From Rhodothermus sp. (GTDB lineage Bacteria; Bacteroidota; Rhodothermia; Rhodothermales; Rhodothermaceae): DNA of 53,140 nucleotides. The stretch is taken from the NCBI GenBank assembly GCA_015487635.1, contig WFPM01000119.1, positions 1 to 53,140 of the forward strand, given 5' to 3'. The notes beneath the pieces are model-generated. The model was not told the origin of the DNA. It was given only the letters and a program-made list of their open reading frames with translations, and searched no databases. Shown here piece by piece: positions 1 to 53,140 of this stretch. The translations under genes and the position numbers were made by a program. The stretch's first letter is position 1, and each line of letters starts with the position of its first letter.

Positions 1-64
1 GCGTGGCGTCGGGAACTTGCGAAGCGATCAATGATTTGTTATCATCGCAATCCCCAAGCTCAAA

Positions 65-151
65 GCCCGGGTGGCGGAACTGGTAGACGCGCATGATTCA
101 GGGTCATGTGGGGGCAACCCCGTGGGGGTTCGAATCCCTCCCCGGGCACCA
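65..151 (+). tRNA. tRNA-Leu (anticodon CAG), type II with long variable arm, CCA encoded
   Basis: Acceptor stem GCCCGGG/CCCGGGC, anticodon stem-loop CATGA-TTCAGGG-TCATG, variable arm, T-loop GGTTCGAATCC, terminal ACCA. Confidence 0.95.
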
Positions 152-159
152 CGAAGCAA

Positions 160-190
160 CCCCTGCCAGGTCTGGCAGGGGTTATTTTTT
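160..190 (+). terminator. Rho-independent terminator after tRNA-Leu
   Basis: CCCCTGCCAG-gtc-TGGCAGGGG followed by TTATTTTTTT. Confidence 0.85.
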
Positions 191-344
191 TCCGTCAGCG
201 TCCCTTTCCCTGCGCCGACATATTTTCTCGCAACGTCCAGAACTTTACTGAGTCTGTGGTTTTTCATCGATAAACTTCAATGAATAGAATGGCCGAGCGC
301 TTGCAAAAGACAAGCCGCCGACAGGAGAAGCCGACGATAGCTCG

Positions 345-656
345 TTGCTGCACACCGCCTCGTCTGCAGCGGCTTCCGGCATCCGCGGCAACCCATCGAG
401 CCCGACAGCTCAAGCGCTCGGCCATCCGGTCCGGCTGCAGATCCTGCATCTGCTGGCGCAGGCCGACGATGCGCTGTGCGTGGGCGACATCGCGGCATGC
501 TTTGACCTGAAGCAACCGACCATCTCGCACCATCTGCGCTGGTTGAAGGAGGCGGGCTTGCTGACCGCCGAGGTGCGGGGCACGTATACCTACTATCGCC
601 TGCAGTCGGAGGCACTGAACGGGCTGCTGGTATGGCTTCAGCAGTTTGCTGCGTGA
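345..656 (+). CDS. ArsR-family winged-helix transcriptional regulator
   Basis: ORF with TTG start: ALGHPVRLQILHLLAQ...CVGDIAACFDLKQPTISHHLRWLKEAGLLTAEVRGTYTYYRL. Confidence 0.8.
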   Translation: MLHTASSAAASGIRGNPSSPTAQALGHPVRLQILHLLAQADDALCVGDIAACFDLKQPTISHHLRWLKEAGLLTAEVRGTYTYYRLQSEALNGLLVWLQQFAA

Positions 657-688
657 ATGCTTGGACCCAAGAAAACCGATTTGCTTCG

Positions 689-1132
689 ATGAGGGGGAAG
701 CTTCAGATCCGCCCGGCACGGGCCGAAGACTGGCCGGCGCTCCGGCAACTGCTGCAGGCCTGTGGGCTGACCGAAGTCGGCGTGGCCGCACAGCTCGACC
801 GCGTGCGTGTGGCGACGTGGCAGGGGCAGATCGTGGGGATGGCACTGCTGGAGCGTTACGCCGAAGGTGGGCTGCTGCGTTCGGTGGCCGTCGATCCCGC
901 CTGGCAGGGGCGAGGGATTGGCCGTCGGCTCGTCGAAGCGATGCTGGAAACGGCCCAAAAAGAAGGGTTGAGGCAGGTATTTCTGCTCACGGAGACGGCC
1001 GCGGACTTCTTTGCCCGGCTGGGATTCGAGCCGATCGCTCGCGCAGACGTCCCGCCTTCGGTCCGACAGGCACCTCAGTTCGCCTATTTGTGTCCGTCCA
1101 GTTGCCGGGCGATGCGCCGCATGCTGGGTTGA
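689..1132 (+). CDS. GNAT N-acetyltransferase (ArsN2-like)
   Basis: LQIRPARAEDWPALRQLL...GLLRSVAVDPAWQGRGIGRRLVEAML; start chosen at MRGKLQIRPA inside ORF 632-1132. Confidence 0.75.
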   Translation: MRGKLQIRPARAEDWPALRQLLQACGLTEVGVAAQLDRVRVATWQGQIVGMALLERYAEGGLLRSVAVDPAWQGRGIGRRLVEAMLETAQKEGLRQVFLLTETAADFFARLGFEPIARADVPPSVRQAPQFAYLCPSSCRAMRRMLG

Positions 1133-1613
1133 ATTTTAGGCTTTCAGTTCGCCCATCAACAGGAGCAGACCCTGAATGCACAGCGTGCCGGCGAGCTCGT
1201 ACATCAGCATGATGCCGGAGAGACCGGGCGCCGGGCCCGCACTGTCTGACCGGGTGCACGGACGGCGCCCGTGTTTTCGCGAGCAGCTCCCGGCAGACTG
1301 CTGCCTGTGGCCGATTTGATGTAGCAGGGCGTGTTGCCGGCGGCAGGGCTCCGTCTGTCTGATGGGCACGATCCCGAAAGCAGGCGCTCGGGCGGGCATT
1401 GCAGTCGGTTTCCGGTAAAATACATGGACGTAGCCTCGGCGCCGGGACGCTCGGCTCGCCGCAGGTGCGGGTAGGCCGTTCACTGTAGGGGATCGCCCCG
1501 CAGCTTGTGTCAGGATTTCTCTGCCGGTCGAATGCAGGAGGGACGGGTGGTGTCGCAGCCCGGGGCGCCTATCCTGTTATTACAGGAGCATAAACCCGAA
1601 AAGGGACGGCACC

Positions 1614-2828
1614 ATGACCGCAAAGACGCACTACGAGGTGGTCATTGTGGGCGGAGGGGCGGCCGGACTCACGGTGGCCGCCCGGTTACGCAGCGCCAAA
1701 AATCCACCCGAAGTGGCCATCATTGAGCCCTCCCCGAATCATTACTATCAGCCGCTCTGGACGCTGGTGGGCGCGGGTGTTTTCCCGCCCGAGGCGTCGG
1801 TGCGGGACGAGGCCGACTACATTCCGCCGGGCGCCACGTGGATCCAAGATCGCGTGGTGGCGCTCGACCCGGACAACGACCGGGTGCAGACCGCCGGTGG
1901 GCGGACCATCGAATACGACTACCTGGTGCTGGCGCCGGGCATTCAGCTCGACTGGGACAAAATCCCCGGTCTCAAAGAATCGCTGGGCAAATACGGGGTC
2001 ACCAGCAATTATGCCTACGAGCTGGCGCCCTACACCTGGCAGGTGATGCAGCAGCTCAAGCCCGGCGACCGTGCGCTCTTCATGCAGCCCTCGACGCCGG
2101 TCAAGTGCGGCGGCGCCCCGCAGAAGATCATGTATCTGACGGCCGACCATCTGCGACGCCGGGGCATTCTGGATCAGGTGGAACTTCACTTTTTCACGCC
2201 AGGCGTCGTGATCTTCGGCATTCCGAAATTTGCCCGGACGCTGGAAAAGGTCATCGAACGCTACGGCATTCAGGTGCATTTTCGCCACGAACTGGCCGAG
2301 GTGCGGGGACCGCAGCAGGAGGCCGTCTTTCATCTGAAGGATGCACAGGGCAGCGTGCTCGAAGAGCGGGTGCATCGGTTCAACATGCTGCACGCGGTGC
2401 CGCCGCAGAGCGCGCCGGACTTCATCAAGCCCAGCAAGGTGGCCAATGCCGAAGGGTGGGTGGACGTGGACAAGTACACGCTGCAGCACGTGCGCTATCC
2501 GAACATCTTCGCGCTGGGAGATGCGGCGGGCACGCCCAATGCAAAGACCGGGGCAGCCGTACGCAAGCAGGCGCCCGTGGTGGTACACAATCTGCTCCAG
2601 CTCCGGGAGCACGGGGCGCTGGTCAATCCGAAGCACTACACCGGCTACAGCGCGTGCCCGCTGGTGACGGGCTATGGAAAGCTCGTATTGGCCGAGTTCG
2701 ACTATGACAACCGGCCCATGCCCTCGTTCCCGTTCGACACCGCGAAGGAGCGGCGCTCGATGTACCTGTTCAAGAAGTACGTCCTGCCCTGGATGTACTG
2801 GAATTTGATGCTGAAGGGGAAGGCTTAG
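1614..2828 (+). CDS. sqr: FAD-dependent sulfide:quinone oxidoreductase-type protein
   Basis: VVIVGGGAAGLTVAARL N-terminal dinucleotide motif; NHYYQPLWTLVGAG; TPVKCGGAPQKIMYL; FALGDAAGTPNAKTGAAVRKQAP. Confidence 0.8.
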   Translation: MTAKTHYEVVIVGGGAAGLTVAARLRSAKNPPEVAIIEPSPNHYYQPLWTLVGAGVFPPEASVRDEADYIPPGATWIQDRVVALDPDNDRVQTAGGRTIEYDYLVLAPGIQLDWDKIPGLKESLGKYGVTSNYAYELAPYTWQVMQQLKPGDRALFMQPSTPVKCGGAPQKIMYLTADHLRRRGILDQVELHFFTPGVVIFGIPKFARTLEKVIERYGIQVHFRHELAEVRGPQQEAVFHLKDAQGSVLEERVHRFNMLHAVPPQSAPDFIKPSKVANAEGWVDVDKYTLQHVRYPNIFALGDAAGTPNAKTGAAVRKQAPVVVHNLLQLREHGALVNPKHYTGYSACPLVTGYGKLVLAEFDYDNRPMPSFPFDTAKERRSMYLFKKYVLPWMYWNLMLKGKA

Positions 2829-3958
2829 CGGCCGTTTTCGGTACGGAGCGCCCGCCACGTGTCGAACACGCGGGCGAAGCCGGTGGCCAGTTCGGGGGAG
2901 GGGCCTTCGAGTCGGACCTCGGGGCGTCCGGTGGGCGGCAGACCTTCGGGGAAGCGGATCGTGATGCGGCTGTAGCGGCCGTCGCCGTGCCCGATGTAGC
3001 ATTCGGGTTCGGGCAGGTGTGGTTCCTCGAAGCGGGCCAGCCCGAGTCGATCCAGCACGGCGTCGGCGGCCGTCTGTCCCTGCGCCGAGGCGACGCCGGC
3101 CGCGCGGGGCAGGGGCGTGCGCGTCGCGTCGCCCACGACGAACAGGCCGGGCTCGGCCGTCTCCAGCCGTTCATCGACGGAGACCAGCACGCCCTCGTCC
3201 GGGAGCGTCGCCAGCATGGGCGCGCGTCCGTGCGGCGGCACGACCAGCGCCAGGTCGAAGGCCAGGCGGCTTCCGTCGGTAAAGACGAGTTCCCGATCGC
3301 TTGAAGCAGTCCAGTCAGGCCGGCGGCCAAGCTGCACTTCGACGCCGGCCTCGGCACAGGAGCGCAGCAAAAACTCCGGGATACCATGCCCCAGCGAGGC
3401 CAGCGGCGCTTCCTCGGGCGTGGTCAGCGTAAGGTGCACGTCGCGTCGGTGGTGGCAGTAGAAGGCCGCCAGTTGCATGGCCAGGCCGTACGGTGCCGGC
3501 GGGCAGCGGTAGGGCAGCCCGGAGATGATCACGACGAGACGGCCGCGCTGCAGGCGGACGACGGCTTTGCGGGCGGCCTCGGCCGTCGTGGGACTCCAGA
3601 AAGCGAACACGTTCGGTCTGGCAGGCACGGCCGCCAGATCCAAGTGCAGGCCGGGTGCCGCGATGACCGCGTCGGCTTCCAGCGCGCGTCCGTCGGCCAG
3701 CACCACGCCCCGGCCGGTCACCCGTTGCACCTCGCCCTGCTGCACCTTGATGCTGCGCAGCCGTAGCGGCACGCGCCAGTGGGCGGCGGGCGCTTCCCCC
3801 AGCACGGTGGCGATTGTGCCCGGCAGAAACTCCGCCGCCCCTTCCCGTTCGATCAACACGATCTCCAGCCGGTCGCCGGCCCGGTCGCGCAATCGCCGCG
3901 CCGCCGCGACCCCGCCCGGTCCGGCACCGATCACAAGGATACGTTTCGATCTTATCAT
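2825..3958 (-). CDS. NAD(P)/FAD-dependent oxidoreductase, FCSD/SQR-like
   Basis: MIRSKRILVIGAGPGGVAAARRLRDRAGDRLEIVLIER; FVVGDATRTPLPRAAGVASAQGQTAADAVL; start moved from ORF 3982 to 3958. Confidence 0.75.
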   Translation of the reverse strand: MIRSKRILVIGAGPGGVAAARRLRDRAGDRLEIVLIEREGAAEFLPGTIATVLGEAPAAHWRVPLRLRSIKVQQGEVQRVTGRGVVLADGRALEADAVIAAPGLHLDLAAVPARPNVFAFWSPTTAEAARKAVVRLQRGRLVVIISGLPYRCPPAPYGLAMQLAAFYCHHRRDVHLTLTTPEEAPLASLGHGIPEFLLRSCAEAGVEVQLGRRPDWTASSDRELVFTDGSRLAFDLALVVPPHGRAPMLATLPDEGVLVSVDERLETAEPGLFVVGDATRTPLPRAAGVASAQGQTAADAVLDRLGLARFEEPHLPEPECYIGHGDGRYSRITIRFPEGLPPTGRPEVRLEGPSPELATGFARVFDTWRALRTENGR

Positions 3959-4052
3959 CTTACAAGATATCGATTTGTACAAACATTTGAAATTTCGCTG
4001 TCAGGGTGTTTATCTTTTCTTAAAAGTTGTGTAAATAGGCGATGCACCATCG

Positions 4053-5699
4053 ATGAATTACGGCTTTCTTATCCGGAATGACCGCTGTATTGGCTGTCAT
4101 GCCTGTTCGACGGCCTGCAAAAGTGAGAATCAGGTACCGCTGGGGGTTTATCGGACGTGGGTGAAAAGTGTGGAGGTCGGGGTGTACCCCAACGTGCGGC
4201 GGCATTTTCAGGTAACACGTTGTAATCACTGCGCCAATCCCCCCTGCGTGCGCATCTGTCCGGTAACGGCCATGTATCAGCGGGACGATGGGATCGTGGA
4301 GTTTGACTCAGAGGTGTGCATCGGCTGTAAAGCCTGCCTGCAGGCCTGTCCGTACGACGCAATCTACGTAGATCCCGAGACCGGGACGGCTGCCAAATGT
4401 CATTTCTGTGCGCACCGCATTGAACTGGGGTTGGAGCCGGCCTGTGTGGTGGTGTGTCCGGAACATGCCATTATTGCGGGGGACCTGGATGATCCCAACT
4501 CAGAGATCAGCCGCATGCTGGCCGAACTGGAGGTGACGGTGCGCAAGCCCGAGCAGGGCACGGCACCCAAGTTGTTTTACGTAGAGGGAAACGATGCAAA
4601 TCTGACCCCGACGACGGTGGAGCACCGGCCGCCCACGTTCGCCTGGGCCGATGCATGGCCTGATCAGGGCGAGGTTTCTGCAGGGGATGGAGCGTCGGGC
4701 CAGGTTTCTGCAAACCGGGTGTCAGATTCCGGGACACCCATTCGAACGCCGGGAGCGCAGGGACTTCCCGAGCCCGGTCCTATTTTTATCGGAGAAGGCC
4801 GCATGGCCGGGCAGATGGTGCAGGTGGCCTATAATGTTCAGCACCAGATCCCATGGCACTGGCCGGTGCCGGCCTACCTGGTGACCAAAGGAATCAGTAC
4901 CGGGCTGTTTTTACTGATGGCACTTGGGGTCTTGCTGGGAGGCGTACCCTCGGTGGCCACTACCCTGCTGGGAGCAGGACTGGGTTCGCTGCTGTTTCTC
5001 GGCGTGACCACCGGACTGCTGATATACGACCTGGAACGTCCGGAGCGTTTCCTGCGCATCGTGTTGCGGCCGCAGTGGAAGAGCTGGCTGGCACGTGGAG
5101 CTTTTCTACTGATCGGATTTGGAGGGATCGTCGGTCTCTGGTGGGTTCTGGAAGGGGGCAGTTGGCTTGGCTGGTGGGCTGAGCCGTCAACGTTGCGGCC
5201 TGTGCTGCTCTGGATCGGGGTGCCGCTGGCGCTTGGAGCTGCCGTCTACACCGCCTTCCTGTTTGCCCAGGCAGAGGGACGGGATCTCTGGCAGAGTCCG
5301 TTGTTGCCCGTGCATCTGTTGATTCAGGCAGCGCTGGCCGGGAGCGCTTTTGTGCTGCTGACCGCGCCCTGGTGGGACTGGGCGGCTCGCTTCGTGGAGC
5401 TAAGCCGTTGGACCTTCGGACTGAGTCTGGGAATCGACCTGCTGGTTACGCTGCTGGGTGAGTTCGGCATGCCGCATGCCTCGGAAGTGGCGGCGCGTGC
5501 CGCGCATCGGATTACGCACGGTCCGTATCGGCATTACTTCTGGACGGGGAGCCTGTTGCTGGGGCATGTGATCCCGCTGCTCCTGCTGGGAGTCGGCGGA
5601 ACTGTACCGGAGGCCCTGGCCGGCTTGCTGGCGCTGGTCGGGCTTTACCTGTACGAGTATGCGTTTGTTATGGCGCCTCAGGAGATCCCCAACAGCTAA
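4053..5699 (+). CDS. Fused 4Fe-4S ferredoxin-type electron-transfer domain and NrfD-type membrane anchor
   Basis: N-terminal CIGCHACSTAC, CNHCANPPCVRICP, CIGCKACLQACP, CHFCAHRIELGLEPACVVVCP; C-terminal half has many TM helices (NrfD/PsrC-like). Confidence 0.85.
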   Translation: MNYGFLIRNDRCIGCHACSTACKSENQVPLGVYRTWVKSVEVGVYPNVRRHFQVTRCNHCANPPCVRICPVTAMYQRDDGIVEFDSEVCIGCKACLQACPYDAIYVDPETGTAAKCHFCAHRIELGLEPACVVVCPEHAIIAGDLDDPNSEISRMLAELEVTVRKPEQGTAPKLFYVEGNDANLTPTTVEHRPPTFAWADAWPDQGEVSAGDGASGQVSANRVSDSGTPIRTPGAQGLPEPGPIFIGEGRMAGQMVQVAYNVQHQIPWHWPVPAYLVTKGISTGLFLLMALGVLLGGVPSVATTLLGAGLGSLLFLGVTTGLLIYDLERPERFLRIVLRPQWKSWLARGAFLLIGFGGIVGLWWVLEGGSWLGWWAEPSTLRPVLLWIGVPLALGAAVYTAFLFAQAEGRDLWQSPLLPVHLLIQAALAGSAFVLLTAPWWDWAARFVELSRWTFGLSLGIDLLVTLLGEFGMPHASEVAARAAHRITHGPYRHYFWTGSLLLGHVIPLLLLGVGGTVPEALAGLLALVGLYLYEYAFVMAPQEIPNS

Positions 5700-5714
5700 A
5701 TCTACAGGTTTTCT

Positions 5715-8794
<3,080 letters not shown>

Positions 8795-8798
<4 letters not shown>

Positions 8799-9703
8799 AC
8801 AATGAATCGGCCTCCCGGACCGATCCGTTCCTGCTGGCCCAACTCTACCGTCAACTGGGCCGGTTCCTCCTGGATGGTCGGGAAGCCACGATCCGGCAGT
8901 TTATTACCCGGCTGCCGGAGTTGGTCGAAGGGCTTGCGGAGACCGATCCGGAAGCGCTGGCCGTCGATCACTATCAGGTGCTGGGACGAGAAGTGCCCCC
9001 CTACGCCAGCGTGTTCTGTGAAGCCGACGGGCGCGTGGGCGGCAGCGTGACCGAAGCCTACCATCGCCTGTATCTTCAGGCAGGCTTCGCCCTGGATCCA
9101 CGGGCTGAACCGGCCGATCATCTGGGGCAGATCCTGTATTTCCTGGCGTTCTGTCTGGAGCGGCAGACACCCGCATGTCGGCGAGTGGCCGGCCAGCTAT
9201 TGCATGGCGAACGGCTCGCATGGCTACCGCTTTTTGCCTTTGCCGTGCAGCGGCAGCAGGTGCCCTTCATCGAACGCGTGGTCCAACTGATTGCCGAACT
9301 GATTCGGCTGCATGGCACCCTCGTCCCTGCTTCCGAACAGTCTGGAACGATAGGCCAGGTGGACCCGGCCATGCCGGGACCTGAGGATGACCTGGCTGCT
9401 CTGGCGGCTTATCTGACCACGCCTATCCGCTGTGGCTTTTTTCTGAGCCTGTCGGACCTGCAGCAACTGGGACGTCAACTGGACCTCCCCGTCGGCTTTG
9501 GCCGGCGGAGGCAGGTGCTGGAGTCGCTGCTGCATACGGCCGCCCTGCATGGTCGATCCTGCGCGCTCCTGGAAGCCCTGCTGGCCCTGGTGGAAGAGTG
9601 GCGGCAGTACCTTCAAACGCAGCCGGCGGCCGCACAGCGCTGGCTGGACCGTCTCGAAGCGACGCGCGCGCTGTTACAGACAGCCTGCACGTTGATGAAT
9701 TGA
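8795..9703 (+). CDS. TorD/DmsD-like molybdoenzyme maturation chaperone
   Basis: ATGA overlap with the molybdoenzyme; all-helical; YHRLYLQAGFALDPRAEPADHLGQILYFLAFCLER. Confidence 0.75.
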
Positions 9704-9789
9704 TTATTAATACCTCAGTTGTTGAAGAACCTGTAAGGTAACTGCAGGGCGTATCGCCTCGCATCGAATGACACCAACGATCCGGAGCG

Positions 9790-12225
9790 ATGCGGGCGCA
9801 ACTGCAGTTGAAAATCGGGGGGATGGCCTGCTCCTTCTGTGTGCAGGGGATTCAGCAGACGTTGCGACGTATCGAGGGCGTCGAGGAGGTGCATGTCAGT
9901 CTGGCCCACGAAGAGGTGCTGGTACGCTACGATCCGGATCGTGTCGCGGAACGACAGATCCGCCGGGCTCTGGAGCAGATGGGCTATACCATTCGGGATC
10001 CGGATCGGCTCCGGGCCTATGAGGAGGCGGAGGAAGAGTTGGCCCGACATCGACGTCGTCTGCTGGGAGCGGCCGGGCTGACGGCCGGTGCCCTGGGGTT
10101 GATGGTGGCCATGTGGAGCGGCTACCGTCCGGCCTGGATGCCCTACGCGATGCTGGGGCTGGCGCTGCTGACGCTGCTGGGGCCCGGCGGCTATATCCTG
10201 CGCATGGCCTATCACTCCGTGCGGCGCGGGATTCTCAATCAGCATGTGCTGCTGGAGCTGGCCGCGTTTGCCGGACTGGGCGGCGGGGTAGCCGGACTCT
10301 TTTCGCCCGTATTCCCGGCCGGAGAGTTTTTCGGCGTGACGGTCTTTGTGACTACCTACCATGTGCTTTCGGGCTGGGCTTCGGCGCTGGTGCGCATCCG
10401 GGCTTCCCGGGCCATTCGGCATCTGCTGGACCTACAGCCGGCAACCGCAACCCGGCTGACTCCGGAGGGGCAAGAGGAGGAGGTACCGGTGAGCCAGATT
10501 CAGGTGGGGGATCGCGTCCGGATCCGCCCCGGCGAGCGCATTCCGGTGGACGGCGTGGTGCGTGAGGGCGAGACGGAGGTAGATGAAAGTCTGGTGACCG
10601 GCGAGTCTATGCCGGTCGTCAAACGGCCGGGCGACAAAGTGGTAGGCGGGGCCATCAATCAGACGGGCAGTGTGGTGGTCGAGGTAACCGCGGTGGGCGC
10701 CGACACGTTTTTGCAGCAGGTGGCCCGGCACATTGAGGAGGCGCGCGCCATGAAGCCGGGCATTTTACAGCTGGTAGATCAGGTGTTGCGTTACTTCGTG
10801 CCCGGAGTCATCGGGATCGCCCTGCTGGCGCTGGTGATCTGGATCCCCGGTGCCTGGCTGCTGACCGGTCAGGCGCAGCCAGCGCGCGGGCTGTTTGCCA
10901 TGCTGGCCGTGCTGGTCATGGGCTATCCCTGTGCGCTGGGGATGGCCACGCCGCTGGCGCTGATTCGCGCGGGGGGCGAAGCCGCACGTCGGGGCATTCT
11001 CTTTCGAGCCGGCGAGGCGTTCCAGGTGCTTTCAGAGGTGCATGTGCTGGCTTTCGACAAGACCGGTACGCTGACCCACGGACGCCCTGAGGTCGTGGCC
11101 ACGTGGTCGCTCGTCGGCGATGACCGGTGGCTGGCCCTGGCCGGAGCCGCCGAGGAAGGATCGGAGCATCCGCTGGGACGGGCCATCGTACGGTTTGCGC
11201 GGCAGCGCATCACGTCCTGGCCACAGGCTACCGATTTTCAGGCGGTGCGTGGAGGAGGGATCGTGGCCACCGTGGAAGGACGCGAGGTGCGCGTGGGGAG
11301 TCTACCGTTCTTGCGTCAGACGCCGGAAGGAGCAGCCCGGCGCTGGGTGGCCACGCAGGAGGCGCAGGGACGCACGGTAGTCGGCGTGGCCGTAAATCAG
11401 CGACTGGTCGGACTGCTGGCTCTGGCCGATCCGATCAAGGAAGACGCGGCGGCCACCCTGGCGGCTTTCCGGCGTCAGGGCTATCGGTTGCTCATGCTGA
11501 CCGGCGATGCCGAAGCCACGGCTCGGGTCGTGGCCCGGCAGGCCGGTATCGACGAAGTCCTGGCCCGGGTCAGCCCTGAGGAAAAGGCGGCACGTATCCG
11601 GGCCCTTCAGCAGGAAGGACTCCGCGTGGCCATGATCGGTGACGGCATTAACGATGCCCCGGCGCTGACGCAGGCCGACGTCGGCATTGCGATGGGGACC
11701 GGCACCGACATTGCCATTGAATCGGCCGACGTCGTGGTCATGGGGCACCGCCTGCAGACCCTGCTGGATGTGTTTCAACTGGGGCAGGAAGCCTATCGTC
11801 GTACCAGACAGAACCTGGCGCTGGCCTTCAGTTTCAACGGGATCGGCGTGCCGTTGGCCGTGACCGGCTGGGTGCAGCCCGTCTGGGCGATGGTTGCCAT
11901 GGTCGCCAGTGTGTCGGCCGTGCTGTTGAACGCATTTGTCCGTCCGCTTGGTCGGCGCCCTGCTGCTATGCCGCCGATCCGGTGGACCTTCGTCGTTCCG
12001 ACCATGCGTTGCCATCACTGTGCGGAAGCCATGCAGCAGGCGCTCCGGCGTCGCTGGCCTGACGTGCAGGTATCGGCCGACCTGGCCACCCACCGGATTA
12101 CCGTGGAGGGCCCGGTATCGCCGGAGGGCGTACAGGAAGTGCTGGCCGAAGTCGGCTTCCAGGGCGAGCCGGTCTTACCCGGGGAGCCCGTGGTAGCGCA
12201 GGAGGCTGTTCATTCCCAAAACTAA
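9790..12225 (+). CDS. P1B-type heavy-metal-transporting ATPase with N- and C-terminal HMA domains
   Basis: [26 protein letters not shown] in the transport [26 protein letters not shown]-terminal [11 protein letters not shown]. Confidence 0.9.
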
Positions 12226-12242
12226 ACGACCGGGATACTGCC

Positions 12243-12638
12243 ATGCAGCGTGCTGTTTCCTGGCGGGAGCGATTGATCGGGGTGCTGGCGTTGTTTACAT
12301 CGGGGGGAACGCTGATCTGCTGTGCGTTGCCCGCGGCGATAGCGGCGCTGGCCGGAGGGGCGGCCGTAGCCTCGCTGGTCGCGACGTTCCCCTGGCTGGT
12401 TCCACTTTCGCAGCAGAAAGACTGGATTTTTCTGGGCGCAGGCGGTCTTTTGTTACTGAACGGTCTCCTGGTGGTTCGTCCGCAGAGCCAGCTGGTCTGT
12501 CGAATTGCCGGCGGCACGGCCTGCCAGGTGGCCGGGCGCTTTACGCGCGTGACGTTCTGGGTAGCGCTGGGGATCTACAGTATTGGTGCCTTTTTTGCCT
12601 ATGCATTGACACCCCTGCTTCGCTGGCTGGAAAGCTAA
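12243..12638 (+). CDS. MerT-like small integral membrane metal transporter
   Basis: Three predicted TM segments, vicinal Cys pair in TM1 (LICCALPAA), Cys pair in the TM2-TM3 loop (VCRIAGGTAC). Confidence 0.6.
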   Translation: MQRAVSWRERLIGVLALFTSGGTLICCALPAAIAALAGGAAVASLVATFPWLVPLSQQKDWIFLGAGGLLLLNGLLVVRPQSQLVCRIAGGTACQVAGRFTRVTFWVALGIYSIGAFFAYALTPLLRWLES

Positions 12639-12652
12639 AATCGACCGAAACC

Positions 12653-13399
12653 ATGCAACAAGCCAGGTGGATGATCGGCGGACTGCTGGGCCTTGTGCTG
12701 ATGGTGCCCGTTGGTCTGGAGGCGCAGGCCCAGGGGCTTCCTTCCTTTCGCCATGAGCCCATTTTCGGATTGGGACCCCGCACAATCTGGCAGGGCGGCT
12801 GGGGCATCGAAGTCGGGGTGGATCGGGACCGGACGGTACGGGAAGACCGATGGGCGCTGGAGTATGAAGCGCTTTACGGGCTGACGGTCAACTGGGCCAC
12901 CACCTTCGTGTTTCACCAACCCCTGGATGGGACGCCAGTTGAGTTTTCTGTGCGCAGCAAGTACCGGTTCTTTCGCAAAGATGTTTATGGCGGTGTCTAC
13001 CACACCGCCGTGCTGGGGGGTGTGGTGCTGGCAGAAGGAGGAACGACGCCGCGAGCAGTGTTGCTGGGGCTTTCAGGAGCCTACGAAGGCCGACGGTGGT
13101 TGCTGTTCCTGACCGGGCGCCAGCGACTGGGCCACCGGCCGGTGGCACGTTACGACGTGGCGCTGGGACTGCGGCCGATTTTAACCGGTTATTACCAGCC
13201 AGACCTGGTCGTTATGGCTGAGGTGAACGGCCAGTTGTTCCGGGATCCCTTCGATCATCGCGTGCTGGGGGCCGTCGGGTTCTGGCTGACCTATCGAAAC
13301 TGGGCCTTCAAGCCCGGTCTTCAGTGGCCGCTGTATCGCCGTCGAAGTGGGGAGCCGCTTCGATATCGATGGGTTGGATCGGTAGAAGTTCATTTCTGA
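12653..13399 (+). CDS. Outer-membrane beta-barrel-like protein
   Basis: Signal peptide; alternating aromatic beta-strand pattern; ends in RYRWVGSVEVHF (terminal Phe, OMP-like). Confidence 0.6.
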   Translation: MQQARWMIGGLLGLVLMVPVGLEAQAQGLPSFRHEPIFGLGPRTIWQGGWGIEVGVDRDRTVREDRWALEYEALYGLTVNWATTFVFHQPLDGTPVEFSVRSKYRFFRKDVYGGVYHTAVLGGVVLAEGGTTPRAVLLGLSGAYEGRRWLLFLTGRQRLGHRPVARYDVALGLRPILTGYYQPDLVVMAEVNGQLFRDPFDHRVLGAVGFWLTYRNWAFKPGLQWPLYRRRSGEPLRYRWVGSVEVHF

Positions 13400-13419
13400 A
13401 CAACCAGACGAGCAGAACG

Positions 13420-13782
13420 ATGCGACAGGGTATGCGAGCCGTCCTGAGTATTCTGATCCTGTGGGCGGGCCTGGGTTTCTTGACGGCCCAGGGACAATCC
13501 CGGGTGCCCGCGCCGGACGCTATCCTCTACGTGAAAGGACTGGCTTGTCCCTATTGCGCCTATGGGCTGGAAAAGAAACTGAAGAAGCTGCCATTTGTGC
13601 AGGAGGTCGAGGTGCAGATGGACGAAGGTCGGGTACTGGTGGCGTTTCGGGAGGGGCAACGTCCCGAACCGGAGACGTTTGCGGAGCAGGTAGCCGAAGT
13701 GGTCAAAGCGGCGGGCTTTACCCTGGAAAAAGTAGCGTATCCTGCCGGACAGCATAGCAAGCGCAGAAAGGATGGATCATGA
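13420..13782 (+). CDS. Secreted heavy-metal-associated (HMA/MerP-like) protein
   Basis: Signal peptide then ILYVKGLACPYCAYGLEKKLKKLPFVQEVEVQMDEGRVLVAF. Confidence 0.8.
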   Translation: MRQGMRAVLSILILWAGLGFLTAQGQSRVPAPDAILYVKGLACPYCAYGLEKKLKKLPFVQEVEVQMDEGRVLVAFREGQRPEPETFAEQVAEVVKAAGFTLEKVAYPAGQHSKRRKDGS

Positions 13783-13843
13783 AGGGAGGGCACGCGTACG
13801 CTGAAAAGGTTGCTTTTCTTCATCACCCATTCCCGGAGGAGCC

Positions 13844-14176
13844 ATGATGGTACGCATGTTTTTGCTGGTGGCCTTATTGATGGGGCTGGGAGGCGTCGCC
13901 TATGCACAGGAGACGGCGGCCCCGGATACCACGCAGGCCGACGCGGTTGTTTACATGAAGGGGCTTTCCTGTGAGAAGTGCGCCGAAAGCGTCTCCATCG
14001 AATTGAAGCGCGTGGAAGGCGTGGCCGAGGTCAAGGTGTTCCTGGAGACCCCGCAGCGCGCTTTGTTGACGCTCAAGGAAGGGGCTGAAGTGACCGAGGA
14101 GGCGCTCCGCAAAGCCGTAGAGCGGGCCGGTTTTCAGGTAGAGCGCGTTGCGTTTCGGCCACAGAAATCTTCATAG
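13844..14176 (+). CDS. Secreted heavy-metal-associated (HMA/MerP-like) protein
   Basis: Signal peptide MVRMFLLVALLMGLGGVAYA then VVYMKGLSCEKCAESVSIELKRVEGVAEVKV. Confidence 0.8.
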   Translation: MMVRMFLLVALLMGLGGVAYAQETAAPDTTQADAVVYMKGLSCEKCAESVSIELKRVEGVAEVKVFLETPQRALLTLKEGAEVTEEALRKAVERAGFQVERVAFRPQKSS

Positions 14177-14178
14177 GT

Positions 14179-14646
14179 GTGCGGCAGGGACTGACGCGGA
14201 GCGAGCTGGCCCGTCGGGCGGGCGTTCGTCCTTCTACGGTTCGCTACTATGAGCAGCTGGGACTGCTTCCCGCACCGGCGCGGACGGCGGGGGGCTATCG
14301 CGTCTACACAGAGGACGATGTCGCCCGCCTGCGCTTTATCCGGCGGGCACAGGCGCTGGGTTTTTCGCTGCGTACCATTCGCGAGCTGCTCCAACTGGAG
14401 GCATCCGGAGGGCAAACCGCCGAGGTGGTACGTGCGCAGGCGTTGCGGCATCTGCAGGAAGTGCGCCGGCGCCTTCAGGATCTGCAGCGCCTCGAAGCGG
14501 TGCTGGCCCGGTTGGTAGCGGCCTGCTCGGCGCGTCGCGGGAGAGGCTGTCCGATTCTACAGGCGCTGCAGGGTACCGACCCGCTTCCCTACGTCTCGGA
14601 TGTTTCTGACGCGGATGTTTCTGCTCCGGGTACGGCGCTGAGGTAG
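14179..14646 (+). CDS. MerR-family metal-responsive regulator
   Basis: GTG start; ELARRAGVRPSTVRYYEQLGLLPAPARTAGGYRVYTEDDVARLRFIRRAQALGFSL; C-terminal ACSARRGRGCPILQALQG. Confidence 0.88.
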   Translation: MRQGLTRSELARRAGVRPSTVRYYEQLGLLPAPARTAGGYRVYTEDDVARLRFIRRAQALGFSLRTIRELLQLEASGGQTAEVVRAQALRHLQEVRRRLQDLQRLEAVLARLVAACSARRGRGCPILQALQGTDPLPYVSDVSDADVSAPGTALR

Positions 14647-16340
14647 GCCGCGGCCTGGCCCCATTGCTTCAGAATGTGCAGCACGGCCCGGTGGGGGCTG
14701 AGGAAGAAGTGGTCCGGGCCGAGTTGATCGACCAGTCCGGCGCGGCGCATCGTTTCCATGACCGGCTCCTTGACGCCTGCAAAATAGAGGGCCACGCCCC
14801 GATCGGCCAGCGTTTCGGCCACCTGCAGGAGCGTAGCCGCCGCCGTGGTGTCGAGGTCATTGATCGAAGAGGCATCGATGATCACGGCGCGGATGGACGG
14901 GTCGTCACGCGTACGGTCCAGCAGCAGATCCTGCAGGAAGTCGGCGTTGGCAAACGAGAACGAGGCATCCACGCGCAGTAGGAGCAGCCCGGGGATGGGC
15001 CGCGCTTCGGGGTGGTGGCGTCGATCCCGGAAGGAACGGGTGCCCGGCAGGTGTCCCAGCTCGGCCACGTTGGGCCGGCTGATCCGGTACATGATGGCCA
15101 CGATGGAGGCGATGATGCCGCTGAGCACGCCTTCCTGCACGCCCACCAGCAACGTGATGGTGAACGTCAGCAGTGCCACGGCGCCGTCGGTACGCTTGAT
15201 GCGCCAGAGCTGGCGCAGGCCGCGCAGATCGAGCAGCCCCAGCGCCGCCACGATGATAATGGCCGCCAGTACAGTTACCGGCAGGTAGTGGAACAGCGGC
15301 GTAAGCACCAGCAGTGTGAGGCCCACGACGGCGGCGGCCACTACATTGCTCATGGGCGTGCAGGCGCCGGCGCGGGCGTTGACGGCCGTGCGCGAAAAGC
15401 TTCCGGAGACGGGCAGGCTCTGGAAGAAGCTCCCCGCCAGGTTGGCCGCTCCGATTGCCAGGAGCTCCCGGTTGGGGCGCACGCTGTAGCGATAGCGGGC
15501 CGCGAAGACCTTGCCCAGCGTAATCACGTTCATGAATTGCACAAGGGCCAGCGTGACGGCCGTGGGCAACAGTGTGCGCACCGTGGCTAGCTCAACTTCC
15601 GGCAGCACGAAGGACGGAAGGCCATGCGGAATAACGCCCACGATGGCTACGCCCAGTCGGTCCAGCCGCAGCAGCCAGACCAGCAGCGTGCCGAGCGCGA
15701 CCACCACCAGTGCTGAGGGCAGCCGCGGCGTAAAGCGCTGCAGGCCCACAAGCAAGAGCAGCGTACCGGTACCCAGCGCCAGCGTGGGCAGATGCACGGC
15801 CGAGAGGTGCGTGAGCGTCAGCCAGACACGCACCGGCAGCGATGCGTGCGAAGGCAGCGAAAGCCCCAGTAGACTGTCTACCTGACTGAAGGCAATGATG
15901 AGCGCGGCTGCCGAGGCGAAACCGGTCAGCACCGGACGCGACAGCAGGTTGACCAGAAAGCCCAGGCGCGCCAGCCCCATGGCAAGCTGCAACACGCCGA
16001 CCAGCGCCGTCAACAACAGGGCCAGCGCCACATATCGGGACGAACCCGGCTCGGCCAACGGGGTCAGTCCAGCCGCCACGATGAGCATATCGATAGCAAT
16101 GACCCCGGCCGCCAGATGCCGTGAAGTGCCCAGCAGGGCGTACACCACCAACGGAATCAACGAAGCATAGAGCCCGTAGACCGGCGGCATGCCGGCCAGC
16201 AGCGCATAGGCCATACTCTGTGGCACCAGCATAACGCCCACCGTCAGCCCGGCCACCAGATCACCCCGAAGTTGCCCGAGCCTGTAGGTCGTCAGCCAGC
16301 CCAGTGCCGGAAAGAGCCGCCGCAACACGCGCGTGTGCAT
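14589..16340 (-). CDS. SulP family anion permease with C-terminal STAS domain
   Basis: GLTVGVMLVPQSMAYALLAGMPPVYGLYASLIPLVVYALLGTSRHLAAG; STAS VIIDASSINDLDTTAAATLLQV. Confidence 0.9.
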   Translation of the reverse strand: MHTRVLRRLFPALGWLTTYRLGQLRGDLVAGLTVGVMLVPQSMAYALLAGMPPVYGLYASLIPLVVYALLGTSRHLAAGVIAIDMLIVAAGLTPLAEPGSSRYVALALLLTALVGVLQLAMGLARLGFLVNLLSRPVLTGFASAAALIIAFSQVDSLLGLSLPSHASLPVRVWLTLTHLSAVHLPTLALGTGTLLLLVGLQRFTPRLPSALVVVALGTLLVWLLRLDRLGVAIVGVIPHGLPSFVLPEVELATVRTLLPTAVTLALVQFMNVITLGKVFAARYRYSVRPNRELLAIGAANLAGSFFQSLPVSGSFSRTAVNARAGACTPMSNVVAAAVVGLTLLVLTPLFHYLPVTVLAAIIIVAALGLLDLRGLRQLWRIKRTDGAVALLTFTITLLVGVQEGVLSGIIASIVAIMYRISRPNVAELGHLPGTRSFRDRRHHPEARPIPGLLLLRVDASFSFANADFLQDLLLDRTRDDPSIRAVIIDASSINDLDTTAAATLLQVAETLADRGVALYFAGVKEPVMETMRRAGLVDQLGPDHFFLSPHRAVLHILKQWGQAAAYLSAVPGAETSASETSET

Positions 16341-16517
16341 GGACTTCAGAACAACAGGTGAACGCAGCCCGTAATAAATCAAAATACTTAACCGATGCGG
16401 GAATTACCAGCCGCCAGCTGCAGGCCAGTAGCGCGAGATTACGCAAGCAGATCCCCGGCGACGTCCGGATCCAGGCCGCCCCCGGGAAGTTCCACTCCGA
16501 AAAGAAGTGTTGCCGAG

Positions 16518-16811
16518 ATGCTGGTGCTCTATCGACGACGCGAAGATCCGGAGGCCGACGAAGTGGCCGAGCGGCTCCGCGAGCTGGTGCTGGCGCATCG
16601 GGTGGTGCCGGTGGATGAGACCGAGCACCTTCCGGATGGTTCGAAGCCGGCCACCTGGCCGGTACTGGCCGAAAGCAACGGGGCGCGCTACGAGGGTGCC
16701 GAGGCGATTCGGGCCTTTCTGGATGTACTGGCCTACGAGGTGACGCTTAACCGGCAGTTTCAGTCCGACGCCTGCTACCTGGATCCCGACGATCCGACCC
16801 ACTGTCTCTAA
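16518..16811 (+). CDS. Conserved hypothetical protein, possibly thioredoxin/GST-N-like fold
   Basis: MLVLYRRREDPEADEVAERLRELVLAHRVVPVDE...WPVLAESNGARYEGAEAIRAFLDVL; start inside ORF 16395-16811. Confidence 0.55.
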   Translation: MLVLYRRREDPEADEVAERLRELVLAHRVVPVDETEHLPDGSKPATWPVLAESNGARYEGAEAIRAFLDVLAYEVTLNRQFQSDACYLDPDDPTHCL

Positions 16812-16853
16812 CCCCGTCGTTCCCAGACCAGGCGTACGGTGGCGGCGGGGCCG
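16805..16853. repeat. 49-bp direct repeat copy A
   Basis: TCTCTAACCCCGTCGTTCCCAGACCAGGCGTACGGTGGCGGCGGGGCCG; one mismatch to 18051-18099. Confidence 0.95.
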
Positions 16854-16884
16854 CAGAGATTACTACCAACCAGATCAGCGTCTT

Positions 16885-17148
16885 ATGGCTACAGAAAAAT
16901 TGACAATTCGGCTGGATCGCGAACTGGTGGCTCGGGCACGCCGGATTGCACGGGAATGGGGCATTCCGCTTTCCCGACTGATTGCCGAACTGCTTCAGCA
17001 ATTACCTGAAACGCCGAAGCAACAAACCGCAACTGTGGACTGGAAGCAGTCGTTGCCCCCGCGTACGCGCCGTCTGGTCGGTCTCGCTGCAGGCGCCGAA
17101 ATCGACGAAACGACCTATCGCCAGTATCTGGAGGCCAAGCATAGCTGA
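16885..17148 (+). CDS. VapB-like (ribbon-helix-helix type) antitoxin
   Basis: MATEKLTIRLDRELVARARRIAREWGIPLSRLIAELL; ATGA-type overlap with a PIN toxin gene. Confidence 0.75.
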   Translation: MATEKLTIRLDRELVARARRIAREWGIPLSRLIAELLQQLPETPKQQTATVDWKQSLPPRTRRLVGLAAGAEIDETTYRQYLEAKHS

Positions 17149-17564
17149 TGGTGCAGGTCTTTCTGGACACCAATGTGATCCTTGACGTGTTGCTGGAGCG
17201 TGCACCACACGTGCAGGCAGCCGCACAAATTCTTGCTGAAATAGAAGGCGGTCGCTTCATCGGTATTTGCAGTGCTACCACTTTTACAACCGTTTACTAC
17301 GTACTGCACCGCGCCCGTAACGATCGAGTCGCACGTGAAGGTGTACGCATGCTTTTGGAGTTCTGTCGAGTAGCACCTGTTACCCAGGAGGTGATTCAGT
17401 CCGCCCTCATGCTATCGTTTCCGGATTTTGAGGATGCCGTACAGCATGAAGCGGCGCGATTGGCCGGTGCCGAGGTAATCGTAACACGGAATGTAAAAGA
17501 TTTCGCGAAAGCGCAGCTGCCTGTTTATTCTCCAGAGGTATTTCTGGTGCGTTATGTGCACTAA
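17148..17564 (+). CDS. PIN-domain toxin (VapC-like)
   Basis: VFLDTNVILDVLLER...FPDFEDAVQHEAARLAGAEVIVTRNVKDF. Confidence 0.85.
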   Translation: MVQVFLDTNVILDVLLERAPHVQAAAQILAEIEGGRFIGICSATTFTTVYYVLHRARNDRVAREGVRMLLEFCRVAPVTQEVIQSALMLSFPDFEDAVQHEAARLAGAEVIVTRNVKDFAKAQLPVYSPEVFLVRYVH

Positions 17565-17652
17565 ATTAAGTCTGCTTAGATTTACACAAGCAATGACGTC
17601 TTTTGTATAGCGAAGCCAGCGCCGCGCTTCTCGGAGGCGAAATTGTAAATGG

Positions 17653-17985
17653 CTATGTGCGCTCATAGATGACCCGGCCTTCCTGAACGGCCTGACCGAC
17701 TACGTGCCAGAAACAGCCTTTCAAGCGGGCCACTTCTTCTGGCGTGGCGACAAAAATATCTTTGGCCACAGGCAGATCTGAAAGTACCCGCCGCATGGCA
17801 ATAGCCGTTTCCCGCTTATGCTCCACCTTGTCGAGTACGACAAGCAGATCCAGATCGCTTGCTTCGTCGGCCTGGCGCCGGGCATGCGAACCGAACAGTA
17901 CGATTCGAACCGGATTGAAATGCTGCTCCAGGCGACGTACGATTTCGTCGAGATAGGCGCGCGCCGGGGATGTCTGGACATCCAT
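17653..17985 (-). CDS. MNT-type nucleotidyltransferase domain protein, no adjacent HEPN gene
   Basis: IVLFGSHARRQADEASDLDLLVVLD (GSxARG/DxD pattern); start at MDVQTSPAR. Confidence 0.8.
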   Translation of the reverse strand: MDVQTSPARAYLDEIVRRLEQHFNPVRIVLFGSHARRQADEASDLDLLVVLDKVEHKRETAIAMRRVLSDLPVAKDIFVATPEEVARLKGCFWHVVGQAVQEGRVIYERT

Positions 17986-18050
17986 TCGTTCTGTTGCCGT
18001 GTTTTCAGACGGAATAAAAGAGTTGGTGCTGATGGTTCGAATGGGACGGA

Positions 18051-18099
18051 TCTCTAACCCCGTCGTTCCCAGACCAGGCGCACGGTGGCGGCGGGGCCG
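18051..18099. repeat. 49-bp direct repeat copy B (overlaps 3' end of the methyltransferase gene)
   Basis: TCTCTAACCCCGTCGTTCCCAGACCAGGCGCACGGTGGCGGCGGGGCCG; pairs with 16805-16853. Confidence 0.95.
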
Positions 18100-18665
18100 T
18101 GGTGACCCGGCCCTTCGTTCAGTTCGGGCGTGGCATTCTCCAACAGAAGAATGCCTTCCGACTCGAAATGCCGGCGGAGCTCGTCGGCCGTGATCATCCA
18201 GCTTGGATCGGGCGGGCCGCCGCTCGGGTAGCCCTCGGTGCGCTGCTCGGGCCGAAACCACTCGGCGATCAGATAACCGCCGGGGCGGAGGATGCGACGG
18301 ATCAGCGCATACAGGGACAGGCGGGCTTCAGGCGGCAGGTGCAGAAAGGTGATTACGACGGCGTCCCAGGTGCGGTCCGGCTGCCACCGGGTAACGTCGG
18401 CCCGAATCGTCTCGACGGCAACACCCTGCTCTGCGGCCAGCCGGCGCGTTTTGCTCAGGCCGGCCTCGGCATAGTCGACGGCCGACACGCGAAAGCCCTG
18501 ACGCGCCAGCCAGACGGCATTGCGGCCTTCGCCGGCGCCCAGTTCGACAATCTCGGCATCGGGCCAGAGGTAGCGCGGCACGGCTTCGGCCACAAAGGCG
18601 TTGGGCTCGGTGCCGTAAAGGAACGTCGGGTCCGCAAAGCGCTGGTTCCAGAATTCAGGACGCAT
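18054..18665 (-). CDS. Class I SAM-dependent methyltransferase
   Basis: AEIVELGAGEGRNAVWLARQGFRVSAVDYAEAGLSKTRRLA. Confidence 0.85.
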   Translation of the reverse strand: MRPEFWNQRFADPTFLYGTEPNAFVAEAVPRYLWPDAEIVELGAGEGRNAVWLARQGFRVSAVDYAEAGLSKTRRLAAEQGVAVETIRADVTRWQPDRTWDAVVITFLHLPPEARLSLYALIRRILRPGGYLIAEWFRPEQRTEGYPSGGPPDPSWMITADELRRHFESEGILLLENATPELNEGPGHHGPAATVRLVWERRG

Positions 18666-19047
18666 CGTTCAGCAGTTCACTGAGGGGCTGGCGGGCCCAG
18701 AGCACGATGCCCGTCTGCAGGGCGGTCCGGGCCAGTGGCTGGCCCCGTCGGATCTCGGCCAGCGTGTAGGGAAAAAGATCCAGATCCACCGGAAACGTTT
18801 CAGGGCGGTATCGGTCGATTCGCTCCAGAAAGGGCCGATCAGACTCCCGCAGCACCACCAGCACGTCCACATCGCTTCCTACGCCGGCTTTGCCGCATGC
18901 CCATGAGCCAAAGCAGACCACGGCCAGCACCTCTTCGCGTTGCCGGAGTGCTTCGACCAGTGCCTGCAGCGCCGCTTCAACCTGACTTCGGTCCAGCGAG
19001 AAGACCGTGACCGAACCGAAGGATTGCTTCTGCACAGCGGATGGCAT
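18655..19047 (-). CDS. MNT-type nucleotidyltransferase (HEPN/MNT partner)
   Basis: VVCFGSWACGKAGVGSDVDVLVVLRESDRPF; overlaps the HEPN gene; start at MPSAVQKQ. Confidence 0.78.
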   Translation of the reverse strand: MPSAVQKQSFGSVTVFSLDRSQVEAALQALVEALRQREEVLAVVCFGSWACGKAGVGSDVDVLVVLRESDRPFLERIDRYRPETFPVDLDLFPYTLAEIRRGQPLARTALQTGIVLWARQPLSELLNDAS

Positions 19048-19381
19048 GCGTGGCCTCCTCTCGGGTGAAGAATTCCGTCGGAGCGCCTTCCACCAGACCG
19101 TTGGGATAACGTGTGGGGATGTACAGTTTGTCCAGCATTTTGGCCGCATCCAGGAGGGCGGCTTCGATCGTCACGCCCTGGGTTTCCAGCGCCTGCAACA
19201 GCCGGGTCACCGAGTGCCCCCAGGCCTGTTGCCCGCGTTGTTCAAAGACAGCCTTCAGGGCCTTTTCGGCCGCCTGCTGGGCCGCAAAGCAGGCCCACTC
19301 GTAGTCCTCATCTTCCAGCGCATGGCGGGCGTGACGCAGGTCGGCTTCGGCCTGCACCCACCAGTCACGAGCGCGTTGCAT
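18977..19381 (-). CDS. HEPN-domain protein
   Basis: MQRARDWWVQAEADLRHARHALEDEDYEWACFAAQQAAEKALKAVF. Confidence 0.85.
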   Translation of the reverse strand: MQRARDWWVQAEADLRHARHALEDEDYEWACFAAQQAAEKALKAVFEQRGQQAWGHSVTRLLQALETQGVTIEAALLDAAKMLDKLYIPTRYPNGLVEGAPTEFFTREEATHAIRCAEAILRFGHGLLAGPKSG

Positions 19382-19446
19382 AGGGTGATACGGCAGGGTT
19401 CCCGACGTGGGAACCTGGACCCGCGCCCCCGGCGGATGTTCCGCCT

Positions 19447-19878
19447 TCAGCGTTCCACCTCGGCGCCGGCGCGGGCCAGCTCTTCAAAGCCGCCGATGTT
19501 GTAGAGCCGACGGAAGCCCATTTCGCGCAGGATTTCGGCGGCCAGCTGGCTTCGTCGTCCGGAGCGGCAGTAAAGATAAACCGGCCGATCCGGGTCCAGT
19601 CCGAGCGCCTGGATCTGCTCTCGGAAGTCGGACGCCTGCACGTTAATATTCAGGGCACCCTTCAAGTGGCCCTGAGCGAATTCCGCGGGTGTACGCACGT
19701 CGATTACGACGGCCTCCGGCGTGTAGCGTGCCAGAAACTCCTCGGCCGTCAGGCGCACGATCGCCGTGGTGTCGGTCATCGCGGCCGTCGTGGCCTGCGG
19801 CGTGTCGGGACGTTCCGTCGTGCAGGCGGCCGTGAATCCGAGCAGCAGGGCCAGCAGCCAGATGGTGCGTGTCTTCAT
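19447..19878 (-). CDS. Rhodanese-like lipoprotein
   Basis: Lipobox LLGFTAAC; VIDVRTPAEFAQGHLKGALNINV; VYLYCRSGRRSQLAAEIL. Confidence 0.85.
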   Translation of the reverse strand: MKTRTIWLLALLLGFTAACTTERPDTPQATTAAMTDTTAIVRLTAEEFLARYTPEAVVIDVRTPAEFAQGHLKGALNINVQASDFREQIQALGLDPDRPVYLYCRSGRRSQLAAEILREMGFRRLYNIGGFEELARAGAEVER

Positions 19879-19894
19879 GGCGTCATGGCAGTTT

Positions 19895-20245
19895 TCAGCG
19901 AACGATGGACGCTCCGGCGCGGGCCAGGTCCTCCAACCCGCCGATGTTGTAGGCTTCCAGGCCACGCTCGCGTAGCAACTGGGTAGCCAGACCGCTTCGG
20001 TTTCCGGAGCGGCAGTAAAGATAGTAGGTACGGTTTGGGTCGAGACGGGCGATTTTTTCGTGGAAATCGGGGGCCGTCAGGTCCAGGTTGATCGCCCCCT
20101 CCAGGTGGCCCTGGGCAAATTCCTCAGGGGTACGTACATCGATCACCACGTCGTCGGGACGCCGGCGATGAAGAAAAACGTCCGGTCGCAGAACCCCGGA
20201 GGCCTTAGCCGTCCGGGTCGGCACTTTCAGCAAGCGTGTCCACAT
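19895..20245 (-). CDS. Rhodanese-like domain protein
   Basis: VIDVRTPEEFAQGHLEGAINLDL; YYLYCRSGNRSGLATQLL. Confidence 0.85.
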   Translation of the reverse strand: MWTRLLKVPTRTAKASGVLRPDVFLHRRRPDDVVIDVRTPEEFAQGHLEGAINLDLTAPDFHEKIARLDPNRTYYLYCRSGNRSGLATQLLRERGLEAYNIGGLEDLARAGASIVR

Positions 20246-20358
20246 GGTGTCTTCTTCGATTCAGGTTGGTTTCGGTTCCAGAAAAAACGGCGGGTATCAG
20301 GTTCACGACAGCGGAGTAAGGGGCACCCTTACGTCCACTCCTGCAGCCAAAAGTTGAC

Positions 20359-20925
20359 TCAGAAAGAAGTCTGCAGCAGCGAATCCGGCACGAAGACGCT
20401 GTAGAGGCCGCGCAGGTCACCGGGCCGGAAGTCGTAGGCCCGGTCGTCGGGGTAGTTCTGCACGATGAAGGCAGGGCGTCGGTCGCGCGGGCCATGGCAG
20501 GCCAGGCACTGAGGCCGGACCGTGATGCGGCGCAGGTAGCGCCAGCCCGGCGTGCCGTTCCAGGTGGCCCGCACCCAGAGGCTGTCGCGCGACGGATCGG
20601 TCTCGAAGCGCGCAAACAGCGCGGCCGCCTGGGAGTCGGGCCGATGCGCCGGATTCCGGTACTTTACGGCCAGTTGCTGCACGATCCAGCCGTTGGCCTC
20701 GCCCAGTTGTCGGGCCTGTCGGCCGACGGGACGGCAGACGCGGTTGAACGTGGCCTCGTCGATCGTCTCGCCGGCCGTGATGGTCTGGGCCAGACTGGCC
20801 CGCAGGGCGTCGAGCGCCCGGATCGCTTCCTCTACCTGTTGCCGGACCGCCTCTGGTGGTGCTTCCGGGACGGTGTCCGTCCGGCAGGCAGTCAGCAGCA
20901 CGGCCAGCAGGATAAAAACACGCAT
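20359..20925 (-). CDS. Monoheme lipoprotein, DUF3365/Tll0287-like
   Basis: Lipobox AVLLTAC; heme motif CLACHG near the C-terminus. Confidence 0.7.
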   Translation of the reverse strand: MRVFILLAVLLTACRTDTVPEAPPEAVRQQVEEAIRALDALRASLAQTITAGETIDEATFNRVCRPVGRQARQLGEANGWIVQQLAVKYRNPAHRPDSQAAALFARFETDPSRDSLWVRATWNGTPGWRYLRRITVRPQCLACHGPRDRRPAFIVQNYPDDRAYDFRPGDLRGLYSVFVPDSLLQTSF

Positions 20926-20944
20926 GTGACTGCCGAACAGCGTT

Positions 20945-21277
20945 TCAGGAAACGGTCGGCTCCGACACGTGCTGCTGGAGCCAGCGGCGAACGGCCGCCT
21001 CCGGCAGCGCGCCCACGAACTCGTCCACCACCTTGCCGTTGCGGAACAGTTTGACGGTCGGGATACCCCGTACGCCATAGTGGATGGCCAGCTCAGGGTG
21101 CTGGTCCGTGTTGATCTTCACCAGGCGCCAGGCCCCCTTGCTTTCCCGGGCCAGCTTTTCGAGTACCGGTCCCAGGATTCGGCAGGGGCCGCACCAGGGC
21201 GCCCAGAAATCCACCACCACGGGCTTTTCGTGGCTTTTCTCAATCACCTCTTTCTGAAAGAATTCCGGAAACGACAT
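20945..21277 (-). CDS. Thioredoxin
   Basis: VVDFWAPWCGPCRILGPVLEKLA...YGVRGIPTVKLFRNGKVVDEFVGALPE. Confidence 0.93.
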   Translation of the reverse strand: MSFPEFFQKEVIEKSHEKPVVVDFWAPWCGPCRILGPVLEKLARESKGAWRLVKINTDQHPELAIHYGVRGIPTVKLFRNGKVVDEFVGALPEAAVRRWLQQHVSEPTVS

Positions 21278-21336
21278 GGCTTTTTTCGATGGTTTTGTTT
21301 TGGCATAGGGGCGCATTTCTGGGTGCGCCTCGATAA

Positions 21337-22134
21337 TTAACCCGTCAGTACGTTCAGATTCTGGTAAAGAATCCAGAGGCCCATGAAAATCAGAAAGATG
21401 GCAAAGCCGCGTTGCAGCCGGTGCTGCGGGATGCGTACGCCGAGCCAGTTGCCGGCAAACGATCCGGCAATGCCCACGGCGGCAAACAGCCCCACCACCT
21501 CCCAGTTGACGGCCAGGCCCAGATCGGCCAGCACGTCCAGGTATTTCAGGTAGCCGGCCACGCTTTTGAGCGCGATGATGACCAGGCTGGTGCCGACGGC
21601 CCGGCGCATGTCGAGCCCACCGAGCAGCACGAGCGCCGGTACGATCAGAAAGCCGCCGCCGACACCCACCAGGCCGGTGAGTACGCCTACGCTGATACCT
21701 TCGAGCATGATCTTCCAGGCGGCGTGTTTGGGGGCGGCCACGACCACTCCGCTGGCGCTCGGGGAGGTCGAGGCGGACCGCGGGGTGCTACGACGATACA
21801 TGAGCACGGCGGCCAGCAGCATCACGCCGGCAAACAGTACAAGCTGCACCGGCCCCGACACGAAGCGTGACAGCCAGGCACCCCCGTACGTGCCGACGAT
21901 GCCCGGGATTCCGAAAAACAGGACGCTCCGCCAGTCGATCGTACGCTGGCGGGCGTAGGGCAGGGCACCGGCTGCCGCAATGGCTGCCACAATACCCAGG
22001 CTTTCGGCAATGGCTACCTTGTCGGGCTCACCCACCAGATACACCAGCACGGGCACCGTGAGGATGCTCCCACCTGAGCCCAGCAGGCCCAGCGAGAGCC
22101 CCACCAACAGCGCGCCAATCAGTGCAATCCACAT
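21337..22134 (-). CDS. TSUP (TauE/SafE) family sulfite/sulfur-compound exporter
   Basis: GLSLGLLGSGGSILTVPVLVYLVG...GLVGVGGGFLIVPALVLLGGLDMRRAVGTSL. Confidence 0.88.
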   Translation of the reverse strand: MWIALIGALLVGLSLGLLGSGGSILTVPVLVYLVGEPDKVAIAESLGIVAAIAAAGALPYARQRTIDWRSVLFFGIPGIVGTYGGAWLSRFVSGPVQLVLFAGVMLLAAVLMYRRSTPRSASTSPSASGVVVAAPKHAAWKIMLEGISVGVLTGLVGVGGGFLIVPALVLLGGLDMRRAVGTSLVIIALKSVAGYLKYLDVLADLGLAVNWEVVGLFAAVGIAGSFAGNWLGVRIPQHRLQRGFAIFLIFMGLWILYQNLNVLTG

Positions 22135-22186
22135 AGTACACCGGGACTGTGGTTTAGAGATAGAGGAATGAGCATAATCTCCCCCT

Positions 22187-22218
22187 GACCCCCGCCCCGC
22201 GTTTGCGGGGCGGGGGTC
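22187..22218. repeat. Perfect 14-bp hairpin with GTTT loop
   Basis: GACCCCCGCCCCGC-gttt-GCGGGGCGGGGGTC. Confidence 0.9.
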
Positions 22219-22256
22219 CCAACCAGAGGAAGGTCCTGGCGCTATCGCGTCAGGTG

Positions 22257-23711
22257 TCAGGCGGTGACGGGCTGTCCGCTTTCCACGGGCCCGATTTGCT
22301 GATAGGTGGCAAAGTCGCCCGTGACGTACTGGACGCGGTAGCCCTGGGCCGCCAGGAACGAGGCAGCCGCTGCACTCCGGCCACCCGTGACGCAGTGTAC
22401 GAGCAGCGTGCGATCCTTCGGGATGCGGTCCAGGTACTCCGGAAGCCGGGTGTAGGAGGCGTTGATGGCTCCGGGGATATGGCCGGCCTCGTATTCCGAG
22501 GCGTAGCGTACGTCCAGCACGGCCACGTCCGGCTGCTCGCGCAGGCGCACAACGTCCTCGAATGTGATCATCGGAATGGAGGCCCGGGCGCCTCCTTCGT
22601 TGAAGTAGCGCACGAGCGTTTCCGGCGTGGCGTAGGCTTCGATGCGGTCATAGCCGATGCGGATCAGGTCACGCACGGCCTGCTCGACATCCTCGTCGTC
22701 AATGATCAGCACGAGCGGCGTCTGATCGTCGGCGACGAGCGAGCCCACCGTTGTGTTGAAGCTCTTATTGAAGGGCGCGTAGAGGGCCCCGGGCAGGTGG
22801 GCCTGCATGAAGGCCATGCGGTCCAGCCGCGTATCGACAAAAGTCACCCCTCCCTCCTTCACCAGGCGATCCAGTTCGGCCACCGATAGACGACGCGGGA
22901 CGGGCAGGCGGCCCAGCACCGGCACGCCGTCGCGGTTGTAGACCTTCATGCGGGCGTAGTAGAGGGGTGGCTCGGGCTGGCCACTCAGGATGCTCTGCAC
23001 AAAGGCATCTTCCCCTTCACGCGCCGGTGCCAGCGAGGCGTTGAAGCGTTTCTCGTAGCCCACCGTCGATTCGGGCACGGCACCCAGTGCCTTGCCACAG
23101 GCCGAACCAGCGCCGTGGCCAGGCCAGACCTGCAGGTAGTCGGGAAGGTCCAGAAAGCGCAGGACGGACTGGTAGAGCCGGTGCGCCGAGGGCTCCTTCA
23201 TGCCCGAAATTTTAGCCGCCGACTCGAGCAGGTCCGGGCGCCCCAGGTCGCCCACGAACACGAAGTCGCCCGTGACCATGCCCATGGGTTCGGTAGCACC
23301 ACTGCCACGGTCGGTCACCAGATAACTCAGATGCTCGGGCGTATGACCCGGGGTGTGCACGGCCTTGAATTCGATGTTGCCGATCCGGAACGTGTCGCCG
23401 TCGCGCAGAAAAGTGACGTCATAGCGGCCGTTTTTGGCCCAGTTCGAGGCCCAACCATCGGACTCGCCCTCGGCCGACAGGTAGAGTTTGACGCCGAGGC
23501 GTTCGGCAAACTCCCGGGCACCCGAGAGGAAGTCGGCGTGAATGTGCGTTTCGGCCACGGCCACAATGCGCAGCCCCTCTTCTTCGGCCAGCCGCAGGTA
23601 CTGATCGATGTCCCGTTCCGGGTCGATCACGATGGCTTCTTTTGTTTGCTGGCAGCCAATCAGGTAGGCGTACTGGGCCAGCTTGGGATCGAAAATCTGT
23701 CGGAAAAGCAT
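22257..23711 (-). CDS. MBL-fold persulfide dioxygenase fused to two rhodanese domains (ETHE1/CstB-like)
   Basis: AETHIHADFLSGA; HTPGHTPEHLSYL; GDFVFVGDLGRPDLL; WPGHGAGSACGKALG; rhodanese VLDVRYASEYEAGHIPGA...LLVHCVTGGRS. Confidence 0.88.
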   Translation of the reverse strand: MLFRQIFDPKLAQYAYLIGCQQTKEAIVIDPERDIDQYLRLAEEEGLRIVAVAETHIHADFLSGAREFAERLGVKLYLSAEGESDGWASNWAKNGRYDVTFLRDGDTFRIGNIEFKAVHTPGHTPEHLSYLVTDRGSGATEPMGMVTGDFVFVGDLGRPDLLESAAKISGMKEPSAHRLYQSVLRFLDLPDYLQVWPGHGAGSACGKALGAVPESTVGYEKRFNASLAPAREGEDAFVQSILSGQPEPPLYYARMKVYNRDGVPVLGRLPVPRRLSVAELDRLVKEGGVTFVDTRLDRMAFMQAHLPGALYAPFNKSFNTTVGSLVADDQTPLVLIIDDEDVEQAVRDLIRIGYDRIEAYATPETLVRYFNEGGARASIPMITFEDVVRLREQPDVAVLDVRYASEYEAGHIPGAINASYTRLPEYLDRIPKDRTLLVHCVTGGRSAAAASFLAAQGYRVQYVTGDFATYQQIGPVESGQPVTA

Positions 23712-23754
23712 AGCAGTTCTGTGGTTTGGTTTGGTGTAGGATCAAAAGCTCTAC

Positions 23755-24285
23755 TCAATGGGGCAGGCGGGGACGCAGCACGGCGTAGGCCCAGGTGCCC
23801 AGCATGGCGCTGGCGATGGCCACCACCATGACGGTCACACCGCTACCCAGCAGGGCGAACATCGGGCCCGGGCAGGCACCCAGCAGGCCCCAGCCCAGAC
23901 CGAAAAGTATGCCGCCCAGCCAGTAGCGGACCCCTTTGCCCCAGATTTTGGGCTGGATTTCGATCGGCTCGCCGTGGATGGTCTTCAGCCGCAGCCGCTT
24001 GATAAGCTGCACCGACAGACCAGCCACCACAACGGCCGAGCCGATTACGCCATACATGTGAAAACTCTGGAAGCGAAACATCTCCTGGATGCGAAACCAG
24101 GAAGCCACCTCGCTTTTAATCAGCACAATCCCGAAGAAAATGCCCAGCAGCAGGTAGGCCAGGAGGCTCCCGGGCCGGTTGCCGGTCTCCTGCGCCTGTG
24201 CCTCGTAGTCCGGCGCTACCTGTTCGATGTCGATGCAGGCTTCGGGACGCGTATCACGTATTAATTCAGCCATGGTTGTTTGCAA
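23755..24285 (-). CDS. YeeE/YedE family protein (half-size)
   Basis: LGGILFGLGWGLLGACPGPMFALLGSG; start possibly at MAELIRD (24273). Confidence 0.8.
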   Translation of the reverse strand: MQTTMAELIRDTRPEACIDIEQVAPDYEAQAQETGNRPGSLLAYLLLGIFFGIVLIKSEVASWFRIQEMFRFQSFHMYGVIGSAVVVAGLSVQLIKRLRLKTIHGEPIEIQPKIWGKGVRYWLGGILFGLGWGLLGACPGPMFALLGSGVTVMVVAIASAMLGTWAYAVLRPRLPH

Positions 24286-24295
24286 CGTTAGCGCG

Positions 24296-24859
24296 TTACA
24301 GGATCAGGGGCAGAATCAGGTAAGTGGCGATCAGGCCGCCGATAAAGAAACCGATCGTAGCTACCAGCGAGGGAAACTGCAGCGCGGCCAGTCCCGTGAT
24401 GGCATGGCCCGAGGTGCAGCCGCCGGCATAGCGGGCTCCGAAGCCGACCAGAAAGCCCCCGAGCACCACCATGACCAGACCCGGCAGCGTCATCAACCCC
24501 TTCCAACTGAAAAGCTCCGAGGGTACCAGACCCCGGAAGTCCGTAATACCCAGCGCAGCCAGATCGGCACGGGTGGCCTCGGAGATCTGCACGTAAGGAT
24601 CCGAGGAGGCCAGCAGCGTGGCGGCGATGAATCCGCCGAGCAAGATGCCCAGCGCGAAGGTCAGATTCCACAGGCCCTGACGTTTCCAGTCGTAGCGCAG
24701 AAAGTCCACGCGGGTCGGGAGCACCGCCGCGCACAGATGCCGCAGATTGGCCGACACACCAAACGACTTACCGCCAATCAGCAGCAGCAGCGGCACGATC
24801 AGGCCGATCAGCGGACCGGCCACATACCAGGGCCACGGTTGCGAGAGCCATTCCAACAT
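24296..24859 (-). CDS. YeeE/YedE family protein (half-size)
   Basis: [29 protein letters not shown]. Confidence 0.82.
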
Positions 24860-24909
24860 GATTGCATGCGGGTTGCGTTATGTATTCGAGGCCAATAAAC
24901 AACCTTTCG

Positions 24910-24976
24910 GTTATATTGTTTCCGCTATCAATTGGGATTTGATATCAAGATAACGGATTTAGGGAAACAATATAAC
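24910..24976. promoter_or_regulatory. Candidate operator region: 14-bp inverted repeat with an inner TTGATATCAA palindrome
   Basis: GTTATATTGTTTCC (24910-24923) / GGAAACAATATAAC (24963-24976); TTGATATCAA at 24939-24948; lies between divergent YeeE and ArsR genes. Confidence 0.75.
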
Positions 24977-25030
24977 TGTAAAGTTATTTTCTCTGGCGTA
25001 GTCAAATTGGATAAGGAGGTTTTCTTCCCG

Positions 25031-25339
25031 ATGGAAACGCTGATTCCCCGTGAAAAGCTGGAATGGGTGGCCCAACGCTTTCGGCTACTGGGCGATCCGG
25101 TGCGGCTGGAGATCCTGAATCTTCTGCACGTGCGAGGCGAGATGACCGTACAGGAGCTGGTGGCGGCCACCGGGCAAAGTCAGGCGAACGTGAGTAAGCA
25201 CCTGCGGCAGCTTCGCGAGGCCGGTCTGGTGGCCCGTCGCCAGGAAGGTCCGTATGCATACTACCGGATCAATGATCCGATGCTGGCGGCCCTGTGCGTG
25301 CTTGTCTGCAGTCAGGTGCCGGAAGCCACCGCTCAGTAG
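25031..25339 (+). CDS. ArsR-family regulator, likely controls the sulfur operon
   Basis: METLIPREKLEWVAQRFRLLGDPVRLEILNLL...QSQANVSKHLRQLREAGLVARRQEGPYAYYRI; AAGGAGGT ribosome-binding site upstream of 25031. Confidence 0.85.
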   Translation: METLIPREKLEWVAQRFRLLGDPVRLEILNLLHVRGEMTVQELVAATGQSQANVSKHLRQLREAGLVARRQEGPYAYYRINDPMLAALCVLVCSQVPEATAQ

Positions 25340-25392
25340 AATGTATCCGGAAAACAAGGGGTGATCTGGTAAGCCGGCGCTGCACTCCACGT

Positions 25393-25668
25393 CGGACGAC
25401 CGGCGCGTTGGTAGTGCGCCACGGAGGCAGCCGGCCGCAGTGGTGCTACCCGAGACGGCATTCCGCTTTGCTTCGTGCCTTACTACGAACGGGTTGGTAA
25501 CGGCACGCCGCTGCGCTCCGGGCCGGGCGACCAGCGTGTTGGTAGTGAGCCACGAAGGCGTCAGCCGGCGTGGTGTCCCCCAGATGGCTCTTCGCTGCGC
25601 TTCGTGCCTGACTACAAGCGCGTTGGTAACGGCACTTCGCCTCGTGCCGGACTACCAGCGCACGCGGA
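25393..25668. repeat. Degenerate ~130-bp tandem repeat (two copies plus truncated third)
   Basis: Unit starts near 25393, 25524 and 25648; shared CTTCGTGCCT(T/G)ACTAC..CGxGTTGGTAACGGCAC at 25471 and 25600. Confidence 0.75.
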
Positions 25669-25824
25669 GAACGCCCATAGCATAGCCTGACCAGAGGGGA
25701 GCGGATTCAGAGGCCCGGCTGTAAAGCTCCCCGAAACGCAGCCGGTGCGGATCCGACCGCTGTTTCACCCGGGCCTTACTGTCCGCGGTTGCGCGTGCCG
25801 CAAAGAACATTTTTCGGATGGCTG

Positions 25825-28344
25825 CTAATCAATGAGTGCACAGCCGGGATCGTACGTGGCTTCCAGCAGACGCCGGGGCTGTTCCAGCACCTGTTCCAGC
25901 AGTCCGATCGGCGCTCCGGGGGGCAGCTCCAGTTCCGGGGCCCCGGGTTCGTCGGGCATGTAGAGACGGTCCAAGAAACGTCGGATCCAGTCGCGGTGGA
26001 AACGGCGGTGGGCCCGGGTGGCCGCGTCGGTGCCCGGGTTTTGCGCGAGCCAGTCAGCCAGCTGGCGCAGATGGGCTTCCAGTTCGACGCGCACGTCCAC
26101 GGGCGTGCGGGCGTCCCGCGCCCGCTCCAGCAAGCCAGCCGTCCAGGCCGTTTGCACCACGCGTTGCAGATGGGCGTCGTAGGGATCGTCGGGTACCGGT
26201 GCGGCCCAGACCTTCTGGCTGATCTGCTCCAGCACTTCGGCTAGCGAGGGAAGCGATGGATCCTGCAGGGCCTGATAGTGCAGGCGGCTCACCCGCTCCG
26301 GTTGGAGCAGCAGGTCGAACACCTGTCGGGCGGCCGCCTTGGCCGGCGCGATCGGGTCGAACAGGGGGGCCGTCTGGCGGGCAAACAGCTCGCGGTGCGC
26401 CGGATAGCCCGGCGGGCGCGGCGGAATGAGCCCGCGCAGGGTTTCGGGAAGGCGCAGCGTGGCTGGCTGCACGATCGTGAGCAGGGCTTCAAGCGCTGCC
26501 CGCTGGGTGGCCCCCGGCACCGGCCGCACCACCGGCGCTTCCGACATATCTGCTGTACGCACGGCGTACGTGTAAAAAGCGCCGCCGATCAGCTTGACCG
26601 TGGCCTCGGTCTGGTATCGATGCCACAGGTAGATGGGCACCAGCACCTCTTCGAGTGTGGCCAGCGGACGCCCCGCCCGCAGGTTCTGCAGCCCGAAGCG
26701 CTCCAGTGAGACCTTGCGCACCTGCAACTCGCGGTGCAGGGCCGCGACGGCGTCGGTGCCGTTGTCCCACAGGTGCGCCAGCGGATGGGCACCGCCCGGG
26801 GGCCGCGCGTCGGCATCGGTAATGAAGTGCAGGCCCTGGCGTGCGGCATCTTCCAGAATGGCCGCCAGGGCAGTCGCTTCGTCGGTGCCGGGTGGAAATT
26901 CGCTGTAGGCGTAGCGGATGGCGATTTTATCCCAGGCCCCGATACCCGTGTCGTAGGCTTCCGAGACGTCCAGTGAGCCGTCGGGACGCACGCGCACGTA
27001 GGGGGCCGGGTAGTCCATGACCGAGGCGCGGTCGTTCACCGAGGCGGCAAAGTTGTGCTGCAGGCCCAGCGTGTGGCCTACCTCATGGGCGGCCAGTTGA
27101 CGGATGCGGGCCAGTGCCAATTGCAGCATGGGATCAGCTTCGGGGGCATACCCGTGGGCATGTGCGCTGTCGTAGGGGGCCAGCAGGCCCTCGAAGATCA
27201 GGTAGTCCTGGCGGATGCGCAGCGAGCCCAGCGTGACGTGACCTTTGATGATCTCGCCGGTGCGCGGATCGACGATTGTGCGGCCGTAGCTCCAGCCGCG
27301 CGTGGCCCGGTGCACCCACTGGATCACGTTGTAGCGCACGTCGAGCGGATCGGCCGTGTCGGGCAGTACCTCCACGCGAAAAGCGTTACGAAAGCCGGCC
27401 GCTTCGAACGCCTCGGCCCACCATGAAGCCCCTTCAATCAGGGCCTGACGGATCGGCTCGGGCGCGCCGGGGTCCACATAGTAGACGATGGGCTTTACCG
27501 GCTCGCTGACGGGCGCATTCGGATCTTTTTTCTGAAGCCGGTGCCGGACGATCCACCGCCGGGCCAGCGGCTCGCCCACCGGACTCGTGTAGTCGTAGAA
27601 GGTGATGTAGAACAACCCGCTCCGCGGATCGTGCGCCCGGGGCCGATAGCCCGGCGGGGGCAGCGCCACGAACATCAGGCGCTGACGCAGCGTGACATGC
27701 TCGGGCACGGCCGCCACCTGCCGCACAAAACGCCCGGGGCGCTCACTCGAAAACGTCAGCAGCGCTTCGATGACCGTATTCTGGGGAAACGCCTTGACCG
27801 CCTCGAAAAGAATCGTGCTCCGGTCGCGATCCAGCCGGAACGTGCCCTGGTTGGTCTGGCGCAGGCGACCGACGACGTCCATGGCGTCGTGTAGGGCAAA
27901 GTCGGCCGCGTCGATTAGAAACCGGTCGCCCCGGCGGGCCACGATCGGAAAACGCCACAGCACGGAGGCTGCAAAGGCTTCTTCGACGGCTCGGCGGGCC
28001 GGCGCATCACCTTCGAGCGCCCGGTAGGTCAGGTTGGGCGCGTAGAGCAGAATCTGGTTGCCGGTCCGTCGGAACTGCACGACGCGTTCCTCGCCGAACA
28101 GTCCCCGGTCGAGTCCCACGTCGTTGGAACCCAGTCCGGCCGGCAGCGCCGGTACCAGCAACAGGTCTTCGTCCGAGGGGACGACTTCCAGGTAGAGTTT
28201 ACCTTTCAGCGTGTCGAGGTACGCCGGGATCAGGCCCTCTCGGCGGACCATATCGCGGGTGAACGTGTCGATGTCCGGCAGTTGCGCAACCGACAGGTGA
28301 GCCCAGAACAGCGACAGCATCAGGAGCAAGAGGCGGCGCAGCAT
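25825..28344 (-). CDS. Secreted zinc-dependent metalloprotease (DUF5117/DUF4953-type)
   Basis: AAHEVGHTLGLQHNFAASVNDRASVMDYPAPYV; signal peptide MLRRLLLLMLSLFWAHLSVAQ. Confidence 0.85.
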   Translation of the reverse strand: MLRRLLLLMLSLFWAHLSVAQLPDIDTFTRDMVRREGLIPAYLDTLKGKLYLEVVPSDEDLLLVPALPAGLGSNDVGLDRGLFGEERVVQFRRTGNQILLYAPNLTYRALEGDAPARRAVEEAFAASVLWRFPIVARRGDRFLIDAADFALHDAMDVVGRLRQTNQGTFRLDRDRSTILFEAVKAFPQNTVIEALLTFSSERPGRFVRQVAAVPEHVTLRQRLMFVALPPPGYRPRAHDPRSGLFYITFYDYTSPVGEPLARRWIVRHRLQKKDPNAPVSEPVKPIVYYVDPGAPEPIRQALIEGASWWAEAFEAAGFRNAFRVEVLPDTADPLDVRYNVIQWVHRATRGWSYGRTIVDPRTGEIIKGHVTLGSLRIRQDYLIFEGLLAPYDSAHAHGYAPEADPMLQLALARIRQLAAHEVGHTLGLQHNFAASVNDRASVMDYPAPYVRVRPDGSLDVSEAYDTGIGAWDKIAIRYAYSEFPPGTDEATALAAILEDAARQGLHFITDADARPPGGAHPLAHLWDNGTDAVAALHRELQVRKVSLERFGLQNLRAGRPLATLEEVLVPIYLWHRYQTEATVKLIGGAFYTYAVRTADMSEAPVVRPVPGATQRAALEALLTIVQPATLRLPETLRGLIPPRPPGYPAHRELFARQTAPLFDPIAPAKAAARQVFDLLLQPERVSRLHYQALQDPSLPSLAEVLEQISQKVWAAPVPDDPYDAHLQRVVQTAWTAGLLERARDARTPVDVRVELEAHLRQLADWLAQNPGTDAATRAHRRFHRDWIRRFLDRLYMPDEPGAPELELPPGAPIGLLEQVLEQPRRLLEATYDPGCALID

Positions 28345-28417
28345 GGCACTTCCGGCGGATCGCTTGCTGTTGGAAAAGACAGTCTGGCTCCAAAATAGCA
28401 AATTGTATATTTTCCAA

Positions 28418-28429
28418 AAAAGCGCTTTT
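28418..28429. promoter_or_regulatory. Perfect palindrome AAAAGCGCTTTT between divergent peptidase genes
   Basis: Palindrome read in the 111-bp intergenic region; contains AAGCGCTT. Confidence 0.5.
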
Positions 28430-28455
28430 GGGAAAAACCAGACCTGTAGGCCGCC

Positions 28456-30516
28456 ATGCGTCGCGCCGTTCTTTTTCTGCTGCTTCTGGTGGTGATCGCT
28501 CCGGCAAGCCATGCGCAATCGGGTCGGTTGACGCTGGAGCGCTACCTGGAGTGGGAAGACATCAACGATCCCCAGATTTCACCCGATGGGCGGCGCATTG
28601 TTTTCACGCGTCGCTGGGTGGACAAACAGAAAGATCGCTGGCAGTCGGCGCTCTGGATCATGAACGCCGACGGCTCGCAGCAGCGCTTTCTGGTCGAAGG
28701 ACGTTCGCCGCGCTGGTCGCCGGACGGGACGCGGATCGCCTTCATTGCCAATGACGAAAATGGACGTCCCCAGATTTTTGTCAAGTGGGTCGATCTACCG
28801 GAGCCGCCTACCCAGTTGACGCACCTGACAGAGGCACCGGGCAGCATCACCTGGTCGCCGGACGGCCGGATGATCGCCTTCACGATGAACGTACCGGTCG
28901 AGGTGCGCTGGAACGTCGAATTGCCCGGTCCGCCCGAAGGGGCCACATGGACCAAACCGCCTCGGCTCGTGCGGCGTCTGCATTACCGGGCTGACCGCCG
29001 CGGTTTCATGGAGGAAGCCTACACGCATCTGTTCGTGATCCCGGCCGAGGGCGGTACGCCCCGCCAGCTTACCGAAGGCACCTGGCACGTGGGCCCGCGC
29101 TTTGACGGACTGCCGGCCGGGGCCACGCTGAGCTGGACGCCAGATAGCCGTACGATCGTCTTCGACGGCTTCAAAGCCTCGGCCGACTCGGTGGACCGCA
29201 ATTACCGGAACGCCCATCTCTACGCCGTCGATGTAGCCACGCGGCAGCTCCGCCAGCTTACCCGGCAGCCGGGACGCTGGACACAGCCGGCCGTCTCGCC
29301 GGACGGCCGCTGGGTGGCCTTTATCGGCTATGCCGAAACGCGTCAGACCTACCACGCCGCCGATCTCTGGCTGATGCCGATCGACGGCAGCGCCGCACCC
29401 CGCAACCTGACCCGAGCGCTCGACCGGGACGTCAGCAATCTGCACTGGGCGCCCGATGGCTCGGGGGTCTACTTCACGATCAACGACCGGGGCACGCGGA
29501 ACGTCTACTTCGCCTCGGTCCGGGGCGAGGTGCGGCAGGTCACGCGCGGCGTACACATGCTGACGCTCTCGTCGATTTCTCGCAACGGCATTGCCGTCGG
29601 CGTGCGCACGAGCTACCACGAGCCGGACGACGTCGTGCGCTTTGCACTGGATCGGCCCGACCAGATCGAACGGTTGACCGCCGTCAACGACGACGTGCTG
29701 CAGGACGTAAAGCTGGGCGAAGTCGAGGAGATCTGGTACGCCTCGCGCGACGGCACGCGCATTCAGGGCTGGATCGTCAAACCGCCGGACTTCGATCCGA
29801 CGCAGAAGTATCCACTGATCCTGCACATCCACGGCGGCCCTCATGCCATGTACAACGTGGGTTTCAATTTTGCTTTCCAGAACTTTGCGGCCAACGGGTA
29901 CGTCGTGCTCTACACGAACCCGCGCGGCAGCACGGGCTACGGCACCGAATTCGGCGCGGCCATCAGTCAGGCCTATCCGGGCGTGGACCATGAGGACCTG
30001 ATGGCCGGGGTCGATGCGGTGCTGGCGCGGGGCTACATCGACCCGGACCGCCTCTTCGTGACCGGATGCAGCGGAGGCGGCGTGCTTTCGAGCTGGGCCA
30101 TCGGCCAGACCGATCGGTTCGCGGCGGCTGCCGTGCGCTGCCCGGTCACCGACTGGATCAGCATGGCCGGCACGACCGACATTCCGCTGTTCACGTTCAA
30201 CTGGTTCGACCGGCCTTTCTGGGAGGATCCCTCCGAGTGGCTGGCCCGCTCGCCGCTGATGCTGGTCGGCAAGGTGAAAACGCCCACGCTGTTGATGACC
30301 GGCGAGCTGGACCTACGCACGCCGATGAGCCAGACCGAGGAGTACTACGTGGCGCTGAAGATGCGGGGGGTGCCGGTCGTGTTGCTCCGCTTCAACGAAG
30401 AGTACCACGGGACGGGCTCGCGGCCATCCAACTTCATGCGAACGCAGGCCTACATCATGGACTGGTTCGAGAAGAAGGGCCGTATTCCGGGCGTGACCGT
30501 CGAAGCGGAGGAGTAA
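28456..30516 (+). CDS. S9-family prolyl oligopeptidase / acylaminoacyl peptidase with TolB-like propeller
   Basis: Signal peptide; repeated ISPDGRRIVFTR / WSPDGTRIAF; LILHIHGGPHAMY; VTGCSGGGVLSSW nucleophile elbow. Confidence 0.92.
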   Translation: MRRAVLFLLLLVVIAPASHAQSGRLTLERYLEWEDINDPQISPDGRRIVFTRRWVDKQKDRWQSALWIMNADGSQQRFLVEGRSPRWSPDGTRIAFIANDENGRPQIFVKWVDLPEPPTQLTHLTEAPGSITWSPDGRMIAFTMNVPVEVRWNVELPGPPEGATWTKPPRLVRRLHYRADRRGFMEEAYTHLFVIPAEGGTPRQLTEGTWHVGPRFDGLPAGATLSWTPDSRTIVFDGFKASADSVDRNYRNAHLYAVDVATRQLRQLTRQPGRWTQPAVSPDGRWVAFIGYAETRQTYHAADLWLMPIDGSAAPRNLTRALDRDVSNLHWAPDGSGVYFTINDRGTRNVYFASVRGEVRQVTRGVHMLTLSSISRNGIAVGVRTSYHEPDDVVRFALDRPDQIERLTAVNDDVLQDVKLGEVEEIWYASRDGTRIQGWIVKPPDFDPTQKYPLILHIHGGPHAMYNVGFNFAFQNFAANGYVVLYTNPRGSTGYGTEFGAAISQAYPGVDHEDLMAGVDAVLARGYIDPDRLFVTGCSGGGVLSSWAIGQTDRFAAAAVRCPVTDWISMAGTTDIPLFTFNWFDRPFWEDPSEWLARSPLMLVGKVKTPTLLMTGELDLRTPMSQTEEYYVALKMRGVPVVLLRFNEEYHGTGSRPSNFMRTQAYIMDWFEKKGRIPGVTVEAEE

Positions 30517-30639
30517 CCGGGCGTTATATGATTTTCCGGGGATCATGGGGCATGTGCGCGGCATCCCATGCCCCCACCCTGTAGCTTCGGGGACAAGCCT
30601 CCAGGCTTCAGGGGGGCCGTAACCTGGACTATCCCCCAG

Positions 30640-31076
30640 GCCCTTCGGGTCGGCTCCCCCGGAAAGAGGGGGATTTCTGGGAACCCCCTCAGCCGCTGCG
30701 CGGCAGCTCCCCCTTGAAGGGGGAGCGGAGTCTACGGACCGGACTGCGGCTGGCGGTGGAGGCAGGCGCCTGTGCGGGTTTCAGCGCCGGCGCCTGCTGC
30801 TTATGTCCTTCCCCCTCCCTGCCAGGGAGGGGGCCAGGGGGAGGGTCCAATCCGGTCGTCTCCACCGACGGGGTTTGAGTCTGCGGGCGTCGGCGGTAGT
30901 TCTGGGCAGACCCCCTCAGGCCCTTCGGGCCCGCTCCTCCTGCCAGGGGGAGCGGGGTCTACGGACGGCGGCCGGCGGTGGAAGCAGGCGTCTGCGCGTA
31001 TTGCAGCACCGGCGCTTTCTGCTCATGCTTCCCCCTCCCTGCCAGGGAGGGGCCAGGGGAGGGTCCAAGCTGGTGC
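30640..31076. repeat. Repeat-rich intergenic region with two ~130-bp direct copies and several G/C-rich hairpins
   Basis: Copies starting GAGCGG(A/G)GTCTACGGAC at 30723 and 30950; both contain CCCCCTCCCTGCCAGGGAGGGG. Confidence 0.8.
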
Positions 31077-31287
31077 TTTCTGCGTCGAGGTTCGGGGTCC
31101 GGGCGTTGGCCCTGCTCATCTGGGGCGGAAAGCATGGGCGCAATCGGAGTGTGTCCCGCCCGGCCAGGTGGCGCCCTTTCCAGCCTGTAGGGGCGAACCG
31201 CTGGGTCCGCCCGGTCGTGCCCGCCGGGGTAGGTCCGGCACCCGGGGCGTTGCGTCCTCCTGCACCGGTAAATCGGCGATCACATAC

Positions 31288-32526
31288 TTACTCGGGCAGA
31301 CGGTCGGCCTCCAGGCGAGCTTCGAGCGCCAGCGCCGCTTCGATGAGCTGCTCGCGCAGCGGGTGCAGCTTTTCGTGCTGGTCAATGTAGCGCGAAAGCG
31401 CCTCGCGCAGCGAGCTGTCGCGCTCGACGATCGTGCGGCGCTCGCGCACCACGGGCGTGACGGTGCGCTCGACGCCGGCAATGTGGGCGGCTGCACGTAG
31501 CGCCTCGCGGATGCGACGCACGTCGACCCGAGCTACCTGGTCTTCGTCTACTTGGTAGCGCACGCGCACAATGGCGTCGGCCACCGGAGCGCGGGCGATG
31601 GCATTCAGGATGCGTTCGGTGGGGTCGTCGCTATCGCGGGCGTCTATGTGCAGGTCCACGAAGCGGCGGGCGGGCGTCTCCACGAAGCGGTAATGCGTTT
31701 GTTTGCGGATGCCGTCGGGATGGATTTCTACCAGGACGAAGCCCTTCGGGTCGTCCGCCTCGCGAAACGTGACGCGCTCGATGCTGCTGCTGTAGACGAC
31801 GGGAATGCCCTCGGGATTGAGATTCTGGTGCCGGTGGATGTGGCCCAGCGCCACGTAGTCGATGGGCGGCAGCGCCAGCTGGCCCACGGTGAACTTCGGC
31901 TCGTGGGCGATGAGGCTGGTGCGCTCCGAGCCGGAAAGCTCGGCGCCCTGCACGCTGAAGTGTCCGGCCAGCACGGTGGGCAGCGACGGATCGAGCCGTT
32001 CGACCGCTTTCTGCACGTATTCGGCGTAGAGCTGTTCGATAATCTCGCGCACTTCGGCCGCCGACTTCTGGCGGTATTCTTCGCGCGTCAGCAGCAAGCT
32101 ACGCACCGGCCAGGGCAGGGCGATGAGCTGGAGCGGCCCGCTTTTCGTCTGGATGGTGGCCACTTCGGGCCGTCGGAAGACGCGGGCCTGTCCTTCCAGA
32201 TAGCGGAAGATGTCGATCGACGAGGCGCGACCAAAGGTAACCGGATGATCGTGGTTGCCTACCAGCAGGACGATCGGGATGCCGCGCTCGGTCAGCGGGC
32301 GCAGGCACTCGGCAAAGATCGTCTGCTCGGTCGGGGAGGGATCTGGATTCCGAAAGGCGTCGCCGCAGAACAGAAACAGATCGACGTCTTCGGCGAGCGC
32401 CTGCTCCACCATGAACTCGAACGCGCGGCGGAAGTCCTGCAGCCGCGTGTTGAGTCCCGTCGATGAATCGACGCGGCCGTAGGTGGTGATGCCCAGGTGG
32501 ATGTCGGCCGTGTGCAGGATCTTCAT
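31288..32526 (-). CDS. Mre11/SbcD-like DNA repair exonuclease
   Basis: MKILHTADIHLGITTYGR; LFLFCGDAFRN; LLVGNHDHP; VLAGHFSV; VALGHIHRHQ. Confidence 0.87.
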   Translation of the reverse strand: MKILHTADIHLGITTYGRVDSSTGLNTRLQDFRRAFEFMVEQALAEDVDLFLFCGDAFRNPDPSPTEQTIFAECLRPLTERGIPIVLLVGNHDHPVTFGRASSIDIFRYLEGQARVFRRPEVATIQTKSGPLQLIALPWPVRSLLLTREEYRQKSAAEVREIIEQLYAEYVQKAVERLDPSLPTVLAGHFSVQGAELSGSERTSLIAHEPKFTVGQLALPPIDYVALGHIHRHQNLNPEGIPVVYSSSIERVTFREADDPKGFVLVEIHPDGIRKQTHYRFVETPARRFVDLHIDARDSDDPTERILNAIARAPVADAIVRVRYQVDEDQVARVDVRRIREALRAAAHIAGVERTVTPVVRERRTIVERDSSLREALSRYIDQHEKLHPLREQLIEAALALEARLEADRLPE

Positions 32527-32590
32527 GGGGAAAGGCGGGCTGGCGATCAGCCAGAAGATAAGACGGCGGCCGCTCGGATGCCAGTCCGCC

Positions 32591-34942
32591 TCACCATCCC
32601 ACACGGCGCTGACGCAGCTCAGGCGTGAGTCGGCGCTCCTGGCGGAGCGAGTCGGTGCCCGGCAGGTGCAGGCTGATCGGTAGCGGGAAGGTGGCGTCGC
32701 TGATCTCGATGTCCGGCGCCTGTTCCATGCGCCGCCAGAAGTCGCCCACGATTAGCAGCGCGTTGTGGGCACCCTGGCCCCACCAGTGCGTGCGGAATGT
32801 GACGCGTGGATCATTGAAGCCCACCCAGGCGCCGGTGACCAGTTCGGGATGCATCAGGATGAACCAGCCGTCGGCGCTGTTCTGGGTGGTGCCCGTTTTG
32901 CCGGCTAGGTCGTAGCGGGTCAGCCCGAACTGCCAGCGAATGCGCTGGCCCGTTCCGTACCGAATTACGTCGCGAAGCATGTCGACCACTGTATAGGCGG
33001 TCTCTTCGGAAATGGCTTCGCGCGGCACCGGCCGGGCTTCGTAGAGCACGCGTCCGGTGGCATCTTCAATGCGGGTGACCATCGTGGGTTCGTAGTAGAG
33101 GCCGCCGCTGGCCAGCGTGGCGTAGGCCGAGACCAGCTCCAGCAGCGTCACGCTGCTGGTACCCAGCGCCAACGAGGGCACCGCCTTCAGCGGACTTTTA
33201 ATGCCCATGCGGCGGGCATAGAAAGCCACGTTGCGCGCGCCCACCTGCAGTACAAGGCGGGCCGAAACCGTGTTGACCGAGCGGGCCAGCGCCTCGCGCA
33301 GTGTGATGAGTTGACCGGTCGATTCGCCCTCGGCGTTCTTGGGCTGCCAGACGTTCCCTGCCGGGTCCACGTAGGTGACCGAGCTGTCGGGTAGTACGTC
33401 GTAGGGCGACCAGCCGTTGTCGATGGCCGCCGTGTAGAGGAACGGCTTGAACGTAGAGCCCGGCTGGCGGCGGGCAATGGCCACGTGGTCGTACCAGTCC
33501 TGCGTCAGGTCACGGCCGCCCACCCAGGCCCGGACGTAGCCGTTGCGCGGGTCGATCGCCACAAAACCGGCTTCCAGACGCGTCTTGACCGCTTTGAGCG
33601 AGTCCATAAAGGCCCGGTCGGCCCGAAGCCGACGGAGCGCCTCGTCAGGAGCCATGCCACTGGCCACCAGGCGCCGATAACGCGCCGTCTCCCGGATGAA
33701 CTGATCGACCGTGTCGCGTTTGCTGGACCAGTAGTAGGCGAACGGCTGGTAGTTTTTCTGCTGCAGGTACAGGTTGATGTCGTCGCCCAGGAAGTAGCCG
33801 GTTTCGCGGCTCCACTCGTAGTTGACCACGACCTGCAGCTTGTCAAGCGTTTCTTCGACGGCCTGGCGGGCCAGCTCCTGCAGCCGGCTGTCGAGCGTGG
33901 TATAGACGCGCAGCCCGTCCGTGTAGATGTTGTAGCCGTGCTCTTTCGCCCAGTTTACGAGCCAGCGCCGCACGTATTCGGCAAAATAGGGGGCGATGCT
34001 GGCCGTGATCGATGACGTGTGAAAGTCTGTGACGATCGGATCGTCCTTGTGCGCCTCAAAGAAATCCCGGTCCAGATAGCCGTGCCGGACCATCTGCCAG
34101 AGCACGACGTTGCGTCGCTGGCGGGCACGTTCGGGGAAACGAATCGGATTGTAGAGCGCCGGATTGCGCAGCATCCCGACCAGTGTGGCCGCCTCCAGCA
34201 CGTTCAGATCCCGAGCCGGCTTGTTGAAGAATGTGCGGGCCGCCGACTCGATGCCGAAAGCGTTGTAGACGAACTCGACCGTGTTCAGGTACATTTCGAT
34301 GATTTCTCGCTTGGTGTAGCGGCGCTCGAGTTCGACGGCCGTCACCATTTCCTTGAGTTTGCGCTTGATCGTCTGGGCCCGACCGATCTGCTCATTGTAC
34401 AGGTTTCGGGCCAGCTGCTGGGTGATTGTCGAGCCGCCCTGCACCTCGCGGCCCAGGCTCAGGATCGTCTGCGCCACGGCCGAGGCCGTGCGAAACAGGT
34501 CGATTCCCCAGTGATCGTAGAACCGATGGTCTTCGGTGGCCAGCAGGGCTTGGATGACGTAAGGCGAGATCTCGTCGTAAGAAACCCAGGTGCGGTTCTG
34601 ACGGGCGTAGCGGGCCAGTTCTTTGCCGTCGGCCGTGTAGGCGATGGTGGCCAGCTCGAAGGTGGGGTTGTCGAGTTGCTGGAACGAGGGCAGTTCGTCC
34701 GAAAGCGACCACACGTACAGGCCCAGGGCCAGCGCGCCCAGCAGGATCAGACCCACCAGCACGCTCAGCACCAGCGCCGCCTGGGCTTTGCGCGGATCCC
34801 GAAAGCGTCGATAGAAAAAGCCGGCCGGTCCCCGGCGTTTCCGGGGCGTGTGGCCGTCGCCCCGTAGCCGGGCGTGCCGGAAGTTCGGGTCGCTGAAATA
34901 CCGCCGCAATTCCTCTTCGGTGTGCGTCCAGCGGTCAGGCAT
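32591..34942 (-). CDS. Penicillin-binding protein 1A (bifunctional transglycosylase/transpeptidase)
   Basis: ATEDHRFYDHWGID; QGGSTITQQLARNLY; RQPGSTFKPFLY; ARSVNTVSARL; GKTGTTQNSADGWF. Confidence 0.93.
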   Translation of the reverse strand: MPDRWTHTEEELRRYFSDPNFRHARLRGDGHTPRKRRGPAGFFYRRFRDPRKAQAALVLSVLVGLILLGALALGLYVWSLSDELPSFQQLDNPTFELATIAYTADGKELARYARQNRTWVSYDEISPYVIQALLATEDHRFYDHWGIDLFRTASAVAQTILSLGREVQGGSTITQQLARNLYNEQIGRAQTIKRKLKEMVTAVELERRYTKREIIEMYLNTVEFVYNAFGIESAARTFFNKPARDLNVLEAATLVGMLRNPALYNPIRFPERARQRRNVVLWQMVRHGYLDRDFFEAHKDDPIVTDFHTSSITASIAPYFAEYVRRWLVNWAKEHGYNIYTDGLRVYTTLDSRLQELARQAVEETLDKLQVVVNYEWSRETGYFLGDDINLYLQQKNYQPFAYYWSSKRDTVDQFIRETARYRRLVASGMAPDEALRRLRADRAFMDSLKAVKTRLEAGFVAIDPRNGYVRAWVGGRDLTQDWYDHVAIARRQPGSTFKPFLYTAAIDNGWSPYDVLPDSSVTYVDPAGNVWQPKNAEGESTGQLITLREALARSVNTVSARLVLQVGARNVAFYARRMGIKSPLKAVPSLALGTSSVTLLELVSAYATLASGGLYYEPTMVTRIEDATGRVLYEARPVPREAISEETAYTVVDMLRDVIRYGTGQRIRWQFGLTRYDLAGKTGTTQNSADGWFILMHPELVTGAWVGFNDPRVTFRTHWWGQGAHNALLIVGDFWRRMEQAPDIEISDATFPLPISLHLPGTDSLRQERRLTPELRQRRVGW

Positions 34943-34967
34943 GGATCGATCGATGCCGTTTTTCGGC

Positions 34968-35717
34968 TCAGAATAGTGCGTATCGGATCAACGTCTGTGG
35001 GCCGTCCGGGGTCCAGCGGCAGAGGGCCAGCGCGTCAGCTTCCATCAGGCCGAACGTCTGCGCCTGATACCAGCAGCCCGGATTCAGGTACAGCCCTTCA
35101 GGCCAGCGAAGCAGTTCGGCCTGATGGCTGTGGCCCAGCACGACCACGTCGGCCTGCCTTTCCCGGAGTACCTGCCTGGCGTAGCGGCGCAGGCGTTCGA
35201 CGGTGACCGGATTCAGTCGCTCCGGCCGCCACTGGGTGACGCGTCGTGCCAGAGCCAGTCCCAGATCGCCGGGCAGCAGGGTCCGGTAGAGCCACACCGG
35301 CACCGGATGACGGAGCAGCCGGCGCAGTGCCCGCGAGAGCGGCCGGGCAATGGCCAGATCGCCGTGGTCCAGATAGACGCGACGCCCCAGCAGCGAAACG
35401 ACCGCCGCCTCGTAGAGCACCTGCACACCCAGTTCCTCCTTAAAGTAATCCCGATGCCAGGGATCGTGGTTGCCGACCACGTAGGTAACGGGAATGCCCC
35501 GCGCGGTCCAGTCGGCCAGCAGCGCCTGAAAACGGACAAACCCCCGGGGGACCAGGTAACGGTATTCGATATAGTGATGAAAGACGTCGCCGACCAGCAC
35601 CAGATGTTGAACGCGATCGGCCAGCGCGGCCAGGCAGGCCAGCAATGACTGCTCGACCGCCCGCTCGGTGGCAGGATCGGCGCGTCCCAGATGCAGATCG
35701 GCGAAAAACAGGATCAC
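34968..35717 (-). CDS. LpxH-like UDP-2,3-diacylglucosamine diphosphatase / metallophosphoesterase
   Basis: ILFFADLHLGR; LVLVGDVFHHYIEYR; VVGNHDPW; LDHGD; VVLGHSHQAE. Confidence 0.8.
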   Translation of the reverse strand: MILFFADLHLGRADPATERAVEQSLLACLAALADRVQHLVLVGDVFHHYIEYRYLVPRGFVRFQALLADWTARGIPVTYVVGNHDPWHRDYFKEELGVQVLYEAAVVSLLGRRVYLDHGDLAIARPLSRALRRLLRHPVPVWLYRTLLPGDLGLALARRVTQWRPERLNPVTVERLRRYARQVLRERQADVVVLGHSHQAELLRWPEGLYLNPGCWYQAQTFGLMEADALALCRWTPDGPQTLIRYALF

Positions 35718-35844
35718 GGGCTCTCAGGGCAAATCGGGTTGCTTGATGTTGCGTTCGGGTAAAGTAGCCGTGTCCGTCAAACAGGATCTTCTGGACATTG
35801 TGACCGATCGGCCTTCAGCAGCAGACACGTTCCCGTTTGCAGGG

Positions 35845-35890
35845 CGCCACGGAGCGAAGTGGCCTCAAACGGATGCTTCGCTCCGTGGCG
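35845..35890. repeat. Perfect 15-bp inverted repeat
   Basis: CGCCACGGAGCGAAG (35845-35859) / CTTCGCTCCGTGGCG (35876-35890). Confidence 0.9.
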
Positions 35891-36055
35891 GACAACGGAC
35901 TCATTTTCGGGCCGCACGGCTATCCCATTCTGCATTATCTTAACGCACGCGCCGCCCTTGTTCGCGTAGGTAGCCGATGGGGTTCCGGCGGCGCACCCTT
36001 TCGGCGCTTGAGGCGTTGGAAGCGCGTCTGTCACCCGGTAGTCAGCCATTGAGTC

Positions 36056-36718
36056 ATGTACCGCGACTACGACTACTACCAGCCGCCCACGCAGTTTGCT
36101 GTTTTTCCGCCGGTCGTCAAAAATCTGCTGATCCTGAACGGCCTGGTGTTTCTGGCGCAACTGGTGCCCACCACCGATCGGCTGCTCATCGAATGGTTTG
36201 CGCTCTGGCCGCTGGGCCTTCCGGACTTCTACCCGGGCTTCTGGCCCTGGCAGCTCATCACCTACAGTTTCCTGCACGGTGGCTTTGCCCACCTTTTTTT
36301 CAATATGTTCGCGCTCTGGATGTTCGGCGTGCCGATCGAGCGGGCCTGGGGCTCCCGGCGCTTTGGGGTATACTACTTTGTGTGTGTGGCGGGAGCAGGC
36401 CTGACGCAATTACTGGTTGTTACGCTCAGTGGCTCGGTGTACCCGACGGTGGGCGCATCGGGCGGGGTGTTTGGCATCCTGCTGGCTTTCGGGATGATGT
36501 TTCCCAATACGCCTATCTATCTGTATTTCCTGTTTCCAATCAAGGCCAAGTGGCTGGTGATTGGCTACGGATTGCTGGAACTGTGGGCTGGCGTGACGGG
36601 CACCCAGGCGGGCGTGGCGAACTTTGCGCATCTGGGCGGGATGCTTTTCGGTTTTCTACTAATTCAGTACTGGCGGGGGAAGCTACCCTGGCGTCCAACG
36701 CGGCGGTTGTACTGGTAG
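36056..36718 (+). CDS. Rhomboid-family intramembrane serine protease
   Basis: HGGFAHLFFNMFALWMFG; TVGASGGVFGILLAFG; FAHLGGMLFGF. Confidence 0.88.
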   Translation: MYRDYDYYQPPTQFAVFPPVVKNLLILNGLVFLAQLVPTTDRLLIEWFALWPLGLPDFYPGFWPWQLITYSFLHGGFAHLFFNMFALWMFGVPIERAWGSRRFGVYYFVCVAGAGLTQLLVVTLSGSVYPTVGASGGVFGILLAFGMMFPNTPIYLYFLFPIKAKWLVIGYGLLELWAGVTGTQAGVANFAHLGGMLFGFLLIQYWRGKLPWRPTRRLYW

Positions 36719-36788
36719 CACAAAACCTTTCGCCCGTCCATGCAGTACACAACAGCAGATCTGTGGAACCACCTATCCTGAGCGATCC

Positions 36789-37697
36789 GTGAGCCGGTTT
36801 CTGGTCTGGTATCGGATGCAGCCGCCCGCGCTGCGGGCCCTGCTGACGATCAATGTGGGCGTCTACCTGCTGTGGATCCTGGTGCTCATGCACCTCGACG
36901 CCGTGCGTGGATTCGTGTGGATGCAGTTAGCGTTGAACCCCGACTGGCCGGCCATCCTGAGGCATCCCTGGCAACTCGTTACCTACAACTTTCTACACCT
37001 GCAGCCGGGCTTCTGGGGGCTCCTGCACATTCTGTTCAACATGCTCTGGCTGGTGTGGATCGGCCGCGAATACGAGGAGCTGCACGGCTCGCACCAGCTC
37101 CTGGCATTGTACCTGATCGCCGGCGTCGGTGGCGGGTTGCTCACCGTGCTGCTGCACGCGCTGTTTCCGAGCGTGGGCGCCTTTGGTGGGCTGGTGCACG
37201 GCGCGTCGGCGTCGGTGCTGGGCGTACTCATGGCCGTGGCCGTCCTTTACCCCTTCAAGAGCGTGGCGCTGTTTCTGTTCGGGCCGATCCGGTTGCTCTA
37301 CCTGGTGCTGATCTTTCTGGTGCTCGACGTGCTGTTCATGGCTGGCGGCGGCACGGCCGTTGGGGCGCACCTGGGCGGTGCACTGTTCGGTTTCCTGTAC
37401 GCGAAGGCTGAGCAGCGGGGAATTGATCTGGCCGGGTGGGCCCGCATCTTCTTCCAACCCCGGCGCGTACTGCGGAAGCGGCAGCCCGTCACAGCCGAGA
37501 CCGGCCATCTGCTGCGTCGGGTGGGCGCCTGGATGGAACAGCGACGTGGCGCAGCGGCCGAAGGTCGGAGCAGTTCGGCTGAGGAACGCTCGCTGGAGGA
37601 AGAGGTGGATCGCATTCTGGACAAGATCAGCGCGCACGGGTACGATTCGCTCACCGAAGAAGAGAAGCGGATCCTGTACGAAGCCAGTCGGCGTTGA
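36789..37697 (+). CDS. Rhomboid-family intramembrane serine protease (second copy)
   Basis: LLHILFNMLWLVWIGREYE; VHGASASVLGVLMA; GAHLGGALFGFLYAK. Confidence 0.85.
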   Translation: MSRFLVWYRMQPPALRALLTINVGVYLLWILVLMHLDAVRGFVWMQLALNPDWPAILRHPWQLVTYNFLHLQPGFWGLLHILFNMLWLVWIGREYEELHGSHQLLALYLIAGVGGGLLTVLLHALFPSVGAFGGLVHGASASVLGVLMAVAVLYPFKSVALFLFGPIRLLYLVLIFLVLDVLFMAGGGTAVGAHLGGALFGFLYAKAEQRGIDLAGWARIFFQPRRVLRKRQPVTAETGHLLRRVGAWMEQRRGAAAEGRSSSAEERSLEEEVDRILDKISAHGYDSLTEEEKRILYEASRR

Positions 37698-37736
37698 AGC
37701 CCGGAGCCAACCGCGAACACAACCCCTGACGTTATC

Positions 37737-38834
37737 ATGGAGCGACCGCGTCGCCGGTCCCGGCCTGTCATGGTCGGGAATGTGCAGATTGGTGGTGGGG
37801 CCCCGATCTCCGTCCAGTCGATGACGACCACGAAGACGCACGATGTGGAGGCCACGCTGGCGCAGATCCGGCAGCTGGCCGAGGCGGGAGCCGACATCGT
37901 GCGGGTGGCCGTTCCACGCCCGGAGGACGCCGAAGCGCTGCGCGACATCGTGCAGGGCAGCCCAGTGCCCATCGTGGCCGACATCCACTTCAACTACCAG
38001 TACGCGCTGAAGGCTATCGAGGCCGGCGTGGCCAAGGTGCGCATCAACCCCGGTAACATCGGCAAAGAGGAGTGGGAACGCGAGGTGCTGCTGGCTGCCA
38101 AGGAAAAGGGCATCCCGATCCGGATCGGCGTCAATTCGGGCTCGCTCGAACGCGACCTGCTCGACAAGTACGGCTATCCGAAGCCGGAGGCGCTCTTCGA
38201 AAGCGCCATGCGACACGTGGAGATCTGTCTCAAACACGGATTCGAGGACATTGTCATCTCCGTCAAACATTCCGACGTCTACTACATGATCCAGGCCTAC
38301 CGGCTGATCGCCGAGCGCACGGACTTCCCGCTACATCTCGGCGTGACCGAAGCCGGATCTTTCCTGAGCGGTAGCATCAAGAGCGCCATCGGCATTGGAG
38401 CGCTGCTGGCCGAAGGCATTGGCGACACGATCCGGGTCTCGCTGGCCACAGACCCGGTCAAAGAGGTGGAAGTGGCGCATCAGATTCTGAAGGCGCTGCG
38501 GCTGGGCCCACCGGGCGTGAACATCATTGCCTGCCCGACGTGCGGCCGCCTGACCGGCAACCTGTTCTCGATCGTGGAGGCCGTCGAGGAGGCCGTCAAG
38601 GCGCGCAAGTTTAAAAAGAACCTGAACGTAGCCTTGATGGGCTGTGCGGTGAACGGCCCGGGCGAGGCGGCTGGCGCCGATCTGGGCATTTCGCTGGGGC
38701 GCGGCCGGGCTCACCTGTTCATCCGGGGCAAGGTCGTGCGCGTGGTGCCCGAAGACCAGATTGTCGATGCCGTGCTGGAAGCGATCGAGCAGTGGGAGGA
38801 AACTTCGGATGGCGTGGCACCGGATGCTTCCTGA
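37737..38834 (+). CDS. ispG: 4-hydroxy-3-methylbut-2-enyl diphosphate synthase (IspG/GcpE)
   Basis: PISVQSMTTTKTHDVEATLAQI; VADIHFNYQYALKAIEAGVAKVRINPGNIG; CPTCGRLTGNLF; GCAVNGPGEA. Confidence 0.96.
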   Translation: MERPRRRSRPVMVGNVQIGGGAPISVQSMTTTKTHDVEATLAQIRQLAEAGADIVRVAVPRPEDAEALRDIVQGSPVPIVADIHFNYQYALKAIEAGVAKVRINPGNIGKEEWEREVLLAAKEKGIPIRIGVNSGSLERDLLDKYGYPKPEALFESAMRHVEICLKHGFEDIVISVKHSDVYYMIQAYRLIAERTDFPLHLGVTEAGSFLSGSIKSAIGIGALLAEGIGDTIRVSLATDPVKEVEVAHQILKALRLGPPGVNIIACPTCGRLTGNLFSIVEAVEEAVKARKFKKNLNVALMGCAVNGPGEAAGADLGISLGRGRAHLFIRGKVVRVVPEDQIVDAVLEAIEQWEETSDGVAPDAS

Positions 38835-38953
38835 GCAGAGAGAGACTTTCTGTAGCGAAATTATGCCTTAAAAGTTGTTCTAAACTTTTGATCATATCTT
38901 TTTCATAGGCCGTGTGAAACAGCATGCCGCGCGGAGACGTTGAGTCTGGGCTG

Positions 38954-38963
38954 AAAGCGCTTT
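38954..38963. promoter_or_regulatory. Palindrome AAAGCGCTTT upstream of the tryptophanase-like gene
   Basis: Shares AAGCGCTT with the LacI-type operator at 41966. Confidence 0.4.
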
Positions 38964-39076
38964 TGTCGTGACGAGAAGGCGGTGCTGTTGGCTTGTCCGG
39001 GTGAGGCCGATCGAAGCGGGGGTGGTAAGATTCCGGCCAGTGCAGTTGTTGTCCTGAAGTAAAAAACACCGTTCCT

Positions 39077-41758
39077 ATGGACTACCGCTACCCCAAAGCC
39101 GCCCCGTACAAAAACAAAATCGTCGAAGCACTCCCGCGTCTTACACCGGAACAGCGTCGGGAAGCCCTGCAACAGGCCGACTACAACGTCTGGCGTCTTC
39201 GAGACCGACAGGTCTACATTGATCTGGCCGATGCGCACGGCAACGGCGCCCTGACGCAACAGCAGTGGGCCGGACTGATGGTGGGGGACGAGGCCTATGC
39301 GGGCAGCATCAACTTTGAGCATCTGCAGGAGGCCGCCCAGGCCCGCTTCGGCAAGCCGCATCTGGTACCAACCCATGCCGGTCGGGGGGCCGAACACCTG
39401 GTACTACTGGCGTTCAGCAGCGAGGGGCAGCAGGTGGTAGGGAATGCGCCGAGCCCGACGCTGGTCCGGTTGACAGAACGTTATGCGCGTACGTACCGCG
39501 ATCTTTCGGCGTCAACTGCAACGTTTTCGGGCGACGTGGACCTGCAGGCGCTGGAAGCGCTGCTGCGTCATGAGGCGGAGAGCATTGCCTACCTGGTGCT
39601 GCACTCGGCCGCATGGACGTTGGGTGGGCAGCCTTTCTCGTTGCGCAACGCCCGGGCCGTAGCCGAACTGGCCCGGGCCTACCGGAAGCCGCTGGTAATT
39701 GAGGCGACGCATATCTTCACGCAGGCGCTGGTGTTGCAGGAGTGCGAAGAAGGGCTTCGGGATCAGTCGCTGCTTTCGATCGTGCGTGAGCTGGCCGATC
39801 TGGCCGACGTAGTGTATCTCTCGGCCCGGGGTGATCTGGGGTGCCACGTGGGCGGGATGATCCTGACCGATCGTGAGGAAGACTACGTGGCGCTGCGCAG
39901 CCTGGTCGTCGTGTTCGAAGGGCTGCATACGTACGGCGGGCTGGCCGGACGCGACCTGGAGGCCATTGCCGTGGCCCTGCAGGAGCTGTCCGAGGATGAA
40001 CTGCGCTTTCATCGGGGACAGTTGCTGACCCTGGCACAGCGCCTGCAACGGCTGGGGTATCCAGTGCTTGAGCCCGTGGGATTGCAGAGCATCGCGGTGG
40101 ACGTAACCGAACAGGCGCCGGGCGCTTTCCCCGCACACAGCCTGGCCGCGGCGCTGTATCTGCTGGCCGGCGTGCGAAGCGGGCCCCGGGGCGCCTTGCT
40201 GCATCTGGCGCTTCCCCGCCGCGTCTACACAGAGCGTCATCTGGATTATGTTGTGGCGGCGCTGGAACGTTTGCAGGAGGTGCGTCCGCTGCCCGGCCTG
40301 AAACTGGTGGAAGACTATCCGCCGCTCCGGGACGAGATGGCCTGCTTCGAGCCGGAACAACCGCTGGCCCCGCCGGCCTGGTCGCCGGAGGTGGCGCCGG
40401 AGCCGTATCGCATCAAGGCTATCGAACCGCTGGTGCTGACCACGCGGACCCGGCGTGAAGCGGCCCTCCAAGAGGCGGGATGGAACACGTTCCTGCTGCG
40501 CTCGCAGGACGTGTACATCGACTTTCTGACAGACTCGGGCACCTCGGCCATGAGCAGCACGCAGTGGGCCGAGATGCTGCGTGCCGCAGAGACGCTGACC
40601 TACTCGGAGGCTTACGATCGCTTTGTAGAGACAATCCGCGAGTTGTACGGCTTTCCCTACGTGCTGCCCACGCATCAGGGACGCGCCGCCGAACACGTCC
40701 TGTCGCAGGTGATGATCCGGCCCGGACAGTACGTGGCCAACAACATGTATTTCACCACCACGCGCGAGCATCAGGAGCGGGCCGGGGGCATCTTTGTGGA
40801 CGTGATCATCGACGAAGCCCATGATCCGGCGACCAAACATCCCTTCAAGGGGAACATAGATCCCGACAAGTTGCGGGATCTCGTCCGCCGGGTAGGGGCC
40901 GAGCAGGTGGCCTACGTGTGCCTGGAACTCAATGTGAACATGGCAGGCGGGCAACCCGTCTCGCTGGAGAACGTGCGCACCATTGCCGAAATCTGCCGTA
41001 GCCATGGCATCCCGCTGATCTTCGATGCAACCCGCGCGGCCGAGAACGCCTATTTCATCAAGATGCGGGAACCCGGCATGCAGGACCGTACGATTCCGGA
41101 CATCTTCCGGGAACTCATGTCTTACGCCGATGGGGTGACCGTGAGCGCCAAAAAAGATCTGCTGGTCAACATCGGGGGGTTCCTGGCCGTGCGGGATGCG
41201 ACGCTCTACCGACGGCTTGAACAGTTTGCGCTGCGATTCGAGGGACATCCGGCCGACGGGGGGCTGGCCCGGCGCGATCTGGTCGCCATGGCACAGGGAG
41301 CCCGCGAGATGCTCGATGTGGACTACCTGCGCAGTCGGATCGAGCAGGTGGCCTATCTGGCCGCCCGGCTGCGCGACGGGGGCGTGCCGATCGTCGAGCC
41401 GCCCGGCGGGCATGCCGTGTTCATCGATGCGCGGCGTTTTCTCCCGCATCTACCCCAGGATCAATTTCCCGCGCAGCGGCTGGCCGGTGAGATTTATCTG
41501 GCCTCCGGCGTGCGCGCCATGGAGCGGGGCATCGTCTCGGCCGGACGCGATCCGAAGACGGGACGCCACAAGTATCCCCGCCTGGAGCTGGTGCGTCTGA
41601 CCATTCCGAGGCGCGTCTACACGCAGGGGCATCTGGACGTGGCCGCCGAAGGCATTCTGGAAGTGTTTGCCCGGCGGGAGCGGATTGGTGGCCTGCGCAT
41701 GGTCTTTGAGCCGCCCACGCTGCGCTTCTTCACGGCCCGTTTTGAGCCGATCGTGTAA
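39077..41758 (+). CDS. Tandem-duplicated tryptophanase/tyrosine phenol-lyase-like protein (893 aa)
   Basis: Two homologous halves; C-terminal half has NMAGGQPVS, FDATRAAENA, SAKKDLLVNIGG; N-terminal half has TLGGQPFS, IEATHIFTQA, SARGDLGCHVGG. Confidence 0.9.
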   Translation: MDYRYPKAAPYKNKIVEALPRLTPEQRREALQQADYNVWRLRDRQVYIDLADAHGNGALTQQQWAGLMVGDEAYAGSINFEHLQEAAQARFGKPHLVPTHAGRGAEHLVLLAFSSEGQQVVGNAPSPTLVRLTERYARTYRDLSASTATFSGDVDLQALEALLRHEAESIAYLVLHSAAWTLGGQPFSLRNARAVAELARAYRKPLVIEATHIFTQALVLQECEEGLRDQSLLSIVRELADLADVVYLSARGDLGCHVGGMILTDREEDYVALRSLVVVFEGLHTYGGLAGRDLEAIAVALQELSEDELRFHRGQLLTLAQRLQRLGYPVLEPVGLQSIAVDVTEQAPGAFPAHSLAAALYLLAGVRSGPRGALLHLALPRRVYTERHLDYVVAALERLQEVRPLPGLKLVEDYPPLRDEMACFEPEQPLAPPAWSPEVAPEPYRIKAIEPLVLTTRTRREAALQEAGWNTFLLRSQDVYIDFLTDSGTSAMSSTQWAEMLRAAETLTYSEAYDRFVETIRELYGFPYVLPTHQGRAAEHVLSQVMIRPGQYVANNMYFTTTREHQERAGGIFVDVIIDEAHDPATKHPFKGNIDPDKLRDLVRRVGAEQVAYVCLELNVNMAGGQPVSLENVRTIAEICRSHGIPLIFDATRAAENAYFIKMREPGMQDRTIPDIFRELMSYADGVTVSAKKDLLVNIGGFLAVRDATLYRRLEQFALRFEGHPADGGLARRDLVAMAQGAREMLDVDYLRSRIEQVAYLAARLRDGGVPIVEPPGGHAVFIDARRFLPHLPQDQFPAQRLAGEIYLASGVRAMERGIVSAGRDPKTGRHKYPRLELVRLTIPRRVYTQGHLDVAAEGILEVFARRERIGGLRMVFEPPTLRFFTARFEPIV

Positions 41759-41965
41759 AAGCAGCCCGTTTTTTCACACAGAGCACGCACGGAAGCCGGG
41801 CGGTCGTGAAAAAGGGACCGCCGTAGCATCCCGGCATGGAGGCACAGATTTCTGCCGCAGAGGGGCCGTTTTTCCAGCAGTACTGGGATGATTTTAAATT
41901 TTCTCAAAAGGAGAACGCAGAAGGGCTTGACGAAAGCGGATCCATGTTGTTTATTTTCAGATCGA

Positions 41966-41977
41966 GTAAGCGCTTAC
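41966..41977. promoter_or_regulatory. LacI-type operator palindrome GTAAGCGCTTAC
   Basis: Perfect 12-bp palindrome 25 bp upstream of the LacI-family start. Confidence 0.7.
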
Positions 41978-42001
41978 GCACATGTCAGACTGATCCGGCC
42001 G

Positions 42002-43057
42002 ATGGGACTGACCATTTACGACATCGCCCGTGAAGCGGGCGTCTCGATAGCCACCGTCTCGCGCGTCTTTAACAACAGCCCCCGTGTGGCGCCGCACACG
42101 CGCAAGCGGGTGCTGGAAGTGGCCCGGCGGCTGGGCTATCAGCCGCACGTGTCCGCCCGGAGTCTGGCCCGGCGACAGGCGCAGACGGTGGCGGCCATCG
42201 TCCCCATGCTGACCAACTACTTCTTCGTCGAAGTGCTACGGGGGCTGCAGGATCGGCTGGCCGAGACGAACTTCGATCTACTGGTCTATGCCGCCCCCGC
42301 GCTTTCGGACGTGGATGCCCACCTGGAACGGGCGCTGCAGCGGGGCCGATCGGCCGGCGTGATGATCTTTTCGACGCCGATGACCCGGGAGCGCGTCGAG
42401 CGCCTTCAGCGCAGCCACCAGCCCGTGGTGCTGGTGGATTCGTTCCACCCGGATTTCGACTCGGTTTCGATCGACAACGAGCAGGGCGGGTATCTGGCGG
42501 CGCGCCATCTGCTCGAGCACGGCTATCGGCGCATCGGACTGCTCATGGCGCATCCCGACTCGGTCCCTGCGCGGGAGCGCCGTCACGGCTACGAGCGGGC
42601 GTTGCGCGAGGCCGGCCTGGAGCCTGATCCGGATCTGATCGTCGCCAGCACCGACCCGCATAACCACGGCTACACGGAAGAGGGTGGCTACGAGGCGATG
42701 AAACAGCTCCTTGAGCAAATGCCCCGTCCAGAGGCCGTGTTCGTTGTGTCCGACATCATGGCGCTGGGCGCGTTGCGGGCTGTCGAGGAGGCCGGGCTCC
42801 GCGTGCCGGATGACATAGGACTGATCGGCTTTGACGACCTACGCGTGAGTCGCTTTCTGGGCCTGAGCACGCTGCGCCAGCCCATGTACGAAATGGGAAA
42901 ACTAGCCGCCGAAAAGTTGCTCCGACGCATTGCCGAGCCGGAACTGTCGGTAACCAGCACGGTCTTCGCGCCCCGCTTGATCTGTCGCCGCACTTGTGCG
43001 CCGGGCGCGCGGGGCGGTCAACCCGAGACGGCAACGCTCTCCCGAAACCAGACATGA
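42002..43057 (+). CDS. LacI-family transcriptional regulator
   Basis: LTIYDIAREAGVSIATVSRVFNNSPRVAPHTRKRVLEVARRLGYQPHVSARSL; periplasmic-binding-like sensor domain. Confidence 0.94.
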   Translation: MGLTIYDIAREAGVSIATVSRVFNNSPRVAPHTRKRVLEVARRLGYQPHVSARSLARRQAQTVAAIVPMLTNYFFVEVLRGLQDRLAETNFDLLVYAAPALSDVDAHLERALQRGRSAGVMIFSTPMTRERVERLQRSHQPVVLVDSFHPDFDSVSIDNEQGGYLAARHLLEHGYRRIGLLMAHPDSVPARERRHGYERALREAGLEPDPDLIVASTDPHNHGYTEEGGYEAMKQLLEQMPRPEAVFVVSDIMALGALRAVEEAGLRVPDDIGLIGFDDLRVSRFLGLSTLRQPMYEMGKLAAEKLLRRIAEPELSVTSTVFAPRLICRRTCAPGARGGQPETATLSRNQT

Positions 43058-44736
43058 AAGTTGTGGGCCTCATAGTCGTTGTGGGTTTGCTGTTGCTGGC
43101 TGGCTGCCATGCCGGCTCGGCGCAGCAGACGCTGCTGGCCGAAGGGCCGGGCGTGCACATCACGACCGACGCCTTCCGGGAGGCGTATCTGGACTATCTG
43201 CTGCGCACCGGCCAGACCGACAGCCCGCGGTTGCGCCGACTGTTTCTCGAGCAGATGATCCGGGAGGCTCTGGTGGCCTACGAAGCCCGGCGGCAGGGGC
43301 TGGATCGCACCCTGGCCTACGAAGAAGAGGCTCGAGCCGTCGAGACCAAGCTGCTCGTAGAGGCCTACGCTCGGCGTGTGCTTTACGACACGGTGCAGAT
43401 ACGCGAAGCGGAGCTGGCCGAAGCGTTTGTACGCCTCAACACCGAGGTGCGGGCGCGCCATCTGTGGGCACCCACCCGGGCGGCCGCCGAGTCGCTTTAT
43501 GCCCACCTCCAAGCCGGTGCGTCGTTCGAGGCGTTGGCCGCCGAGGTTTTCCGTGACAGTGTGCTGGCCCGAAGCGGCGGCGATCTGGGCTGGTTCTCGT
43601 TCGATGAAATGGATCCGGCCTTCGAGGACGTGGCCTTCCGGCTCCGGCCTGGCGAGATCTCTCCACCGGTGCGCACGGCCTATGGCTACTCGATCATTCA
43701 GGTGACGGATCGGTTCACAAAGCCCATTCTGACTGAGACCGAGTTTGCGCAGAAGCGGCCCCTTCTGGAGCGTTATCTGCGCTACCGGAAGCAGCAGGCC
43801 GCCCGGGAAGCCTGTGCGCGCAGTCTGGCCGATTCGCTGCAGATTCACTTTCACGAGGCGACGCTGCGGCGACTCTACGACCGGATTGCAGGACGCGTGA
43901 CGCAGGAGATGGAAGGGGGGGCTGAAGACTGGCTGCAGGCACCGCTGCTGTCGTTCGGTCCGGCCACAGAGCGCGTGACCTGGACGGTGGCCGATTTCCG
44001 GGAGCAGGCGCGACTGACAAGTAGGGCGCAACGCGAGGCGGCCGCCCGCTCGCCGGAGGCGCTGCAGGAGTTTGCCCGCGGCCTGGTGGTACGTCACGTA
44101 CTGGCCGAGCGCGCCCGCGCGGCCGGTCTGCACCGCAGCCCGGCCTTCGAGCAGGTCCGGCAGGAGGCACTCGATCGCTGGCTTTACCGATACGTGCGTC
44201 AGCAGATAGAGGCCGGGGCTACCGTGCCTGAAGATACGATGCGGGCTTTCTACGAAGCGCACCGGGAGGACTTCCGGATGCCGGCCCGGCGGGCCGTCTG
44301 GGAAATCCTGGTGCCCACCGAGGCGGAGGCGCGTCGCATCCGAGCGCTGCTGGCGAGCACGTCGTTCGAGGAGCTGGCCCGGCGCTACTCGCGGCGACCG
44401 GGCGCGGCGGCGACGGGCGGCTATCTGGGCTTTGTGGCTGAAGCGCAACTGGGTACGGTGGGAAAGGCCGTCTTTGCCGCACGCGAAGGGGAGGTGCTGG
44501 GGCCGCTGCGGATTGCCGACGGCTACGTGCTACTGAAAGTGGGCGCCGAGCAGTCCGAGCGTCCCATGACCTTCGAGGAGGCCCGGCCGCTCATCGAACG
44601 CCAGTTGCGTCCCTACTTCGCACGCCAGCGCTGGCGGGAACATCTGGCGATGCTGGCTGCCCGCTACGAGGACCGCATTACACGCTATCTCTCCCGACTG
44701 AACACGTTACAGCTGAGCTCCCCCGCTGACGCCTGA
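43054..44736 (+). CDS. PpiC/SurA-type peptidyl-prolyl isomerase lipoprotein
   Basis: ATGA overlap with LacI; lipobox LLLLAGC; two parvulin-like segments (ARHLWAPTRAAAESLYAHLQAGASFEALA; VWEILVPTEAEARRIRALLASTSFEELARRYS). Confidence 0.82.
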   Translation: MKVVGLIVVVGLLLLAGCHAGSAQQTLLAEGPGVHITTDAFREAYLDYLLRTGQTDSPRLRRLFLEQMIREALVAYEARRQGLDRTLAYEEEARAVETKLLVEAYARRVLYDTVQIREAELAEAFVRLNTEVRARHLWAPTRAAAESLYAHLQAGASFEALAAEVFRDSVLARSGGDLGWFSFDEMDPAFEDVAFRLRPGEISPPVRTAYGYSIIQVTDRFTKPILTETEFAQKRPLLERYLRYRKQQAAREACARSLADSLQIHFHEATLRRLYDRIAGRVTQEMEGGAEDWLQAPLLSFGPATERVTWTVADFREQARLTSRAQREAAARSPEALQEFARGLVVRHVLAERARAAGLHRSPAFEQVRQEALDRWLYRYVRQQIEAGATVPEDTMRAFYEAHREDFRMPARRAVWEILVPTEAEARRIRALLASTSFEELARRYSRRPGAAATGGYLGFVAEAQLGTVGKAVFAAREGEVLGPLRIADGYVLLKVGAEQSERPMTFEEARPLIERQLRPYFARQRWREHLAMLAARYEDRITRYLSRLNTLQLSSPADA

Positions 44737-44764
44737 ACGGGAAACCGAGTTGCTGTAGGCCATC

Positions 44765-47623
44765 ATGAAAACACAACGGATTGCAAGTAAAGCGCTTACA
44801 TTTCTGGGAGGATTGCTACTGGCTGGCGGGCTGTTCGGCCCGGTTCTGGCGCAGACCACGGGAAAAATCGCCGGCCGCGTCATCGATGCGGCCACGGGCG
44901 CGCCACTGCCCGGCGTGAGCGTTTACATCGAAGGCACCACGCTGGGGGCCGCCACGGACGTCGATGGCGAGTATGTGATCATCGGCGTGCGGCCGGGCAC
45001 CTACACCGTCGTGGCCTCCTTTGTGGGCTATGCCACCGAGCGTCGCGAGGGGGTGCAGGTGGGCAGTGGCCTGACCACGCGCGTCGACTTTGCGCTCCGC
45101 GAGGAGGTGATTCAGGGCGAAGAAATCGTAGTCGTTGCGCCGCCGATCACCGTGCGCAAGGACCTGACCAGCGCCGAAGCGCGCGTGACGGCCGAGACGA
45201 TCGACCGCCTGCCCGTGCAGGAGGTCAGCCAGGTGCTGACGCTGCAGGCGGGCGTGACCGAACGCGATGGGTTACACATTCGCGGCGGGCGCGCCAGCGA
45301 GGTCGTGGTCATGGTCGACGGCGTGCCTGTTACAGACAACTTCGACGGCTCGACGGCCGTGCAACTCGAAAACGAAGGGATCCAGGAACTGCAGGTCATC
45401 TCAGGCACCTTCAACGCCGAGTACGGCAACGCCATGTCAGGCGTGATCAATGTGGTGACGAAAGAAGGACGCTCGGACCGGTGGGCTGGCTCGATCAAGA
45501 CCTACAGCGGCTCCTATCTGGTCTTCGGCGAAGGGGGCGAGGCTTACCTGCGTGGCGTAGAAGTCGAACGCTACACGCGGCAGGGCATTCAGTACCGGGA
45601 TGTCGATCCCTACGGCTATCTGCCGATCAACCCCACGCACTACTACAACTTCGAGGCGGCGCTCGAGGGGCCGATCTTCTCGCCACGGCTGACGCTCTTC
45701 GGACTCATCCGCTACTTCCATAACAACGGCTGGCTCTACGGCGTCCGCATATTCAACATGGACGGCACCTACGGCGACTCGTCGCTGGTGCCCATGAACA
45801 CCTATTCGAAGCTGAGCTGGCAGGGCAACTTGCGTTTCCAGGTGACGCCCAACCTGTTTCTGAATTTGATTGGCCTCGGCTCGATCACGCGCAGCCGGCC
45901 CTACGACCTCTACTGGCGCTGGAATCCCGACGGCCGCACGCGCAACTACGACTTGGGCTACAACCTGAAACTGCAGCTCAAGCACCTGCTCAGCGCCCGT
46001 ACCTTCTACACGGTACATCTGGCCACCTTCCGGCGGTACGCCTGGAGCCGGCGGTTCGACGATCCGCTCGATCCCCGCTACAACGGGCTGGCCATTCTGC
46101 CACCCGACTCCATCGAGGTGGCGCCGGGCGTCTGGGTGCCCTACCTGACCGGTGGGGGACGCTTCGCTCGCGGGGGCATGGACATGAACCACTTCGAGCG
46201 CACCTCACGGGCCTACTTCGTCAAGGCCGACCTGACCAGCCAGGTGGCCCGCAACCACCTGGTCAAGCTCGGTGCCGAGGTGCGCATCGACCGGCTGGAC
46301 TTTACGGCCTTCAGCCTGATTCCGGCCACTGACGCCGAAGGCAACGTCATCCGACCCTTCCGGCCAGCCATTCCACCCGAAACGTCGCCGCAGTATCAGC
46401 ACTACAAGGACGTTTCGCCGATCACGGCCAGCGCCTTCGTGCAGGACAAGATCGAATTCGAGGACTTCATCGTGAATGTGGGGCTTCGCTTCGATTACTT
46501 CGATGCCCGCACGCCGGTCCCGGCCGATCCCGAAGACCCGAACATCTACTTCCCCTTCAAGAAAATCCACATTTACAAAGACCTGAACGGCGATGGCGTG
46601 ATTACCGCCGATGAAGAGCGCGAGGACAATCGCTACACGCTGGAGGAGCGGGAGGCGTTCTGGTGGAAGTACCCCGAGCCCAAATTCCAGCTCTCGCCGC
46701 GCCTGGGTATTTCTTATCCGATCACGGAAAGCGGCGTACTGCACTTTTCCTACGGGCATTTTCTTCAGATTCCCACGCTGAACCTGCTCTTTGCCGGCTA
46801 CGGCTACAAGATTCAGAACCAGTCGGGCCAGTACGGGCCTTACGGAAACCCGGACCTTGATGCGCAGCGGACCGTCATGTACGAGATCGGCTTCCGCCAG
46901 GGGCTGGGGCCCTTCCTGTTCGACGTGACGGCCTACTACCGGGACGTGCGCGACTGGGTCTCGACCTCCACGCCTATCGAGACGGAGATCCCCGGCGTCG
47001 TCTACGTGATCTACACGAACCGGGACTATGCCAGCACGCGCGGCGTGACGGCCACCTTCTCACGGCGCTTCGAAGATGGATGGGGCTTTGACATTAACTA
47101 TACCTACCAGGTGGCCGAAGGCTCCAATTCGAACCCGGACGAAGAATTCTTTGCGCGGCTGAACAACCAGCAACCCACGCTGACGCTACTGCCGCTCGAC
47201 TGGGACCAACGGCACAAGGTAGCCGCTGCTTTCTACCTGGGCGGGCAACACTGGGGCGCCTCGGTGGTGAGCGTCTGGGGCTCGGGCTTTCCCTACACGC
47301 CCTCGTTTCCCGAAGCGGCCATTGCCGGGCCTAATGTGCCCCCGACTTTCCCGCGCAACGCACGCCGCATGCCGCCCACCTGGCAGGTGGACCTCTACGC
47401 CTACCGGGACTTCGAGATTGCCGGCGTAAGGCCGCGCCTGTTTGTGCAGGTCTATAACCTGCTGGACCGCCGCAACCCGCTGGCCGTCTTCAGCGACACG
47501 GGACGGCCCGACGTGACGCTGCCCCAGCAGCAGGCTGCCTCGTTCGATCCGGGCTATTTCGTCCGGCCCGAACACTACAGCGAACCCCGACGGCTTCATG
47601 TAGGACTGGAACTGCAGTTTTAA
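44765..47623 (+). CDS. TonB-dependent receptor with carboxypeptidase-regulatory-like N-terminal domain
   Basis: GKIAGRVIDAATGAPLPGVSVYIEGTTLGAATDVDGEYVI; plug HIRGGRASEVVVMVDGVPVTD; barrel ending RRLHVGLELQF. Confidence 0.93.
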   Translation: MKTQRIASKALTFLGGLLLAGGLFGPVLAQTTGKIAGRVIDAATGAPLPGVSVYIEGTTLGAATDVDGEYVIIGVRPGTYTVVASFVGYATERREGVQVGSGLTTRVDFALREEVIQGEEIVVVAPPITVRKDLTSAEARVTAETIDRLPVQEVSQVLTLQAGVTERDGLHIRGGRASEVVVMVDGVPVTDNFDGSTAVQLENEGIQELQVISGTFNAEYGNAMSGVINVVTKEGRSDRWAGSIKTYSGSYLVFGEGGEAYLRGVEVERYTRQGIQYRDVDPYGYLPINPTHYYNFEAALEGPIFSPRLTLFGLIRYFHNNGWLYGVRIFNMDGTYGDSSLVPMNTYSKLSWQGNLRFQVTPNLFLNLIGLGSITRSRPYDLYWRWNPDGRTRNYDLGYNLKLQLKHLLSARTFYTVHLATFRRYAWSRRFDDPLDPRYNGLAILPPDSIEVAPGVWVPYLTGGGRFARGGMDMNHFERTSRAYFVKADLTSQVARNHLVKLGAEVRIDRLDFTAFSLIPATDAEGNVIRPFRPAIPPETSPQYQHYKDVSPITASAFVQDKIEFEDFIVNVGLRFDYFDARTPVPADPEDPNIYFPFKKIHIYKDLNGDGVITADEEREDNRYTLEEREAFWWKYPEPKFQLSPRLGISYPITESGVLHFSYGHFLQIPTLNLLFAGYGYKIQNQSGQYGPYGNPDLDAQRTVMYEIGFRQGLGPFLFDVTAYYRDVRDWVSTSTPIETEIPGVVYVIYTNRDYASTRGVTATFSRRFEDGWGFDINYTYQVAEGSNSNPDEEFFARLNNQQPTLTLLPLDWDQRHKVAAAFYLGGQHWGASVVSVWGSGFPYTPSFPEAAIAGPNVPPTFPRNARRMPPTWQVDLYAYRDFEIAGVRPRLFVQVYNLLDRRNPLAVFSDTGRPDVTLPQQQAASFDPGYFVRPEHYSEPRRLHVGLELQF

Positions 47624-47642
47624 AGTGGGAAATGTAATCGCT

Positions 47643-50600
47643 ATGCGTAAGCGTTTACTCATACTGCTCGGTCTGACGCTGCCGATGGGCTTTCATGGCC
47701 CGCGTGCTGTACGTGCGCAGGCGATCGAGCGTGGGCATGTGCCCAGCAAAGAACGTGTCGATCCACTGGAACGTCGGCGCGACGACATTGACGGCAACAA
47801 CGTGCGCGCCACGATTACGAACTGGCTCCAGACGGCCCAGTCGGGCAATCCCGGCGATTTCTGGTACGAATGGCCCAAGAACACGCGCCGCATCTACGTG
47901 TCGCTGACGCAGCTCTGGGTGGGCGCGCAGGTGAAGGCCAACGTGGGCAGCAACCCGGGCCAGACGCTCTACATCGTTGACGTGGCCGACTTTCGCCAGA
48001 ATCGCTTCGGCGGTACGAACTCCTGGACCTTCGAACCCATCAAGGGCTACGTCAATCCGGCCGGCAGCGAATACGGCATCGCGCAGAGCGACGACCCGGA
48101 GAGCTGGCCCCCCTTCTGGCCCGATAAACTGGCCGATAAGAATGACCCCGGCTGGCGCGGCTCGTGGAACGGCTTTTTCGGCAAAAACATCTTCAACGCC
48201 GACCAGGAATTCTTCTTCAAGGCAGGCGACGACCAGTACGATCGCTACCTGAACGCCTACCGGCCTGACTCGACCGATCCCTCGCGCGGTGGGCTGGGCC
48301 TGATCGTCGAGGCCCGCTACATGGCCTGGACGCAGATCCTGATCGACGATGTGGTCTTCCTGCTCTACGAGGTCAAAAACGACGGCACCGAAGATCTGGA
48401 ACGCGTCGGCTTTACGGTCTGGCTGGCCGACTGCGTGGGCGGTGACTGTGGCGACGACATTCCCTTCTTCGACATTCTTGAGGACGTCGCCTTTATGACC
48501 GACCGCGACGGGGTGGGCGACCAGAACTTCGGCCCGGATCCCGTCGGTGTGGCGGCCATCACGTTCCTGGAGACGCCCGGTAACGGCATCGATCGCATCG
48601 ACAACGACGCCGACGGCTCGACGGGCAACCCGGACTGCTCGGTGGCCGAGTGCAACAGTCCCGTCGTGCCCGAGGCCTTTCTGGAAGGCGAAAACCCGCT
48701 GAACGGGATTGACGACAACGGAAACGGCCTCATCGACGAGAACGCTTCCCACGTGCCCTTCCAGGCCGAGCAGGGCTCCAGTCCCGGCGTAGGCTATGCG
48801 GACTTTATCGATAACGACGACGACGGCGAGGCAAACAGCCCAGTGGTGACCGAGGCGATGGTAGCCGCCGCCGCGTCGGACGTCTGGAACCGCTGGCCGC
48901 CGAATCCGGAGTCCGATCCGCTTCAGCAGCGCGCCAGTGGTCGGCCGATCGTGCACCTTGTGGGGGTGGGGCAGGAAGACGTGGGACATGGCTTCAAGGA
49001 CGGGATCGACAACGATAACACGTGCGACGCGCCGGGCCACATCTTGGCTGAGCCGGGCTCCCCGCGCGTGACGCAGGAGATGATCGACGCGGCCGCCTCC
49101 GATCCCTACCGTCGCTACCGCCTGCCCGGTACCGACCTCATTCTGTACGACGTGGGACCGGAAGATCTGGGCAAATGCTATGCAGACGGCGTGGACAACG
49201 ATGGCGACGGGGCCGTGGATGAGGGGATCGATGAAGGCATCGACGAGATGATCGACGAGCGCCGCGACGATGGGCTCGACAACGACGGCGACTGGAATCC
49301 GCTCCGCGACGATACAGGCCTCGACGGCGTGCCGTATTCCGGGGATCCGGGCGAGGCCGACGGCCTGCCCACCAGCGGCGCCGGTACGCCCTTCCCCGGC
49401 GAACGCAACATCGATAAGACCGACGTAGCCGAATCGGACCAGATCGGCATCACGAACGTGCAGGTCTTTCCGGCCGGCTCGCTGAATCTGACGCAGACGG
49501 CCGATCAGACGCTCTTCAACACATTTATGCTGCCCGGTGAGCTGGAGCTGGAACGACCGCCGGCCGGCGACAACGACTTGGCCGTCTCCAGCGGGCTGTT
49601 CCCCCTGCGGGCCGGACAGATCAAGCGCATCTCGCTGGCCATCGTGCTGGCAGCCGGACGGGACGAAGCCCTACAGGGGCGCGACTATGCGCTGAGCGCC
49701 TACTCCGAAGACTATCAGTTCGCCCAGGCGCCGTTGACGCCCACCGTGGTTGCCGTGCCGGGCGACGGCCGCGTGACGCTCTACTGGGACACGAAAGCCG
49801 AGGAGTCCGTCGACTCCTACCTGGAAAGCATCGGGCTCAACGGTCGGGACTTCGAGGGCTACCGGATCTACCGGGCCACCGATCCAGCCTTCCTCGACGC
49901 GCTGGTCATCACCGACGGCTTCGGCAACCTGACCTTCCGCAAGCCAATCGCCCAGTTCGACCTGAAAGACGGCATCAGGGGCTTCCACCCCGTCGACATC
50001 AACGGGATCAAGTTCTACCTGGGCGACGACACCGGCATCCGGCACGTGTTCGTCGACACGACCGTCACGAACGGCATCACCTATTACTACGCCGTGACGG
50101 CCTACGACTTCGGCGCGGCCGAAGCGAACATCGCCCCCACCGAGACGCCCATTCGCATCCGGCGGCTGCCCGACGGTACGATCGAAACGGGACCGAACGT
50201 GGTGCGCGTGACGCCTACGGCGCCGGTGGCCGGCTACCGGAACGCCGAGCTGGAGAACATCGAGGGTTTTCTGCCGCGCGTGCAGGGCTTCACGACCAGC
50301 CGGATCGGCTATCAGATCATCGATCCGCGAGCCGTGCGCGACGGAGCACGTTACCGCGTCGTGTTCGAGGACACGCTGATCCCCGGCACGCGCACCACGC
50401 CCGACACGCTCACCACGAAGAACTTCTCGCTGATCGACATCACGGATCCAGACAACCCCGACACACTCATCCGTCGCTCGACAGCCTTCAAACCCGGCCG
50501 CGAGGTGCCCATTGTCGACGGCTTCCAGCTCATCTTCTTCCCGGATCCGTACGTGGTGCAGGACCGCACGCAGTCGGGCTGGAACAACCCGGATGTGTAC

Positions 50601-51434
50601 GATCCGGTGATGGAGCCCTTTGTGCAGCCGCCCTTCATCAAAGGGCTTCGGAATCCGGCCGACTATCGAATCGAAATTGTGGGCGACGGCGAGGTGATGT
50701 CCGAGCCGCTCCGGATCGGAGCGCAGACCATCCCGGCGCGGCCCACGAACGTCCGCGTGGTCAATATTTCCACCGGTCAGGACGTGAAATTCGCCTTCCT
50801 GGATCGGGACAATTCCGATGGCGGTATTTTGTCGAGTACCCCGGCGCGCTTCACGGCCAACCCCGACGCCAACCCGCCGGCCAGCGACTATCTGGTGCTG
50901 ATCGAACCGTTGCCCGGCGGTGGAGAGGGCGTCACCTGGCGCATTTCGCTCGACATCACGCAGACGGGGCGGCGCAATCCGCAACAGGGCGACGTGGCCA
51001 CGCTGATCACGCGCAAGCCGTTCCTGTCGAGCGACGTGTTCGAATTCACGGCCCGGGGGCCAACGGTGGATCGCGAGGCCGCCCGCTCGCTGCTTGATCA
51101 GATTCGCGTGGTGCCCAACCCGTACATCGCCACGAACCGCTTCGAGCAGCAGAACCCCTACACGACGGGGCGGGGGCCGCGGGCCATCCACTTCATCCAC
51201 CTGCCGCCGCAGGCCACCGTACGCATCTTCACGATCAGCGGGCGGCTGGTGCGCACGCTTCGACTGAACGAGGGCTCCAACGACGGGCTCGACGCCGCCT
51301 CGCTGATGAACGGGACGCTCGTGTGGGACCTGCTCACCGAAGACGGACTCGAGATCTCCTACGGCGTCTACCTCTACCACGTGGAAGCGCCGGGCATCGG
51401 CGAAAAAACCGGAACCTTTGCCATTATCAAGTGA
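47643..51434 (+). CDS. Large secreted protein with D-x-D-x-D-G calcium-binding-like repeats and a T9SS/FlgD-like C-terminal domain
   Basis: Signal peptide MRKRLLILLGLTLPMGFHGPRAVRA; DGVDNDGDGAVDEG-type repeats; C-terminus GLEISYGVYLYHVEAPGIGEKTGTFAIIK. Confidence 0.75.
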   Translation: MRKRLLILLGLTLPMGFHGPRAVRAQAIERGHVPSKERVDPLERRRDDIDGNNVRATITNWLQTAQSGNPGDFWYEWPKNTRRIYVSLTQLWVGAQVKANVGSNPGQTLYIVDVADFRQNRFGGTNSWTFEPIKGYVNPAGSEYGIAQSDDPESWPPFWPDKLADKNDPGWRGSWNGFFGKNIFNADQEFFFKAGDDQYDRYLNAYRPDSTDPSRGGLGLIVEARYMAWTQILIDDVVFLLYEVKNDGTEDLERVGFTVWLADCVGGDCGDDIPFFDILEDVAFMTDRDGVGDQNFGPDPVGVAAITFLETPGNGIDRIDNDADGSTGNPDCSVAECNSPVVPEAFLEGENPLNGIDDNGNGLIDENASHVPFQAEQGSSPGVGYADFIDNDDDGEANSPVVTEAMVAAAASDVWNRWPPNPESDPLQQRASGRPIVHLVGVGQEDVGHGFKDGIDNDNTCDAPGHILAEPGSPRVTQEMIDAAASDPYRRYRLPGTDLILYDVGPEDLGKCYADGVDNDGDGAVDEGIDEGIDEMIDERRDDGLDNDGDWNPLRDDTGLDGVPYSGDPGEADGLPTSGAGTPFPGERNIDKTDVAESDQIGITNVQVFPAGSLNLTQTADQTLFNTFMLPGELELERPPAGDNDLAVSSGLFPLRAGQIKRISLAIVLAAGRDEALQGRDYALSAYSEDYQFAQAPLTPTVVAVPGDGRVTLYWDTKAEESVDSYLESIGLNGRDFEGYRIYRATDPAFLDALVITDGFGNLTFRKPIAQFDLKDGIRGFHPVDINGIKFYLGDDTGIRHVFVDTTVTNGITYYYAVTAYDFGAAEANIAPTETPIRIRRLPDGTIETGPNVVRVTPTAPVAGYRNAELENIEGFLPRVQGFTTSRIGYQIIDPRAVRDGARYRVVFEDTLIPGTRTTPDTLTTKNFSLIDITDPDNPDTLIRRSTAFKPGREVPIVDGFQLIFFPDPYVVQDRTQSGWNNPDVYDPVMEPFVQPPFIKGLRNPADYRIEIVGDGEVMSEPLRIGAQTIPARPTNVRVVNISTGQDVKFAFLDRDNSDGGILSSTPARFTANPDANPPASDYLVLIEPLPGGGEGVTWRISLDITQTGRRNPQQGDVATLITRKPFLSSDVFEFTARGPTVDREAARSLLDQIRVVPNPYIATNRFEQQNPYTTGRGPRAIHFIHLPPQATVRIFTISGRLVRTLRLNEGSNDGLDAASLMNGTLVWDLLTEDGLEISYGVYLYHVEAPGIGEKTGTFAIIK

Positions 51435-51439
51435 GCGTT

Positions 51440-52480
51440 ATGCGTGCATATAGATCGATTGCCGTGATTCTCGGGCTGCTGGTGCTGACCGCCGGCGCGG
51501 CGCAGGCGCAGTTTGCCAGCACAACGCGCACGGTCACGCGGGTTGGCACAGCAGCGGCCGAGTTTCTGAGCATTCCGATCGGGGCGCGGGCTACGGCCAT
51601 GGGCAACGCCGTCAGCGCAACGATCGACGATCCGACGGCCATCTACTGGAATCCGGCCGGTCTGACCGGGCTGACGCGCGGCACCTTTACCGCCGAATAC
51701 GCGCAGTGGCTGGCCGACATTGCGGTCAACTACGTTGCCGTGGCCACGCCGCTGGGCGTCGGCACGGTGGGCATCGGCGTGACGGCCGTGCGCACGCCGG
51801 AAATGGAAGAAACCACCGTCGAGCAGCAGGAAGGTACCGGACGCCTCTTTACAGCCGCTTCCTATGCCATTGCGTTGAGCTATGCCCGGGCGCTCACCGA
51901 TCGCTTCTCGGTGGGAGCTTCGGTCAAGTTCATTACCGAGCGCATCTCCTACTCGACGGCCAGCGGGCTGGCGCTTGACATCGGGACGCTGTTCGTGACG
52001 CCGTTTCGGGGCATCCGCCTGGGCGCGGCCATCACGAACTTCGGTACGAAAATGCGCATGCGCGGCGACGACCTGCTGACGATCGTCGACATCGACCCGA
52101 ACAACCGGGGCAATAACACAAGCAACCGGGCCGAGTTGCGTACCGATCCGTTCGAGCTGCCACTGACGATGCGTATCGGGTTGGCCGGTGAAGTGTGGCA
52201 ACGCGACGGCTACCGGCTGACGCTGGCGCTTGATGCGCTCAGCCCGAGCAACAGCAGCCAGTACGTGAACGTGGGGGCCGAGCTGGGATTGCTGGGCGAC
52301 CTGATTCTGCTGCGCGGCGGCTACAGCGAGCTGTTCCTGACCGACAGCGTGCACACGTTCTCACTGGGCGGTGGCCTGCGCTACCGGTTCGGCACCTTCC
52401 ACGTGACCTTCGACTACGCCTACGAAAGCTGGCGCTATTTCAACGGCGTCAACCGCTTTACAATGATGGTCGGCTTCTGA
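51440..52480 (+). CDS. PorV/PorQ-family outer-membrane protein
   Basis: Signal peptide; AAAEFLSIPIGARATAMGNAVSATIDDPTAIYWNPAGL; C-terminal ...FTMMVGF. Confidence 0.85.
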   Translation: MRAYRSIAVILGLLVLTAGAAQAQFASTTRTVTRVGTAAAEFLSIPIGARATAMGNAVSATIDDPTAIYWNPAGLTGLTRGTFTAEYAQWLADIAVNYVAVATPLGVGTVGIGVTAVRTPEMEETTVEQQEGTGRLFTAASYAIALSYARALTDRFSVGASVKFITERISYSTASGLALDIGTLFVTPFRGIRLGAAITNFGTKMRMRGDDLLTIVDIDPNNRGNNTSNRAELRTDPFELPLTMRIGLAGEVWQRDGYRLTLALDALSPSNSSQYVNVGAELGLLGDLILLRGGYSELFLTDSVHTFSLGGGLRYRFGTFHVTFDYAYESWRYFNGVNRFTMMVGF

Positions 52481-52524
52481 CCATACCCGAACAAAACCCC
52501 AACAACCAAACCGGTGAAACCGCC

Positions 52525-53140
52525 ATGGTAAGCGCTACCACCAAATTCGGCGGCCGCCTGGCACTGCTGCTTCTGGCAGCGGTGCTGATGGCCGGCCAGG
52601 CGCTGGCGCAGCGCACCGTCACGCTGCGCCTGAACACGGCCACGCTGCCCGACACCACGGGCGCGGCCGACGGCCTCATCCAGGTGCGTGGCCAGATCAC
52701 GAACCAGAACTGGCCCTTCACGCTGCCTGACGGGAATGTGATCTCCTGGGACGATCAGACCACGCTCAAGCCCACGAACGTGGGCGGGGACTACTGGGAG
52801 ATCAGTTTCCAGATCCCCGACAACGAAGAGCTGCAGTTCAAATTCTTCTCCACGCAGGCCGAGGCGTCCGGCATCGGCGGCTGGGAAGACGGTGGCAACC
52901 ACGTGCTGGCCGCCGATATGGGCGACACCACGCTGGTGCTCCACTTCTTCGAGAAAGGCGGGGACTTCGCCTACGACTGGCGGCCCTGGGAGCAGAAGCC
53001 TGACACGATCGCCGTCTGGTTCCGTGTCTATGTCAGCACCGAGGAAGGGGCGGCCGATGGCTACGACCCGAATGCCGACAATATCGTCGTGGGCGTGCGG
53101 GGGGACCCGCTCAACGGCGCCGGTCCGCTGGACTGGGGCA
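52525..53140 (+). CDS. Secreted carbohydrate-binding-module-like protein, partial at window end
   Basis: Signal peptide MVSATTKFGGRLALLLLAAVLMAGQALAQ; repeated beta-sandwich-like segments (GNVISWDDQTTLKPTNVGGDYWEISFQIPDNEELQFKFF); open at 53140. Confidence 0.6.
   Translation, partial: MVSATTKFGGRLALLLLAAVLMAGQALAQRTVTLRLNTATLPDTTGAADGLIQVRGQITNQNWPFTLPDGNVISWDDQTTLKPTNVGGDYWEISFQIPDNEELQFKFFSTQAEASGIGGWEDGGNHVLAADMGDTTLVLHFFEKGGDFAYDWRPWEQKPDTIAVWFRVYVSTEEGAADGYDPNADNIVVGVRGDPLNGAGPLDWG

Follow-up and report, generated by a model that had tools for sequence, protein, structure and literature searches.

A cluster of six genes in the genome of a Rhodothermus species raises the question of which metal is handled, and by which of the encoded proteins, when the genes resemble a mercury operon that carries no MerA. 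Tn501-type mer operons combine metal uptake by MerT and MerP with reduction by MerA. The cluster lies in a window, meaning the entire stretch of 53,140 nucleotides that was analyzed (contig WFPM01000119.1), taken from a Rhodothermus-like genome of 3.03 Mb in 233 contigs. The original prediction, which was made from the sequence alone, described a Mer-like metal cluster built around an unusual P1B ATPase and proposed that its proteins might form a metal relay across the cell envelope.

Organization of the Operon

Positions 9790-14646 of the window hold six collinear open reading frames on the + strand, separated by gaps of about 18, 15, 21, 62, and 3 bases (Table 1). Because these genes are collinear and the gaps are short, the six read as one operon. 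Its last gene, which encodes a MerR-family protein, overlaps at its 3' end with a convergent sulfate permease gene. The operon genes are 71-90% identical in congeners (73-77% for the second secreted HMA carrier, HMA2), and thus none of the six is a chance open reading frame. The gene types that had been named are confirmed by the open reading frame list and by Pfam, which recognizes HMA domains at both ends of the ATPase, an HMA domain in each of the two different secreted proteins (CPYC and CEKC), and the MerR_1 and MerR-DNA-bind domains in the regulator. As was also claimed, no MerA is found among the six genes.

Upstream of the operon is a conserved block of DNA that the first reading of the sequence overlooked. 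The block is mostly invariant in four congeners, including one (G003) whose operon carries no ATPase gene, and it is a candidate promoter or MerR operator for the operon. A sigma-70 promoter scan of the region upstream of the operon gave no match. A plasmid-borne mobile resistance module was considered as an origin and rejected, since a tblastn search with the MerT-like protein of the window against 72,556 plasmids yielded no match.

Table 1. Positions of the operon genes and of the conserved upstream block in the window
Feature	Position	Strand	Basis
Conserved upstream block, TGAAGAACCTG..AG.TAACTGCA..CGTA (candidate promoter/MerR operator)	9723..9753	+	Four-congener comparison
YPC-type P1B ATPase, 811 aa	9790..12225	+	Pfam; HMA at both ends (CSFC, CHHC), DKTGT and GDGIND motifs
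MerT-like inner-membrane protein, 131 aa	12243..12638	+	C26C27 in TM1, C86/C94 in positively charged loop
Outer-membrane beta-barrel, 248 aa, 12 strands, COG4313/FapF-like fold (predicted)	12653..13399	+	Structure model, Foldseek
Secreted HMA carrier 1 (HMA1), GLACPYC	13420..13782	+	PF00403, 35 bits
Secreted HMA carrier 2 (HMA2), GLSCEKC	13844..14176	+	PF00403, 39.2 bits
MerR-family sensor	14179..14646	+	Pfam MerR_1 and MerR-DNA-bind; no C82, CX7C loop

A Linked Core of Three Genes

Genes for the MerT-like protein, a secreted HMA protein, and a barrel are all present in 52 of 54 scored loci from several phyla. These loci comprise 50 from one scan of a genome collection plus four fetched relatives, and they contain a few duplicates of one genome (such as L022 and L028). 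Linkage was scored when the HMA and barrel genes were on the same strand and no more than 2.5 kb from the MerT-like gene. This rule was passed outright by 51 of the 54 loci, and one further locus (L070) was added whose HMA open reading frame missed only the length filter. In both exceptions (L033 and L057), the locus ends at a contig edge. Among 399 otherwise unselected proteobacterial genomes, the MerT-like gene occurs in six, one of them the genome on which the sample was centered, and HMA and barrel genes accompany it in all of the other five (5/5). Within the class to which the window belongs, the MerT-like gene is found in 15 of 245 genomes. By these counts, the module is rare, scattered, and tightly linked, and its informative unit is the three-gene core of MerT-like, secreted HMA, and barrel genes rather than the ATPase. 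The window counterpart of the core HMA gene is HMA1, whose adjacency is conserved. Presence of the module is variable within the genus.

This linkage supports the proposal of a cross-envelope metal relay without a MerA of its own, and the expected co-occurrence of the MerT-like, outer-membrane, and HMA genes in genome neighborhoods is borne out. The expectation that their order would be conserved in relatives holds for linkage, which is constant, but not for order, which differs between phyla. Barrel types vary as well, with the alpha- and betaproteobacterial copies carrying a second, smaller type that has no Pfam match and is remotely homologous to the first (85% probability). Such differences in order and barrel type could be read to mean that these are simply neighboring tolerance genes with no functional coupling, but the repeated linkage of the same trio across several phyla leaves this explanation scarcely credible.

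The ATPase as a Specific but Dispensable Partner

The view that the cluster is built around the ATPase had to be abandoned. The operon of congener G003 retains the upstream DNA block and has no ATPase gene, a search for the ATPase across that genome at a strict limit found no match, and most copies of the module have no ATPase nearby.

Pfam assigns the window protein E1-E2 ATPase and Hydrolase domains and two HMA stretches, one at residues 7-67 and the other, C-terminal, at window positions 11986-12159, with the CxxC motifs CSFC (residues 14-17) and CHHC (741-744). In place of the CPC metal motif of P1B-1 Cu(I) ATPases (CopA), it carries Y379-P380-C381, a replacement of the first Cys by Tyr that had been missed. 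It passes the CopA subfamily profile (TIGR01511, 470.5 bits versus a cut-off of 397), and its best PDB matches are copper ATPases. In a phylogenetic tree, it falls in a clade of YPC ATPases with 100/100 support (Balneolaceae, Deinococcus, Leisingera, and haloarchaea), and it has the YPC motif and the N-terminal GM(A/S)CSFC HMA domain that define this clade. The clade members at L041 and L114 carry YPCAVG, and both genes are near the module. A haloarchaeal YPC ATPase gene adjoins merA. Because the genome keeps a normal CPC-type CopA, which is encoded elsewhere and lies outside the YPC clade, the housekeeping export of copper is probably not the task of the window ATPase.

The strict motif YPCALG-ATP occurs in six of the 245 genomes of the class, every one of which belongs to the 15 that carry the MerT-like gene (Fisher p 1.8e-8, with kinship ignored and two lineages represented), and in those six the ATPase lies close to the MerT-like gene. 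Since the strict motif is confined to module-bearing genomes (6/6) and the gene is missing from the G003 operon, the module can do without the ATPase, yet the partnership is a specific one. An association outside the class was sought and set aside. The YPC ATPase pattern matches five of the 399 proteobacterial genomes, and only G469, the central genome, has both ATPase and module. Of the four non-central loci, three showed no reading frame for an ATPase; in the fourth (G853), HMA and barrel genes are near the ATPase, and no MerT-like gene was seen. Because G469 had been picked for having the module, support for the link comes mainly from the vicinity of Rhodothermota/Balneolota.

Predicted Membrane Components

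C26, C27, C86, and C94 of the MerT-like protein are invariant in 46 aligned homologs, which gives the family a vicinal Cys pair in TM1 and a later pair in a loop, as in MerT. The 46 also have in common the motif FTSxGTLICCALP along with the two loop Cys residues. The Cys pattern on which the MerT-like label was based therefore stands, but membership in the profiled family does not, as the PF02411 and NCBIfam MerT profiles give no match to the window protein. PF02411 touches only three of the 46 relatives (best 2.8e-5). When aligned by hhalign with the MerT portion of MerTP fusion proteins found in the class of the window, the family reaches 93.4% probability over 58 columns only, with the CC pair and the first loop Cys matched to MerT. 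A remote relation to MerT is suggested by these comparisons. A profile search of the host genome matches only the window gene. Hydropathy places membrane segments at about residues 10-56, 60-80, and 103-126, and both the N-terminus and the Cys loop carry positive charges; together these features are consistent with a cytosolic N-terminus and C86/C94 loop, by analogy with MerT. A structure model of the protein (pLDDT 66.7) was too weak for a fold search, and a PDB sequence search with this protein returned nothing useful.

The barrel-like outer-membrane protein, originally only a reader's inference, gains support from an AlphaFold model with 12 strands in the barrel and pLDDT mostly 80-92 over residues 50-248. 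Foldseek ranks FapF and the COG4313 channel 4rl8 highest for this model and places PcoB lower in the list. Because the query-normalized TM-scores for these three are moderate (0.41-0.60), the result shows a predicted barrel fold class and not a function. By model and Foldseek, the protein has the 12-stranded fold of the COG4313/PF13557 group. Pfam, including PF13557, gives no match to the window protein, a PDB sequence search with it returned nothing useful, and PF13557 matches six of 17 aligned relatives.

Copper Versus Mercury

The description of the cluster as Mer-like proves to be a poor pointer to the metal, as the resemblance to MerT is remote and the regulators and literature point toward copper. 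Alignment of the window sensor to 5crl reveals that C82 of MerR has no Cys counterpart and that the loop is one residue shorter (CX7C), so that the three-Cys arrangement of MerR (C82, C117, and C126, with CX8C) is absent. A two-Cys CX7C loop with no Cys at the position of C82 is the arrangement found in CueR. The sensor does not reach the CueR equivalog (TIGR02044, 113 bits versus a cut-off of 147.4).

Other copies of the module are accompanied by regulators of different types. Of the 33 loci that carry the second barrel type, 20 have a small CutF/CruR-like open reading frame immediately before the barrel gene, compared with 3 of 825 control open reading frames. The rule applied calls for fewer than 150 amino acids, a signal peptide (assigned from a rough hydrophobicity criterion, with alternative starts allowed), PP in the last 15 residues, a close downstream gene, and a close Cys pair. 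A first count that required CxxC or CxxxC gave 7 of 33; once the CCC of Hyphomonas had been seen, the rule was relaxed to accept any two Cys residues close together, and the control figure is the recount. Against Pfam DUF2946, these reading frames score 13-17 bits, below the cut-off of 23.7, and some have no match. They conform to the rule published for CutF-like reading frames and are similar to CruR, and both types have been shown to sense copper (PMC9426467; PMC9973294).

In three further loci (L048, L049, and L073), a CsoR gene is directly upstream and abuts the barrel gene. The one that was scanned (L048) matches PF02583 with 94 bits and, as read from its sequence, has the spacing C-(25)-H-(4)-C. 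This C-H-C spacing is that of the Cu(I) sensor type. By inspection, the genes that come after the module in L041 are of the CusCBA type, and an SCO-like gene is convergent to the module in the Hyphomonadaceae locus L062. The YPC motif is also present in the CopA of Sulfolobus solfataricus, which is verified for copper (PMC4541151), and in CopAL6, which has HMA domains at both ends and altered copper accumulation in E. coli (PMC11082258). On the strength of the CutF/CruR-like reading frames, the CsoR neighbors, the CueR-like Cys site, the CusCBA neighbor, and the literature on YPC ATPases, copper is most likely the metal of the module. It is favored over mercury by about three to one, by judgment rather than calculation. 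It is possible that the module serves either soft metal in different lineages.

Alternatively, the operon might be an accessory to mercury resistance, providing a second MerT/MerP-like uptake route that feeds a MerA encoded elsewhere. In favor of this idea, the host genome carries an independent ArsR-MerTP-MerA operon on contig C40, and in one relative (G437; locus entry L114) the module is directly upstream of MerTP-MerA. A merA gene in the same transcript elsewhere was to count against the original prediction, and these two findings go halfway toward that. Two Balneolota copies have ArsR, MerTP, and disulfide reductase genes as neighbors, and in L095 and L119 such genes come after the module; the module is beside MerTP in Balneola and Fodinibius. 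MerA is enriched among module carriers of the class (8/15 versus 27/230 of the others, p ~2e-4, with kinship ignored), the haloarchaeal YPC ATPase has merA as its neighbor, MerR proteins of the Balneolota copies keep all three MerR cysteines, and the window sensor as a whole scores higher against Tn501 MerR (101.9 bits) than against CueR (69.5 bits). However, a MerTP is already encoded within the MerA operon itself, MerA is also found in congeners without the module, several module carriers have no MerA over the cut-off, the window sensor has no C82, and proteobacterial copies have CutF- and CsoR-type regulators. Mercury was therefore rejected as the leading reading, and an accessory role in mercury handling is regarded as quite improbable.

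Proposed Route and Direction of Transport

There is perhaps an even chance that the operon handles soft metal ions, most likely Cu(I), across the whole envelope. The outer-membrane barrel would let metal through or dock a carrier, the secreted HMA proteins would ferry metal in the periplasm, and the MerT-like protein would pass it from C26/C27 to C86/C94, inward by analogy with MerP and MerT. The YPC ATPase, an addition of this lineage, would draw metal from the cytosol through the HMA domains that it carries and return it to the periplasm, either to dispose of it or to load copper enzymes. Metal would cause the MerR protein to induce the operon. The scheme rests on the observed gene set and its conserved linkage, the barrel model, the invariant cysteines, the family of the ATPase, and the Cys pattern of the sensor; within it, we infer copper, the direction of flow, every hand-over from protein to protein, and operator binding. 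A broader proposal is held more tentatively, at somewhat below even chances. It states that a copper transport system spanning two membranes recurs across phyla, is formed by three small proteins, and has come under copper sensors of at least three kinds that are unrelated to one another (MerR/CueR-like, CsoR, and CutF/CruR-like).

Inward flow is suggested by the probable MerT ancestry and by the barrel family, and a tolerance role is suggested by the MerR- and CsoR-type sensors. Such sensors normally turn on resistance genes, and activation at high copper is easier to reconcile with detoxification than with import. CutF-like reading frames precede import and export genes alike in published surveys (PMC9426467; PMC9973294). 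The sensors would also suit copper efflux, wherein the ATPase exports Cu(I), the secreted HMA proteins collect it, the barrel releases it, and the MerT-like protein serves as a docking or export partner. This direction would agree with the cusCBA genes adjoining the module in L041 and with the variable presence within the genus, which looks like an accessory tolerance trait. Yet most module copies have no ATPase nearby and the relatives of MerT import. Moreover, CopAL6, when expressed in E. coli without copA, made the cells less tolerant of copper and led to more copper accumulation than any other gene tested, rather than reducing accumulation and sensitivity (PMC11082258). Copper efflux is considered rather unlikely, though more probable than the mercury route.

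For most bacteria, it is poorly understood how copper gets across the outer membrane and the inner membrane. If the copper reading is true, a compact, conserved set of barrel, carrier, and permease with copper-type regulators would put a named candidate at each of these steps, and a second metal would be added to the range of the MerT fold. Resemblance to MerT and MerP alone is poor ground for calling such loci mercury resistance.

Comparison with Known Systems

Every part of the module has known relatives. A search of the open-licence PMC literature found no description of the three-gene set, and this widely conserved set of three proteins, one per envelope layer, is apparently undescribed. 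Like Tn501-type mer operons, the window operon has a small inner-membrane protein whose TM1 holds vicinal Cys residues and whose loop holds a second pair, a secreted HMA partner, and a MerR-type sensor. Unlike them, it has no MerA, includes a barrel as a constant partner, uses a sensor without C82, and encodes a protein that MerT family profiles miss.

The proteobacterial copies resemble copper operons controlled by CruR or CutF in having such a small reading frame directly upstream. Neighbors reported for those operons include TonB transporters, CusABC, multicopper oxidase, and PCuAC, and the barrel-HMA-MerT set is not named among them in the available portions of the reports (PMC9426467; PMC9973294). 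By published description, the window ATPase is like CopAL6, a metagenomic copA-like protein with a YPC trimer and HMA at two ends, and like the Sulfolobus solfataricus CopA in its YPC motif. In contrast to the window ATPase, neither protein has reported envelope partners in the accessible text of these sources (PMC11082258; PMC4541151).

Similarly, the window barrel shares its predicted 12 strands with FapF and with COG4313/PF13557 channels such as 4rl8, SphA, and TcpY. The solved COG4313 channel is a likely passage for hydrophobic molecules (PMC4493636). Known members of that group are tied to hydrophobic uptake (PMC4493636) and FapF to amyloid secretion, neither of which involves metals, unlike the role proposed for the barrel here.

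Gene neighborhoods of the operon and its relatives

A close match to the PhsA/DmsA-like oxidoreductase of the window is found in G003 (a congener), G004 and G006. No close match is present in G001, G002 or G005, from which the MerT-like gene is likewise missing. This part of the window is a variable region.

Features of the window and of other loci
Feature	Location	Remark
tRNA-Leu (cag)	window 65-151	close to left window end
PhsA/DmsA-like molybdopterin oxidoreductase, TorD-like chaperone	window 5715-9703	directly upstream of operon
ArsR, MerTP fusion, flavin disulfide reductase (GTCALRGCDPKK)	L095:13433-15988	adjoin module
ArsR, MerTP fusion, flavin disulfide reductase (GTCALRGCDPKK)	L119:10497-13093	adjoin module
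Exported DUF7482-like protein (Pfam match)	L035:7325-7891, Fodinibius	found together with YPC ATPase
Exported DUF7482-like protein (judged by eye)	L151:7228-7788, Deinococcus plasmid	found together with YPC ATPase
YPC ATPase gene and merA	L152:2734-7259, haloarchaeal plasmid	close to each other

Locus L174 of the proteobacterial genome G853 carries four genes (products: MerR, CcdA-like, 504 aa in length, YPC ATPase) that resemble those of Leisingera plasmid locus L150, with HMA (CPFC) and COG4313-type barrel genes located approximately 3 kb downstream; no MerT-like gene was seen at L174. The flavin disulfide reductases of L095 and L119 differ from MerA in lacking its C-terminal Cys pair.
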